Assembly: GCA_943736015.1 (NCBI GenBank) | Contig: OX031070.1 | Span: 41,750,173-41,814,172 of the forward strand | Origin: Tridacna crocea | Taxonomy: Eukaryota; Mollusca; Bivalvia; Cardiida; Cardiidae | Reading direction: 5' to 3' | DNA: 64,000 nucleotides | Part shown: in pieces, positions 1 to 64,000 of the stretch | Numbering within the stretch: the first letter of the stretch is position 1 | How the letters are laid out: each line of letters starts with the position of its first letter | Position numbers and translations under genes: made by a program | Notes under the pieces: generated by a model | The model's input: only the letters and a program-made list of their open reading frames with translations | The model's database searches: none | Told to the model about the DNA's origin: nothing

Positions 1-21
1 GATTGTTTGGTAAAGGGTTAA
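1..21 (-). mobile_element. Family A MITE, terminal fragment cut by window edge
   Basis: Only the GATTGTTTGGTAAAGGGTTAA end is inside the window. Confidence 0.7.
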
Positions 22-196
22 TACAAAGTACTGTGGATGGCTAAAATACACAACCAGTTCACTGTTAACCAGCTGCAAAACTTTGGATGGGACCAAAATT
101 CAAAGCATGGTAACCACCATTTTCTCCATTTTTCTCAATGTTTTCACAAGTCTTCTCTGTTCAGGTCATTAGCACTTGGATTGCATGGTACAGGGT

Positions 197-426
197 TTAA
201 CTCTGTGCCAAACGACAAATTTATAGACTCGTCAAAATTGAGAGCATTTGCACACGACAAAAATAAATTTGACTAAAAAATCGAATTTTGATTTGGGATG
301 GTTAGAAAACATTGTGGGAAAAGGAGAAAATGCTGGTTACCAGCATTTTCTCCTTTTCCCACATTGTTTTCTAAAGGCTTCTTTCTCAGGGTCGTCAAAA
401 GTAGGGATTGTGTGGCAATGGGTTAA
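197..426 (-). mobile_element. Family A MITE, complete
   Basis: TTAA at both ends. The palindrome is at 304-370; the right arm reads CCCACATTG, one change from a perfect pair. Confidence 0.85.
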
Positions 427-966
427 CTGAAAGACTGACCGGCTTAACTAAACCATTGGACAATAGGATACAGTATTGCTCTGTGTATAATGTACAGTCT
501 GATTAGCCTGTGTATTCCCTCTGGAAAAGCCTTTGTTTTGGCCAAATGGCCCTAAAAAAGGTTGAAATTGTCAAAAACTGGGAAGAAAGGAGCAGGCACA
601 ACAATATTGCTGGGACCATGTAACACATTCCTAATTACTGCAGGTGATTGGATCTGGTACACAGACATTTTTATAGCCCTAGGGGGATAAATGGAATAGC
701 ATTATCTTATTTCTTCATAAACAACATTTTTGCACGGGAACGAACACTGAGCCATGCGAATATTAAAAAAAAAAGCAAAAGAATTGACACAGTAGGGGAA
801 TAAAAAGATTGTTCAAGGAATGGTTTGGATAGATCTGTAGCATATTGTAATCAAACAGTGTAGGTTTTCATTCAGTTTCAAGTTATTTTCAAAATTTGGA
901 TTGTTTGAAGACTTTCTTCTCCAACTACACGTATATACTTGATGAAACGATTTTAGACTTATAAAT
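427..966. other. Non-repetitive intronic or flanking sequence
   Basis: AT-rich, with no family A core, no open frame of note and no recognised motif. Confidence 0.4.
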
Positions 967-1199
967 TTAACCCTTTACCAAACAATCCCTGGTTTTTACA
1001 ACCCAGAGGAAGAAGCCTTCTGAAAACATTGTGGGAAAAGGAGAAAATGCTGGTAACCAGCATTTTCTCCTGTTCCCACAATGTTTTCTGCTCTTCTGAA
1101 GTCAAGTTTCAATTTTTGAGTCATGTTTATTTCGTCATCTGCAAATGCTTTCAAGTAACTTGGACCAGTCTAAAATTTTGTTGTTTGGTAAAGAGTTAA
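967..1199 (+). mobile_element. Family A MITE, complete
   Basis: Both TTAA ends and the intact palindrome are present. The left end carries the CAAACAATCCCTGGTTTTTAC variant shared with several other copies. Confidence 0.85.
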
Positions 1200-1299
1200 A
1201 GCATCTGCAGATGACAGATATGACTTGTGTTCTTGGAAGACTTGAAAATATCATGGAAAAAGGAGAAAATGCTGTCTACAATGTTGCAAACTAGGAATG
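1200..1299 (-). mobile_element. Family A MITE, decayed fragment
   Basis: GCATCTGCAGATGAC and GGAAAAAGGAGAAAATGCTG survive; the second arm is lost. Confidence 0.45.
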
Positions 1300-1517
1300 T
1301 CAACCCCTATCCTGCTACATGTAAATAACAAAAATTAAATTGTGTGTTCGATATTAAAAACCGATATATTGCTATTTCAAAGTTATGCTAATTGGAATAG
1401 TATCTCCTAATCGGACAGTCTACATCAAAGATCAGACTACACGTTCTGTGCAGTCTGATCTTGATCTACGCAGTCTGTCAAATGTCAGTGAATCTCGCTT
1501 AGCAGCCTAAGGGTTAA
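1300..1517 (+). mobile_element. Family C MITE
   Basis: Begins TCAACCCCTAT (decayed TTAA), has a palindrome built on CAGTCTACATCAAAGATCAG / CTGATCTTGATCTACGCAG, and ends GCCTAAGGGTTAA. Family C is about 200 bp long with TTAACCCTTA / TAAGGGTTAA ends. The palindrome lies toward the right side rather than at the centre. Confidence 0.7.
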
Positions 1518-1620
1518 AAATGCTGAAATGTGCAAGAAAGGGTTATTCAGGCCTGTCTGGAAAAACCACTAAAGTTGGGTTTGGCACTTTTCTATTTTCA
1601 GACATACCCCAAACTTCAGA

Positions 1621-1849
1621 TTAATCCATTACCACTCAATCCCTACTTTTGATGCCCCTGAGAAATATACCTTTAGAAAACATTGTGGGAAAAGGAGAAA
1701 ATGCTGGTAACCAGCATTTTCTCCTTTTCCCACAATGTTTTCTACCCTTCACAAAACAAATTTCAAATTTTCAGTCACTTTTATTTTGTCTTCTGCAAAT
1801 GCTTTCAATTTGGACCAGTCTAAAATATTGTCGTTTGGTAATGGGTTAA
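1621..1849 (+). mobile_element. Family A MITE, complete reference-like copy
   Basis: A clean example of the family. TTAA is followed by a left arm ending in CCTTTAGAAAACATTGTGGG. The uninterrupted 67-bp palindrome runs through GCTGGTAACCAGC. A 110-bp right arm (CAAATTTCAAATTTTCAGTC, then GCAAATGCTTTCAATTTGG) leads to TGGTAATGGGTTAA. There is no coding capacity; frames across the palindrome are chance. TTAA duplication and CCC/GGG-type ends fit a piggyBac-mobilised MITE (inference). Copies range from near identical to heavily decayed, implying a long period of activity. Confidence 0.9.
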
Positions 1850-2072
1850 CCCTTTACCACACAATCCCGACTTTTAACAACACTAAGAAAGAAGCCTTTT
1901 GAAAAAGAAAAGTGGGAAAAGGAGAAAATGCTGGTTATCAGCTTTTTCTCCTTTTCCTATAATGTTTTCTAACCTTTCCCAAATCAAATTTCGATATTTC
2001 ACATTTATTTTGTCGTCTGCAAATGCTTTCATTTTGGACCAGTCTAAAATTTTGGCGTTTGGTAAAAAATAA
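1846..2072 (+). mobile_element. Family A MITE, right TTAA lost
   Basis: Shares its left TTAA with the preceding copy. The right end has decayed to GGTAAAAAATAAA, and the core has several mismatches. Confidence 0.75.
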
Positions 2073-2098
2073 AGTGCCTTTCATGACTTTCAGTTGCC

Positions 2099-2274
2099 TT
2101 AACAGCTAGTGCAGATCAAGATCAGGATCAGACACAAAATGTGCAGTTTAATCTTTGATATACGGTGTAGACCTCTTTTGAGACATTCCTGGCAAGAGCA
2201 ACCTTGAAACTGTAATTGCAAGTTCTACTTGTAGATTTAAAATGTCTGAATTCATTTGGCACTCTCAAAGTTAA
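2099..2274 (-). mobile_element. Family C MITE, diverged
   Basis: TTAA at both ends. Decayed core GTGCAGATCAAGATCAGGATC ... AATCTTTGATATACGGTG. Confidence 0.5.
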
Positions 2275-2495
2275 CCCTTTACCGCTCAACAAAATTCTAG
2301 ATTCAACCTGATCTAAAGCATTCGCAGAGGAAAATTTCCTTGTAGCTGAAAATGATGTGATTTTTTTACTAGGGAGAAAAAAATTGTGGGAAAAGGAGAA
2401 ATTGCTGGGTACCAGCATTTTCTCCTTTTCCCACAATGTTTCCTACAGGCTTCTTCAAGGTCATTTTAAGTTGGTGTTACATAGCAAAGGATTAA
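2271..2495 (-). mobile_element. Family A MITE, diverged arms
   Basis: Shares TTAA with the family C copy on its left. Palindrome largely intact; one arm reads GAGAAATTGCTGG. Confidence 0.75.
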
Positions 2496-2779
2496 AATGG
2501 TTTGTTCTCATTTCAGTGCACATGGTGTTTGAAAAGTCATTTTGTTTATATAAGGTTTTAACTGATTACATTCTGCACAAAACATTTCTGTATCTCTAAG
2601 AGTGACAGGCCAATAGTTTCCTTCATAGGCAGATAATTTGGTGCATCGAGATTTCACATCTGGTATGAACATGATGACATACGGGGAAAATGCTTACAAT
2701 ATTCAATTTAACGTTATATTACAATGTGTCCCAGGTTATTTCACCAACTTTTCTTTTAATATTTTCTTTGCTCTTTCAT

Positions 2780-3009
2780 TTTAGATATCTCCAAAATTTT
2801 AGAATCAAGCTATTGTAAGCATTTTGCATAAAGCAATTTAAATCTGGCTGTGGAATTATAGGTTTATGATTTGGCTGTAAAAGATAAGAAAAGATTATGG
2901 GAAAAGGAGAAGATGCTGGTTACCAGGATTTCTCCTTTTCTCACAATGTTTTCAGAAGATTTCTTTCCCAGGTTTGTTAAATTTCAGGATTGTGTGGTAA
3001 AGAGTAAAT
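2780..3009 (-). mobile_element. Family A MITE, decayed
   Basis: ATTTTAGAATCAAGC ... GTAAGCATTTTGCA marks the old left end. The core survives around 2896-2952, and the end decays to GGTAAAGAGTAAA. Confidence 0.6.
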
Positions 3010-3102
3010 TTGTCAAAAGGTAAGGCACTCAAGTGAAACACTTTATCAGATGACAAAATTTCTGACTTGACCAAATAGGAAGCACGATTAGAGGCAACAA
3101 AT

Positions 3103-3336
3103 TTAACTCTTTACCACACCCACAATCCCGACTTTTAATGACCCTGGGAAAAAAAAGCCTTTGAAAACATTGTGGGGAAAGGAGAAAATGCTGGTAACCA
3201 GCATTTTCTCCTTTTCCCACAGTGTTTTCTACCCTTTCCAAGTCAAATTTCAATTTTTGATTCACATTTATTTTGTTGTCTGCAAATGCTATGAATTTGG
3301 ACAAGTCCAAAATTTTGCCGTTTTGGCAAAGATTAA
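3103..3336 (+). mobile_element. Family A MITE, complete
   Basis: Both TTAAs present; core with one changed base (GTGGGGAAAGG). A broken minus-orientation end (3045-3098) precedes it. Confidence 0.8.
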
Positions 3337-3850
3337 ATGTTGCTCAAAAGATAATTTCTGTCTTTGAAATGATAGAAAACACAGGAAAAGGAGAAAATGT
3401 AGATCAAGAACATTTTGTTCCTTTTTACCAACCAGGTTTGGAAAAAGGATTTTCTTCTGAGGGTTGCTAAAACTCACGATTATGTGGGAAAGCGACTGAT
3501 CTTGTTATCAGACAACGAAATTTCAGACTTCTTAAAAATCTCGAAATCTCTAAATTGGAAGCATTAGCTGTCAATTGATTGATTGTAGTTAAAGTTATAG
3601 AATTAACCCAATTTAGATGTATTACACAAGAAAATATTGTGACAAAAGGATACTTAGGCACCAGAATAGAATGAGAATTTTCACTGAGAGAAAGTGGACA
3701 CAAAATTCTGCAAAGGCTTCGTATTTGAACCCTTGATAAAAAGGATGGCCTGTCTTTTAATCACCCGAGGAAGAAGCCCATTGAAAACATTGAACTAAAA
3801 GGAGAAAATGTAGGTTACCAGCAATTTGAGTACCCGCAACATAGGGTTTC
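3337..3850. mobile_element. Three decayed family A fragments
   Basis: Half-copies with weak GGAAAAGGAGAAAATG and GAGGAAGAAGCCC matches occur at about 3337-3497, 3510-3590 and 3735-3850. None has two recognisable ends. Confidence 0.4.
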
Positions 3851-3875
3851 AAAGAGAAAAATTAATATTTTCAAC

Positions 3876-4422
3876 TTAAAGGTGGGTATTTAGAATTTTT
3901 ACATCTCGCCAAATTGAAAAATATATATTTTACTGAAATTTATATGAAGAAATGATACAAATCACCAATAATTAAGAATCATAGAATTACAAATAAAACT
4001 TTTTTTGATGGTATTCCCTTAAAAGGCTACGTAGCCTCTTTAGCTATTTTTAGATTTCGCGCCAAAAATTAAAATGGCATTGTGGGAATGTCAAGTGACT
4101 GGGACGTGACTAATAACACTTAAATTCCATTACAAAACAAACATGTAATAATTATTTTCCATAATGTCTTCTTCGGAGGCTAGGTTTAAACTTTGTCTGT
4201 GTATTCCTGTATGTAAATGAGAGAATTGATCATCTAAAAATAGAACGTGTCTCCCGTTGGTGTCAGTCTGTGCTGTAGTAAATCTCTAATTTCTCGTGTT
4301 GTAGGACGGTTTTGGACAATTGGGGTTTTATGAACCCAAATTAAAAGGCTGTGGGAGTATAAGGATGATTTTTTTGCATCTTTGTAAAATTTTCGTCCCA
4401 AAATCTGAAGGGCCACCTTTAA
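3876..4422. mobile_element. TTAA-bounded element with AGGTGG inverted ends
   Basis: Left end TTAAAGGTGGGTATTTAGA and right end GGCCACCTTTAA are inverted repeats with TTAA at both borders. This is a second, unrelated TTAA-type non-autonomous element of about 540 bp, without the family A core. It contains a short palindrome, AGGCTACGTAGCCT, near 4025. No transposase frame was found. Confidence 0.5.
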
Positions 4423-4514
4423 AATATCAAAATCAGTCCTTCTACCCAGAGCTCAGTAATAACCAACCATTTAATATTAACTTTTGCCTTAATAATTTAC
4501 TGCACAGTCCAAGA

Positions 4515-4742
4515 TTAACCCATTACCACACAATCCCTACTTTTGACGACACTGAGAAAGAATCCTTTAGAAAACATTGTGGGAAAAGTAGAAAATGCTG
4601 GTAACAGCATTTTCTCCTTTTCCCACAATGTTTCCTACCCTTCACAAAACAAATTCCAAATTTTCAGTCACTTTTATTCTGTCGTCTGCAAATGCTTTGC
4701 ATTTAGACAAATCTAAAATTTTGTCGTTTGGTAAAGAGTTAA
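4515..4742 (+). mobile_element. Family A MITE, complete
   Basis: Both TTAAs present. The loop has lost one base (GCTGGTAACAGC), and one arm reads AAAAGTAGAAAATG. Confidence 0.85.
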
Positions 4743-5079
4743 ATGGCCCGGAAGAAGATGGTTTATGAAAACATTGTAGGAAAAGAACAACATGCAAGTA
4801 ACCAGCATATGACCTTTAGGACAGCCTTGACACAAGATTAGACTCTTATTTTATGCATTAAAATCTTTATCAAGTATAAATTGAAAAGTGTGTGTAGAAA
4901 GGGTTGAAGTGGAGAAATGACCAGCCGGTATTTTATTTGGCCATAATAACTAAAGTTTATCTCAAGTTTGACTCAAGTTTGACCACCATCTGATAAAACC
5001 TGACACAAACATGGTCACTTGCTTATAGCAGTGGATACTGAATTCTTCAGCTATTTTGTATATTTTGCCCCCCTGATTT

Positions 5080-5302
5080 TACCCTGTACTGTGCCCAATG
5101 TTGACTTTCAAGGACCCTGCCAAAGAAGCCTTTTGAAAACATTCTGTGAAAAGGAGAAAATGCTGGTTACCAGCATTTTCTCCTTTTCACACAATGTTTA
5201 CTACCAAACAAAAGAAAGGTTGCACCATTTGAAGCAGATAGAAATAATTGTCAGCAAGTGCTCTGAATTTAGACAAATTCCCAAATAACAGTGTTTGATA
5301 CT
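5080..5302 (+). mobile_element. Family A MITE, TTAAs lost
   Basis: The core is strong at 5134-5200, with the paired arms GTGAAAAGG / CCTTTTCAC sharing a symmetric change from GTGGGAAAAGG. Ends decayed. Confidence 0.6.
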
Positions 5303-5346
5303 GACAAATTCAATTTGAAAGCACAAAGTCTTGTCTTGCAGTAGAA

Positions 5347-5465
5347 TTAATAAGGCATAAATCTATCAGATAGCCCTGAAAACAGTGTTGGAAAAGGAGA
5401 AATGTGGCCTGTAAGAGCCTTCAATGTTGACAAGTCTTACATTTTGTCGTCGGATGAAAAGATTA
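5347..5465 (+). mobile_element. Family A MITE, internally deleted
   Basis: Only about 120 bp: the left end, one palindrome arm and the right end (GTCTTACATTTTGTCGTC). The loop and second arm are missing. Confidence 0.5.
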
Positions 5466-5501
5466 AAAAAAGCAGAAGCTGCGCGAAACAGGTGCATTGC
5501 C

Positions 5502-5726
5502 ACTAACCTTTAGCAGATGAAAAAATTTTGAACTGGTCCAAGTTAGAAGGACTTGCAGACTGCAAACGCAACTCAAGATTTGGAATTTGTTTCCAACAGG
5601 GTAGAAAACACTGTGGGAAAAGGAGAAAATGCTGGTTACCAGCATTTTCTCCTTTTCCCCACAATGTTTTCAAAAGGGTTCTTCTTCAGGGTCGTTAAAA
5701 GTCGGGATTGTGTGGTAAAGGGTTAA
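5502..5726 (-). mobile_element. Family A MITE, complete
   Basis: Intact core with CACTGTG in one arm; right end GTGTGGTAAAGGGTTAA. Left TTAA decayed to CTAA. Confidence 0.8.
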
Positions 5727-5929
5727 AGCAAGCCATACCTATTCATGATTCAGAAGGGGAAAAAAAACAACAACAGTATTGAAGTGTAAAATACTGAATT
5801 TTAACTTTATTCAAATTAATTTATAGGTGATATTACAAAATATATGGGGCTATATAGACACAATTTATGGCGGTCGTATATCTGTAAATAGCCAGATTTT
5901 TATCTGCGACTTTTCAAGGTTCACTGACA

Positions 5930-6181
5930 GTATTAACTCTACAAGTCCATAAATTTGTAGTCATGTCCAAATTCAAAACATTTTGTAAATGACAAATTAT
6001 AGGTTACCCAAAACTTGAAATGTGTCACTGAAAGGGTTGAAGACATTGTGGGAAAAGGAGAACATGCTAGTGACCTGCAGCATTTCCTCCATTTTTCCAG
6101 TGTTTAAAATCAACCCTATCAAAGAGAGAATTTTTCTGTTCAGCTACATTTGAATTGTAATCTGCAAATGCTTTCAATTTT
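5930..6181. mobile_element. Family A MITE with two right-type arms
   Basis: The left side reads as an inverted right arm (GTCCAAATTCAAAACATTTTG); the right side is also a right arm (AATCTGCAAATGCTTTCAATT). The decayed palindrome lies between them. Confidence 0.45.
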
Positions 6182-6650
6182 GATTGATTGTATGGTGTTT
6201 AACCCATTACCTCACTAATTCTTACTTTTGACAATCTGGAGAAAGAAGCCTTCAGAAAACATTTTGGGAAAAGGAGAAAATGCTGGTGGTAACCAGCATT
6301 TTCTCCTTTTCCCACATTATTTTCTATCTTTCACAAATCAAATTTCAATTTTTGATTCACATTTGTCATCTGCAAATGGTTTCAATTTTGTTGTTTGGTA
6401 AGGAGTTAACACCATTTTCCACATGTATGAGTTACATAATGATGACCAGTGCACCTGTCCATGCTTTCATGTATTTTCTGTTACTAGAACGCTGCACAAT
6501 GATTCTTTGCAAGCCACTGGCTACTTTCTTACATAACCATTATCACAATAGCCAACATCAATCATCGGAAAAAAATTGGCTGAGCCGGGGATTGAACCAG
6601 CTACTCGGTTTTCATTTCTCAAATGCTAATGACAGAGCTGTCGGTTGACA
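6182..6650 (-). mobile_element. tRNA-headed SINE (SINE1), reverse, split by a family A copy
   Basis: Reading the minus strand: a tRNA-like head with B-box GGTTCAATCCCCGG (6577-6592 on the plus strand), a body ending ATGTGGAAAATGGTGTTAA, then the tail ATACAATCAATCAA. A family A copy (6199-6409) sits in the TTAA of the tail, so the two SINE parts are 6182-6198 and 6410-6650. The head is more decayed than in the copy at 39467. Confidence 0.65.
6199..6409 (+). mobile_element. Family A MITE nested in a SINE
   Basis: A clean TTAA duplication: the flanks TATGGTGT and CACCATTTTCC rejoin into the SINE tail once one TTAA and the MITE are removed. The loop carries an extra GGT. Confidence 0.8.
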
Positions 6651-6851
6651 AAGAGTGAAAGAGGTTATAGAAAGACAGAACTGGGTGTCTGCAGGAGGGT
6701 AGACAACACATGAAGGAAACCAGGAAACTGTTCTATCTCTGACAGAGCTGTTCGGATTAATAATCTCATTAGATTTAGTTTATCCCTTTCTTCTTTTGAG
6801 ACCAATGAGTTCAACCATTTCTCTATTTCCCCACAATATTTTCTACCCATT

Positions 6852-7079
6852 TTAACCCTTTCCCAAACAAGCCCTTGTTTTTACGTGTCTGCAGTACAAG
6901 TCTTTTGAAAACACTATAGGAAAAGGAGAAATTGCTTGTAATGAGCAATTTCTCCTTTTCCCACAGTGTTTTTTGCCATTTCGGATAATTTTCTGGCGTT
7001 GTTATGAAAGTTAAAATTGTTGTCTGCAAACTTTTTCAGTTTGGAAGAGTCTAAAATTTGTCGTTTGGGAAATGGTTAA
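6852..7079 (+). mobile_element. A2-type MITE
   Basis: Ends TTAACCCTTTCCCAAACAAG and GTTTGGGAAATGGTTAA. Core arms GGAGAAATTGCTTG / GAGCAATTTCTCC differ from family A at paired positions. An A-type right-arm fragment (7080-7157) follows. Confidence 0.8.
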
Positions 7080-7332
7080 GACAATTTTTTTGCATTAAGT
7101 TTTTTGTCTGCAAAATGCTTTTGTTTTGGACTATTCCAAAATGTTTGGTGAAGAGTGTATCCTAATACAAACAAATTATGTTTTTACATATCTGGATATT
7201 TTGATCGATGCCTAAGAAGTTTCGTGGTTTGAAAAAGAGCAAACTCTTGGAAGTATCATACTTTTCCTTTGTTTCCAATGTTTTCTTCTAGTACAAAGAC
7301 ATATTTTGTCCTTTGATTCATATTTAACATGT

Positions 7333-7625
7333 TGTCTGGCTTGAATCTCTGGTTACAATCCCTGCCCTGGCTTGGGAAATTTCTTTCTGAGGATTGATGA
7401 TAGTCACTGTGACAGGATTCATTCCTCTCCCACTGCTGACCTGATTGTTTAGACAATGAATGCTTGGGTAAGCAGCCAGTGGCTTGGAAAGAAGATTGTG
7501 CGGAGGACTGGTAAAAGAGACTCCAGGAAAGCATGGATAGGTGCCCTGGCTGCCACAATGTAACTGAAATAATGTTGAAAACAGTTTTAAAGACCATTAA
7601 GATCATTCAGTCAAAGTAATTTGCC
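7333..7625 (+). mobile_element. SINE1 fragment, plus orientation
   Basis: Starts at a decayed B-box (TGGTTACAATCCCTGCC). Continues through CCTGGCTTGGGAAATTTCTT, GACTCCAGGAAAGCATGG and AACTGAAATAATGTTGAAAA, the same order as in the copy at 39467. Confidence 0.65.
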
Positions 7626-7790
7626 AAGTGTGGGATTAGAGCTAGCACACCCTGCCCAGTCTGTCTTGCACGAAACTAAACCCTAAAAAAGGCTAGGATA
7701 GGTGCACTGGATGCTGTGATATAACTGAAATAATGTTGAAAACAGTATTAAACACTATACGATCAATCAATTAAATATGTTGTCTCAGCA
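7626..7790 (+). mobile_element. SINE1 3' fragment
   Basis: GGATAGGTGCACTGG then AACTGAAATAATGTTGAAAA and a tail ending ATCAATCAATTAAA repeat the preceding SINE's 3' end. Confidence 0.55.
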
Positions 7791-8830
7791 CACTCTCTTG
7801 CACTCCGGATCATTACATTTACCTCTGTAGTGGGCTCAGAAAGTAGACCGTTATTACGTCATATTTTTGTCACATGACCATAACTCAAAATAGCTACACA
7901 AACGCCGGTGAAAGAAAGACCAATACCGATTGTTTCGTGTGCTGTTTAAACAGCATGGGACCAATCAGACTTAAACGATAGTTAATGAACACAAGAGGGA
8001 CTTTCTGAAAAGCCTAAATATCTTTATAGGATGATAACTTGATTTTTAATCGTACAAACTTAGATCCAGCGGTGTGTCAAATCAGTTGTCATCATTGATG
8101 GGCGCATCTATTTTTGTTACAATCGGCGTAAGATTCTTAAAAGTGAAGAGGCTAAAAGAAAAATAGTTCCATTTAATACAGGCAAATTCATCAGTTTGAA
8201 CGCACCTATAATGTACCCAGAATCATATTTCCTTTGTCTAACTTACAATTTTACATATGAAACAGTTAAACAGTAACAAAACATCTTTTCCTCGGTTTGA
8301 CAAGATTCTTGTCATTTAGCCCATCGCAGAGATGTATGTGAGGTAACGAACGACAACTCTGCTCGGAGATTGGTCTCAGCAGGCCTGGTCTCAGTGTAAA
8401 TTAAAAAAAAAATGTGTCAGTGAAGTAAAGATGGCCAAAGCAAAACTTTTGGAAGATATTCCAAGAGGACAATATTCTTAGCAGTGCAAGTTAATAACAC
8501 TTGAAAGAAGCAGACCTCTACATGGTGGGAAAGAGTCAAGAATCTGGAAAATCGATAGAAAAATGACATGTTAGGGAAATAAAGCCTTGCCTTTGATATG
8601 TTTAATCCTCTCAGCTCTATAGGCAAAAATACGGGCTCTGTAGCTGGCAACGATCAAGATTAGGTCACAGAGACCATGCATTCTGATTTTGGATCATCAT
8701 GGTCCATTTAGTGTTTGGTCAAAAACATGAGATAAAATGTTTTTGCGATTGCTTTTGACTGTATTTTCAAGTGTGGCAAGACATCAGGTCAATTCGAATG
8801 GCACTGATAGGGTTAATGGTATTATGGCTT
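7791..8830. other. About 1 kb without a recognised repeat or gene
   Basis: Less AT-rich than the surroundings, with a few CG dinucleotides (GGACCAATCAGACTTAAACG region). No frame or motif is convincing. Confidence 0.35.
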
Positions 8831-8832
8831 GA

Positions 8833-9010
8833 CTACTCTTTACTATATGGCAAAATTTCAGACTTTTCCAATCTTACAACATTTGCATAATTATGACAAA
8901 TGCAACTCGAGTATAAAATCTGTCTATAATAATAATACAGAAAACAGAGTATCAGAACTTTTTGTGGACAGTGTAGATTCAGATCAGCCTGATCTCGTAT
9001 GTACACTGTC
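8833..9010. mobile_element. Family A end fragment followed by family C-like hairpin
   Basis: CAAAATTTCAGACTTTTCC is a broken family A end. GGACAGTGTAGATTCAGATC ... TGTACACTGTCC (8968-9012) is a shortened family C palindrome. Confidence 0.4.
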
Positions 9011-9083
9011 CATTGCTTTATTCTGGGTTATGACTGCATAAACTCGTTCTTGACCTTTGCAGTAAATTTGTATTTGTAGCTTA

Positions 9084-9311
9084 TAAACTCTTTACCACAC
9101 AATCCCGATTTTTAACGACCCTGAGAAAGAAGCCCTCGAAAACATTGTGGGAAAAGGAGAAAATGCTGGTAACCAGCATTTTCTCCTTTTCCCACAATAT
9201 TTTCTACCTTTTACAAAACAGATTTCAACTTTTTGGTCACTTTTATTTTATCGCCTGCAAATGCTTTCAATTTGGACCAGTCTAAAATTTTGTTGTTTGG
9301 TAAAGAGTTAA
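9084..9311 (+). mobile_element. Family A MITE, complete
   Basis: Perfect core except CAATATTTTC. Left TTAA decayed to ATAA; the right TTAA is shared with the next element. Confidence 0.85.
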
Positions 9312-9531
9312 CCCATTCATTCCTATATATGGCATCTCTAATTGACTCTGAATAACAGCAAGGATGAAGCCATTTCTTATGTGTAAATGGCACCTTTTGA
9401 TAGCATAGAAAACTTTGTGACAAAAGGTGAAATTGCTTGTTGTAAGCGATTTCACCTTTTGCCAGAATGTTTTCCAAAGGCTCCTACAAGCAATGTGTAG
9501 AAATGAGTATCTATGGAGTAATTAGGGTTAA
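9308..9531 (-). mobile_element. Family B MITE
   Basis: Ends TTAACCCATTCATTCC and ATCTATGGAGTAATTAGGG-TTAA. Core arms GTGACAAAAGGTGAAATTGC / GCGATTTCACCTTTTGCC. Family B arms include a segment ending AAATGGCACCTTTTGATAGC that is absent from family A. Confidence 0.8.
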
Positions 9532-10081
9532 TGTTGAGAAAATATATATTTATTTTGTAATGAAAATGTTAAGATGTCACCATTATGAGAGTATTATTTT
9601 TACAATGAAAATGCTGATTGAGTAAATTGATGCCCTAAGAGTCAATTTTGCCCGGAAATTTCATTTTCAATCATATAGCAAGAGTTACTTAAAAAAAAAA
9701 GAAGGAAAAAAGTACGGCTTCACGGCAGGAAATAATTATCCCAAATTTTGTATTCCTTCTTCCAACCTCATCTTATCGATTTGTCTCGGACGAAAATGCA
9801 TAAATTCTTGGTACAGTAATTAAATGAAAAGTTCTCGGCTCTAGCTTACAGAAGGCATGAACAGTTCTGTCAGTAATTAGGTGTTTTTTCTCTTCCTCCC
9901 CTCATCGCCTTTATTTTAGGATTCTTTCGTTCCAGTAATGCAATAATCTCTCCATCCCATTGAGATCTATGGTAAACTTTCTGGGAAAATGTAGAAAATG
10001 TGGATCAAAAGATTGAACCGTGCAGAAGGTGCAGTTTGATCATAGTTCAACACTTTGCGTTTTTTTTTCGACATGATGTGG
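9532..10081. other. No recognised feature
   Basis: AT-rich, contains poly(A) and poly(T) runs, and no frame or repeat I can name. Confidence 0.35.
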
Positions 10082-10109
10082 TTAACCCTTTACCACACAG
10101 TTTGAAGTC

Positions 10110-10299
10110 TTAACTCATTACCACACAGTCCCTACTTTTGACGCCCATGAGAAAGAAGCCTTTAGAAAACATTGTGGGAAAAGGAGAAAATGCTACCCTT
10201 CCCAAAACAAATTACAATTTTTCAGTAACCTTTGTTGTGTCATCTGCAAATGCTTTCAATTTGAATCAGTCTAAAATTTTGTCGGTGGTAATGAGTTAA
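10110..10299 (+). mobile_element. Family A MITE, one palindrome arm deleted (nested)
   Basis: After GGAGAAAATGCT the sequence jumps to ACCCTTCCCAAAAC, so the loop and the whole right arm of the palindrome are gone. Confidence 0.8.
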
Positions 10300-10528
10300 C
10301 TCATTACCGAACAACAAATTTTTTCGACTTGTCCAAATCGAAGAATTTGAAGATAACAAAATAAAAGTGACTGAAAATTTGATATTTTTTTTTTGTGAAG
10401 TACAGAAAACATTGTGGGAAAAGGAGAAAATGCTGGTAACCAGCATTTTCTCCTTTTCCCACAATGTTTTCCAAAGGCTTCTTTCTCAGGGTGGTCGAAA
10501 GTAGGGATTGTGTGGTAATGGGTTTTAA
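10296..10528 (-). mobile_element. Family A MITE, complete (nested)
   Basis: Shares TTAA with the previous copy. The loop reads GGTAACC although the ends are in minus orientation, so the core is flipped relative to most minus copies. Confidence 0.8.
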
Positions 10529-10681
10529 AGACTTTGAGAAAAAAGGCTGTTTGAAAACATGGTAAGAAAGGAGAAAGTGCTGAGAAATGGTATTCTCTTC
10601 TTTTTCCACAATGTTTTCTATCTTACAATAGCCAAAAATCATTATTTGGCACACATTGTAACATGTCCTCAGTATATACTC

Positions 10682-11125
10682 GGTCTGACGAATCACCGAA
10701 ATACTGAAATACCATCGAAACACCGAAATACCCCATTTTTTTTGCTGTCGAGTTTACATTACTGATAAAAGTCCGAATTAATTGTCTTTTATCGTGATAA
10801 TATTTGACACAAAATTTTAGCCTTGACAGAATTGAAAACATTTGCAGATGACAATTTCAGTGTGGAACAAATGGTGCAATTTCTCTATGATAGGATAGAA
10901 AATATTGCGGAAAAAAGGAAAAATGCTGGTTACCAGCATTTTCTCCTTTTCCCACAATATTTTCAAAAGTAATCTTTCCCAGGGTCGTTAATTTTTTTTT
11001 CTTCTGTCATAATGGTAATTCCTTACCATCAATCAACAAAAGCTCACTCAAATATCACCAAAGAAGACGAATATTTCATACTGTTATCAGTAAAAAATTA
11101 GGGTATTTCGGTGATTCGTTGGACC
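10682..11125. mobile_element. Short element with 23-bp inverted ends
   Basis: GGTCTGACGAATCACCGAAA (start) and TTTCGGTGATTCGTTGGACC (end) are inverted copies with two mismatches. The interior is mostly a family A copy, so either it was invaded or the ends flank a composite. Superfamily not assigned. Confidence 0.5.
10811..10991 (-). mobile_element. Family A MITE inside the 23-bp-TIR element
   Basis: Left arm CATTTGCAGATGACAATTTC and intact core; both outer ends truncated. Confidence 0.6.
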
Positions 11126-11336
11126 CATAAATATTGCAATTTTTAGCCTTGTAAATTTTTGTCTTCTGGAAGAGAGTTCAAAAGAAATCTGAAAGTTTTC
11201 AGGTTTTATAGAGATAAATTGGTGTAAATGGTTATTTTTTGGTCAAGAAAAACTTGGCTTGCATAATAATTGCATTAGCAAACCAGTTTTGGCCGTAACA
11301 TGTCTTGAATTTCTCTCAGAGTGTGGATCCCAGAGA

Positions 11337-11572
11337 TTAACCCTTTACCAAGCAATCGCTATTTTAAATGACGCAGATGAAGAAGCCTTCTGGAAACATT
11401 GTGGAAAAGGAGAAAATGCTGATAACCAGCATTTATACTTTTTCCACAATGTTTTCTACACTCTTCCAAAGTCAACTTTTAGTTTTTGGCTTTTGAGTGA
11501 CATTTGATTTGTCGTCTGCAAATGCTTTCAATTTAGACAAGTCTAGAACTTTGTCGTTTGGTAAAAAGTTAA
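11337..11572 (+). mobile_element. Family A MITE, complete
   Basis: Both TTAAs; core with ATACTTTTTCC in the right arm. Confidence 0.8.
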
Positions 11573-11762
11573 CCCTTTACCACACAATCCCGACTTTTGA
11601 TGACCCTATGTAACCAGCATATACTCCATTTACCACAATATTCACAATATTTTCTATCCTGCTGGAAACAAATTTCAATTTTTGAGCTACAATTATTTTG
11701 TCATCTGCGACTGCTTTCAATTTTGGACCAGTCTAAAATTGTCTTGTGTGGTAAAGAGTTAC
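11569..11762 (+). mobile_element. Family A MITE, left palindrome arm deleted
   Basis: Jumps from GATGACCCTATG to TAACCAGCATATACTCC. Shares its left TTAA with the preceding copy; right TTAA decayed to TTAC. A family C fragment (11790-11850) follows. Confidence 0.7.
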
Positions 11763-11892
11763 ACAACATTTTTCATCCAATCTTATCTGTGATCTAAGAC
11801 AGTGTAGATAAGATCAGACTGGAATCTGTTTTAGCATTTAGTGTATATACATAATGCTGTATAACTTAGCCTGTTACCACACAATCTCCAGT

Positions 11893-12121
11893 TTAACTCA
11901 TTACCATACAATACTGACTTTTAACGACCTTGAGAAAGACGCCTTTTGAAAACATTGTGGGAAAAGGAGAAAATGCTGGTAACCAGCATTTTCTCCTGTT
12001 CCCACAATGTTTTCTGCCCTTTCCAAATCAAATTTCAATTTTTGTTTCAAATTTAATTAGTTGTCTGCAAATGCTTTCAGTTTGGACCAGTCCAAAATTT
12101 TATGGTTTGGTAAAGAGTTAA
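11893..12121 (+). mobile_element. Family A MITE, complete, inserted in a family A left end
   Basis: Directly preceded by the left-end fragment TTACCACACAATCTCCAG-TTTAA (11869-11896) of an older copy, cut at its internal TTAA. Core nearly perfect (CTCCTGTTCCC). Confidence 0.8.
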
Positions 12122-12994
12122 CCCCACCAAACAACAAAATTTTAGACTCCTCCAAATCAAAAGCATTTGCAGACGACAGAATAAAAGTGACTGAAAATTT
12201 GAAATTTGTTGTATAAAGGGTAGAAAACATTGTGGGAAAAGGAGAAAATGCTGGTTACCAGCATTTTCTCCTTTTCCCACAATGTTTTCAAAAGGCTACC
12301 ATTCGAGACCTGTAAAAACCTGGGATTGTTTGGGAAAGGGTTAACTCTACCAAACAACGAAATTTTAGACTCCTCGAAATTGAAAGAATTTGCAGACGAC
12401 AGAATAAAAGTGACTGAAAATTTGAAATTTGTTGTATAAAGGGTAGAAAACATTGTGGGAAAAGGAGAAAATGCTGGTTACCAGCATTTTCTCCTTTTCC
12501 CACAATGTTTTCAAAAGGCTACCATTCGAGACCTGTAAAAACCTGGGATTGTTTGGGAAAGGGTTAACTCTACCAAACAACGAAATTTTAGACTCCTCGA
12601 AATTGAAAGAATTTGCAGACGACAGAATAAAAGTGACTGAAAATTTGAAATTTGTTGTATAAAGGGTAGAAAACATTGTGGGAAAAGGAGAAAATGCTGG
12701 TTACCAGCATTTTCTCCTTTTCCCACAATGTTTTCAAAAGGCTACCATTCGAGACCTGTAAAAACCTGGGATTGTTTGGGAAAGGGTTAACTCTACCAAA
12801 CAACGAAATTTTAGACTCCTCGAAATTGAAAGAATTTGCAGACGACAGAATAAAAGTGACTGAAAATTTGAAATTTGTTGTATAAAGGGTAGAAAACATT
12901 GTGGGAAAAGGAGAAAATGCTGGTACCAGCAATGTTTTTGAAAGGCTTCTATCTCAGGGTTGTAAAAACCAGGGATTATTTGGTAATGGGTTAA
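12118..12994 (-). repeat. Tandem array of four family A units, period 223 bp
   Basis: Units start at TTAA 12118, 12341, 12564 and 12787, head to tail, each pair sharing one TTAA. Units 2 and 3 are identical by eye, and the left part of unit 4 matches them. Unit 1 differs slightly, and unit 4 has lost the right palindrome arm (GGTACCAGCAATG). All have the CTCCTCGAAATTGAAAG or CTCCTCCAAATC arm and GTTTGGGAAAGGG end. Identical spacing and sequence indicate unequal crossing-over or replication slippage rather than separate insertions. Confidence 0.9.
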
Positions 12995-13137
12995 CTCATT
13001 ACCGTACAACAAAATTTCAGACTCTTCCAAATTGAAAGCATTTGCAGCATTTCCCCCTTTTCTTACAATGTTTTCACAAGAGTTCCTTCCCAGAGTCGTG
13101 AAAACCAGGGATTGTTTGGTAAAAGTCAAAAGGTTAA
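12991..13137 (-). mobile_element. Family A MITE, left palindrome arm deleted
   Basis: Jumps from AAGCATTTGCAG directly to CATTTCCCCCTTTTCTTAC. Shares TTAA on both sides. Confidence 0.75.
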
Positions 13138-13334
13138 CCCTTTCCCAAACGACAAACTTTTGGACTAGACCAAATTGAAAGCATTTACAAACGACAATTC
13201 AACTCTTGCTGAAAATGTTTTTTCTGTCTATGATAGGTAGAAAACATTGTGGGAAAAGGAGAAAATGCTGGTTACCAGCATTTTTAGCTCACCTGAGCAC
13301 GAAGTGCTCATGGTGAGCTATTGTGATCGTGCTG

Positions 13335-13422
13335 TGTCCGGCGTCCGTCGTCCGTCGTCCGTCGTGCGTCGTGCGTCGTGCGGCGTGCGTCGTGCGTCGT
13401 GCGTCGTGCGTCGTCCGTCGTC
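13335..13422. repeat. 7-bp tandem repeat GTSCGTC
   Basis: About 12 units alternating GTCCGTC and GTGCGTC, the most CG-rich stretch in the window, just inside the 5' hairpin of the Helentron-like element. Confidence 0.85.
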
Positions 13423-13430
13423 AACTTTTT

Positions 13431-15440
13431 ACCTTGTGTACGCTCTAGAGGCCACAGTTTTAGTCGGATACTCATGAAAATTGGTCAGGATGTTTGTCTC
13501 GATGAATTCTCGGACGAGTTCGAAAATGGGTCATGTGGGGTCAAAAACTAGGTCACTAGGTCAAATATTAGAAAAACCTTGTGTACGCTCTAGAGGCCAC
13601 ATTTTGAGTCGGATACTCATGAAAGTTGGTCAGGATGTTTGTCTCGATGATATCTCGGACGAGTTTGAAAATGGGTCACGTGGGGTCAAAAACTAGGTCA
13701 CCAGGTCAAATCTTAGAAAAACCTTGTGTACGCTCTAGAGGCCACATTTTCAGTCGGATACTCATGAAAGTTGGTCAGGATGTTTGTCTGGATGATATCT
13801 CGGACGAGTTCGAAAATGGGTCACGTGGGGTCAAAAACTAGGTCACCAGGTCAAATCTTAGAAAAACCTTTTGTACGCTCTAGAGGCCACATTTTCAGTC
13901 GGATACTCATGAAAGTTGGTCAGGATGTTTGTCTGGATGATATCTCGGACGAGTTCAAAAATGGGTCACGTGGGGTCAAAAACTAGGTCACCAGGTCAAA
14001 TCTTAGAAAAACCTTTTGTACGCTCTAGAGGCCACATTTTCAGTCGGATACTCATGCAAGTTGGTCAGGATGTTTGTCTGGATGATATCTCGGACGAGGT
14101 CGAAAATGGGTCACGTGGGGTCAAAAACTAGGTCACCAGGTCAAATCTTAGAAAAACCTTTTGTACGCTCTAGAGGCCACATTTTCAGTCGGATACTCAT
14201 GAAAGTTGGTCAGGATGTTTGTCTGGATGATATCTCGGACGAGGTCGAAAATGGGTCACGTGGGGTCAAAAACTAGGTCACCAGGTCAAATCTTAGAAAA
14301 ACCTTTTGTACGCTCTAGAGGCCACATTTTCAGTCGGATACTCATGCAAGTTGGTCAGGATGTTTGTCTCGATGATATCTCGGACGAGTTTGAAAATGGG
14401 TCACGTGGGGTCAAAAACTAGGTCACTAGGTCAAATCTTAGAAAAACCTTTTGTACGCTCTAGAGGCCACATTTCCAGATGGATACTCATGAAAGTTGGT
14501 CAGGATGTTTGTCTGGATGATATCTCGGACGAGTTCGAAAATGGGTCACGTGGGGTCAAAAACTAGGTCACTAGGTCAAATCTTAGAAAAACCTTTTGTA
14601 CGCTCTAGAGGCCACATTTTCAGTTGGATACTCATGAAAGTTGGTCAGGATATTTGTCTGGATGATATCTCGGACAAGATCGAAAATGGGTCATGTGGGG
14701 TCAAAAACTAGGTCACTAGGTCAAATCTTAGAAAAACCTTTTGTAGGCTCTAAAGGCCACATTTTCAGTCCGAAACTCTTGTAAGTTGGTCAGAATGTTT
14801 GTCTTGATGATATCTCAGACAGGTTTGAAAATGGGTCATTGGGGGTTAAAAACTAGGTCACCAGGTCAAATCTTAGAAAAACCTTGTATATGCTCTGGAT
14901 GCCACATTTTCAGTCCAACACTCTTGAAAATTAGTCAGAATGTTTGCCTTTATAATATCTTGGATGAGTTTGAAAATGGGTCATGTTGGGTCAAAAACTG
15001 GGTCAATAGGTCAAATGTTATAAACACCTTTTGTATGCTCTGGAGGACACATTTTCAGTCTGATACTCCTAAAACTTGTTCATTATATTTGTCCTGGTGA
15101 TACCTTGAATGAGATTGAAAATGGGTCATGTGGAGTCAAAAACTAGGTCAATGGGTCAAATATTAGAAAAACCTTGTGTACACTCTAGAGGCTACATTTT
15201 CTGCCTGATATTCTTCAGACTTGGTCAGAATGTTTGTTTTGGTGATATCTCAAAAGAGTTTGATAATGGGTAATTGTCGGGTCCAAAACTAGGTCACTTG
15301 ATGAAATCTTAGAAAAACCTTTTGTACACTGTAGAGGCCACATTTTCAGTCCAATACTCATGAAACTTGGCCAGAATGTTTGTCTTATTGATATCTCAAA
15401 AGTGTTTGATGATGGGTAATGTCTGATAAAAAACTAGGTC
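13431..15440 (+). repeat. 145-bp minisatellite, about 14 units
   Basis: Units begin ACCTTGTGTACGCTCTAGAG and contain GGTCAAAAACTAGGTCAC; starts at 13431, 13576, 13721 and so on. Units up to about 14860 are nearly identical; the last four diverge progressively toward the 3' end. Overlapping 71- to 86-codon frames here arise because 145 is not a multiple of 3, and they are not genes. Confidence 0.9.
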
Positions 15441-15588
15441 ACTGGGAAACTAGATGGTGCATGTTTGGTCAATAAACTCAGGTGAGCGATTTCAGGGCCA
15501 TCATGGCCCTCTTGTCTCCTTTTTCCACAATGTTTTCGAAAGGCTACTATTCCAGACCCGTAAAAACCAGGGATTGTTTGGGAAAGGG

Positions 15589-15711
15589 TTAAGCTAGTAT
15601 TATGCATGGTTCAATGTCTTCTTACGGACAATGTAGATCAAGATCAGACCACAGAATGTGCAGTCTGATGTTGGATCTACACAGCTCAACAAGGTGATGT
15701 CTTTTTCTTAA
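15589..15711. mobile_element. Family C MITE, shortened
   Basis: TTAA-bounded. Core GGACAATGTAGATCAAGATC / GTCTGATGTTGGATCTACAC. Confidence 0.55.
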
Positions 15712-15933
15712 CCCTTTACCACATGCAAAATTTTAGACCTATCCGAATTGAAAGCATTTGCAGACGACGATTTCATAGTGGATCACATGACACAATTTTC
15801 CATTGATAGGTAAGAAAACTTGGTGGGGAAAAGGAGAAAATGCTGGTTACCAGCATTTTCTTTTCACACAATGTTTTCAAAGGGCTTCTTCCTCAGTGTT
15901 GTTAAAAGTTGTCATTGTGTGGTAAAGGGTTAA
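15708..15933 (-). mobile_element. Family A MITE, complete
   Basis: Both TTAAs. The right arm of the core has lost a few bases (CATTTTCTTTTCACAC). Confidence 0.8.
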
Positions 15934-16008
15934 AGATGTCTTTGACAAAACAAAATTTTGGTTTTTACCAATGTTTGGAAATTTTCGCTTTTTTTCGCAG
16001 GCTAAGGT

Positions 16009-16242
16009 TTAACTCTTTACCAAGCAATCATAAGTTTCATGAGCTCTGAAAACATTGTGGGAGGCTTCTGAAAACATTTTGAGAAAAGTAGAAAATGCTG
16101 GTAGCCAGCATTTTCTCCTTTTCCCACAATATTTTCTATTCTTCCTAAAACAGTTCCAGTTTTAGAGTCCCTTTAATTTTGTCATCTGCTAATGCTTTCA
16201 ATTTGGACCTGTCTAAAATTTTGTCATCTGAATTAGGGTTAA
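16009..16242 (+). mobile_element. Family A MITE, complete
   Basis: Extra duplicated GAAAACATTGTGGGAGGCTTC before the core; GCTGGTAGCCAGC is symmetric in the loop. Confidence 0.75.
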
Positions 16243-16250
16243 CCCGTGAC

Positions 16251-16290
<40 letters not shown>
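16251..16290. repeat. (TGTC)n microsatellite
   Basis: Ten units, starting shortly after a family A right end; a shorter TCTG run follows at 16330-16350. Confidence 0.9.
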
Positions 16291-16376
16291 AGCTTGCCTA
16301 TCCCACTTGCACTCCGGCCCACGCTGTATCTGTCTATCTGTCTGTCTTTCCAATCTCAAACAATTAAGAGAGTTAA

Positions 16377-16790
16377 AACTGTAACAAAGTAAGTCTTTTT
16401 GCTTGACTTACTGAAAAGTGGTGCTTTATAAATTTTGACCAGGGTGATTGAATTCAGAGTTTTTAACTCTTTACCACACAATCCTGAGTTTTAATGACCC
16501 TGGGGAGAAGTCCTTTGAAAACATTGTAGGAAAAGGAGAAAATGCTGGTGACCAGCATTTTCTCTTTTTCCCACAATGTTTTCTACCCTATCACATACAG
16601 AAATCGTCTCTTTAGCTACATTTAATATGTTGTCTGCAAATGCTTTGAATTTGGTCTAGGCCTGAATTTTGTCGTTTGGTAAAGAGTTAAACTGTAACAA
16701 AGCAAGTCTTTTTGCTTGACTTACTGAAAAGTGGTGCTTTATAAATTTTGAGCAGGATGATTGAATTAAGATATATACAGTCTTTTTTCT
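16377..16790. repeat. 90-bp direct duplication flanking a family A copy
   Basis: AACTGTAACAAAGTAAGTC ... GTGATTGAATTCAG (16377-16458) recurs at 16690-16772 as AACTGTAACAAAGCAAGTC ... GATGATTGAATTAAG with few differences. The MITE 16463-16690 lies exactly between the two copies. Confidence 0.8.
16463..16690 (+). mobile_element. Family A MITE, complete, between duplicated flanks
   Basis: Both TTAAs; core near perfect with GGTGACC loop. Confidence 0.85.
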
Positions 16791-16949
16791 TAAAACATAG
16801 AAACACACCACAAATTAAAATTAATGTTGCAAGTCACACCCAAATTCAGTGAAGTGGCAAACATATAACAAAACGTTTGCTGTGTTACACTAAATAATTT
16901 TAGAATCCTAACGAAAAAGTTAATCAACCCAACATAATGGAGCCACCTT

Positions 16950-17171
16950 TTAATCCCTTACAAAATTATCTTTTGTTTTCAGTATTCTAAAGAAGAAGGC
17001 TTTTGAAAACTTTGTATGAAAAGGAGAAAATGCTGGTAATCAGCATTTTCTCCTTTTCCTATAATGTTTTCTTTTCTTTAAAAGGCATATCTTATCATAT
17101 GAGCAATATTTTACTTGATTTCTGAAAGTTCTTTGGATTTCGATGAGTCCAACACTTTGTTGATTGCTTAA
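16950..17171 (+). mobile_element. Family A MITE, diverged ends
   Basis: Core intact with GGTAATC loop; the right end has decayed to TTGTTGATTGCTTAA. Confidence 0.7.
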
Positions 17172-17400
17172 CTGAGACATTACCAAACAACAAAATTTTA
17201 GGCTTGTTCAAATTGAAAGCATTTGCAGACAACAAAATAAAACTGACTGAAAAGTTGAATTTTCTTTCATGAAGGGTAGGAAACATTGTGGGAAAAGGAG
17301 AAGATGCTGGTTACCAGCATTTTCTCCTTTCCCCACAACATTTTCTACAGGCTTCTTTCTCTGGGTCATCAAAAGTAGGGATTGTGTGTTAATGGGTTAA
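17168..17400 (-). mobile_element. Family A MITE, complete
   Basis: Shares TTAA on both sides. Core GGAGAAGATGC / GCATTTTCTCC, one arm changed. Confidence 0.85.
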
Positions 17401-17752
17401 ATCTTTTACCACACGAGAAAACTTTAGACTAGTCCATATTGGAAGCACATGCAGATGACAAATACAGTGGAGCTCCGTTATAACGCTGTCGGTGGGAGCC
17501 ATGGTCGTCAACAGCGTTATATCCGGAGTTACGTTTATAACGCTGATTCCCCCCCAACACACACACACGCACTACCCGCAAATAAAAGTGACTGAAAATT
17601 TGAAATTTGTTTTGTGAAGGGTAGAAGGGTAGAAAACATTGTGGGAAAAGGAGAAAATGCTGGCTACCAGCATTTTCTCCTTTTCTCACAATGTTTTCTA
17701 AAGGCTGTCTTCTTCAGGATTGTTAAAACTCGTGATTGTGTGGTGAAGTGCA
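17397..17752 (-). mobile_element. Family A MITE with an internal insertion
   Basis: Left arm up to GCAGATGACAAATA, then 117 bp of foreign sequence, then CAAATAAAAGTGACTG resumes. CAAATA is present on both sides of the insert. Core intact with GGCTACC loop. Confidence 0.75.
17462..17578. mobile_element. Fragment resembling a pogo/Tigger-type end
   Basis: CAGTGGAGCTCCGTTATAAC followed by repeated TTATAACGCTG-like segments in both orientations resembles the CAGT...TATAACG ends of pogo-like elements (from memory). The other end is replaced by a short (AC)n run. Identification tentative. Confidence 0.35.
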
Positions 17753-17753
17753 A

Positions 17754-18261
17754 GAGTGAACTCTGACAAACAACATTTTAGACTTGTCCGAATTTGAAGT
17801 ATTTAAAAAATTCAGATATGACTCGAAAAATTGAAATTTGGTTTTGGAAGATTAGAAAGCCCTGTTGAAAAAAGAGGAAATGTTAAATATCACATAATAG
17901 AAAACAGTAAGAGAAAAATTAAAGACTTCCCATTTTTTCACAATGTTTTTTTTATGTAGCCAATTCAACCAAGTCTAGTTTGTTCGATTTTTTTGTTCAC
18001 ATGTTTTGTTGAGATATCTTGAAGTTTTCTAGTTGCATGATGAATGTATATGGGTTACAAAAGAACGAAGGGTATGCATGATTTTTTTGCCAAATCATAA
18101 TACCGTCTGCATGTTGGGCAGGTTTAGAGCTGTTTTATTGCCGTATAATGAGACAAGTTAACACTGATTGCATAACTCTGGCCTAGGTCTATCGTAAACA
18201 GAGGTGCAATGGCAAATATTGCATATCTTTAGGAAAACTGAGGAAAATTTTACCCATTTCT
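17754..18261. other. Decayed family A remnant, then unrecognised sequence
   Basis: 17754-17900 has a recognisable but core-less minus copy (CAACATTTTAGACTTGTCC). 17900-18261 shows nothing I can name. Confidence 0.4.
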
Positions 18262-18490
18262 TTCACCCATTACCATACAATCCCTACTTTTGACGCCCCT
18301 GATAAAGAAACCTTTTGAAAACACTGTGGGAACAGGAGAAAATACTGGTAACCAGCATTTTCTCCTTTTCCCACAGAGTTTTCTACCCTTTCTAGAACAA
18401 ATTTCCATTTTTCAGTCACCTTTATTTTGTCGTCTGCAAATGCTTTCAATTTGGACCAGTCTAAAATTTTCCTGTGTGGTAAAGAGTTAA
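18262..18490 (+). mobile_element. Family A MITE, complete
   Basis: Core with CACTGTGGG on the left and CCCACAGAG on the right; left TTAA decayed to TTCA. Confidence 0.8.
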
Positions 18491-18624
18491 TTGTTAGTTT
18501 TTTTTCATCATAAAGTGCAAAAAAAGATATAACATGCAATTGTTTGTTCCCCGCAATGTTTTCCATGTTGCAGATTTTGCTGATGTAACTATCCTTGTCT
18601 GATGACTCTGATGATCTGTCAAGC

Positions 18625-19113
18625 AATTATAAGTTTTATTAATTGTGAGAAAACAAGACTTTTGAAATATTGTAGAAAAAGGTGATAATGCTGACTCCCA
18701 ACATTTTCTCCTTCTGCCACACTGTTTTCTATCTTCAGAAAGACAAATCCTAGCTAGCATTTCAACTAAATTTCACCCTTTACCAAACAGTCCCAATTTT
18801 AATCGACCTTAACTGAAAGAAAGCTTTTAAAAACTAAATGAGAATAAGAGCAAATGTCAGTAAACATTTTTTTCTGCTTTTAAATCCACTATTTAGCACT
18901 TTACTATACAATCCTAAGTTTAAATGACACTGGAGAAGGAAGCTTATGAAAGAAATTGTTTGAAAAGGCAAAAATGCTAGTAACCAGCATTTTCTCATGT
19001 TACCACATGTTATACTACTCATTGAAAGTGAAATATAATCAAATTAGTTTAAGGTTTCTTTGCAAATCCTTTCAATTTCAGAGTTTAACATTTTGTTGTT
19101 TGGTAAAGAGTCA
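18625..19113 (+). mobile_element. Three decayed family A copies in a row
   Basis: Approximate copies 18625-18775, 18776-18896 and 18897-19113. All plus, with weak cores; the last still shows GCTAGTAACCAGCATTTTCTC and GTTTGGTAAAGAGTCAA. Confidence 0.5.
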
Positions 19114-19361
19114 AAATTTGAATGCAGACAGGGTCGATTATGTTGTTTCTCGAGATTTTGATCTTCATAACTAATTCTGAGCAGTTCTAAGCAGTGTGTA
19201 ATAACATCTAATTAGGATGGAATTAGAATAACTTGCATAATAATTGCACATAAGGACTGATAAATTATGCTTCCTTGATTCTTGAACAATTGCAGTGGTA
19301 TATTTCAATATCATACTGCTATATTCAAGACAATATTAATTTTGTAGATTTGGGGGGAAAC

Positions 19362-19461
19362 GGACAAAAGCCCACAAGGACAAAAGCTCACTGGACAAAA
19401 GCCCTGGCTGGACAAAAGCCCATTACTAACAGTGGGCTTTTGTCCTAGCGGGCTTTTGTCC
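19362..19461. repeat. Cluster of six GGACAAAAGCCC motifs, four direct and two inverted
   Basis: GGACAAAAGCCC or a one-base variant occurs at 19362, 19378, 19393 and 19410; GGGCTTTTGTCC at 19434 and 19450. The block can fold into alternative hairpins. It resembles no TTAA family here. Confidence 0.85.
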
Positions 19462-19547
19462 TACACCAGTAGATTTGCCTAAATTCAAAGCACTGCAGAC
19501 AATGATTAACTGTTAGGAACAAACTGAGAGCCTTTGCAGATGACAAC

Positions 19548-19853
19548 TTAACCCTTTCCCAAACGACAAACTTTTGGACTAGACCAAATTGAAAGGATTT
19601 GCAGACGACAATTCATCTCTTGCTGAAAAGATGATTTCTGTCTATGATACGGTAGAAAACATTGTGGGAAAAGGCTACTATTCTAGACCCGTAAAAACTA
19701 GGGATTGCTTGGGAAAGGCTTAAATATAGCTGTCTTTGATAGGGTAGAAAACATTGTGGGAATGCTTACCAGCATTTTCTCCTTTTCTAGGAAGGTTTTC
19801 AAAAGCCTCCTTTCTCAGGTTGTTCTAAAACTCAGGATCATGTGGTTAATTTA
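19548..19853 (-). mobile_element. Two damaged family A copies
   Basis: 19548-19723 keeps both ends, but after GTGGGAAAAGG it jumps to CTACTATTCTAGACCCG (loop and one arm lost). 19724-19853 has lost its left end and part of the core (GTGGGAATGCTTACCAGC). Confidence 0.7.
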
Positions 19854-19859
19854 AAGTAT

Positions 19860-20645
19860 GAATTGTTTTGTAAAATGTTAATAGGAAATTGTAAGAACTT
19901 GCAAACAAACCTGGGCTTACAGTATTGTAGTTTGTATCCTGAGTGGCAGGATGAACAATGTTGACTGATTCTGGTATTCAAAAGCATACAAAGGTGTGCT
20001 CAGCACTCTGAAAATCATTGGTGACTTGGAAGGGGTCAGGGGGTCTAAGGTCAGTGGTGACTTGGAAGGGGTCGGGGGGGGTCTAAGGTCAGTAATAGGG
20101 TTCATTTGGTACAAATTAGTGGGCAGTTAATTTGAACAGCTATGGAAAATAACCATGCATTGAGTAAAAGTGCATGAAAAGCTTGAAAGCAGTGTTGCAA
20201 ATGGACAAAATTGCTTCTTTCCCTAATGCTTCAATATTTCCAGTCAGTTGGTGAATCAAAGAAAATATATCCAGAAATCAAAATACATGATTCTATCATT
20301 AATTAATGTTGATATTGTGTCACATGTATACCCACACAAAAAATCCAAAGCAACTACACAGAACAGAATTATTTTGAATCTTAAAATTATTGTATATGTA
20401 ATTATGTATATTTAGAAATGTAACCTATCCTAGTTCATAAGATTTGCTAAGTTTGATACTGTTTGTTTGTTTTTTTTACCAATGTTCATTCATTAAAATT
20501 GTACCAAGTGAAGCAACATCTCTGTTACACAAAAGTTTCGTAGGGTTCAACTTGACATAAAACTGACTCTCTCCTTTTTGGTCAAACAGTGTGTGTATTT
20601 TTGTAACAGATTATGATCACTTGAGATAACAAACTGAATGGACAA
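19860..20645. other. Unrecognised sequence with a short tandem duplication
   Basis: The only structure seen is a two-unit repeat at 20019-20095, TGGTGACTTGGAAGGGGTC followed by a G run and TCTAAGGTCAG. The 65-codon minus frame over it is an artefact. Confidence 0.4.
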
Positions 20646-21074
20646 TTAACCCTTTACCTCAAAGTCCCCCTGTTTAACCCTTAACCTGTTACCAGATGAC
20701 AAAATCTAAGCCCAATGTCTAAATTGAACATTTTACCGACAACTATTTCATTTCATTCAATGGTAAATTTTTTCTTTGATAGGTAGAAAAAATAGTGGGA
20801 AAAGGAGAAAATACTGGTTACAAGCATTTTCTCCTTTTCCCACAATTTTTTCAAAAGGTTTTTCTCAGGGTCATTAAAAAAATTATGCTTGTGAAGTAAA
20901 GGGTAACACAGGTTTCAGAAAGAAAGCATTTGAAAACTGGTAACCAGCATTTTCTCCTTTTCAGACAATGTTTTCTAACCTTCTAAAGACAAAATAAATA
21001 TCATTTTGGCCCTATTTTGGTTTATTGCTTATACTTTCTTTCAATATTTACATAAAAGTTTGTATCTTCCTTAA
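20646..21074 (+). mobile_element. Family A MITE interrupted at its internal TTAA
   Basis: Left end TTAACCCTTTACCTCAAAG... to TTTAA (20676). Resumes after the insert at about 20907 with GTTTCAGAAAGAAAGC, core half GGTAACCAGCATTTTC, and a decayed right arm up to 21074. Confidence 0.65.
20681..20906 (-). mobile_element. Family A MITE nested in family A
   Basis: Core intact (GAAAATACTGGTTACAAGC). Right end GAAGTAAAGGGTAA, TTAA decayed. Confidence 0.7.
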
Positions 21075-21295
21075 CCCTTTACCCCATGAGGCATTTCTAT
21101 GGTATCTCTAAATGACCCTAGATAATAGGATGAAGCAGTTCCTTATATGTATATGACACCTTTTGATAGCATAGAAAACATTGTGACAAAAGGTGAAATT
21201 GCTCGTCACGAGCATTTTCATCTTTTGCCACAATGTTTTCCAAAGGCTCCTACAAGCAGTGCATAGAAATGAGTATCTATGGAGTAAAGGGTTAA
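21071..21295 (-). mobile_element. Family B MITE, complete
   Basis: TTAACCCTTTACCCCATGAGG ... CTATGGAGTAAAGGGTTAA. Loop CTCGTCACGAG is perfectly symmetric. Confidence 0.85.
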
Positions 21296-21521
21296 AGCGT
21301 TTATCCTTCATTCATCTCCCAAATAGTTGGACATGTTTGGAGCACCCAAATTTTCAAGAAAAATATTGTGACCAATGGCAGTTTTATATAGAAACACAGT
21401 TTTCAACTATTATGCAAAGACTTTGTTTTAAATCCAATGCTTGATTATCTTCAGTCATGCACCATTGCTCAGATTACTTGGTGTTTCCTGATATTTTGCG
21501 GTTGAATCCAAATTATGCAAA

Positions 21522-21751
21522 TTAACCCATTACCACACTATCCCTTCTTTTGACGCCCCTGAGAAAGAAGCCTTTTGAAAACACTGTGGGAAAAGGAGAA
21601 AATGCTGGTAACCAGCATTTTCTCCTTTTTCCGACAGTGTTTTCTACACTTCCCAGAACAAATTTCAATTTTTCAGTCACCTTTATTTTGTCGTCTGCAA
21701 AAGCTTTCAATTTGAACTAGTCTGTAATTTTCTCGTGTGGTTAAGAGTTAA
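21522..21751 (+). mobile_element. Family A MITE, complete
   Basis: CACTGTG / GACAGTG paired change in the outer core; both TTAAs present. Confidence 0.85.
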
Positions 21752-21828
21752 GTGAAGGGTAGAATGGAGACAACTACCTGGCCTTTATCAATGGTCAAGG
21801 TGTTAGGACAATCCAATTTGACTATGTC

Positions 21829-22062
21829 TTCACCCTTTACCAAATAATCCTGTGCTGTGTTGACCTTCAGGGAGAAAGCTCCTGAAAACATTGTGGGAAA
21901 AGGAGAAAATGCTGGTAACCAGCATTTTCTCCTTTTTCCACTATGTTTTCTACTCTTTTTATCAAGTCAAAAGACAATTTCGGATCACATTGTATTTGTT
22001 AGATCTGCAAATGTGTTTAATTTCGGACAAGTGTGAAATTTTGTGGTCTGGTTAAGGGCTAA
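21829..22062 (+). mobile_element. Family A MITE, decayed ends
   Basis: Core strong (21887-21952); left TTAA is TTCA, right end GGTTAAGGGCTAAG. Confidence 0.75.
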
Positions 22063-22260
22063 GTGACCATTGGCTATTTGGTTTGCTGTAAATCTTCTAA
22101 AATTGAGCCTGGTCAGAATTTAGAATGGGGAAAAAAAATGGATTTCTTTATTAAAGATCTTTTAAATCTCGACTGCTGTGATTGCCCTAGGCAGTCAAAG
22201 TTTCTTTTTTTGGTATCAATGAATAGAAAATTTTTTTTTTTCACAACAGTTGATTGACTT

Positions 22261-22491
22261 TTAACTCTTTACCTAACTGCTAAATTTTAGACTTGTTGAA
22301 ATTGAATGTGCAACAACGGAATTATAATGACTTAGAATTTGAAGTTTGCATTTAGAAGGGTAGAAAACATTGTGGGAAAAGGAGGATATGCTGGTTACCA
22401 TCATATTCTTCTTTTCCTGCATTTTTTTTTCACAAGGCTTCTATCTCAGGGTCATGAAAACCAGAGAATTTTTTTTTTTGTAAAGGGTTAC
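22261..22491 (-). mobile_element. Family A MITE, diverged
   Basis: Left TTAA present; core GGAGGATATGCTGGTTACC / CATATTCTTC. The changed bases GATATG / CATATTC are paired. Confidence 0.75.
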
Positions 22492-22693
22492 TTTAAGAAA
22501 TAAGCATTCATAACATTATGTCTGCAAAAGTCTTTTTTAAGTTTGTGAAAAGTCAGGATTGAGTGGTAAATGCATAACTCTTCATTTAGAATTGTTTCTA
22601 ATTTGAACTGGTCTAAAAATGTGTCACTGGGTAAAAATTTAATGAATGTGCTATAGGTTAGATGTATGGTGCTACCAGAACACATGAGTGTGT

Positions 22694-22886
22694 CAGGGAT
22701 CCAGATAACAGGAAGTAGTTATGCATTTAATCCTTTTTAACTACTTTTAATCCTATTTTGTTGGTTCTCATGAGAACCGTCAAATTAAGACGATTCTCAT
22801 GAGTACAAATGACAGAAGGATTGATGGAAAATTGTGGGCTTTTTTCAGTACTTAAATCAAATTCCTACCTCTTATCTGGAACACTG
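22694..22886. mobile_element. Family D fold-back element, diverged
   Basis: Inverted ends CAGGGATCCAGATAACAGG / CCTCTTATCTGGAACACTG with inner palindrome GGTTCTCATGAGAACCG / GATTCTCATGAGTAC. Two closer copies lie at 40237 and 47851. Confidence 0.6.
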
Positions 22887-23194
22887 AAGTTTGGCATTGT
22901 TTACTTGGAACATCAACGGAGGCTGTTATTTTGTACGGAGGGAAAAGTGTGAAAGAAACAGTTGCCTGAGGTGTCAAAAGTGAGGGGTGTACATGTGGAT
23001 TCTCCCCTTCTGAAGTACTGAAGTGGAAATGAATAGTTCCACAGGCTTCAAGTCAAAAGCATTGCGATGAAAGATTGATCGTCAAGGTGATAACTTGGCC
23101 ATAATATTCATTTTGGCTTGAAGAAAAAAAGCTGTTATGAGATGTATATGCTGTATAAAATTTCTGACCATAGTACATGTATTTAAGCGTATAT

Positions 23195-23395
23195 TATCTC
23201 TTTACCAAACAACGAAGTCTTACACTTGTCCAGATTGAAAGCAGTTGCAGACAACAAAATAAAGTAGACTCAAAAATTGAAAATTGACTTTGGAAGAATA
23301 GAAAACATTGTGGGAAAAAGAGAAAATGCTGGTTACCAGCATTTTCTACTTTTCCCACAATGTTTTCAGAATGCCTCTTCCTCTGGGTTGAATTT
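23195..23395 (-). mobile_element. Family A MITE, right end missing
   Basis: Core near perfect; ends at CCTCTGGGTTG and runs into a short plus-type end fragment. Confidence 0.7.
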
Positions 23396-23402
23396 GGACA
23401 AG

Positions 23403-23634
23403 TCTTTACCAAACGAAGGAAACATTAGACTTGTCCAAATTCAAAGTATTTGCAGACGACAAAATAAATATGACTGAAACAGTGAAATGGATTTTTGGAA
23501 GGGTAGAAAACATTGTGGAAAAAGGAAAAAAAAATGCTGATTTTTTACCAGCAGTTCTCCTTTTCCTACAATGTTTTCAAAAAGGCTTTTTTTTCAGGTT
23601 TGTTAGAACTCGGGATTGTGTGGTAAAGAGTTAA
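23403..23634 (-). mobile_element. Family A MITE, complete
   Basis: Expanded loop with extra Ts and As. Right TTAA present; left TTAA lost. A right-arm fragment follows (23640-23720). Confidence 0.75.
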
Positions 23635-23924
23635 GGCATACTTGTTCTGATTTTTGATTTGTCGGTTTCGGATATTCTGAATTTGGTAGAGTCTAAAACA
23701 TGTTATTTTGGAGAAGGGTTAAAAGACAAGTAGCAGCTGATAAGCCCAGTAGAACAGGTACATGTTTACTTCATTTGATACTGATAAGCTCTCATCTGGC
23801 AGGGTTTTGGTGGTTACATATTTTTGGAACATTACATTTATGTATATATTGTTGCATCCATGTAAGCTGCCATAATCTGTAAGCAGTGTTGAACATTTTC
23901 TGGAAGCAAATCAGCAAATATCCG

Positions 23925-24087
23925 GTTACCACACAATCCCTACTTTTGACGACCCTGAGAAAGAAGCCTTTCGAAAACATTGTTGGAAAAGGAGAAAATG
24001 CTGTCAACCAGCATTTTCTCCTTTTCCCACAATGTTTTCTACCCTTTACAAAACAAATTTAACATTTTCAGTCACTTTTATTTTGTT
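23925..24087 (+). mobile_element. Family A MITE, right end truncated
   Basis: Stops after CTTTTATTTTGTTG and joins unrelated sequence; core intact. Confidence 0.7.
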
Positions 24088-24162
24088 GAACAGCTAGCTA
24101 AATCCTAAGGTAGAATGGTTCTTGAACATGGAGAATATTTACCAAAACAATTTGGCTCCTGT

Positions 24163-24222
24163 CATCCATCCTTCCTTCCATCCTTCCATCCATCCATCCA
24201 TCCATCCATCCATCCATCCATC
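24163..24222. repeat. (CATC)n microsatellite
   Basis: About 15 units with two CTTC interruptions at the start. Confidence 0.9.
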
Positions 24223-24224
24223 TG

Positions 24225-24836
24225 GGTGTCCGTCCATTAGTCCATACAAGCTATATACTTGTGTTGCTCCTGGCCAAAGGAGGTCCCCTATTGTATTTGG
24301 ATCATACATATCAGAGGTCAAGGTCACAGGTGAACTTTCTAACTAATTCACTGTTTGACCTGAGATCCTGAAACTGTATCTAAGTGTTGCTCATGATCCA
24401 AGGAGGTGTCTTATTGTTTTGAGGTCTTATGGGTCAAATTGGTCAAGGTAACGGGTAAAATTTGAATGATAATCCCTTCCATGCTCTTTCTTAGTAGCTA
24501 TTCAACCTAGGACCATGAAACTTGGTTCATATGAAGTGCCCTATTGTTTTGGGATCACATACGCCGCCAAAGCCCGGCCAAGATGCTGAATAGCATTGTT
24601 TGAAAAGTGTTTCAATAGTCTTGCTCAAAGACTGTTTGACCTAGGACCATGAAACTTTATACACGGGTTGTCCATGACCCAAGGAGGTGTCCTATTGTGT
24701 TTGTGTGACATTAGTCAAAGGTTAAGGTCAAAAATGTTCTTTGTTTTGGAGCTCATTTCAAGTCTGATAGTGCTACTTCAGTGACAAGGTGCTGGTGGGG
24801 GTGGGGGGTTATTAGTCAGCTTTGTAACAGTTCTAG
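24225..24836 (+). repeat. Diverged tandem units ending in a GTAACAGTTCTAGTT motif
   Basis: TGACCTAGGACCATGAAACTT-like segments recur near 24355, 24504 and 24637 together with CCAAGGAGGTGTCCTATTG. The 3' end TGTAACAGTTCTAGTT matches TGTGACAGCTCTAGTT at 43460, suggesting the same element family as 43289 and 54963. Confidence 0.5.
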
Positions 24837-24857
24837 TTAAGACAGTGCAAAGTTTCC

Positions 24858-25014
24858 TTAACCCTGCGATACAAAGATCTTTTGGAAACATTGTGGGAAA
24901 AGGATAAAATGCTGATAGCCAGTACTTATCCATTTCCTACAGAGTTTTCTACCCTTCTAAGACAAATTGCATTATTGAGTCCACATTTGATTCATTGTCT
25001 GCAAATGCTTTTTA
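24858..25014 (+). mobile_element. Family A MITE, right end replaced
   Basis: TTAA and decayed core present; breaks off at GCAAATGCTTTT, where the A2 copy begins. Confidence 0.6.
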
Positions 25015-25243
25015 CTCTTACCCTTTTCCAGACAAGCCCTTGTTTTTACGTGTCTGCAGTACAAGTCTTTTAAAAACACTGTGGGAAAAGGAGAAATTAC
25101 TCGTAATGAGCAATTTCTCCTTTTCCCACAGTGTTTTCTACCCATTTGGAGAACTTTTCTGTCATTTTTATCAAATTTGAAATTGTCGTCTGCAAACACT
25201 TTAGTTTCGAAAAATCTAAAATTTGTCGTTTGGGAAAGGGATA
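25015..25243 (+). mobile_element. A2-type MITE, complete
   Basis: CCCTTTTCCAGACAAGCCC ... GTTTGGGAAAGGGATAG. Core GGAGAAATTACTCG / GAGCAATTTCTCC. Near-identical left arm to 6852-7079. Confidence 0.8.
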
Positions 25244-25254
25244 GGGGACACCAG

Positions 25255-25338
25255 AAGCTGTTGTGGACAGTGTAGATCAAAATCAGACTGCACAGAGCAT
25301 GCAGTCTAATCTCTGATCCACGCTATCCAGTGCTTTAA
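25255..25338. mobile_element. Family C MITE, core only
   Basis: GGACAGTGTAGATCAAAATC / CTAATCTCTGATCCACGC palindrome, then TTAA. Confidence 0.6.
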
Positions 25339-25563
25339 CCCATTCCCACACAATCCCGACTTTTAACGACCCTGAGAAATAAGCCTTTTAAAAAGATGGT
25401 GGGAAAAGGAGAAAATGCTGGTAACCAGCATTTTCTCCTTTTCCCACAATGTTTTCTACCCATTCCAAAACAAGGTTCAATATTTTAGCCACATTTATTT
25501 TGTCATCTGCAAATGCTTTTGATTTGGACAAGTCTACAATTTTGTTGTTTGGTAACGAGTTAA
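25335..25563 (+). mobile_element. Family A MITE, complete
   Basis: Both TTAAs; left outer core base changes (AAGATGGTGGG). Confidence 0.85.
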
Positions 25564-25672
25564 TTATTCCAGATTCTGACTGAAGTCTCATTTTGATCTT
25601 ATACCAAAAATGTATTAATTTTTTGTAGCCTTTTCAGATATGCAATTAATTCAGTAATGAAATAGTTAATCA

Positions 25673-25894
25673 TTAACTCTTTGCCGAACAATCTCGACTT
25701 AACAACCCTGAGACACAAGCCTTTTGAAAACATTGTGTGAAAAGGAGAAAATGCTGGTAACCAGCATTTTCTCCTTTTCCCACAATGTTTTCTACTCTTC
25801 TAAAATCAAATTTCAATATCTGAAGTTTACTTTGTCGTTTGCAAATGCTTTCAATTTGGACAAGTCTAAAATTTTGCAGTTTGGTTAAGGATAA
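25673..25894 (+). mobile_element. Family A MITE, complete
   Basis: Core intact (GTGTGAAAAGG); right end GGTTAAGGATAA. A right-arm fragment with GTTTGGCAAAGAG follows to 25936. Confidence 0.8.
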
Positions 25895-25935
25895 CCTAAC
25901 ATGGATCAGTATTAATTTTGTTGTTTGGCAAAGAG

Positions 25936-26165
25936 TGAACCCTTTACTCCATAGATACTCATTTTGACATACCAACAACAGACAGCTTTTGAAAACATTG
26001 TAGGAAAAGGAGAAATTGCTCGTAACGAGCAATTTCTCCTTTTCCCACAATGTTTTCTACCCAATCAAAAATTTTTATCCTCATTTGTCCATATTTTTGA
26101 CATCATATCTTTATTTGCCGCTGAAATGGAAGAGCTTCAAATTGGCATATTAGGTAAAGGGTTAA
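25936..26165 (+). mobile_element. A/B hybrid MITE
   Basis: The left end CCCTTTACTCCATAGATAC is family B; the core GGAGAAATTGCTCGTAACGAG is the A2 core. The right arm ends TTAGGTAAAGGGTTAA and matches neither family closely. Confidence 0.65.
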
Positions 26166-26761
26166 GTTAAAGATTTGCAAGGTTTGGTGTTTCTGTACTA
26201 CAAGAGAAGTACATTTCCGTAATGTAGCACACTTGGGAAAAACTGCTATTGTGTAAAAGTTCTGTCATGGCTTGGAGATGCTCGTTAATTCATATTAATT
26301 ATCATTGATCGTTAGATCTGAAGTAATGGTGGTTTTATGTGACAAGAAATACCTTTTATTTTCCAAGCACACTTAGTATATAATTGTTTTCTTGCCATGC
26401 TGTATTTCTCGGAATGCACTGGAGTTTTGATCGTAGCATCTCTTGCTAGTATTTTTTATGGCTGCACGTTCTCTTTATTCTTTTGTTTGTACTCACTTCT
26501 GTAGATATTTGTACTATTTATGTGTATTTTTGTGTTTGTTTGTGTGAAAATGTGGTTAACTCATTACCACTTACAGAATTGCAGCTTACTTCTTTTTTGT
26601 CTGACGGGAAACTGCTTAAAAAAACATTAAGGCACATGGAAAAACTGCTTTATATAAATGTGTGCTCAGTGTGGGTACACTGCAAACTTATTTCTGGCCA
26701 TTACAACTGGTACATAACGGCTATATTGCAACTGTCTTACTTTATCGAAAGGTGCATTTTA
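26166..26761. other. No recognised feature
   Basis: Apart from a 25-bp family A end fragment near 26555, no repeat, exon or motif was found. A 102-codon frame (26483-26791) has no similarity I recognise. Confidence 0.35.
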
Positions 26762-27067
26762 ATAACTATAGCACAAAATCTTGAGTTTTAATGATCTTGA
26801 GCTAGAGAAAGAAGCCTTTCGATTCCAAACGTTGTGGGAAAAGGAAAAAAAATGCTGGTATAAACCACTCGGGTTCAAATTGAAAGCATTTGCAGATGAC
26901 AAAATAAATTTGACTGAAAGATTTAAAATGGGTTTGGGAATGGTAGGAAACATTGTGGTAAAAGGAGAAAAAGGTGGTTACCAGCATTTTCTCCTTTTCC
27001 CACATTGTTTTCTAAAGGCTTCTTTCTCAGAGTCGTCAAAAGTAGGGATTGTATGGTAATGGGTTAA
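26762..27067. mobile_element. Two family A copies joined head to head
   Basis: A plus left half (to GGAAAAAAAATGCTGGT, about 26858) is fused to a minus copy starting within its arm at TTCAAATTGAAAGC (26875) that runs to TTAA 27067 with an intact core. Confidence 0.7.
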
Positions 27068-27330
27068 CACCATACAGATGAATCAAATTTTTGTATGTAG
27101 TCGACTGGCAGCGAAAAAAAAGTAACTTGATGGTTGTAATGAGTTCACAAAAGGATCTCTTTTGAGCTTTCCATGAATATTTGATAAATTGTGATAATTT
27201 TTCACAACAGAAATGTCTGACATTGTTTAGTTTTGCTGAAATATTAAATGAAAATCCCTAACAAAGCTCAAGCCCGCAGCGGGCGGCTTTGAAAATAAAT
27301 CGTCATATCTGAATGATAAATGTCTTTGTA
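27068..27330. other. No recognised feature
   Basis: Contains AAGCCCGCAGCGGGCGGCTTT (27271-27291), a CG-rich imperfect palindrome of unknown meaning. Confidence 0.3.
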
Positions 27331-27495
27331 TAACCCTTTACTATGTAATCCAGAGTTTTAATGATCCTTTGGAAGAAGCCTTTTTGAAAACATTGTAGGA
27401 AGAGGAGAAAATGCTGGCACCCAGCATTTTTCTCCTTTTCCCACAATGTTTTCATCCCTTCTAAAGGCTTTTTCTTTAGAGTTTTTGAGTCCAAG
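27331..27495 (+). mobile_element. Family A MITE, truncated
   Basis: Left end and core present (GGCACCCAGC loop); right side breaks after GAGTCCAAGC. Confidence 0.65.
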
Positions 27496-27512
27496 CTATT
27501 ATTTTTTGCCTG

Positions 27513-27743
27513 TTAACTCTTTACCAGAGGACAAAAGTTTAGACTATTCTAAGTTGAGAGCATTTGCAGACAACAAAATAAACATGTCTAGATATTAGAT
27601 ATTTGCTTTGGGAATAGTAGAAAACATTGTGGGAAAAGGAGAAAAATGCTGGTTACCAGCGTTTTCTCCTTTTCCCCTCAGTTTTTCAAAAGGCCCTTTC
27701 CATAGGGTCTTTTAAAAGTCAGCATTTTGTGGTAAAGAGTTAA
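27513..27743 (-). mobile_element. Family A MITE, complete
   Basis: Both TTAAs; core with one inserted A in the left arm. Confidence 0.85.
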
Positions 27744-27778
27744 AGCTTTGAATTTGGGTAAGTCTAAAATTCTGATAA

Positions 27779-28622
27779 GGCCAAATAAAAAAATATGTGT
27801 GGTTCAGGTTACAATGGCCAAAAAAATTAGGGTAGGTAGGTAGGGAATTTTTTTTTTTTAAATGTCGATTTTTTTTGTTCTATCACATGTTTGTTAGATA
27901 TTGAACTGTTTCAATAAACCACTGTTCGAGAGTGCAATTAAGAGGGAAGGGAGGGGGGGCAAGACAGAAGAAAGGGGAGAGGTGGGGAAGTGCACTGGCT
28001 CATATTGACTGCAAAGAGTCTTGACTTAGTGTCTGCGTCCAATGCACAACCTTTCCCCCAAGATTAGCCCTAGATAGAGATGAAAAAATACATAAATCAT
28101 AATGAATAAAAATGATTCACAAATACGGAGCACCATTACATATGTACCTCTTTTTCTTCCTTCTTCCCCAACACGATAAACTCGGCTTTGGTAGTTGATT
28201 TGGCAGCCGAGTCAAGAAATTTGGCCCTGTCGATTGGGGGATGGTAAAAGTAGCAAATATCTCTCATGCTCATTCCATTTGAAAAGGGCCTGAGCTCGTT
28301 CGTTCCGCCCGAGATGTGTGAACATTTTTTGACCGTCACTTTCAATATCGAGGTGGCCATATTGATCTGACAGCATGTTAGAGTGGTTGAACGCTTGCTC
28401 AAATACTCCGTTACACAACAAAAATCGATACAAGCGTCTCAGAGAGCTCGACCGTGCAAGAAAGACAACTCTTGCATTTTCTAAAGGCCGAACCGATTCG
28501 CCCCCAAAAAGTTCGAACTTTTTTTAAAAAAAGATTTTTTTTTTTGAAAAAAAATTAGGGTCGGCTCCTTTCAGCTGGGGACGGTGGGGTAACCTGAACC
28601 ACACATATTTTTTTATTTGGCC
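27779..28622. mobile_element. PIF/Harbinger-like non-autonomous element with 34-bp perfect TIRs
   Basis: GGCCAAATAAAAAAATATGT... (27779-27812) is exactly inverted at 28589-28622. TAA flanks both sides (GATAA / TAAAGGG), and removing the insert restores GATAAAGGG. GGCC termini and a 3-bp TAA duplication fit PIF/Harbinger. The interior has G- and A-rich runs near the ends and a more balanced middle. A minus-strand 88-codon frame (28136-28402) overlaps a 73-codon one in another frame. I do not recognise either; they may be transposase remnants. The target site is a decayed family A right end. Confidence 0.7.
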
Positions 28623-28729
28623 TAAAGGGAGAACTCTTTCCCAAATGACACATATTATTATAGGTTCTTTTATACTGAAAGTAAGTGCAGCCAATACATA
28701 TGTAATTATTCTGAATTGGAGGTTGTGAC

Positions 28730-29033
28730 CTCTTCATGTTGAAAATATTCTTGGAAAAGGTGACAAAGCTGGTTACCAGCACTTTCATCTTTTCCCATAA
28801 TGTTTCTTTTAACGGCCATCTTATTGAGAGTTGATAAAATATGTGTGGAAAAAACCTTTTGAAAACATTGTGGGAAATGTAGAAAATGCTGGTAACCAGC
28901 ATTTTCTCCTATTTCCACAATGTTTTCTACCCTTCCAAAAGCATTTTTCAATTTTCGAGCCAAATTCATTTTGCGCCTGCAATTGCTTTCAATTGGGAAA
29001 AGTCTAGAATTTTGTCTTTTGGTAAAGGGTTAA
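28730..29033 (+). mobile_element. Family A remnants: lone palindrome, then a left-truncated copy
   Basis: 28738-28805 is a palindrome with changed arms (GGTGACAAAGCTGG / CCAGCACTTTCATC). 28850-29033 keeps core and right end (CTTTTGGTAAAGGGTTAA). Confidence 0.65.
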
Positions 29034-29258
29034 CCCTTTACTCCATAGATGCTCATTTCAGTGCATTGCTTGTAGGAGCCTTTGGAAAACATTTTGGCAA
29101 AAGATGAAATTGCTCGTGATGAGCAATTTTATCTTTTGCCACAATGTTTTATATGCTATCAAAAGGTGTCATATACACATAAGAAACAGCTTCATCCTTG
29201 CTGTTATTTAGGGTCAGTTAGAGATACAATAGAAATGCCTTATGGGGTAAAGGGTTAA
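29030..29258 (+). mobile_element. Family B MITE, complete
   Basis: TTAACCCTTTACTCCATAG ... GCCTTATGGGGTAAAGGGTTAA. Core loop CTCGTGATGAG. Shares TTAA with the preceding family A end. Confidence 0.85.
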
Positions 29259-29434
29259 ATACAAAGCATTTGCAGACAGTATGATAAAAGTGACTCAAAA
29301 CTGGAATCTAGACAATATCATTGGAAAGGGAGAAAGTGTTGGTTACCAGCATTTTCTCCTTTTCCCTCAATGTTTTCATAAGTCTTGGTATTCCCAAGGG
29401 TTGCTAAAACTTGGGACTTTGTGGTAAAGGATTG
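29259..29434 (-). mobile_element. Family A MITE, left-truncated
   Basis: Begins at ATACAAAGCATTTGCAGAC right after the family B TTAA; core and right end present. Confidence 0.65.
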
Positions 29435-29692
29435 AATTATGACTGTCTATAATATTCTAAAGTTGTATAATCATTGTAAATACCCTACAGACCAAATTCT
29501 TCGTTGGATAATCCATTCATAAAACAAAAGCCCTGTGATATGCGAGCTGATGAAATATTTTAATATCTGTACACACTGTCAGATAAAAGGTAGATTGATT
29601 AGATTGATCAAGGATATTGTCAATATGTGTTGACCCTTGTCTCTATATGCAAGTTTCGGAATTTCCGACTCTTTACGGCATAATTCCATGAA

Positions 29693-29921
29693 TTAACCCA
29701 TTACCACACAATCTCTACTTTTGACGCCCCTGAGAAAGAAGGCTTTAGAAAACATTGTGGGAAAAGGAGAAAATGCTGGTTACCAGCATTTTCTCCTTTT
29801 CCCACAATTTTTTCTACCCTTCGCAAAACAAATTTCAAAATTTCAGTTAATTTTCTTTTGTCGTCTGCAAATGCTTTCAATTTGGACCAGTCTAAAATTT
29901 TGTCGTTTGGTAATGGGTTAA
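29693..29921 (+). mobile_element. Family A MITE, complete
   Basis: The loop reads GGTTACC in a plus-end copy (flipped core). The preceding GACTCTTTACGGCATAATTC is a family A left-end remnant cut near its internal TTAA. Confidence 0.85.
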
Positions 29922-30034
29922 GCAGATGAAATACATATTTTGATATCTGTCTACATTATCAGATAAAGGTTGATTGATTAGGTTGATCATGATATTGTCA
30001 ATAAACTGTACATGTACATGATTGTGCTGACGCG

Positions 30035-30262
30035 TGACTCATTACCAAACGACAATATTTTAGGCTTGTCCATATTCAAAGCATTTGCAGATGACAAAAT
30101 AAAAGTGACTGAAAATTTGAGATTTGTTTTGTGAAGGGGAGAAAACATTGTGGGAAAAGGAGAAGATGCTGGTTACCAGCATTTTCTTCTTTTCCCACAA
30201 TTTTTTCTAAAGGCTTCTTTCTAAGGGGCATCAAAAGTAGGGATTGTGTGGTAGTGGGTTAA
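30035..30262 (-). mobile_element. Family A MITE, complete
   Basis: Left TTAA lost (TGACTCATTACC), right TTAA present; core with TTCTTCTTTTCCC. Confidence 0.8.
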
Positions 30263-30313
30263 CACTCTCTATGCAAATTTTAGAACTATGACTCTTTACA
30301 ACGCAATCCCATT

Positions 30314-30554
30314 TTAACTTGATCTTTACCAAATGATGAATTATTGGACTGGACCAAATTGAAAGCATTTGCAGACAATAAAATAAACGTGACTGAAAAC
30401 TTGAAATTTTGTTTGGGAAGGGTAGAAAACATAGTGGGAAAAGGAGAAAATGCTGGTTAACTGGTTAACTGCATTTTCTCCTTTTCCCACAATGTTTTCA
30501 AGAGCTGTCTTTCTCGGGGTCATCAAAAAGTGGGATTTTCTGGTAAAGGGTTAA
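30314..30554 (-). mobile_element. Family A MITE with expanded loop
   Basis: The loop GGTTAACTGGTTAACTGC carries a duplicated GGTTAACT, placing two TTAAs at the tip of the palindrome. Confidence 0.8.
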
Positions 30555-30700
30555 CTCATTACCAAATGACAAAATTTTATACCAGTCCAATTTGAAAGCA
30601 TTAATTTTGTAGATGACTTGAATATATAGATCTAGCTTTAATTTGTTATCTGCTTTCATTTAGAAAATTCCAAAATGTTTGTCATTTGGTAGAGTTGAAG
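30551..30700. mobile_element. Family A derivative with two right-type arms and no core
   Basis: Inverted right arm (CAAAATTTTATACCAGTCC) faces a right arm (CTGCTTTCATTTAGAAAATTCC) with only a short spacer between. Confidence 0.5.
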
Positions 30701-31371
30701 ATTATTTCTTATTGTTTTATAGGGGTGTATTGTTTTATAGGGGTGTTTTCAAAATGGTCGGCTGCATTTTTGTTTCCCGAACTAATGACTGAAATGGGAA
30801 AATGACCTTTTCACCTTGGGTTATGAATTTTCACATATAAATGTTAGTTCACCGAAGGAAATTGAGGGGCTTTTTAAAAACTGATTTGTTGTTTAACTAA
30901 CAGAAAATGTGTCTAATTGATGTTTTTATGCCTTTCTAATGTGAGAGTGTATGTTATGAAAGGAACAATTTCACTGGTTAAACTGGGATGAATTGTAAAT
31001 CACAGTTTTCAAAGGAACAAAATGTGGGAATTTTTCAAAATCTGACTTTGACATTGTTAAGTTAACCCATTACCAAACAATCTGAAGTTGAGCTTGGGGC
31101 CTCCAGGATACATGTCTGTGACTGGTAAACACTAAAATAACATTCAGTCAGTCATCAGGAATTAACTTCCTTTTTCCAAGACCTGTATGTAATATTGAAT
31201 AAGCTACCTACCTCAACAGGGACTGACAAGGAAACAGGGGAAGCAGTCTATGGCTTAAATATAATGTGGAGGACGGCATAACCTGTCATTTTGGGATCAA
31301 ATCGGCTCAAAATTGCAATCCTGAAAAAGATTTTAGCCCTCCGTAATCCTGTACCATAAGTATCTTGTTGT
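30701..31371. other. Mostly unrecognised sequence
   Basis: Contains a tandem TGTTTTATAGGGGTG duplication (30714-30745) and a family A end fragment at 31063-31095. No exon signal. Confidence 0.35.
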
Positions 31372-31551
31372 TTAACCTATCACCACTCAATCCCTATTTT
31401 TGACAACCCTGACCAGCATTTTCTCCTTTTCCCACAATGTTTTCTACCCTATCATAGACAGAAATCATCTTTTCACCAAGGGTTTAATTGTCATCTGCAA
31501 ATGCTTTTAATTCGGTCTAGTCCAAAAGTTTGTCATTTGGGAAAGGCTTAA
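31372..31551 (+). mobile_element. Family A MITE, left palindrome arm deleted
   Basis: CAACCCTGACCAGCATTTTC: the left arm and loop are gone. Both TTAAs present. Confidence 0.75.
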
Positions 31552-31841
31552 AACTTCTTGATTATAAATCAGATTGTGAAGTAAAGGGTAAAATTAAAAA
31601 TATAGAATGTTTACAGCTTGACTCGGCATTTGATGTTTGTTTGTCGGTTACAGGTGACTGCCTGTGTTACATGAAATTTGCATTAGATCGAGCTGAGGTG
31701 AACCATTTCCGCGTTGAATCAGGATTTTCCCACGTTTACTTCAATTTTGGTGTTGCGAATTCGGGTTTTTCTTTAGCTGCTTTTCTTGGTGTATCTTTGG
31801 CCTGCATTTTTAGTTTGATCTGTATCTGCTTTTAAACTGTT

Positions 31842-32071
31842 TTAACTCATTACCACACAAGAAAGTTTTAGACTAGTTGAAATTAAAAGCATTTGCAGAC
31901 AACAAAGTAAATGTGACTGAAACACAGAAATTTGATTTTGAAAGGGTAGAAAACATTGCGAGAAAAGGAGAAAATGTTGGCTACTAGTATATTCTCCTTT
32001 TCACACAATGTTTTCAAAAGGCTTTTTTCTCAGGGTCGTTAAAAGTCTGGATCATGTGGTTAGGGGGTTAA
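31842..32071 (-). mobile_element. Family A MITE, complete
   Basis: Both TTAAs; loop GTTGGCTACTAGTAT is diverged. Confidence 0.8.
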
Positions 32072-32133
32072 CTCTTTACCTCTTAAGTTAACCCCTTAAC
32101 CACATATTACTGAGTTTTTACAATGCTGGGAGA
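32072..32133 (+). mobile_element. Family A left-end remnants
   Basis: TTAACCCCTTAACCACATATTACTG and GAGTTTTTACAATGC mark an older plus copy invaded by the next one. Confidence 0.5.
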
Positions 32134-32362
32134 TTAACCCATTACCACACAATCCCTACTTTGGACGCCCCTGACAAAGAAGCCCTTTGAAAACCCTGTG
32201 GGAAAAGGAGAAAATGCTGGAAAACAGCATTTTCTCCTTTTCCCACAGAGTTTTCTACCCTTCCCAGAACAAATTTCAATTTTTCAGTTACATTTATCTT
32301 GTCGTCTGCAAATGCTTTCAATTTGGACCAGTCTAAATTTTTCTCGTGAGGTAATGGGTTAA
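32134..32362 (+). mobile_element. Family A MITE, complete
   Basis: Both TTAAs; outer core CCTGTGGG / CCCACAGAG; loop GGAAAACAGC. Decayed host remnant continues to 32466. Confidence 0.85.
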
Positions 32363-32466
32363 TATTTTGAAAGCATTTTCTCTTTCTACCACACTGTTTT
32401 TAAACCTTTAAGGAGTAAATCCAACTCTTTGAATCACATAGAATTTGTTGTCTGCAGAATCATGCT

Positions 32467-32920
32467 TTAACTCTATACCAAACGACAAAGATTTGAACCA
32501 GTCCAAATTGGAAGCATTTGCAGACGAGAAAATAAATGTCCGTGGTCATGAGGTAGAGCGTCAGCCTCATAACCTAAAGGTCCTGAGTTCGATTCCCGGG
32601 AGCGGGTGTCAACTTCGGGATTTTTCATTGGCCCACACATTCGGGGCGAGTACTGGTGTAGAACCCAGGAAGCAGAATCGAGAGAGATTGATATAAGTTG
32701 TAGGAACTTGTTTCCCAATCAATGTAAAATGAATATGTTTAAACTACTCAACTTGTCTAAATGTGAACCAGAAGTTGAAATTTGATTCGGGAAAAGTAGG
32801 AAACATTGTGGGAAAAGGAGAAAATGCTGGTTACCAGCATTTTCTCCTTTTGCAACAATGTTTTCCAAAGGCTTCTTTTTCAGGGTCGTCAAAAGTAGGG
32901 ATTGTGTGGTAATGGTTTAA
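32467..32920 (-). mobile_element. Family A MITE interrupted by a SINE
   Basis: Left part 32467-32539 and right part 32758-32920. Core intact; ends GTGTGGTAATGGTTTAA. Confidence 0.8.
32540..32757 (+). mobile_element. tRNA-derived SINE (SINE2) with 7-bp target duplication
   Basis: The target repeat TAAATGT occurs at 32533-32539 and 32758-32764. The head resembles a tRNA with CAT at the anticodon position (32568-32570) and a good B-box GAGTTCGATTCCC (32585-32597); the A-box region GGTCATGAGGTAGAG is weaker. A unique body (CATTGGCCCACACATTCGGG) and an AT-rich tail follow. Head unlike SINE1. Not a functional tRNA gene: the acceptor stem is not paired. Confidence 0.75.
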
Positions 32921-33344
32921 GGTTTACATTCCTCTTATCTATCTTCTTTTCCTGCGAATAGCATGTAATGATGGATGGTTAAGGATAGGGGTTGACGAGC
33001 AGTGTCGCTTTACTGGTTGTCAGTGGTCCATCTCGCTGGTTGTCAATGCCAAGACCTTGGGGCCCCTAGTGTAGTAATAATTGGAACAAGGCTCTGCTTA
33101 TCTCAATGTGAAAATTGGGTGGTTTTAAGTTACATTGTCACAGATTTTAATCTTTTAAAAGATTCTTAATTTTTTTCAAAGGAATAATAAACACTCTGGA
33201 AGAAGGAATAACAGATTTGGTCAGAAGAATTACTTCTTTTCTCACAGTGTTTTACCTGAGCTATGAAAAGTGGTATTTGCACAAAGATAGGATCGATGAA
33301 GTCTGACATATCAAGAAATAGTTAAGGAATGGCAGGTTAGCTTT
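32921..33344. other. No clear feature
   Basis: A short imperfect direct repeat (CTGGTTGTCAGTGG / CTGGTTGTCAATGC) near 33013-33052 and a heavily decayed family A core near 33180-33260. Confidence 0.35.
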
Positions 33345-33546
33345 TGACCAAACCACACTTGTCAAATTTGAAAGCACTTGCGGACAACAAATAAAGTATG
33401 GTGAGTTATGACTTCGAAAAGTAGAAAACATTGTGGGAAAAGGAGAAAATGCTGGTAACCTGCATATTCTCCTTTTCCCACAATGTTTTCATAATCCCTG
33501 TCATTCTCGTGGCCCAAAAGCTCGGGTTTGACCGCTGAGGGATTAA
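33345..33546 (-). mobile_element. Family A MITE, left end lost
   Basis: Core GGTAACCTGCATATTC; right TTAA present. Confidence 0.7.
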
Positions 33547-33565
33547 TGATGGACATTGCTCCAGT

Positions 33566-33818
33566 TTAACCCTTTACCACACAATCCAGAGTGTTAATGA
33601 CCCACATAGGCTTGTCCACACCGAAAGCATAAATTTTGCAGTCCACAAAATAAAAGTGACTGAAAATTTGAAACTTGTTTTGTGAAGGGTAGAAAACATT
33701 ATGGGAAAAGGAGAAAATGCTGGTTACCAGCATTTTCCCCTTTTCCCGCAATGTTTTCTAAAGGCTTCTTTCTTGGGGTCATCAAAAGTGGGGATGATGT
33801 GTGGAAGTCCTGGGTTAA
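33566..33818. mobile_element. Family A left-end fragment fused to a minus copy
   Basis: TTAACCCTTTACCACACAATC... to GACCCACATAGG, then CTTGTCCACACCGAAAGC begins a minus arm with intact core and right TTAA. Same architecture as 26762-27067. Confidence 0.7.
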
Positions 33819-33951
33819 CTTGTGGGAGAAATGATTACTTCATATTGGACAGTGAAGATCCAAGATCAGACTGCATATTCTGTGCAGCCTGATCTTAATC
33901 TACAGTGTCTACATACAGTCTATGAGTTGTGTCTAACAGTCTAACAGTTAA
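33815..33951. mobile_element. Family C MITE
   Basis: TTAA at both ends; core GGACAGTGAAGATCCAAGATC / CTGATCTTAATCTACAGTG. Confidence 0.65.
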
Positions 33952-34312
33952 AATGTCTTTTTCAAAATGATGTTTGACGATATATGAATGAGCTGAAGAA
34001 ATCTGTTCTTGCAGAAATTGATGATTGTAATACATGGTTCATGAGTACCACAAGAAAACTGCATTTTACAGTGTAAATGAGGCGTCAAATGTGGAAAAAA
34101 TGAAATTTGTACAGTTGTTTCTGTCTCTCATACAGATTCATTGTGGATATCCGAGATTGCATTCAGGCTGTATGGGGCTTTGATTCCTGTAATGCCGGCA
34201 TGTCTGTTTACCAAAGAACAAATCGTTCAACTCTTCCAAATAGAATTATCATAAATTGATGGAGCAATCCCCATCCCTGTACAAAAGTACAAATCTTATA
34301 GAGTGTTTTGAG
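33952..34312. other. No recognised feature
   Basis: No repeat core or exon borders seen. Confidence 0.3.
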
Positions 34313-34533
34313 GTTTCTTTACCAATCAATCCAAAGAGCTGAATAAGAAGGCTTTCGAAAACATTGTTCGAAAAGGAGAAAATGGTGGTAACCAGCATTT
34401 TAACGGTTTCCCACAGCCGGTTCCACCCTTGGACAGTTCCCATAGTTGTAAACACATTTTGTTTTCTTCAAAATTGTCTTTGAACTTGGAACTTGGACTA
34501 GTCCAAATTTTTTGTGAGTGTGATGAGAGGTAA
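34313..34533 (+). mobile_element. Family A MITE, decayed
   Basis: Core GGAGAAAATGGTGGTAACC / CATTTTAACGG; both ends weak. Confidence 0.55.
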
Positions 34534-34565
34534 AAGATATGTAGATGACAGATTTTAAATTAGTT

Positions 34566-34696
34566 AAAATCCCACAATATTTTTTAACCCTTCACAAAAT
34601 AAATTTCAATTTTTAATTGGCTCGCATTTATTTTGTGGCTTGGAAATGCTCTGATTTTGGACCAGTCTAAAGTTTTCTCATTTGGTAGAGAATTAA
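34566..34696 (+). mobile_element. Family A right half
   Basis: Starts in the right palindrome arm (CCCACAATATTTT) and runs to TTAA. Confidence 0.6.
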
Positions 34697-34931
34697 CCCT
34701 TTACCAAACGACAAAATTTCAGACTGGTTCAAATTGAAAGCTCTTGCAGACAACAAGACTTAGTTAAATGTAACTCAAAAATTGAAATTTGTTTCCAGCA
34801 GGGTTACAAGAAAACATTGTGTGAAAAGGAGAAAATGCTGGTTACTAACATTTTCTCCTTTTCCCACAATGTTTTCAAAATTCTTCTCTTTTAGGGTCGT
34901 TAAAAGTTGGGATTGTGTGGTAAAGATTTAA
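34693..34931 (-). mobile_element. Family A MITE, complete
   Basis: Both TTAAs; core with GGTTACTAAC loop. Confidence 0.8.
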
Positions 34932-35058
34932 ATGGCAAACAGTTGCCATGTCTTGATCCGGCTATCAATGGTAAATTCCTGAGTTTCTAGCTTGAGTCGA
35001 CTCTAGAAGTATACTGGTGAGACTTGCCTTATCTAAAAGGTTAAATACACGGGCCACT

Positions 35059-35270
35059 TTAACCTTTAGGCTACCAAGCGCAACTCACTGACCTTTTGCG
35101 GACAGTGTAGATCAAGATCAGACTGCACAGAACGTGCAGTCTGATCTTGGATCTACACTGCCCGATAAAGAGATATTATTCCCCAAGATGTAACTTTGAA
35201 ATAGTGAAATTTTGGTTTTTAATATTAGCTGAAAAGTTACATTTCACTTTCTCAGCAAGATAAAGGTTAA
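35059..35270 (-). mobile_element. Family C MITE, complete
   Basis: TTAACCTTTAGGC ... AAGATAAAGGTTAA. Palindrome GGACAGTGTAGATCAAGATC / GATCTTGGATCTACACTGCC is nearly perfect, the best in the window. Confidence 0.8.
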
Positions 35271-35365
35271 GCTTGTTTGGCTTTCTCTTGTTTATTTCAT
35301 GTACATTCTTCACTGTTCTGGAGATAACAGAGGAGAAAAGTGGCTTGATGGAGCAAAATATACCA

Positions 35366-35613
35366 TTAACCCATTACCACACAATCCCTACCTTTGATGA
35401 CGACATCCCCCCGAAAGAACAGAAAGAAACCTTTAGAAAACATTGTGGGAAAAGGAGAAAATGCTGGTAACCAGCATTTTCTCCTTTTCCCACAATGTTT
35501 TCTACCCTTCACAAAACAAATTTCAAATTTTCAGTCACTTTTATTTTGTCGTCTGCAAATGCTTTCAGTTTGGACCAGTCTAAAATATTGTCTGTCATTT
35601 GGTAATGAGTTAA
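35366..35613 (+). mobile_element. Family A MITE, complete
   Basis: Perfect core; 15-bp extra segment in the left arm (CGACATCCCCCCGAAAG). Confidence 0.85.
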
Positions 35614-35706
35614 CTTTGGACATTTCCCTTTGCCATTCTTCTTATCATGTCTGAAATAGGGGGACAGTGTAGTCTTGGATTGAACCTGATCATATCTAAT
35701 ACTTTT

Positions 35707-35862
35707 TAGAACTCTTTACCACACAATTCCGACTTTTAACGACCCTGAGCAAGAAGCCTTTTGAAAACATTGGAGGAAAAGGAGAAAATGCTAATGCTGG
35801 TTACCAACATTTTCTCCTATTTCCACAATGTTTTCAATAGCTTTCCTTCTCAGGGAAACATG
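35707..35862. mobile_element. Family A derivative with two left-type arms
   Basis: Left arm GACCCTGAGCAAGAAGCC, core with a duplicated ATGCTA, then inverted left-arm sequence GCTTTCCTTCTCAGGG. Confidence 0.55.
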
Positions 35863-35864
35863 TC

Positions 35865-36036
35865 CAAATTCAACGGCTTTGCTGATGACGAAATAAAGAT
35901 GGTTCAAATGACGAAGGAAGTCTTTGATATAGTAGCTGGTTGCCAGCATTTTCTTCTTTTTCAATAGCGTTTTCAAAAGCCTGAATTCTCTCCCTGAGGT
36001 AGTTAGAATTAGTCAATATAGTTAGGGAAGGGGTTA
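35865..36036 (-). mobile_element. Family A MITE, left palindrome arm deleted
   Basis: Goes from TTTGATATAGTAG to CTGGTTGCCAGCATTTTC; ends GGGTTAA. Confidence 0.6.
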
Positions 36037-36110
36037 ATCACTGTAGTGGACAGGGTAGACCCAAGATCAGATTGTGCAGTCTGATCCTAGAACCACACTC
36101 TCTTTTTCTT
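36033..36110. mobile_element. Family C core
   Basis: GGACAGGGTAGACCCAAGATC / CTGATCCTAGAACCACAC. Confidence 0.5.
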
Positions 36111-36179
36111 TGACAGCCCCATGTTTGATTTTGGATATAATGACTGTTAAATAGTAATTGCCCTGGATAAAAAAGAAAT

Positions 36180-36408
36180 TTAACCCTTTCCCAAACAATA
36201 CCTGGTTTTCATGACACCGAGATAGAAGCCTTTTGAAAACATTGTGGGAAAAGGAGAAAATGCTGGTATCCAGCATTTTCTCCTTTTCCCACAGTGTTTT
36301 CTACCCTGCAAGAAACAAATTTCAACTTTTGAGTTATGTTTATTTTATCATCTGCAAGTGCTTTTAATTTGGACCAGTCTAAAATTTTGTCATTTGGTAA
36401 AGAGTTAA
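36180..36408 (+). mobile_element. Family A MITE, complete
   Basis: CCCAAACAATACCTGG left variant; loop GGTATCC; both TTAAs. A weak second remnant follows to 36500. Confidence 0.85.
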
Positions 36409-36716
36409 AAAAGCATTATGTTATGATGGAATGCTGGTAACAAGCATTTTCAATTTGTCTTGCCACAACTTATTTTAGTCCTATCAAAGATATGAAGAGA
36501 AAATAGAGGAAATAAAACAAGGTTTAAGAGTTAATGGTTTGAAGACCAAAGGGGGAAGGGTCATTCCATTATGGCATAGTTTTGTTTACTTAATAGCTTG
36601 ACTATAATTTAATCTAAAAACAGAATGCAAACAAATAATCTCCCTTTTCAAAAAAAACCCGGCTTTCAAACCTTTCTTTGGTGATAAGATAAAAAATATT
36701 TAACCCTTAACTCTTT

Positions 36717-36935
36717 ACCACACGAGAAAATTTTGGACTGGTCCAAATCGAAAGCATTTGCAGACGACAAAATAATGGTGACTGAAAAATAGAAATTTGT
36801 TCTGGGAAGGGTAGAAAACACTGTGGGAAAAGGAGAAAATGCTGGTTACCAGCATTTTCTCCTTTTCCCACAGTGTTTTCAAAAGGCTTCTATCTCAGGG
36901 TCATAAAAACCAGGGGTTGTTTAGTAAAGGGTTAA
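36717..36935 (-). mobile_element. Family A MITE, complete
   Basis: Perfect core with paired CACTGTG / CACAGTG change. Confidence 0.85.
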
Positions 36936-37043
36936 AGCACCTTTCACAGCTACAGTTACCTTTGCAACCAGAGTAGATCTAAAACATGAAGCCTGATTTT
37001 CGATCTACTCTGGCCTCTTTGTTGAAACACTGAGGATATTTAA
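36932..37043. mobile_element. Family C MITE, shortened variant
   Basis: CCAGAGTAGATC / GATCTACTCTGG palindrome between TTAAs; a symmetric variant of the GTGTAGATC core. Confidence 0.55.
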
Positions 37044-37434
37044 CCTTGAAGTTATGATTGTTTGTGGCTTATTTCTAGACTGAAACTGTCATTTTGGCTT
37101 ATTCCAAGTCCTAAGGGTTCACCCTTTTCCCCATTTAGCAGTATTTTACACCTCTTTACCCAATGTGGCCGACTTGTAAAAAATTTGTACATGTAACTTT
37201 GTGTTTGGTTTTTAGCCTCTCTGGAACTACTCGTTGGGCTTTTGCATGTTGTCTTTAGGGCAAAACCATAATGAATATATGAATGTACTGTCACCTTGAA
37301 ATGACTGAAAAAATGCAACCAATCCAAAGACCAACCCATGAAACAACAAGTGAACCATTCAACCAACCAACCAACCAGCCAACCAACCAACCAACCAACC
37401 AACCAATATTTTGTTGTCCCTTGCATGGTTGTTC
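37044..37434. other. Unrecognised sequence containing a (CCAA)n microsatellite
   Basis: The CCAA/ACCA run is at 37359-37406 with one CCAG interruption. Frames across it are simple-repeat artefacts. Confidence 0.6.
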
Positions 37435-37647
37435 GACTCTACCATACAAATCGGAGTTTAAACCATGGCTGAAAAGAAGCCTTTTGAAAACATTTGGAAA
37501 AGAAGAATTTTCTCCCTATACCACAATGTTTTCTACCCTTCTCAAAACAAATTTCAAATTATCAGTCACATTCATATCGTCATCTGTAAATGCTTTCAAT
37601 TGGGACAGGTCTAATATTAAATTACAGTTGTTTGGTTAAGAGTAAAA
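37435..37647 (+). mobile_element. Family A MITE, core eroded
   Basis: Core reduced to CATTTGGAAAAGAAGAATTT; right arm well preserved. Confidence 0.65.
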
Positions 37648-37754
37648 CAAAGTTTCACTGTAGTTTACCAAACAGTTTTATGTTTTAATGCCACTGAGGA
37701 AGAAATAATTGATGAAAATGGTAGAAAAGATTTATCCTATTGTTTTAGTCACAT

Positions 37755-38207
37755 TTAACCCTTACCAAACAACAAAATTGTAGACTTGTCCAAATTAACC
37801 CCTTACCCCATAAGGCATTTCTTTTGTATCTCTAACTGACCCTAAATAACAGCAAGGATGAAGCTGTTTCTCATGTGTATATGATACCTTTTGATGGCAT
37901 AGAAAACATTGTGGCAAAAGGTGAAATTGCTCGTCAGGAGCAATTTCACCTTTTGCCACAATGTTTCCCAAAGGCTCCTACATGCAATGCGTAGAAATAA
38001 GTATCTATGGAGTAAAGGGTTAAAAGCACTTTCAGACAACAAAATAAACACAACTCAAAAATTGAAATTTATTACCAGCAGGGTAGAAAATATTGTGGGA
38101 AAAGGAGAAAATGCTGGTTACCAGCATTTTCTCCTTTTCCTACAATGTTTTCAAAAGGCTTCTTTATCAGGGTTGTAAAAGCCAGAGATTGTTTGGTAAA
38201 GGGTTAA
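37755..38207 (-). mobile_element. Family A MITE interrupted by family B
   Basis: GACTTGTCCAAA-TTAA-[B]-TTAA-AAGCACTTTCAG: the host arm resumes exactly after the B copy. Core intact; ends GTTTGGTAAAGGGTTAA. Confidence 0.85.
37795..38023 (-). mobile_element. Family B MITE nested in family A
   Basis: Complete, with perfect core GTGGCAAAAGGTGAAATTGC and TTAA duplication at a TTGA-to-TTAA mutated site of the host arm. Confidence 0.9.
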
Positions 38208-38233
38208 TTTGTTCTGCTTTTTCTGGTAAAGAG

Positions 38234-38451
38234 TTAACCCTTTACAAATTTCAGACCAGTCGAAACAGAAAGTGTATGCAGATGCTGAATTAAATGAGCT
38301 TAAAATGGAGAAACTTGGCTTTGATAGGGTAGAAAACATTGCTGGAAAAGGAGAAAATGCTGGTTGCAAGCATTATCTCCCTTTCCAACAATGTTTTCAA
38401 AAGCTTTTTTCCATAGGGTCAGTAAAGTTAGGATTGCATTGTAAAGATTAA
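38234..38451 (-). mobile_element. Family A MITE, diverged
   Basis: Both TTAAs; core GGTTGCAAGCATTATC. Confidence 0.75.
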
Positions 38452-38619
38452 GAGGGAAACAGGATTTCACAAATTGATTTCAGTGTCTATGTACTTTTCA
38501 ATTTCAATGACAAAAGTGGCTATTTCTAATTATTTTATTTGAATGGTAATTTCAAAGCCTTGCACAATAGAGCTGCCACAAGTGGATTCAGCTATTGGTA
38601 TATACAATGGAATTTTTTG

Positions 38620-38834
38620 TTAACTCTTTAACACATGACAAATGTAGGCTTGGTTGAAAGCACCATGGGAAAAGTAGAAAATGCTGGTTACCAGCACTTT
38701 TAACATTGTCTTCTTTTCCCGCAATGTTTTCTAGCCTTACAGAATCAGTTTATTTGAGCAATATTCAATTTGTCTCCTTCAAATGTTTTGAATTTGGATC
38801 AGTCTATAATGTACCTGTTGTTGCAAAGGGTTAA
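38620..38834. mobile_element. Family A derivative with two right-type arms
   Basis: TTAACTCTTTAACACATGAC (inverted right arm) and GTTTTGAATTTGGATCAGTC (right arm) flank a palindrome with an extra CACTTTTAACATTG. Confidence 0.55.
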
Positions 38835-39051
38835 CCCTTTACTAAATAACAAACTTCCAGACTAGTCCAAATTCTAAGCATTTGCAGATGACAATATTGC
38901 CTTAGAACTAAAATGAATTGTGGAGAGGTAAGAAAACATTGTAGGTAAAGTAAAAAAGGCTGGTTACCAGCATTTTCTCCTTTTCCCACATTTGTTTTCA
39001 GAAGGGTTCTTCCTCAAAGTTGTTATAACTGAGGATTGTTTGGTAAAGTGT
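38831..39051 (-). mobile_element. Family A MITE
   Basis: Shares TTAA with the preceding derivative; core partly eroded on the left (GTAAAGTAAAAAAGG). Confidence 0.7.
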
Positions 39052-39267
39052 TTATATAGGTCATTAGGTATAAATTGATTCCCTACTTGAGTCTATTGTC
39101 TGTAAAGAAAAAAGATAAAAATAAACGTTTTGGCACCTCTGACTACCCATTACCTTATGAAACAAAATTTACAAGAGATTGTCTTTTAAAATATCCAGAA
39201 AAAGAAACCTGAAAATGATCACTTTACCACACAATCTGAGTTTTTACAATTCTGAGAAAGAAGCCTT

Positions 39268-39466
39268 TTAACCTATTACCACACAATCCCTTCTTTTGAC
39301 GCCCCTCCGAAAGATGCCTTTAGAAAAGCAGCATTTTCTCCTTTTCCCACAATGTTTTTTACCCTTCACAAAACAAATTTAAAAATTTCAGTCACTTTTA
39401 TTTTGTCGTCTGCAAATGCTTTCAATTTGGACCAGTCTAACATTTTGTCGTCTCGTAAAGGGTTAA
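39268..39466 (+). mobile_element. Family A MITE, left palindrome arm deleted
   Basis: TTTAGAAAAG joins CAGCATTTTCTCC. It is preceded by a family A left-end remnant (39222-39267) and followed directly by a SINE at its TTAA. Confidence 0.8.
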
Positions 39467-39750
39467 CACCATTTTCAACATTATTTCAGTTACATCACTG
39501 CGACCAGCGCACCTATCCATGCTTTCCTGGAGTTTCTGCTACCAGTGCTCTGTACAGTATTCTTTCCATACCACTGGCTGCTTTTCTAGATAACCATTGT
39601 CAAAGCAACGATCAGCGGTTGGAGAGGAATGATTCCTGTCGCAATGACTATCGTCAATCCTCGGAAAGAAATTGGCCGAGCCGGGGATCGAACTCACGAC
39701 CCTCTGTTCTCAAGTCCTTTTCGCTACCGACTGGGCTACCAGGGCACGGC
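39467..39750 (-). mobile_element. tRNA-headed SINE (SINE1), best copy
   Basis: On the minus strand: CCTGGTAGCCCAGTCGGTAG contains A-box TAGCCCAGTCGG. GAGTTCGATCCCCGG is the B-box. Then come AATTTCTTTCCGAGG, CTCCAGGAAAGCATGG and ATAATGTTGAAAATGGTG. The element stops at a TTAA occupied by a family A copy, so its ATCA-rich tail is missing. About 280 bp. Confidence 0.8.
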
Positions 39751-39876
39751 TGATGTGAAAAGATAGCAGGTTGCTTGGAAAGAAAGGAAACATGAATATG
39801 TGCACTGGCTGCAGATTTGGGAGAAAGGTTGAAAACTGTAAATTAATCTAATTTGTATCTTTTCTTTTCATTACAG

Positions 39877-39961
39877 GGGATTTGGTTTTGTAACATATAA
39901 AGATCCAAATAGTGTAGATCAATGTTTAGAGAATGGACCTCATATACTAGATGGTAAACAA
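39877..39961 (+). CDS. msi: Internal coding exon, end of RRM1 of a Musashi-like RNA-binding protein
   Basis: An 85-bp exon lies between a polypyrimidine tract with acceptor CATTACAG and the donor GTAAGT. Its first base completes a codon begun in the previous exon (an Arg would fit). The next 28 codons read GFGFVTYKDPNSVDQCLENG followed by PHILDGKQ. GFGFVTY is the RNP1 motif of an RNA recognition motif, whose aromatic residues stack on RNA bases; the tail matches the last beta strand and C-terminal edge of RRM1. The reading frame continues without a break into the exon at 47255. The family binds short UAG-containing sites in mRNA and controls translation in the cytoplasm (family knowledge). 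The segment before LDG also resembles DAZAP1/Hrb27C, so the Musashi call rests mainly on the next exon. Upstream RRM1 exons were not found in this window. Confidence 0.8.
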
Positions 39962-40005
39962 GTAAGTAAATCATAAATCTATCTTTATGACAACCTGTTT
40001 TAAAT

Positions 40006-40234
40006 GTTACCTCTATACCAAACGACAATTTAAGACAGGTGTAAATTGAAAGCACTTGCAGAAGACAAAATAAAGGTAACTCAAAAATTGAAAGTTATTT
40101 TCCAATAGGGTAGAAAACATAGTCGGAAAAGGAGAAGATGCTGGTAACCAGCATCTTCTCCTTTTCCCACTATGTTTTCAAAAGGCTTCTATCTCAGAGT
40201 TGTAAAAACCAATGATTGTTTGGTAAAGAGTTTA
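40006..40234 (-). mobile_element. Family A MITE with symmetric core changes
   Basis: Arms read CATAGT...GAGAAGATGC and GCATCTTCTC...ACTATG: two departures from consensus, each matched in the other arm. Left TTAA lost (TTAC). Confidence 0.85.
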
Positions 40235-40236
40235 CT

Positions 40237-40428
40237 CAGAGGTCTAAATAGAGGGAGTGGTTTTGATCTTAAAATTGAAGATGTTAATTATTTTCCACTA
40301 AACCCTATCATGTGGGTACTCTTTAGAATCGTCTAATCGAGACGGTTCTAACAAGTACCCACACCATAGGGTTTTGAAGAGAAATGAAGACTTTAGAATA
40401 CAATCACTCTCTCTTATCTGGAGCTCTG
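40237..40428. mobile_element. Family D fold-back element
   Basis: CAGAGGTCTAAATAGAGGGAG / CTCTCTTATCTGGAGCTCTG ends; inner palindrome GTGGGTACTCTTTAGAATCG / GTTCTAACAAGTACCCAC. Its right end abuts the TTAA of the next family A copy. Confidence 0.75.
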
Positions 40429-40657
40429 TTAACTCTTTACCACATAAGAAAATTTTAGACAGGTCCAAATTGAAAGCATTTGCAGATGACAAAATAAAGG
40501 TGACTTAAAAATAGAAATTTGTTCTGGGAAGGGTAGAAAACACTGTGGGAAAAGGAGAAAATGCTGGTTACCAGCATTTTTTCCTTTTCCCACAGTGTTT
40601 TCAAAAGGCTTCTTTCTCAGGGGCATCAAAAGTAGGGATTGTGTGGTAATGGGTTAA
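40429..40657 (-). mobile_element. Family A MITE, complete
   Basis: CACTGTG / CACAGTG paired variant; both TTAAs. Confidence 0.85.
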
Positions 40658-40794
40658 CTCTTTACAAAACAACATATGCCTGTGATTTTGTTGACTGGTA
40701 AAGAACGAGCTGTATAGAGGTTACTAAACCTATTTGTACCCCACGGTGGATGACATATCTTTTACAACACAACCCGACCATGAAAAAAAAGATA

Positions 40795-40988
40795 ATTTTA
40801 CACTAGTCCAAACTGAAAGCATTTGCAGACATAAAAAAAATAAAACAACGATTACGTAATCGCTGTTTAAAAATGTGATCCAAACATTTTGTTTCATTTT
40901 TGTAGGGGTAAAAACCATTGAAATTGTAGACTGCAAAAGCTTTCAGTTTGGACAAGACTAAATTTTTTCATCTGGTAAAGGGTTAGAG
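40795..40988. mobile_element. Family A-like ends around a different palindrome
   Basis: ACTAGTCCAAACTGAAAGC and GCTTTCAGTTTGGACAAGAC are right-type arms in inverted orientation. Between them is ACAACGATTACGTAATCGCTGT instead of the usual core. Ends GGTAAAGGGTTA. Confidence 0.5.
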
Positions 40989-41211
40989 AGCCTAAATAGG
41001 CAATAGGCTGGTTAAAAAAATGAAATTAAGATAGAATCTTAATGGCCCTTGAACTGTCATTTAGTGATCTAAATTGTTGTTTCAATTGGGGTTTTGTCTA
41101 CCAATTTAATCCTTGCCATAGATAAATGGCCTAAATTCTGAACCACGGATGAAAACTTGAGTTGGGTCCATTTTGAAAGGGTATGCAAACAATTTGTTCC
41201 TTTAACCCTTT

Positions 41212-41398
41212 AGTGCACAATGACTTCTTTTTATGTCCCTGTGGAAGAAGCCTTTTGAACCAGCATTTTCTCCAGTTCCCACAAAGTTTCCTACCATATC
41301 AAAGCAAAATTGCACCATTTGAGCCACTTTGAAATTGTCGTCTGCAAATGCTTTCAATTTGGATAGGTCTAAAATTTTGTTGTGTGGTAACAAGTTAA
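41212..41398 (+). mobile_element. Family A MITE, left palindrome arm deleted
   Basis: GCCTTTTGAACCAGCATTTTC; both TTAAs. Confidence 0.8.
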
Positions 41399-41589
41399 TA
41401 AACAACCCTATGTTGTAGCAATCCTGATTTGTAAAGCTTTAGAAAAAAAAGTGTGGGGAAAAAGGGAAAATGCTGGTAACTAGCAGTTTCTTCTGTTTGC
41501 AAAATTTAATAGATTGTAGGCAAATGCTATCATACTAGATTCAATTTGTTGTCAGCAAATGCTTACAATTTAGATGTTTACCACCATTT

Positions 41590-42028
41590 TTACCTCACCT
41601 GAGCACGAAATGCTTATGGTGAGCTATTGTGGTTTTGCTGTATCCGTTGTCAACTTTTTACATTCTAAAGGCCACATTGTTCGACCGATACTCATGAAAC
41701 TTGCTCAGAATGTTTGTATAGAGTTCGCAAATGGGTCATATAGGGTCAAAAACTAGGTCACTAGGTTAAATCTTAGAAAAATCTTGTGTATGCTCTAGAG
41801 TTCACATTTTTTGTCCAAAACTCCTGAAAGGTCATCAGAATTTTTGCCTTGATTGAAAGTGGGTCATGTTGTGTCAAAAACTAGTTTGCAAGTGGGTCAT
41901 TTCGGGACAATAAGTCATGAAAATCTTGGTAGAATGTTTGTCATAATATCTCAAAAGAGATTGAAAATGGGTCATGTTTGGTCAGATTACTCAGGTGAGC
42001 GATTTCAGGGCTATAATGGTCCTCACGT
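41590..42028 (+). mobile_element. Second Helentron-like element, short
   Basis: 5' CCTCACCTGAGCACGAAATGC hairpin and 3' CTCAGGTGAGCGATTTCAGG with AGGGCTATAATGGTCCT hairpin. About two decayed units of the 145-bp repeat lie inside. Flanked by CACCATTTT on the left and CATTTTGCCACAATATTTTC on the right, i.e. broken family A palindrome arms. Confidence 0.7.
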
Positions 42029-42108
42029 CTTCATTTTGCCACAATATTTTCATGAGCCCTGCTCCTCAAGGTCATTAAAGCTCATGGCTGTGTGGGTAAA
42101 GGGGTATT
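42029..42108 (-). mobile_element. Family A right-hand remnant of the host copy
   Basis: GCCACAATATTTTCATGAGC ... GTGTGGGTAAAGGGG. Confidence 0.6.
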
Positions 42109-42169
42109 TAGGTGGATTTGCTTGCTGTGAGCAGTCTGGTCTTGATCTTGACTGAGACAGTAATTGGTC

Positions 42170-42392
42170 TTAATTCTTTACCACACAATTCTGACTTTTC
42201 ACGACCCTGAGAAAGAAGCCTTTTGAAAACATCATGGGAAAAGGAGAAAATGCTGGTAACCAGCATTTTCTCCATTTCCCACAATATTTTCTACTCTTCT
42301 CTTCGCAAATTTTCAGTCACTTTTATTTTGTCATCTGCAAACTCTTTCAGTTTGGACCAGTCTAAAATTTTGTTCTTTGGTATAAGAGTTAA
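42170..42392 (+). mobile_element. Family A MITE, complete
   Basis: Core with ATCATGGG on the left and CTCCATTTCCC on the right; both TTAAs. Confidence 0.8.
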
Positions 42393-42835
42393 GTTATATT
42401 CTGGTACATCACGGAGAAATGGGAGTGTAAAAAACAAGTTCAGTGATGGTCATATAGAAGAACTGTTCAATGCATCACCATAACAAATGTATGACTTATA
42501 TGACAGTTCACATCACTTAAATCAGGCACAAGACAGTAATAAATGGATGTACAGAAACTGTAATCAAATCATAAATTGCAAGTCTGGGCCACCTCTCCCA
42601 AGTACAAAATAGAGAATATTTGTTATTTTTGGGGGTGTAAGAACAAAATTTATTTGAGTGAACATGAGAAGTAATATTTTTATGGGTTATACAGCCAAAT
42701 AAAAAATATTACACCCCCCCCCCCCAAATGTCCTGTGTAAAGAAATATTGTTGCATACGGACTAGGTGGATCTTTAGGTCCAAGATCAATGTATACTTGA
42801 CCAACATTGTTAGGCAAAAGTAAATAATATTGTGC
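42393..42835. other. Unrecognised, with one imperfect inverted repeat
   Basis: TTTTTGGGGGTGTAA (42625-42640) is inverted near 42709 as TTACACCCCCCC; the 90-bp span could be a small fold-back element. Confidence 0.35.
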
Positions 42836-43063
42836 TTAACCCATTACCACACGATCCCTACTTTTGATGACCCTGAGAAAGACACCTTTAGAAAACATTG
42901 TGGGAAAAGGAGAAAATGCTGGTAACCAGCATTTTCTCCTTTTCCCACAGTGTTTTCTACATTTCACAAAGCAAATTTCAAATTTTCAGTCACTTTTATT
43001 TTGTCATCTGCAAATGCTTTTGATTTGGACAAGCCTAAAATATTGTTGTTTCGTAATGAATTA
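42836..43063 (+). mobile_element. Family A MITE
   Basis: Left TTAA, perfect core up to CACAGTG; right end decayed to GTAATGAATTA. Confidence 0.85.
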
Positions 43064-43103
43064 GTACTGAAATACTGATAGGTGTAAGGGAGAGAAGTCA
43101 TTG

Positions 43104-43157
43104 TCCACTGGTCAAGATCTGACCACTGTTAAAAGGTCAGTCTTGATTCACTGGACA
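43104..43157. repeat. Imperfect hairpin
   Basis: GTCCACTGGTCAAGATCTGAC pairs with GTCAGTCTTGATTCACTGGAC; possibly related to family C but not to its ends. Confidence 0.45.
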
Positions 43158-43288
43158 AGAAAATAAACAGTCCTTTGTCAATCATTGGTCAAGTCATTTA
43201 TGTGCACCAATATTGTCTGACCAAGTCAGGTGCACCCTTCTCCAAATGATCTCATATTTTAGTGACTCTGATGGCCTGGTAACCAGTA

Positions 43289-43478
43289 TTATACCCCCAC
43301 AAAATGAATTTTTTCGAGCTTATACTGGAATCAGCTTGTCTGTCCGTGTGTCTGTCCATGTGTTGAGTTTGTGTGTCTGTCTGTGTACAAAATACCAGTA
43401 ACCAATAATTGTCTCACTGTTTCTGTCAAAGTGCTGGCAGGTGTATTAAGTCACATTTTGTGACAGCTCTAGTTTCTC
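43289..43478 (+). mobile_element. Short copy of a TATACCCCC...CTGTCCGTGTGTC element
   Basis: Starts TTATACCCCCACAAAATG, has CTGTCTGTCCGTGTGTC and GTGTACAAAAT, ends TGTGACAGCTCTAGTT. The same order recurs at 54963-55490. Confidence 0.6.
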
Positions 43479-43539
43479 CTTTTCATAGCAACAGGATTAA
43501 TTTCTCCCTCGTTTATGCTGATCAGTCGTCCAGTAAGGA

Positions 43540-43770
43540 TTAAGTCTCTTTACAAACAACCCCTGGTTTTCACATCCCTGAGAAAGAAGCCTTCTGAAAA
43601 CATTGTGGGAAAAAGAGAAAATGCTGGTAAAAGCAGCATTTTCTCCTTTTCCCACTATGTTTTCTTCCCTTCCCAAAACAAATTTCAGTTTTTGAGTCAT
43701 GTTCATTTTGTTGTCTGCAAGTTCTTTCAGTTTAGACTAGTCTAAGCTTATGTTGTTTGGTAAAAAGTTA
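43540..43770 (+). mobile_element. Family A MITE
   Basis: Left TTAA; loop expanded to GGTAAAAGCAGC; right end AAAAAGTTA. Confidence 0.8.
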
Positions 43771-43796
43771 TGCAGGAAAATGGCCATGGGCTTGAG

Positions 43797-43915
43797 AAGA
43801 TTATTGTGAATTCCTCAGGTAACAGAAACTCCAGGAAAACATGGACAGATGCACTGGTCAGGATAATGGTGGAAACAGTGTCTAATACCATTAAAGTAAT
43901 CAATCATCAATCAAG
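43797..43915 (+). mobile_element. SINE1 3' fragment
   Basis: AACTCCAGGAAAACATGG ... GGTGGAAACAGTGTC ... ATCAATCATCAATCAA: body end plus ATCA-type tail. Confidence 0.6.
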
Positions 43916-44095
43916 CATTTTCTTTTTGTGTTACTCTAAATTTCTTCAGTTAAGTTCTTCGGCAGTTTCATTGCCCTGAGGGCTAGCCATGGTGTTATAT
44001 AATTGTAGATCATGCTCAGACTGGAAACTGGAACCATGCAGTCCTAAATCATAAAGGCCCCAAAAAGAACTGTGGTATCATGGCTGATGGTCTGA

Positions 44096-44280
44096 GCCCA
44101 TATTCACCAACCATTTTTAAGAACGTTCTTTTGTCTTATTCTTCAGAATTTTCTACATTTGCAAGTAACACAACTTCTGATTGGCTAAACCATTTGGTTT
44201 AGCCAGTCAGAAGTTGTGTTTTAGCAAGCCTTGGAGAATAAGACTAAGAATATTCTACGGAATGGTTGGTGAATATGGGC
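44096..44280. mobile_element. 185-bp fold-back MITE
   Basis: Ends GCCCATATTCACCAACCATTT / AATGGTTGGTGAATATGGGC are inverted. The centre ACACAACTTCTGATTGGC / GCCAGTCAGAAGTTGTGT forms a second palindrome. No TTAA; target duplication not obvious. Confidence 0.75.
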
Positions 44281-44659
44281 ACTGGTCTTGCAGGGGCTTG
44301 ATCACTTGACCTTACGTTCTGGCAAAGCTCACTTAGCTTCAGAATCAGAGTTAGTCCACCTTATCTTTAGGATATACCTCTAAATATTGTGATATGAGGG
44401 AAATTAAACAGCATGTGAGAAAAAAAAAAGGTGGAAAAAAATGTTTATTCTAATGTCCAATAGATCATACATTTCCACTACCACTTTGATTGGACATTGT
44501 ATGGGCAATGTACACATAGTTTATTAGCTTTTCTGATGGACAAATAGACCAAATATTTACTGTTATAAATTAACACTCACAGTGGTGGAACCAAGTTGCT
44601 GTGGGGATCAGTATAGGTTGAGATTAGACTACAGAATAAGGACCCTTCATAAAAGGTCA

Positions 44660-44882
44660 TTAAGCCCTATACCATACAGTTTGACATTTTAGTAATCCAG
44701 ATGACGAAGTCTTAAAAAAAAAGTATTGTGAGAAAGGGGGAAAATACTGGTAACCAGCATCTCCGCCTTCTTCCACCGTGTTTTCTCTCAATCCACATAT
44801 AATTCAGTCAATTTAGTTGCATTTAATTTTTGTCTGCAGACATTGTCAGTTTGGATACATATAAAATTTTGGGTAAGAGTTA
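44660..44882 (+). mobile_element. Family A MITE, decayed
   Basis: TTAA left; core GAAAATACTGGTAACCAGC with a poor outer stem. Confidence 0.6.
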
Positions 44883-45104
44883 GCAGTTACTGAGTGCCTA
44901 AACCAATTTGTATTGCTTTTGTGGCTATTATAGGTCAAGATCAGAATGCACAGAACTTGGACTCTTTCTAAAAATGTAATAGATGCAACACAAGGGCACA
45001 TAGTTACTTATTGCCGAAAGACTTTGCACTATTGTAGATTTACATGGCCAACATTAAACTAGTAGTATGAAAGGCAGTGAAAAAGAAAGTGTAACTTCAT
45101 CAAT

Positions 45105-45251
45105 TTAACCCTTTACCAAACAATCCCTGCTTTATACGACCTTGAGATAGAATTCCTTCGAAATCATTGTGGGAAACAAATTTCACTTTTTGAGTAACAT
45201 TTATTTTGTCTTCTGCAAATGCTTTCAATTTGTCGTTTGGGAAAGAGTTAA
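45105..45251 (+). mobile_element. Family A MITE lacking the palindrome
   Basis: CATTGTGGGAAACAAATTTC: the copy passes from the start of the left arm straight to the right flank. Both TTAAs kept. Confidence 0.75.
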
Positions 45252-45475
45252 TAATTTGAACCAGACACTTCCATGTTTTAATGACCCTTTGGAAAAGGGC
45301 CTTTAAAAATATAGGGAAAAAAAAGAAAATGCAGAGTGACCAGCAATTTCTCTTTTTCCCACGATGTTTTCTGCCTGTCCCAAAACAAATTTCTATTTTT
45401 TGAGTCACTTTAACTTTGTGGTGTGCTAATGCTTTCAATTTGGACCAATCTAAAATGTAGTCTGGTAGGGAATGA
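45252..45475 (+). mobile_element. Family A MITE, decayed, plus a following half-copy
   Basis: Core AAAAGAAAATGCAGAGTGACC; right arm good. A minus half-copy (45480-45575) follows. Confidence 0.6.
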
Positions 45476-45860
45476 AGTGTAAGTGAAATGATTATTTTTT
45501 TGTTTGAAAGGGTAGAAAACATTGTGAAAAAAGGAGAAAATGCTGGTTTCTAGCATATTGCAGGGTCATTAGGAATAGCTTGCACAGTAATCGATGAAAA
45601 GACTGATGCTTCCACAAATTCTCCCTTCTAGTAGCGTGAATATTCTTGCATGAGGAAACATGTTTCGGATCAACAATAGAGTTTTTACCCCCAATGTAGG
45701 CCTCTTTTAGTCTAAGAGAACACAGGAAGGGGGCTTAAGTTTTCACAAACATTTTAATATTTACATATTTATTCAATATAAAAAGCAAACAGTTACATCA
45801 CAAAAGCAGCATTCGATTTTCGTATTTACAGGTGTTTGCTTGCGATCAACAGTAGGGGAA

Positions 45861-46093
45861 TTAACTCTTTACTACGCAATCCTGACTTATAAAGACCTTG
45901 AGAAAGTAGCCTTTGGAAAACATTGTGGGAAAAGGAGAAAATGCTGGTAACCAGCATTTTCTCCTTTTCTCACAATGTTTTCTACCCTTCCCAAAGCAAA
46001 TTTTTTATTCTTTAGCCGTAAGCTAGTTTGTCTCTGCAACTGCTTTCAAGAAGTCTGACAAGTTTGAAATGTTGTTGTGAGGTAAAGAGTTAA
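45861..46093 (+). mobile_element. Family A MITE, complete
   Basis: Both TTAAs; nearly perfect core. Confidence 0.85.
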
Positions 46094-46437
46094 AAGGGAG
46101 GTGGCTCTAACCTACTATTTCATGTTCGTATTAAAAGTTCCATTTTTAGTCTTTAGACCTCAGAGTTGACGTTGAGAAGGTGCTGGATCTACATTCATTT
46201 TTTTTTCCAACTCAGCTTCGCCTGATAATATTATTATCATTCAACAGACTGTATTTTTAAAGCATTGTGGCAAAACACGAAATATTGTGGCAAAAAGAGA
46301 AATTATTTGCTCAATCTACTATAATTTGTCTACTTTTATTCATGTACTGGATTTAGATTCATGGGGCACAAAAATCTCTTACCAGGTTGTGGTGTCTTCT
46401 AAAGACTGTGTGCTGCAAAGTTTTGACAGGAGTTAAA
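46094..46437. other. No clear feature
   Basis: Two imperfect ATTGTGGCAAAA repeats near 46265-46300 may be family B core remnants. Confidence 0.3.
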
Positions 46438-46706
46438 GTCGAACTCTTTACCAGTGGACAGAATTTTGGGCTGGTCAAAAGTGAAAATTTTGTAATTTGT
46501 TAAAAGTGGCTCAAAGGATGGGGTTTGACTTGGTAACAGAAAATATTGTGGGAAAAAGACAAAATTCTTGTTACCAGCATTTTTTGATGTCCTAAAATGT
46601 TTTCTACTTTTTCAAAGACAAACCTGATCATTGTAGCCATATGGAACTTGTCATCTGCAACTGCTTCAATTTGGAGAAGTTTCTAAATCTGTTACCTGGT
46701 AAAGAT
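46438..46706. mobile_element. Family A derivative with two right-type arms
   Basis: GAATTTTGGGCTGGTCAAAAG (inverted right arm) and CTGCAACTGCTTCAATTTGG (right arm) flank a decayed core. Confidence 0.5.
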
Positions 46707-47254
46707 AGATATAGGAGTTTGCCATGGACTTCTTTACTGGCAAAACTTAGTAGCCTATACCGGTTTGACTAACTTGTACTTGTTATTCTAGTTTTTTTTT
46801 TTTACGATCAAACAGCGGCAATAATTGCTGTCACTTGTGGTGACGAGAGAAGGAGCATAAGCGGTGAACTGCATCATCTTTTCACGAGCCTTGTCCGTCA
46901 CCTTGGACCTAATTATTACAGCCCTTTTTATTCATCCTTTGTGATAGATTCATACTGTGTCTATATAAATACATCTAGTGACTCTAATTGGGACGGTTTT
47001 TATTTGACAATATTTCGATTTTTGTCCCTACTTTGCGTGGACCTTTCTTTGTACTGCTATTCATCCCATAGTTCATACTTGAACATATGTTTGCTCAAGG
47101 TAGTGCTTGTTCAGGGAGTTATACAAAGTGAAAATTATTGAATTAGACTTGTGATTAACAGTGAAGAGAGTGGTAGTTGTTGTTGTCCCAATAGTGTTTT
47201 ACGATTCATAAACATTGTATAAAGATGGAGAATGTTTATTATGTCTATCCGCAG
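46707..47254. other. Non-repetitive intron sequence upstream of the microexon
   Basis: One of the longer stretches free of family A. Contains a poly(T) run then ATCAAACAGCGGCAATAATTG, with more G and C than usual. May hold splicing control sequence for the 42-bp exon (inference). Confidence 0.4.
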
Positions 47255-47296
47255 GTGGATCCTAAAGTTGCATTTCCAAGAAAAGCACAGCCAAAG
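47255..47296 (+). CDS. msi: 42-bp coding microexon, RRM1-RRM2 linker of the Musashi-like protein
   Basis: The acceptor CTATCCGCAG precedes 14 codons reading VDPKVAFPRKAQPK, followed by the donor GTGAGT. The frame is phase 0 on both sides and joins directly to the end of the exon at 39877-39961. DPKVAFPR-AQPK is the characteristic Musashi sequence at the end of RRM1 and start of the linker to RRM2; DAZAP1 and hnRNP A/B proteins differ here. The exon is very short and sits between a non-repetitive stretch (46707-47254) and a family A copy that begins 66 bp after the donor. The next expected exon (start of RRM2) was not seen before the end of the window, so the downstream intron exceeds 16.7 kb. 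Confidence 0.8.
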
Positions 47297-47361
47297 GTGA
47301 GTACATGTTTAAATGTATTTCCAATAGTTCCATTTTTAAGTCATAACCCCTCTGAAACTTC

Positions 47362-47590
47362 TTAACTCACTACCAAATGACAATATTTTAGACTGGTCCA
47401 AATTGAAAGCATTTGCAAATGACAAAATAAAAGTGACTGAAAATTTGAAATTTGTTTTCTGAAGGGTAGAAAACATTGTGGGAAAAGGAGAAAATGCTGG
47501 TTACCAGCATTTTCTCCTTTTCCCACAGTGTTTTCTAAAGGCTTCTTTCTCAGGAGCGTCAAAAGTAGGGATTGTCTGGTAATGGATTAA
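47362..47590 (-). mobile_element. Family A MITE, complete
   Basis: Perfect core apart from CACAGTG; both TTAAs. Confidence 0.85.
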
Positions 47591-47850
47591 GCCCCCTTTT
47601 TCCAGAGCATGGCTCATAAAGATTTGGCTTATGAACTCCACTTTGAATATACAGTCCACCCAAGCCCGGTTAGGTCTCATGTTATATGCATGGTTAAAAG
47701 TGGATGGCATATGTCCAAGATAGGTCTGTGTGTTTTGTGCAGTCTGATCCTGATCTGTGCCATATGCAATTGCTCATTAAATGCCTAAGTTACTCAAAGG
47801 GTTGAGTGATGATAGGATTAAGATACAGATTAAGATACATATATGTGTGT

Positions 47851-48043
47851 CAGAGCTCCAGATAGAGGGAGTGATTTTGATTTAAAAATCAAAAATATCA
47901 ATCATTCTCCACTAAATCCTATGTTGTGGGTGCTCATTAGAATTGTCTCATCGAGACAATTCTAATGAGTACCCACTTACATGGGGTTTGGAGGAGAAAT
48001 AATGGATTTAGAATACCATCACTCCTTCTTATCTGGAGCTCTG
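47851..48043. mobile_element. Family D fold-back element, best copy
   Basis: CAGAGCTCCAGATAGAGGGA / CTTCTTATCTGGAGCTCTG. Central palindrome GTGCTCATTAGAATTGTCTC / ACAATTCTAATGAGTACC. Flanks TATGTGTG and TATGTGAT could be an imperfect 8-bp duplication, which with CAGAG ends would fit hAT (weak). Confidence 0.75.
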
Positions 48044-48304
48044 TATGTGATGACAAATTGATTTCATTATTTCTATGGGCAAGAAGTCCTTTTGTCACAC
48101 CTTTATACATGATAATAATGTTCAATATGTTGGAGATGATTTACTGGAGTGCTTTGTTCATCTTGCACTGTCTTTTCAGTCTGATATTGATCTATGTTAT
48201 ATGAAATAGCAACTGTGGTTGTGACAGGAGCAATTTTAGATTTGAAGAGAACCTAAAAAATACTGAGATTCTGAGTATTTTTTTTGTCAGTGTTTTCAAC
48301 TCAT

Positions 48305-48655
48305 TGCACTCTTTACCACACAGCAAAAATGAATGAATATACTGTATGTCCAATCCCACTGCATTTGCAGATGACAAATTAACTGTTGCTCTAAGTTGGA
48401 AATTGTCTGTAATAGGTTAGAAAGCATAGCTAAAAAGAAGTTTCTCCTGCTCCAGTAATGTTTTCAGAAGCCGTCTTCTTCTAGGTTGTTAAAACTCTGG
48501 ATATCAAGCTGGTATCCAGTGTCTTCTCCTTTTCCCATGATGTTTTTCTTCTATATCAAAAACAGAAATCCCCGTTTGAGTTACATTTCCTATGTTGTCT
48601 GCACATGCTTCTAATTTGATATGATGTCCAAAATTTTGTTTGGTGTTAAAGGGTT
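48305..48655. mobile_element. Decayed family A copies
   Basis: Minus remnant to 48505 and plus right half with GTTGTCTGCACATGCTTC to 48655. Confidence 0.5.
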
Positions 48656-48972
48656 CGGATTACCTCTCTTGTTGTCTGTACAATCAGTACAATTTTTTTT
48701 GTCCTACACACATTTTGCAATTAGCATTATGTGATGTCATTATGTGATGTCACATTTTGCACTTTATTTGGAAAAGTTGTGTTATATCCATATAGTTACC
48801 ACATTATACATTTATAGTTTTGCATATTCTGACCTATGACTCATGAAATATTGTTATGTGATAAAAGAAATCTGGCATTTGTTGGCCTTTGAGGTAAATT
48901 TTCATTTAACATGCCCGCAAAAATGTTATTAAACTCACTGGAGGCTTGCATAATATCATTTTCCTGGACTCT
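48656..48972. other. No recognised feature
   Basis: Contains a small ATTATGTGATGTC tandem duplication (48725-48752). Confidence 0.35.
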
Positions 48973-49201
48973 TTAACGCTTTACCACACAATCCCGACTT
49001 TTAACGACCCTAAGAAAGAAGCCTTTTGAAAACACTGTGGGAAAAGGAGAAAATGCTGGTAACCAGCATTTTCTCCTTTTCCCGCAGTGTTTTCTACCGT
49101 TCCCAAACCAAATTTTAATTTTTCAGTCACCTGTATATTGTTGTCTGCAAATGCTTTCAATTTCAACCAGTCTAAAATTTTCTCGTGTGGTAAAGTGTTA
49201 A
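48973..49201 (+). mobile_element. Family A MITE, complete
   Basis: CACTGTG / GCAGTG outer variant; both TTAAs. Confidence 0.85.
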
Positions 49202-49663
49202 ATAAAATTCTATCTCAAATGTAACGGCATATTAGATCCTATGTATCTCGGGCTGTTTTTCCACAAATTGTCGTAAGGTAGTCTCGTCAGCTGTCGTGAG
49301 TAATGCAAAGATCTTTATATGAAGAAAAGGAAGGGGTTGACTGACTGTTCAGGTGTGTTGATAGACATATGTTTTAGAAGCTTGTCATAAATACGTATAA
49401 TGAACTTGGATAGATCATGAACATGTACACAAGAATGATAGATGGCCCTTTCTGGTAATATATCCAATTTGTTCAGACAATTGTTGTATAAGTCATCGTA
49501 TAGTTGGTGTTTATGTATCGATAATAGAGGAAAACTTTAGAGGCAAAATACCTGGGACATCATTTTGATACAAGCATTTGTATGATCTGATTGAAAATTT
49601 GACAGTGTTGCCCCGTGTAAGCATACGACTTAGTATTGCAGTGACATGAGATAGAAAAGTTAT
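49202..49663. other. No recognised feature
   Basis: Repeat-free by eye; no exon borders with a recognisable protein. Confidence 0.35.
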
Positions 49664-49891
49664 TTAACCCTTTACCACGCAATCCCTACTTTTGACAACC
49701 CTGAGAAAGAAGCCTCTTGAAAACATGGTGGAAAAAGGAGAAAATGCTGGTAACAAGCATTTTCTTCTTTACCCAAAATGTTTTCTTTTGTTCCAGAAAC
49801 AAAGTTCAATTTATCAGTTGCATTTATTTTGTCGTCTGCAATTGCTTTCAATTTGGACTAGTCCGAAAGTTGTCGTTTGGTAAAGGATTAA
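49664..49891 (+). mobile_element. Family A MITE, complete
   Basis: Core with GGTAACAAGC and CTTCTTTACCC; both TTAAs. Confidence 0.8.
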
Positions 49892-50002
49892 GACCATGTG
49901 GGAAGATGAGAAAATGCTGGTCATAGCACTTTCTCCTTTTCCAACAGTGTTTTCTTTTTGTTCAGGCTTGATAAAACTCGGGTTTGTGTGGTAAAGAGTT
50001 AA
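49892..50002 (-). mobile_element. Family A MITE, left-truncated
   Basis: Starts in the core (CCATGTGGGAAGATGAG) and ends GTGTGGTAAAGAGTTAA. Confidence 0.65.
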
Positions 50003-50558
50003 AAAGAAGCTCAAGTAAGAAGTAAATATCTTATGTTATAACAAAGATATAAAAAAAAGTCGACGTTTTTGCACAATCATGCAGAAGCTGACGCATATGA
50101 TGATGACGGGGCAACAGTGACACAGTATCGGTACCTTGAGGTTTTCTTGGAAGACTGTCAGCCGAAAAATGGCTTTATGCTGGATAAAAAAAAATATGAA
50201 GTTTTCTGTTGGTGGCTAGGTATATGTAGATGAAATTGAAAAACTGAAAGAAAATTAAATGAATTCTGTGTGCATAATCGTGTGAAAAGCACAGCATCTA
50301 CATATAAAGAGGTATTGAAATGGAGTTGCCAAAACCTTTACAATTGAGTTGAATAGGTCTTTCAACTGGGTTTTTAAGTCTGAAGTTTTTCGTGTGAAAA
50401 TTTGTAGTATACATTCTTCGCGGCTAAGTTTTGAAATTTATGCAATTGAAATTAATGTGCATCTTAATATTTTGATAAACTGATGTTTATAGTGTATGAG
50501 ATCTGTATGGTAACTCTTCACCAATTAAAAAAGAATTAACCAGTGTCCTGCTAAATAA
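50003..50558. other. No recognised feature
   Basis: Longest block after 49202 free of family A cores. No frame or motif recognised. Confidence 0.35.
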
Positions 50559-51012
50559 TTAACTCTTTACCACACAGTCCCGACTTTTAACGACCCTGAG
50601 AAAGAAGCCTTTTGAAAACACTGTGGGAAAAGGAGAAAATGCTGGTAACCAGCATTTTCTCCTTTGCCCACCATGTTTTCTACCCTTCCCAAGCCAAATT
50701 TTCCCTTTTCAGTCACCTTTATTTTGTCGTCTGCAAATGCTTTTAACCCTTTACTCCATAGATACTCATTTCTACGCATTGCTTGTATGAGCCTTTGGAA
50801 GACATTGTGGCAAAAGGTGAAATTGCTTGTGACGAGCAATTTCACCTTTTGTCACACTGTTTTCTATGCTATCAAAAGGTGCCATATACACATAAGAAAT
50901 GACTTCATCCTTGCTGTTATTTAGGTTCAATTAGAGATACCAAAGAAATGCCCTATGGGGTAAAGGGTTAAATTGGATTAGCCCAAAATTTTCTCGTGTG
51001 GTAAAGAGTTGA
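50559..51012 (+). mobile_element. Family A MITE interrupted by family B
   Basis: CTGCAAATGCTT-TTAA-[B]-TTAA-ATTGGATTAGCCC: the right arm resumes after the insert. Right TTAA decayed to TTGA. Confidence 0.85.
50743..50971 (+). mobile_element. Family B MITE nested in family A
   Basis: Complete. Core GTGGCAAAAGGTGAAATTGC / GCAATTTCACCTTTTGTCAC. Inserted at the same host position as the copy at 37795. Confidence 0.9.
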
Positions 51013-51033
51013 AACTAAATTTTCAATTCAGCA

Positions 51034-51248
51034 TTAACCCTTTACCAAACAATCCTGACAACAAAATTTTAGATGAGGCCAAATTGAAAGCATTTGCTGG
51101 CAACAATTTGAACATGTCTCAATTTATGAAATTTGTCCCTGAGAGGTTAGAAAATATTGCGGGAAAAGGAGAAAATGCAGATTACTTTTCTAAAGGCTTT
51201 TTCTTGACCTAGGTTGTTAATATTCTGGATTGTGTGGTAAAGGATTAA
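51034..51248 (-). mobile_element. Family A MITE, palindrome half lost
   Basis: GGAGAAAATGCAGATTAC then CTAAAGGC; both TTAAs. Confidence 0.75.
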
Positions 51249-51593
51249 AGACAAATGAAAGCAATTTCCATTGTATTTCTTAATGGTTTTTGCCTTTCTT
51301 GAAGTGGACATTCCAAAAAAAGTGATGGAAAATACTTCTAAAAACCTTGTTTACATATTTATCCTGTATTTTACGCTGCATTAAAGTTTCCCTCCTTTTT
51401 TCTCTCTGGCAAAAATCTACTTTATCAATTTCAAAGGTAGTAACCTTTTTAGCAAAACCTAATGAACCAAAATACATCTGTTTTTGTAATTTTTTTCTCT
51501 CTCCCATGTTTTCACCAATTTCTTGGCTAGGAGAGTGGTACAATTTAGACATTACCTCATGAAAGAATTTTGCTGTAGACAAATGTAAAAATA
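51249..51593. other. Unrecognised stretch with a 100-codon minus frame
   Basis: The frame 51582-51280 (minus) is lysine-rich with no motif I recognise and no splice or promoter support; probably chance. Confidence 0.25.
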
Positions 51594-51780
51594 TCCTTTA
51601 CCACACGATCCCGACTTTTAATGACCCTGAGAAAGAAGCCTCTTGAAAACTATGTGGGAAAAGGAAAAAATGCTGGTAACCAAAGATAAGGTCTATCATT
51701 AAAGCTCCCTCTAAATTGTCGTCTGCAAATGGTTTGAGTTTGGACAAGTCTAAAATTTTGTTGTGTCGGAAAGAGTTTAA
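51594..51780 (+). mobile_element. Family A MITE, right palindrome arm deleted
   Basis: GCTGGTAACCAAAGATAAGG; left TTAA lost. Confidence 0.7.
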
Positions 51781-52006
51781 ATTTGTACCTAATAGCAAGA
51801 ATTTTGATTTGTCCTAATTGAAAGCTGTTGCAGATGAAAAAATTAAATGTGGTTAAAGTGATGAAACTTGTGACTGAAAGGACAGAGAACATTGTGGGAA
51901 ATGGAGAAAATGCTGGTTACCAGCATTTTCTCCATTTCCCACAATATTTTCAAAAGGATGAAATTTCAGGGTTGTAAAAACCAGGGATTGTTTGGTAAAG
52001 GGTTAA
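51777..52006 (-). mobile_element. Family A MITE with symmetric core change
   Basis: GGGAAATGGAG in one arm and CTCCATTTCCC in the other: the same A-to-T change on both sides of one copy. Confidence 0.8.
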
Positions 52007-52181
52007 GTTCACACATAGATAGACTGCAGCACTGACCAGTTGCACAAATGGATAGTTGCACTGGCTGCCATGAATAGGGTAACAGAGATACGGCTTAGAT
52101 CATGTAACTATCAGACAAACTGAGATGTAGATACATCATTGTGACCCTTGATATAGAGCAAGTACAAGAGCAAGTACACTT

Positions 52182-52507
52182 GTAATTCTTATTGGCATTT
52201 TCGGTGGTAATTCTGAATGGCATTTTTGGTGGTAATTCTGAATAACATTTTTGGTGGTAATTCTGATTGGCATTTTTGGTGGTAATTCTGATTGGCATTT
52301 TTGGTGGTAACTCTGGTTGGGGTTTTTGGTGGTAACTCTGGTTGGCGTTTTTGGTGGTAACTCTGATTGGCGTTTTCGGCGGTAATTCTGATTGGCATTT
52401 TCGGCGGTAATTCTGATTGGCATTTTCGGCTGTAATTGCGATTGGCATTGTTTACAGTAATTCTGATTGGTGTTTTCGGTGGTAATTCTGATTGGCGTTT
52501 TTGGTGG
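52182..52507. repeat. 25-bp minisatellite, about 13 units
   Basis: Unit GGTGGTAATTCTGATTGGCA + TTTTT or TTTTC. Sub-variants cluster (GGTAACTCTGG types in the middle, CGGCGG types later), a sign of local duplications. A small SINE1-like fragment (52030-52085) precedes it. Minus-strand frames (PIRITTKNANQNYHQ) are repeat artefacts. Confidence 0.9.
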
Positions 52508-52644
52508 CTACGTGATTTTGTGCAAGTCCATCAAACCCTGACATATTGCTTCAGAAAATAGAAACTCTTGTAATTATCTGAAGAGCAACAGAACAAAAAC
52601 ACTTAAGGAGACGGGACAAAGCACCATTCAAACCTTGGTCTATC

Positions 52645-52879
52645 TTAACCCTTAATCACAAAATCCCAACTTTTAATACCCCTGTGAAAGAAGCCTTTTG
52701 AAAACATTGTGGGAAAAGGAGAAAATGCTGGTAACCAGCATTTTTTCCTTTTCCCACAATGTTTTCTTCCCATCCTAAAACAAATTACCACATATTTTCT
52801 TTAGTTACATTCATTTTGTTGTCAGCAAATGCTTTCATTTTGGATCAGTCTAAAATTTTGCCGTTTGGTAAAGAGTTAA
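52645..52879 (+). mobile_element. Family A MITE, complete
   Basis: Both TTAAs; core with one C-to-T (CATTTTTTCC). Confidence 0.85.
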
Positions 52880-53073
52880 CTCTACCAAACTTTTGACTGG
52901 ACCAAATTGAAAGTATGTGCAGATGATAACTGTTGCTAAATTGGTGACTACTATCTTTGATAAGGTAGAAAACATTGGTTACCAGCATTTTCTCTTTTTT
53001 CCTAAATGTTTTCAAAAAGGCTTTTCTTTCACGGTCATGCGTTGAAAGTCGGGATTGTGTGGTAAAGAGTTAA
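52876..53073 (-). mobile_element. Family A MITE, left palindrome arm deleted
   Basis: AGAAAACATTGGTTACCAGC; shares TTAAs on both sides. Confidence 0.8.
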
Positions 53074-53271
53074 CCCTTATCGCGCTAATTAAGATATATG
53101 AAACATTAAAAATCGATTGCAAAATTTGCTGTTTCAAAGGTATTTTGGGGAAAAATACCTCCTGTATGGATAGTGTAGATTGAAGATCAGACTGTACTTT
53201 CTGTGCAGTCTGATCTTGATCTACAGTGTCTGCAAAGGTCAATGAGCGGCAATAAACCACCTAAGGGTTAA
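53070..53271 (+). mobile_element. Family C MITE, complete
   Basis: TTAACCCTTATCGCGC ... CACCTAAGGGTTAA; palindrome AGTGTAGATTGAAGATCAG / CTGATCTTGATCTACAGTG. Confidence 0.8.
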
Positions 53272-53447
53272 TGCATTGAATTAATCACTCATAGAATAAA
53301 CATGAAGGACCTCAAGTATTTTTTTTTGCAATGCACGAAGAATATAATTAGAAGTCTCCGTATGTTTCAGTGAGGATAAAATTTGTGTCTTTTTTCAGGA
53401 ACAAAACCACAGAACGGTCATTATATAATTCTGAATTTTTTTTTTAT

Positions 53448-53660
53448 CTCTTTACCACACAATCCAGACTTTAAACAACCCTGTGGAAAAAAGGCTTTTG
53501 AATCCATAATATGGGTAAAGGAGAAAATGCTGGTAACTAGCATATTCTCTTTTTCCCACAATGTTTCTGACTCTATCATGGACAACTTCAATCATGTAAG
53601 CTACATCAAAACTTCTGTCTTGCAAATGCTTCTTATATGCACAAATCTGTATTTTGCATG
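53448..53660 (+). mobile_element. Family A MITE, decayed right arm
   Basis: Left end and core (GGTAACTAGCATATTC); right arm ends CTTGCAAATGCTTC. A second right-half remnant lies at 53715-53822. Confidence 0.65.
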
Positions 53661-53822
53661 TATAATGCGTCATATAAGACGAGTCGAATCTTCGAAGGAT
53701 ATGACATGCGCAGACAATGGTTTTCTACCCTGTCATAGGCAACAAGAAATTTGATGCACATTTGTCTGTAAATGTTTACAAATTGAGAAAGTCTAAACAT
53801 TTGCTCTTGGTAAAGTGTTTGG

Positions 53823-54051
53823 TTAACCCATTACCACACAATCCCTACTTTTGAGGTCCCTGAGACAGGAGCCTTTAGAAAACAGTGTGGGAAAAGGAGA
53901 AAATGCTGGTAACCAGCATTTTCTCCTTTTCCCACAATGTTTTCTACCCTTCAAAAAACAAATTTTGAATTTTCAGTCACTTTTATTTTGTTGTCTGCAA
54001 ATGCTTTCGATTTGGACAAGCCTAAAGTATTCTCGTTTGGTAATGAGTTAA
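53823..54051 (+). mobile_element. Family A MITE, complete
   Basis: Both TTAAs; perfect core except CAGTGTGGG. Confidence 0.85.
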
Positions 54052-54071
54052 AAGAGGTCACATAATGAAGG

Positions 54072-54314
54072 GAAGGGCAAGAACAACAATTGCAAAAAAG
54101 GGAACACCGAGTGATCTATCGTCAGTTCTTGTATTTCATTGCCTTCGGTGCCGTTTTAATCTTGTTGGCCAAACTTTTCAGCGAGATTAATTTGCTGGAA
54201 GAAAGATCCAAGATTCCATCTTTTTCAAGTGGCGGTCTCTTTGTTGCCAGAAATATGGCTGGAAAAGTGATTGGTGTCTTCTGGTCTCTTTATACAGTTT
54301 ATATAAAGGCTTGA
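54072..54314 (+). other. Open frame with one hydrophobic segment, function unknown
   Basis: After a TGA at 54066, the frame stays open for about 82 codons: a basic, Gln-rich start (QKREHRVIYR), a probable membrane span FLYFIAFGAVLILLAKLF, then a Ser-rich tail and stop. It has no ATG at the start (54090 is TTG) and lies in 300 bp of non-repeat DNA between two family A copies. It resembles a type II membrane anchor but I recognise no family. It could be a chance frame, a retro-fragment or an exon. Confidence 0.25.
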
Positions 54315-54372
54315 AAAGAAGGACAGACACTGGTAGAATAAATATGGTTTTCTATGATGTTGTTCTATGAGG

Positions 54373-54690
54373 TTTTTACCACACAATCCTGACTTTTAAC
54401 CCATAACCACACAATCTCTACTTTTGACGACCCTGAAAAAGAAGCCTTTAGAAAACATTATGGGAAAAGGAGAAAATGTTGCTAACTCTTCACAGTACAA
54501 ATTTCAAATTTTCAGTCACTTTTCTTTTGTGTACTGCAAATGCTTTCGATTTGGACAAGCCCAAAATTGTGTCGTTTGGTAATGAGTTAACGACCATAGG
54601 CAATAAAGCCTTTGAAAACATTGTGGAAAAAGGAGAAAATGCTGTTAACCAAAGGGTTGTTGAATGTCATAATTGTGTGATAAAGGATTT
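54373..54690 (+). mobile_element. Family A MITE interrupted at its internal TTAA
   Basis: TTTACCACACAATCCTGACT-TTTAA-[A]-TTAA-CGACCATAGGCAATAAAGCC. The host continues into half a core and a minus-type end. Confidence 0.75.
54396..54590 (+). mobile_element. Family A MITE nested in family A, right palindrome arm deleted
   Basis: GAGAAAATGTTGCTAACTCTTCACAG; TTAA at both ends. Confidence 0.8.
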
Positions 54691-54727
54691 ACTCTTTAAC
54701 TTGCAAAAATATCCAGCCCCATCTGCA

Positions 54728-54915
54728 TCAATTGAAAGCATTTTCAGACAATATATTTAATACGACTTGCTGTAAGTGATTGTAGAAGCCTGTTGGAGGG
54801 CAGAAATCATTTCTGGAAAAGGAGAAAGTAGTAGTCCCCAGCATCTTCACATTTCTTTGTGCAATTTTTAATTGAAAGACCTAATTTTTTCAGAGTCCTG
54901 AAAGGATTTTGTGGT
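54728..54915 (-). mobile_element. Family A MITE, decayed
   Basis: ATTGAAAGCATTTTCAGAC and GGAAAAGGAGAAAGTAG remain. Confidence 0.45.
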
Positions 54916-54962
54916 AACCGTGCTAGTATTTGGTTGAATGCTCTGGCTTTAGGTTTATCTAT

Positions 54963-55490
54963 TTATACCCCGCAAACGTTTTCGGGGATATACTGGAATT
55001 AGCCTGTCTGTCCATGTGTCTGTCCGTCTGTGTACAAAATGCTAGTAATTATGTGTCGCGAACTCATTCTACAGTTTTCCTTCAATTCTATTGAAACTTT
55101 GAACATAATTATATTGATTATATATTGAAGATTTGCAAGACGCAATTTTCAGGTGTCAACTCTTCCTGGTTGAGGAATTATCACCCCTTAAACTTGACAC
55201 TTTTTTCTGCCAAGGCACTGGTAGGGATATTAACCCATTACCACACAATCCCTACTTTTGACACCCCTGAGAAAGAAGCCTTTAGAAAACATTGTGTGAA
55301 AAGGAGAAAATGCTGGTAACCAGCATTTTCTCCTTTTCCCACAATGTTTTCTACCCTTCACAAAACAAATTTCAAGTTTTCAGTCACTTTCATTTTGTCG
55401 TCTGCAAATGCTTTCAATTTGTACTAGTCTAAAATATTGTCGTTTGGTAATGGGGCAAGTCATAATCAGTGACAGCTCCAGTTTTTTTTC
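54963..55490 (+). mobile_element. TATACCCCGC...GTGACAGCTC element interrupted by family A
   Basis: The 5' hairpin CCCCGCAAACGTTTTCGGGG, then CTGTCTGTCCATGTGTC and GTGTACAAAATGC. The 3' end AGTGACAGCTCCAGTT lies beyond the inserted MITE. Shares order and ends with 43289-43478. Confidence 0.65.
55230..55458 (+). mobile_element. Family A MITE nested
   Basis: Left TTAA, core with GTGTGAAAAGG; right TTAA mutated to GCAA. Confidence 0.8.
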
Positions 55491-55557
55491 TGGCTTTAAT
55501 TGTTAACTGCAGCAAAAATATACTCAATGACATTGAAAGTATTTGAAGATGAAAGGT

Positions 55558-55786
55558 TTAACCCTGTACCAAACAATCCCTGGTTTTTATGACCCCGAGA
55601 TAGAAGCCTTATGAAAACAAGGTAGGAAAAGGAGAAAATGCTGGTAACCAGCATTTTCTCCTTTTCCCACAATGTTTTCTAACCTGGTGGAAACAAATTT
55701 CAATTTTTTAGTTACTTTTAATTTACCGTCTGCAAGTGCTTTCAATTTGGACCAGTCTAACATTTTGTCTTTTGGGAAAGTGTTAA
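55558..55786 (+). mobile_element. Family A MITE, complete
   Basis: CAAACAATCCCTGG left variant; both TTAAs. A damaged minus copy follows (55790-55926). Confidence 0.85.
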
Positions 55787-55994
55787 TGTGGCTCTGATAA
55801 TGAATCCTTTCTAAAAGGGTAGAAAACTTGATGGGAAAAGAAGATTTTGCTGGTTACCAGTACAGTGTTTTCAAAAGCTGTCTCTGTCAGGATCATTATA
55901 ACAGCTGAATGTGTGATGTAGGGTTTATGAATTGTTTCCTGGAAAATTTGAATAAAGAGTGAAGCAGTTTGGCAACAGTTTTGACAGTAAATTC

Positions 55995-56220
55995 TTAACC
56001 CTTTACAACACAATCCAGACTTTTAACGTATCTGAGATTGAAGCCTTTCAAAACATTGTGATGAAAGGAGAAAATGCTGGTCACCAGCATTTTCTCCTCT
56101 TACCAAAATGTTTTACTGCCTTTCCAAACTGAATTTCAGTTTTTGGGTCAGGTTTATTGTATCCTTTGGAAATGCTTTCAATTTGGACCAGCCTCGAATT
56201 TTGTCGTTTGGTAAAGTTTA
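55995..56220 (+). mobile_element. Family A MITE
   Basis: Left TTAA; core GTGATGAAAGG; right end GGTAAAGTTTA. Confidence 0.8.
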
Positions 56221-56817
56221 TGACCGACAGGAAGTCTAAAGCTCAGTTTGAAATCATTGTTTGAAAAGGAGAAAATGTTGGACACAAAGTTTTTTACTCA
56301 ATCATCTAGAAAACATTTTCATTTATACTTGTTGAAATAACTTGTGTTTGATAGTTTAAATTTTACAGGAGTGTAAGATTTTATATTTGGGAAAGGTTGA
56401 ATAATTATAGGGTTGATAGACTGAAAGAATGAACTGTCTTGGTTGTGGGAAAGTGAAACTCGCTGCTTCCTCAACCCTTTACCACACAATCCCAAGTTTA
56501 GATATCTTTTGAAAATATCACGGGTAAAGGAAAGAGCAATCAAGTTCTCACAGTGTTTTCTACATGTCTTAAAATAAATTTCAAGTTTTGAGTCGCATTC
56601 ATTTTGTTTTCCTCTAATGCTACAATTCTTTACCACATAGGTCTGAGTTTTAACGACCTTGAAGAATCTATTTTTGTGATTTAATTCAGCTGGATAGATA
56701 ATAATTCATTAACAGCAAAACACCCCCCCTCCCAACTTTAATGTGATCTATATGAAATATTAATTAATGCATGGATTCAGGCTTCCAACACATGCAGACA
56801 AATAAAAACATAGTGTC
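56221..56817. other. Family A scraps and unrecognised sequence
   Basis: Plus left-end remnants at 56473-56625 and 56630-56675; a lone GGAGAAAATG arm near 56263. Confidence 0.4.
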
Positions 56818-56942
56818 TTAACTCTTTACTTACTGTTGACAATACCAGCAGCTTTTATGGACAGTGTAGACCAAGATCAGACTGCACAGAACGTGCAGTC
56901 TGATCTTTGCTCTACACTGTCCACTACTGAACTTTGAATTAA
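56818..56942. mobile_element. Family C MITE, short
   Basis: TTAA-bounded; palindrome GGACAGTGTAGACCAAGATC / GATCTTTGCTCTACACTGTCC, nearly perfect. Confidence 0.75.
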
Positions 56943-57154
56943 CCCTTAGCCGGCTGATAAATGAAGTAAAACTTTCAGGCTGTTAGAAAAATCAACAATT
57001 CGCTAGTTCAAAGGAACTAATGAACCGATGATATCTCCATATTGGACGGTGTAGATTCAAGATCAGATTGTACATTCTGCGTAATCTGATCTTGATCTAT
57101 ACTGGCCACTAAGTCTAAAGGTTTGTTAGTCAGGTTTAGCAGCTTAAGGGTTAC
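56939..57154 (+). mobile_element. Family C MITE, full length
   Basis: TTAACCCTTAGCC ... GCAGCTTAAGGGTTA, sharing TTAA with the preceding C copy. Confidence 0.8.
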
Positions 57155-57412
57155 AGCTGATGGCTTCCTCATCTTGCAGTGGGACTATGTTTAAAGCCAA
57201 TGAAAGGGTGTGGATTATGTTGAAAAATTTAAGAAATGTAATGCCTGTTTCATATTTTCTCCATTTGCCAAAATGTTTTGGGAAGTGGTCTACCACAAGA
57301 TGAAAGAAAGAAAATCTGCAGGTGGTTACTGAAGGTGCTCTAACATATTTTCTGATGACAAAAATTTTTACACAGGTCGAAATTGAACACATTTAATTTT
57401 GTAGTCAACTAA

Positions 57413-57610
57413 TTAACACATTACCAAATGACAATATTTCTAGCTTGTCCGAATCGAAAGCATTTGCAGACGACAAAATAGAATTGACTAAAACTTTGAA
57501 GTTTGTTTTGTGAACAGTCCAAAACACTGTTATCAGCGTTTTCTCCTTTTCCCACAATGTTTTCTAGAGGCTTCCCTCTCAAGTAGGGAATGACTGTGGC
57601 AGTGGGTTAA
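57413..57610 (-). mobile_element. Family A MITE, left palindrome arm deleted
   Basis: CCAAAACACTGTTATCAGCG; both TTAAs. Confidence 0.8.
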
Positions 57611-57619
57611 ATGTTGCTT

Positions 57620-57740
57620 TTTGACGAGGTTCATGAGAGCATTAGTTGGAAAAGGAAAAAAAAACGCTGGTTTACAGCATTTTCTCCTTTTCCCACTATG
57701 TTTTCATGAGCCATTTTCCTTCAGGATTGTTTGGAAAATG
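57620..57740 (-). mobile_element. Family A MITE, left-truncated
   Basis: Core GGTTTACAGC and part of the right arm. Confidence 0.55.
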
Positions 57741-57849
57741 GCATTTTAAGAAGAAACGTGCAAGATGGGAAGAAGAAAATTATCTTCATTGATTCCTTGC
57801 CACATTTTCGTGCTATTTTTGAATGCTCAGTTCTCTTAGCTTTCTATAA

Positions 57850-58076
57850 TTAACCCTTTACTTCACAATCCTGTATTGTCATTGACTCTGAAAGGGAAGG
57901 CTTCAGAAAACATTGTGGGAAAAGGAGAAAATGCTGGTTACCAGCATTTTCTCGCTTTCACACAATATTTTTTACCCAATCAAAGAAGTCAGAATTTTAG
58001 CAACTTTTTATTTGTCATCTGGAAGTGTTTTCAGAATAGACGAATTCTGAATTGTGCTGTGCCGTACAGAGTCAAC
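57850..58076 (+). mobile_element. Family A MITE, right end decayed
   Basis: Left TTAA; flipped loop GGTTACC in a plus copy. Confidence 0.75.
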
Positions 58077-58242
58077 CCTTGCTATATTTTTGTATGATGT
58101 TGAGGAGCATTGAACTTGTGCAAATGGCTTGTCTGGCTGGTGTTGTTTGGGATCCTGGGTTGCACTGTATACTTAAGTGTAGGACCTGTAACCTGGAGGC
58201 TTGGGGTTTGAGCATTATTGGAAGTACGTGTTTTTCATCGGC

Positions 58243-58377
58243 AAAGATGAAGCCATTTCTTATGTGTATACGACACCTTTTGAAAGGACGAGCAATTTCA
58301 CCTTTTGCCACAATGTTTTCCAAAGGCTCCTACAAGCAATGCATAGAAATTGAGTATCTATGGAGTAAAGGGTAAAA
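58243..58377 (-). mobile_element. Family B MITE, left palindrome arm deleted
   Basis: CACCTTTTGAAAGGACGAGCAATTTC; right end CTATGGAGTAAAGGGTAA. A family A end fragment follows to 58416. Confidence 0.75.
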
Positions 58378-58667
58378 CTATAGTTAAATTTGAGACTGTA
58401 TGGTAAAGGGTTAAAAGGTTGAGGGGCATTAAGCGTTTGAAAATGCATTTTGAACCCAAATTTCCTTTTATCTTTCATGTTGAAAGTATTTTTTGTCATG
58501 AGTTTAAATGCCCATAAAACTTACTTTGTCATATTTCATATGAATAAATGTCTTGCCATCTCATAAAGAAAAGAGAGTGGTTGTAGATGTTCAACTGTAA
58601 TAAACTTTTTGTTTATTTTGTTTTGACTAAATGAATTTGACTTTTGTGGAAGGCGAAAAAGTTATTG

Positions 58668-58852
58668 ACTGCTTACCACTCAATCCTGACTTTTAAAGAC
58701 CCTGAGAAAGAAGCTTTTTGAAAACATTGTGGGAAAAGGAGAAAATGCTGGTAACCAGCATTTTCTCCCTTTACCACAATGTTTTCTTCCCTTCTCAAAC
58801 CAAATTTCAATTCTTCGGTCACAATTGTTTTGTCGTCCACATATAAATTCAA
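58668..58852 (+). mobile_element. Family A MITE, right-truncated
   Basis: Core intact; stops at GTTTTGTCGTCCAC. Confidence 0.75.
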
Positions 58853-59267
58853 ATAACTCTCAGAAGACAAGGTAAATTTAGCTAAACTACTGCTTAACAG
58901 TCTTTCTCATTGATATGGTAGAAAACATTGTGGGAAAAGGAAGAATAATCTTAAGTTTTTGTTATGAACTCCAATGCTTCTAAACACATTTTCTCCTATT
59001 CCTCCAATTATACATGGTAATTCATGGTGGTATATTGGTACCCATATTTTTACACCAATATTTTGAAGTTGTATGATTCAGTTTTTATGTCTTGAATAAA
59101 AAACACTTGTCCCATTTAGCAGATCTTATTAAACTTACCAATTACAATGCGAAGAAAGGAAAATTTGTGTATGACATTGTAATTGTCAAGTTTGCCAGTA
59201 TCATTTTTCATGTAACTTGTTATAAGCACATTATCTCAAGGACTTTTACAGACCCTTTTCCTTCAAT
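58853..59267. other. Mostly unrecognised
   Basis: One lone GTAGAAAACATTGTGGGAAA arm at 58918-58937 is a family A remnant; nothing else recognised. Confidence 0.35.
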
Positions 59268-59640
59268 ACTTTACCAAACTGTCCTGTCTTTGATCCCTAT
59301 ACTAGAAGACTGGTCTTTAACTCTTTACCAAACAACAAAATTGTAGACTTGTCCAAATTGAAAGCATTTGCTGACGACGAAAACATTGTGGGAAAAGGAG
59401 AAAATGCTGGTTACCAGCATTTTCTCCTTTTCACACAATGTTTTCGAAAGGCTTCCTTCTCAGGGTCGTTTAAAGTCGGGGTTGTGTGGTAAAGGGTTAA
59501 AAGCATTTGTGGACAATATTGAATGTTACTCAGAATTTGACGCTTGTATTTCAAAGGGCAGAAAACAATGTGGGAAGAGAGAGAAAATGCTGATTACCAA
59601 CATTCTCTCCTTTTTCCACAATATTTGGAACATATGCTTT
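59268..59640 (-). mobile_element. Family A MITE interrupted by another family A copy
   Basis: AGAAGACTGGTC-TTTAA-[A]-TTAA-AAGCATTTGTGGAC: the host arm is split where consensus reads CCAAATTGAAAGC. Core GGAAGAGAGAGAAAATGC follows. Confidence 0.75.
59317..59500 (-). mobile_element. Family A MITE nested in family A
   Basis: Both TTAAs. Part of the arm left of the core is missing (GCTGACGACGAAAACATTG); core perfect but for CACAC. Confidence 0.85.
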
Positions 59641-59667
59641 CGACCTGTTGTATATTCTGTACCTTAC

Positions 59668-59862
59668 CAGAAAATTTCAGACTCGTCCAGATTTAAATCA
59701 TTTGCAGATGACAAAATTTAAACAAAAAATGCAAATGATAGATTTGTTTTATAAAGGGTAGAAAACCTCGTGGGAAATGGAGAAAATCCTCACGTTACCA
59801 TGGTTTTCTCCTTCTCCTTAAGTGTTTTCTCCAGAAAGTTCTTAAAAGTTGGAATATACAGT
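59668..59862 (-). mobile_element. Family A MITE, decayed
   Basis: GGGAAATGGAGAAAATCC core, right end lost. Confidence 0.6.
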
Positions 59863-60096
59863 GAGAAATAATGCTACAAATTAGGCCGATTTAAATACCA
59901 GAAAAATCATAAGAGCAGTTTTCGGTTTTAGTTACAGTATTCTGAAAATAAATAAGACAAAGTGTTCCAGATTATAAACGGGATCTTCTGTGCTATCTGA
60001 TCTTGATCTACACTGTCTGCATTAGAAATGCGGAGCATTTCTGGTAACCCTTTGCGCCCAGCAATAGACTTACAGCAAAACATTTCAACAGCAGTG

Positions 60097-60345
60097 TGTT
60101 AAATTTCCAAGAGCAATAAAAGTTAACCAATTACCATACAAAATCCCTACTTTTGATGACCCTGAGAAAGAAGCCTTTAGAAAACATTGTGGGAAAAGGA
60201 GAAAATGCTGGTAACCCTTCTTAAAACAAATTTATCTCTTTTAGTCTCATTCATTTTGTCGTCTGCAAACACTTTCAATTTGGACCATTCTAAAATTTTG
60301 TTGTTTGATAAAGGGTTAAATTTCGAGGATCAATAAAAGTGAACA
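60097..60345. repeat. 28-bp direct duplication flanking a family A copy
   Basis: TTAAATTTCCAAGAGCAATA + AAAGTTAAC (60098-60127) and TTAAATTTCGAGGATCAATA + AAAGTGAAC (60316-60345) border the MITE on its two sides. Confidence 0.75.
60123..60319 (+). mobile_element. Family A MITE, right palindrome arm deleted
   Basis: GCTGGTAACCCTTCTTAAAAC; both TTAAs. Confidence 0.85.
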
Positions 60346-60668
60346 TTAAACATATAGAATACAGTTAAAATATTGTTGAAAAATGAGAAATTGTATGTTA
60401 TAAGCAATGTCTGCTTTTGCCGTTACGTTTTGAAACATGATCTAGAGGAAAATTTATCTTATTCCTGAAAGGGCATGAAATTTGCATATGACATTTTGGC
60501 ATGTGTGCATAATTACAGTCAAGTTATTATAAAGGATTTCTGTTCGCCATTCTCTTTGCGCAGAAGAAAAGGCGATTTAAAAATGGCTGAAATAATATTG
60601 TGATAGGCAAACAATGTTACCAGCTCTTCCTAGATTAGGTTAAAACCTGGATAAATACAGTGGGAGGA
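60346..60668. other. No recognised feature
   Basis: A weak AAATGAGAAATTG arm near 60380 may be an A2 or B remnant. Confidence 0.3.
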
Positions 60669-60897
60669 TTAAACCTTTACCATACAATCCTGAGTTTTTA
60701 CGACCCTGAGAAAGAAGCCTTTTGAAAACATTGTAGGAAAAGGAGAAAATGCTGGTAACCAGCATTTTCTTCTTTTCCAACAATGTTTTCTTCCCTTCTC
60801 TAAACAATTTTCAATTTTTTAGCCATATTTGTTTTGTCATCTGCAAACGCTTTCAATTTGGACAAGTCCACAATTTTGCCGTTTGGTAAAGAGTTAA
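60669..60897 (+). mobile_element. Family A MITE, complete
   Basis: Both TTAAs; good core. A family A left-end scrap follows (60894-60930). Confidence 0.85.
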
Positions 60898-61031
60898 CCC
60901 TTTATCACACAGTCCTAATTTTGACACTTTTATGATCAATTGAAAATATATTTCACTTTTTCACTGGCTCAGTAACAAATATAATTCCACTATAAAATGA
61001 ACACATCGTTTGGACTTAATCTAAAATAGAG

Positions 61032-61098
61032 TACTGAACAGTGTACATCAGAGATCAGATTACACATTCTGTGCAGTCTGATCTTGATCTGCACTCTC
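61032..61098. mobile_element. Family C core
   Basis: ACAGTGTACATCAGAGATCAG / CTGATCTTGATCTGCACTC. Confidence 0.55.
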
Positions 61099-61126
61099 TC
61101 CCAAAGCTGGTGTCACCCTCAGAGAG

Positions 61127-61353
61127 TTATACCTTTACCGAACAATCTGGTTTTTACAACCCTGAGATAGAAGCCTTTTGAAAACATTGTTGGAAAAGGA
61201 AAAAATGCTGGTAACCAGCATTTTCTCCTTTTCCCACAATGTTTTCTACTCTGTTGGAAACAAATTCTAATATTTGAGTTTCGTTTATTTTGTCATCCGC
61301 AAGTGACTTGAATTCGTACAAGTCCAAAAGTTGGTTGTCTGGTAAAGAGTTAA
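61127..61353 (+). mobile_element. Family A MITE, complete
   Basis: Right TTAA; left decayed to TATA. Loop perfect. Confidence 0.8.
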
Positions 61354-61562
61354 ACAACCCTTAGAGAGAGGCCTCTAAAAATACTATACATCACTCTGGG
61401 AAAAGGAGAAAATGCCGGTTCCCCATGTTTTCTCATTTCTCCATGATGTTTCCTGTATCTTCAGGAGCAAGTTTATTTATTTGAGCCATATTTACCTTGT
61501 CATCTGCAAATACTTTCGATTCGGAAAATTCTAAATCTTTTTTCATTGGGTAAAGAGATAAG
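61354..61562 (+). mobile_element. Family A MITE, decayed
   Basis: GGAGAAAATGCCGGTTCC core; right end GGTAAAGAGATAA. Confidence 0.6.
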
Positions 61563-61607
61563 ATTAACAAAAAAATTACCTGTACAAAAGAGAAGCTATT
61601 AACAGCA

Positions 61608-61830
61608 CAACTCTTTACCAGATAACAAAGAATTTTAGACTTGTTGAAATTTTTTTAAGTATTTGCAGACAACAAATTAAGAGCAGCTGTAATATGAAAT
61701 TTGTCTGTATAACAGGAGAAAACAATGTTGCAAAAGGAAAATGTGCTAGTTACCAGCTTTTTCACTTTTACCTGCAAGGTTTCTACTTTATGGAAGACAA
61801 ACTGCCTAATTTGAGCCGCATTTAACTCTT
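61608..61830. mobile_element. Family A derivative with two right-type arms
   Basis: Inverted right arm (GAATTTTAGACTTGTTG) on the left; GACAAACTGCCTAATTTGAG right flank on the right; decayed core. Confidence 0.5.
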
Positions 61831-62056
61831 AACCCTTTACAACACAATGACGAGTTTTGACGACCTTGAGGTAGAAGCCTTTAGAAAACATTGTGGGAAA
61901 AGGAGAAAATGCTTGTAACCAGCATTTTCTCCTTTTCCCACAATGTTTTCTACTCTTCACGAAACAAATTTCAAATTTTCAGTTACTTATATTTTGTCAA
62001 CTGCAAATGCTTTCCATTTGGACAAGCCTAAAATTTTGTCATTTGGTAATGAGTGA
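61829..62056 (+). mobile_element. Family A MITE, complete
   Basis: Perfect core with GCTTGTAACCAGC; right TTAA decayed to TGAA. Confidence 0.85.
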
Positions 62057-62084
62057 AAGTGTCTTTTATGACTATGGTCGCCTT

Positions 62085-62160
62085 TTTGGGCAGTGTAGAC
62101 CAAGATCAGGCTGCACAAAACATGCAGCCAGATCTTTGATCTATACTGTCCACTTTGCTG
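62085..62160. mobile_element. Family C core
   Basis: GGCAGTGTAGACCAAGATCAG / CAGATCTTTGATCTATACTG palindrome. Confidence 0.65.
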
Positions 62161-62399
62161 ATACACGTAAGACAAGAGCAACCATGCATTTGCAATTATT
62201 TCGATTTTTAGGACAAAATTTCCGTAGGGTTTATTTTGGAACTCTGAAGGTCATTGTGTGGTCTGCAAATTGTCATTTTGGAAAGTCTTTAATTTCGTTG
62301 CTGTTTGATAAAAGGTTGGGCAAAAAAAACCAGGAGAAATGGGTTATAAATTGTTGATAATGAGGGGGTGGGAAATATGTTAAAAAGTGGAGATAAAGC

Positions 62400-62618
62400 A
62401 ATTTACCCTTTTCGGGATGACAAAGTTTTTCTGTACTTGAAATTTGTAAGTATTTGAAGATGACAAAATAAATTCTGCTAAAATATTGGATATATGTTTG
62501 AAAGAGTAGAAAAGATTGTGGGAGAAATAGACAAAATGCTGGTTTCTCCCTTTCTCTACAATGTTTTTAAAAGTTTTTCCTGTATGTTGTGAAAACGCGA
62601 TTATCAGTAAAGAGTAAA
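62400..62618 (-). mobile_element. Family A MITE, decayed
   Basis: GTAGAAAAGATTGTGGGAG ... GTAAAGAGTAAA. Confidence 0.6.
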
Positions 62619-62869
62619 AACAAAAAAAAATATTTGTTTATGTACTTGTATAATTGTGTCATACTCTGTAAAAAGGGGGCTTAATGCTCTGCAAAAAAAA
62701 AAAAGCATCAAACCATGAAAGCCTGCGCAGTGCCACTGTATGTGCGGGCTGACATGAATTGAAACTTTTTGCTATATTTGTAAATTTTTCTGTATATAAA
62801 AAGGACCAGTGTACCTTATGAGTCGGTAGGTTACAATGCTGTACTGAATGGACGCTTTAATACAATGAC

Positions 62870-63098
62870 TTAACTCATTACCAAACGACAAAATTTTTGG
62901 CTTGTTCAAATCAAAAGAATTTGCAGTCGAGAAATAGAAGTGATTGAAAATATGAAATTTGTTTTTTAAAGGATAGAAAACATTGTGGGAAAAGGAGAAA
63001 ATGCTGGTTACCAGCATTTTCTCCTTTTCCCACTATGTTTTCTAAAGGCTTCTTTCTCGGGTGGCGTCAAAAGTAGGGATTGTGTGGTAATGGGTTAA
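62870..63098 (-). mobile_element. Family A MITE, complete
   Basis: Both TTAAs, good core. Absent from the sister duplicated segment. Confidence 0.85.
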
Positions 63099-63162
63099 CT
63101 TGGCATAATGCATCATAGAAATGCATTTACCCTGCACAACACAATGACAACTCTTAACGACC

Positions 63163-63390
63163 TTAACTCTTTACCACACGAGAAAATTTTAGACTGGTCC
63201 AAATTGAAGCATTTGCAGACGACAAAATAAAGGTGACTGAAAAATTTAAATTTGTCCTGGAAAGAGTAGAAAACACTTTGGGAAAAGGAGAAAATGCTGG
63301 TTACCAGCATTTTCTCCTTTTCCCACAGTGTTTTCAAAAGGCTTCTTTCTCAAGGGCGTCGGAAGTACGGATTGTGTGGTAATGGGTTAA
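63163..63390 (-). mobile_element. Family A MITE, complete
   Basis: Both TTAAs; CACTTTGGG / CCCACAGTG outer core. Preceded by a family A left-end scrap ending CTTAACGACC. Confidence 0.85.
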
Positions 63391-63429
63391 TACAATGACT
63401 TACTCGGCATAATGTATCATAAAAATGCA

Positions 63430-63656
63430 TTTACCCAGCACCACACAATGACGACTTTTAACGACCATAAGAAAGAAAGTCTCTTGAAAACATTGTTGGA
63501 AAAGGAGAAAATGCTGGTAACCATTTTCTCCTTTTCCCACAATGTTTTCTACCCTTCCCAAATCAAATTTCAATTTTTCAGTCAGTTATTTTGTTGTCTG
63601 CAAATGCTTTCAATTTTGGACTAGTCTAAATTTTTTTTCGTTTGGTATAGAGTTAT
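63430..63656 (+). mobile_element. Family A MITE
   Basis: Loop shortened (GGTAACCATTTTC); right end GGTATAGAGTTA. The following GCCCCCTTTTGCCAGGGCATG resembles sequence after the copy at 47362-47590. Confidence 0.8.
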
Positions 63657-63778
63657 GCCCCCTTTTGCCAGGGCATGGCTGATTATCAATGTCTTTGTAC
63701 AGGTATGATATAGATAAATCTTCATAGCTCTCCATTACTCATGATCTTTGTGTAACTAATTGCTGAAGTTGTCAACTC

Positions 63779-64000
63779 CCAACTGTTTTCCCATTGACAA
63801 AATTTTGAACTGATCCAAGTTAAAGCCAAATGTCAGAATTGAAAGGTTTTGCAGACATTGAAATAATTATGAATTAAAATTATAAATACACCTGTGAAAG
63901 GGTTTGAAACTTTGTAGGAAAATGAGAAAATGCTAATTACTAGCATTTTCTCCTTTTCCCACAATGTTTTTTAAAAGGCATCTTCCTTTGGGGTGGTTAA
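63779..64000 (-). mobile_element. Family A MITE, decayed, at window end
   Basis: Core GAGAAAATGCTAATTACTAGC is symmetric; ends at TTAA at the last base. Confidence 0.65.

Follow-up and report, generated by a model that had tools for sequence, protein, structure and literature searches.

Paired changes in the central palindrome of a TTAA-ended MITE family of Tridacna crocea are mostly founder markers, with a modest in-place excess

The question raised by this locus is why the two arms of a palindrome should change together within single copies of a repeat. In a 64,000-nucleotide stretch of the Tridacna crocea contig OX031070.1 (the window), a first-pass annotation described palindromic cores with symmetric arm changes and took these to imply arm-to-arm correction or selection for a hairpin. 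The observation is real in part, since paired changes are present, but they stand beside unpaired changes in several of the copies that were named.

The cores lie in the centre of the elements of a single MITE family, about 230 bp long and with TTAA ends. Its members are short, have no coding capacity, carry terminal inverted repeats (TTAACYCTTTACCA.../...TGGTAAAGGGTTAA) and occur in high copy number; judged from its sequence, the host element is a piggyBac-type MITE, a small non-autonomous DNA transposon. MITEs of this type are non-autonomous and have a TTAA target. Profile searching with an alignment model of 235 columns gave 166 hits in the window and 185 in eighteen 10-kb samples, that is, 351 hits in 244 kb, fragments and subfamilies included. 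At both ends of the alignment the TTAA columns were 92-100% conserved among the copies that reach them. Genome-wide, 23,766 oriented copies match exactly, and at 12105-12931 a 223-bp unit forms a tandem array (3.7 copies, 98% matches; this and the MITE copies below on the + strand). A genome-wide DNA search using the repeat, by a method that passes over very common words, gave no matches. The genome also has 118 matches to PF13843, the piggyBac-type transposase domain, many of them without internal stops, which are candidate autonomous partners. The core itself is a near-perfect palindrome of 67 bp, made of two 33-bp arms around a single central base, and positions in it are given as the distance d from that base. 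Five cores, folded as single-stranded DNA, gave -30.5 to -39.1 kcal/mol.

The full copy recovered as a profile hit at 40006-40237 carries the annotation's main palindrome, at 40113-40179. From the sequence and the tabulated changes, its left arm (40113-40145) has d25 T>A at 40121 and d9 A>G at 40137, and the right arm (40147-40179) has the complementary changes at 40171 and 40155. The two matched changes claimed for this copy are therefore confirmed, but d22 G>C at 40124 is unpaired and the centre is flipped, with A at 40146 where T is usual in the family, a feature on which the annotation was silent. The double-variant arm was found on 17 arms genome-wide. In none of the 16 other copies do both arms carry it, and the flanks of these copies are 19-37% different from those of the 40113 copy. 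The paired double change is private to that copy, which makes it the one clear candidate for arm homogenisation at a single locus.

The copy at 51777-52008, described as symmetric from 51889 to 51951, has its palindrome at 51885-51951, with d16 A>T in both arms (51902/51934), but d28 and d31 are changed without a partner. The recurring CACTGTG/CACAGTG variant proved to be a paired d26 T>C in two copies of a founder subfamily (36706-36938 and 40428-40662), although the positions reported for it, 36717 and 40429, fall close to the element starts and the palindromes lie at 36814-36880 and 40536-40602. Subfamily A2, represented at 37755-38024 (palindrome 37902-37968), differs from A by pairs at four positions (d3, d8, d13 and d20), but two further differences are unpaired. 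The candidate for core B, at 40291-40383, has no similarity to core A that is evident by eye.

After 173 of the 351 copies were dropped for gaps in the core, the 178 gap-free cores contained 101 paired cells, against 26.2 expected under independent arms, and 691 one-arm changes. This indicates that after insertion the arms decay mostly independently. The paired excess over chance was present, but it was concentrated in five founder types: 66 of the 101 paired changes are instances of five changes whose distribution matches descent as read from the flanks. For the pairs at d3, d8, d13 and d26, the share of the five nearest flank neighbours with the same pair was 0.67-0.75, compared with 0.03-0.15 by permutation. 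Of 124 variants in the core region 14 clustered by descent, against 158 of 383 in the flanks (identical rows dropped), and 10 of those 14 are the two sides of the five pairs. The five common paired changes are clearly founder markers, the outcome that the annotation had set as a refutation of its reading, and this inheritance of pairs from founders is a measured result. Since the common pairs track the flanks by descent, in-place correction was rejected as the chief origin of the pairs.

Within d1-33, five founder changes are paired and one is unpaired. The unpaired one, left d27 A>T, marks a subfamily of nine copies, several of them A-selected, none of which shows the pair (neighbour share 0.50 versus 0.04). 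Because this subfamily was propagated, obligate correction at every transposition is ruled out as well. Preferential spread of symmetric cores among the source copies is suggested by this ratio and by the lower share of descent-clustered variants in the core.

A few subfamily founders explain most of the pairs, but a residue was left after the markers were removed. An initial shuffle was indecisive (35 observed, mean 23.9, maximum 40). When the arms were shuffled with identical rows, the A2 copies and d26 left out, 42 non-founder pairs were found against 29.5±4.9 (p 0.009), a 1.4-fold excess, and pairs summed over flank-age terciles (identical rows and A2 copies dropped) were 35 versus 21.8. 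In copies with at most three unpaired positions the shuffle gave 12 versus 4.7 (p 0.001; identical rows dropped). This comparison replaces one of 12 versus 1.58 for little-decayed copies, a figure that was too high, since ranking copies by their number of unpaired positions selects for paired ones. The same bias weakens the difference in pairs between A- and T-centred copies (Fisher p 0.012). By arm shuffle, the excess in little-decayed copies was significant for those with a central A (5 versus 0.72, p 0.001) and not for those with a central T (7 versus 3.6, p 0.08). No significant excess was detected in copies with no unpaired position (2 versus 0.6) or at most one (4 versus 1.8; p 0.12 each), or in those with more than one pair (3 versus 4.0, p 0.79). 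In the more decayed copies, a flipped centre did not go with more pairs (mid A, 1 versus 2.8; old A, 3 versus 4.1). The in-place excess of pairs is modest, and small founder families are possible for pairs other than the one at 40113. Arm-to-arm correction is thus supported in part, for a small in-place component that survives the controls (the arm shuffle, the central base and the private pair at 40113); the main cause of pairing is subfamily descent.

The central base gave a second line of evidence. Among little-decayed copies, central T>A was found in 12 of 127, compared with 36 of 4,826 arm T sites (Fisher p 1.5e-9). Exact oriented matches genome-wide had T at the centre in 21,191, A in 1,727, C in 614 and G in 234, so that the A:C ratio was 2.8, against 36:34 in the arms; central C and G were also above arm rates. 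A2 copies were left out of this spectrum and of the flank-clustering and flank-age tests of central A, and the A-selected copies, which sit at the centres of L019-L048, do not enter the unbiased counts. In the unbiased set, where 21 of 178 copies have a central A, no clustering of central A with flanks was detected (0.152 versus 0.113, p 0.22). When 25 A-selected copies were added, central A clustered somewhat (p 0.012 and p 0.0075 in two tests), indicating that some A copies share descent. Central A rose with flank age, from 5 of 63 young copies to 6 of 63 mid and 12 of 63 old ones (young and mid versus old, p 0.03). It was found in none of the 22 copies of the d26 subfamily, and it is present in both large flank groups (d34A, 17/116; d34T, 9/62). 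The signature of spacer inversion is present in statistical form: at the centre, T>A exceeds T>C and T>G, both locally and genome-wide. Like the small excess of non-founder pairs, the flip excess is a measurement.

Checks of pairing genome-wide at d6 and d16 were mixed, with arm homogenisation weak or absent there. At d16, where a pair is visible only when both arms are otherwise exact, 100 of 5,854 arms were listed, from 98 copies; among these were one paired copy and one changed in both arms without pairing. At d6, 28 paired and 22 unpaired cases were found among 50 listed of 251 places changed in both arms. The excess in these 50 was limited to G>A (24 versus about 9; G>T or G>C, 4 versus about 5), which is not what general correction predicts, and no link between flipped centre and pair was evident at d6 (one A-centred, six T-centred).

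All pairs, the rare ones included, might come from small source families, with nothing happening in place and the A-centred copies derived from an old A-centred source. The common pairs fit this account, as do the enrichment of central A among copies with old flanks, its absence from the d26 subfamily and its weak clustering once the A-selected copies are added. We nevertheless consider it unlikely: no other copy with the 40113 arm shows the pair, central A is present in both large flank groups, and the paired excess persists with the markers removed. Recombination between copies is less probable again. The cores could pair in either orientation, so that conversion or crossover with a neighbour could swap arms and flip the centre, and the copies are very dense. 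The L021 palindrome even has the right-type flank on both sides, but extended palindromes are rare, only two of 229 scanned having at least 16 of 26 further pairs, and one of these, L004, is two elements end to end, which leaves L021. Conversion would also be expected mostly to restore the consensus, not to create private pairs.

Selection on each inserted copy for its hairpin, for example as a small-RNA precursor or a protein-binding site, would favour compensatory second mutations. The hairpins are stable and paired changes exceed chance, but we judge this account highly improbable, as the decay of inserted copies is mostly one-armed, a search of the window gave no Rfam family at its gathering score, and such selection would not be expected to turn the central T, which has no partner, into A.

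The best reading, to which we assign a probability of about 0.7, is rare template switching at the hairpin together with source copies that retain a symmetric palindrome. Core changes in source lineages are nearly always in both arms, and the offspring inherited the pair. The sources may stay symmetric through preferential spread of intact-hairpin copies or through chance fixation following an arm-correction event. After insertion, the hairpin or a cruciform would at a low rate make the DNA polymerase switch template. A switch crossing the centre would invert the single central base (T to A), and an arm copied from its partner would have an existing one-arm mutation erased or made paired. This polymerase mechanism is proposed by analogy with the same signature in yeast (PMC8604942).

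More tentatively, the middle palindrome of this family, which by extrapolation would number about a million copies, could serve as a natural record of template switching in the germline, with only symmetric-hairpin copies going on to spread. If so, the central base would report each flip and arm mismatches each correction, and the palindrome would be part of element amplification. Measuring template switching at hairpins is difficult, as any one locus is seldom hit; with 23,766 oriented exact copies and a one-base flip reporter, its frequency could be compared with that of point mutations in a eukaryote germline. The mechanism is a known one, and the natural data set is unusually large. A testable question follows: why DNA transposon sources would keep a central hairpin symmetric that inserted copies let decay.

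Compared with piggyBac-type MITEs, this family has the same TTAA ends and terminal inverted repeats, and transposase domains of that type exist in the genome. It differs by its separate central palindrome, which has fewer descent-clustered variants than the flanks. Among titles and abstract openings searched, no paper was found on this family. In yeast quasipalindromes, template switching is described as homogenising the arms and as repeatedly inverting the short spacer that separates perfect arms (Abraham and Hazkani-Covo 2021, PMC8604942). The likeness lies in both features, but the yeast cases are single loci, whereas here one repeated element with a 1-base spacer is involved. Template switching is also reported to create and maintain RNA-gene hairpins (Monttinen and Loytynoja 2022, PMC8794818); paired changes from one event are the likeness there, and the MITE differs as a non-coding transposon. 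In nematodes, long inverted repeats are described as actively maintained (PMC1803023). Those repeats are long and involve gene pairs, whereas the MITE palindrome belongs to a mobile element, and the likeness is that symmetry is conserved more than sequence.

The palindrome lies at the middle of a MITE element, a TTAA-ended piggyBac-type mini-transposon of about 223-235 bp that starts with TTAACYCTTTACCA and ends with TGGTAAAGGGTTAA. Its core consists of one base, usually T, flanked by two 33-bp arms; d denotes the distance from this central base. By profile search, the window holds 166 copies, making up 49% of its bases, and eighteen 10-kb samples hold 185 (2 to 19 per sample, 3-35% of bases, arithmetic mean ~19%), with fragments and related subfamilies included in these counts. 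The samples were taken at the 20-Mb mark of 18 large contigs of 40-77 Mb, one per contig, in a genome of 1.05 Gb and 31 contigs. Extrapolation from the profile matches gives roughly a million copies genome-wide, and the load in the window and samples is extreme for one family. There were 118 genomic matches to piggyBac-type transposase domains.

At 12105-12931, the 223-bp element is arrayed head-to-tail (3.7 copies, 98% matches), perhaps a mobile element on its way to becoming a satellite. A separate array has a 145-bp unit (13431-15443, 13.9 copies), and another has a 25-bp unit (52182-52507, 13 copies). The imperfect palindrome at 40291-40383 (44-nt arms, 80% complementary, 5-nt spacer) shows no obvious likeness to the MITE core on visual inspection. 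A second palindromic-core family (GCGCAGGCTGACC and similar), with no evident relation to the MITE core, was seen at four fetched loci (L020, L024, L036 and L042). At 35743-35855, and around 1540 in a further fetched locus (L021), the palindrome extends into the flank, as though the right flank were present on both sides; foldback copying or recombination between copies is possible. The stretch 39600-39750 resembles a tRNA-derived SINE and may be one. At about 39879-39964, an exon-like stretch codes for the last part of an RRM domain (Pfam RRM_1, E 0.0017, narrowly short of the curated cut-off), in line with a eukaryotic, probably animal, genome.

As single-stranded DNA, five cores folded at -30.5 to -39.1 kcal/mol, against shuffle means of -4.9 to -7.0. 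Of 351 copies, 178 had gap-free cores, and their arm pairs were tabulated (5,874 cells at 33 pairs per core). Consensus was retained in 5,048 cells, 348 were changed in the left arm only, 343 in the right arm only, 34 in both arms without pairing, and 101 carried paired changes. The expectation under independent arms was 26.2. Paired double changes exceeded the level from independent mutation, but 66 of the 101 belong to five founder types: d26 T>C (23), d8 A>T (16), d3 G>C (13), d13 A>T (7) and d20 G>C (7).

For the four types covered by the flank-neighbour test (d20 was left out), the share of carriers among the five nearest flank neighbours was 0.748 (d26), 0.709 (d3), 0.75 (d8) and 0.667 (d13), compared with 0.03-0.15 under permutation. 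The common paired differences come by inheritance from source copies. Arm-to-arm correction in place, one of the two readings that the first-pass annotation gave for such differences, is not their main cause, since the carriers cluster by flank. Among 219 copies, clustering by descent (p at most 0.0025) was seen for 14 of the 124 variants lying no further than 35 bases from the centre, against 158 of 383 flank variants, indicating that the source copies were altered little in the core. The 14 comprised the left and right members of the five pairs, d20 among them, an unpaired A>T at left d27, the T>C at the centre and a further two at the outer position d34. Within d1-33 this amounts to five paired changes and one unpaired, so the core changes of source copies fell mostly on both arms. 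The remaining changes, in inserted copies, were scattered and mostly one-armed.

The shuffles gave a small signal of in-place correction. Whole right arms were permuted within bins of right-arm change count in 215 copies, with d26 and the copies of A2, the subfamily with paired d3, d8, d13 and d20, left out; 42 paired changes were observed against 29.5±4.9 (p 0.009). Where no more than three positions of a copy were unpaired, 12 pairs stood against 4.7 (p 0.001); central-A copies contributed 5 against 0.72 (p 0.001) and central-T copies 7 against 3.6 (p 0.083). The difference was not significant in copies with zero (2 against 0.6, p 0.12) or at most one unpaired position (4 against 1.8, p 0.12), nor in how many copies had at least two pairs (3 against 4.0, p 0.79). 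By flank-age tercile, the pairs numbered 3 against 0.9, 6 against 3.3 and 26 against 17.6, summing to 35 against 21.8 (Poisson p 0.006).

Genome-wide, the picture was mixed. A search for d6 G>A, in which the right arm and the inner part of the left arm had to match exactly elsewhere, found 183 left-only copies with central T, six paired with central T and one paired with central A; about 1.6-2 pairs were expected, from 183 in at most 21,191 copies and an equal right-arm rate assumed. At d16 there was no clear excess, with one paired and one both-changed unpaired case among 100 listed arms (98 copies) of 5,854 changed ones. Both arms were changed in any way at d6 in 251 places; among the 50 listed, 28 were paired and 22 unpaired. 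Only for G>A did paired cases outnumber the expectation (24 against about 9; other kinds 4 against about 5, by hand tally with expectations estimated from the unpaired kinds). This limitation speaks against general correction, and the G>A excess may reflect a founder or mutational bias.

The symmetric changes reported in two individual copies are real but accompanied by unpaired ones: in the copy at 40113-40179, two paired changes stand beside an unpaired one (d22) and a central A, and in that at 51885-51951 one paired change stands beside two unpaired. The right arm of the former, changed at d9 and d25 and otherwise exact, occurs in 17 arms genome-wide, its own included. All 16 other copies were fetched and none carries the double pair, although the opposite arm was beyond recognition in two (L054, L055) and was read by eye, with small length changes, in four (L052, L060, L063, L064). 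Their flanks differ from those of the 40113 copy by 0.19-0.37. The double pair is thus no subfamily trait within reach of the search, which would miss members whose two arms both carry a further change. It co-occurs with a flipped central base. The pair of the 51885 copy was present in one other fetched copy (L065), with flanks 0.37 different.

Outside A2, among copies in which no more than three positions were unpaired, the central base was T in 112, A in 12, C in 2 and G in 1, while arm T sites in the same copies showed 36 T>A, 34 T>C and 16 T>G changes among 4,826 (Fisher p 1.5e-9 for A). Exact oriented matches genome-wide numbered 21,191 with T, 1,727 with A, 614 with C and 234 with G. The central A:C ratio of 2.8 exceeds that of the arms in young copies (36:34, p 9e-5) and in all copies (137:169, p 2e-23). 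Central C and G also exceed the arm rates, indicating that the centre is more changeable in general; A stands out. Central A did not cluster with flanks in the unbiased copy set, and clustered weakly when A-selected copies were added. It was found in both large flank groups (17/116 and 9/62), in 0/22 d26 copies, and in 5/63, 6/63 and 12/63 copies by increasing flank age (oldest tercile against the other two together, p 0.03).

The low-rate in-place process is best explained by template switching at the hairpin, presumably during a polymerase step, which would invert the central base and occasionally turn one arm into a copy of the other. In yeast, short-spacer inversion together with arm homogenisation is a published mark of template switches between the arms of inverted repeats (PMC8604942). 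This class of mechanism is already known; the natural data set is unusual in its size and readability.
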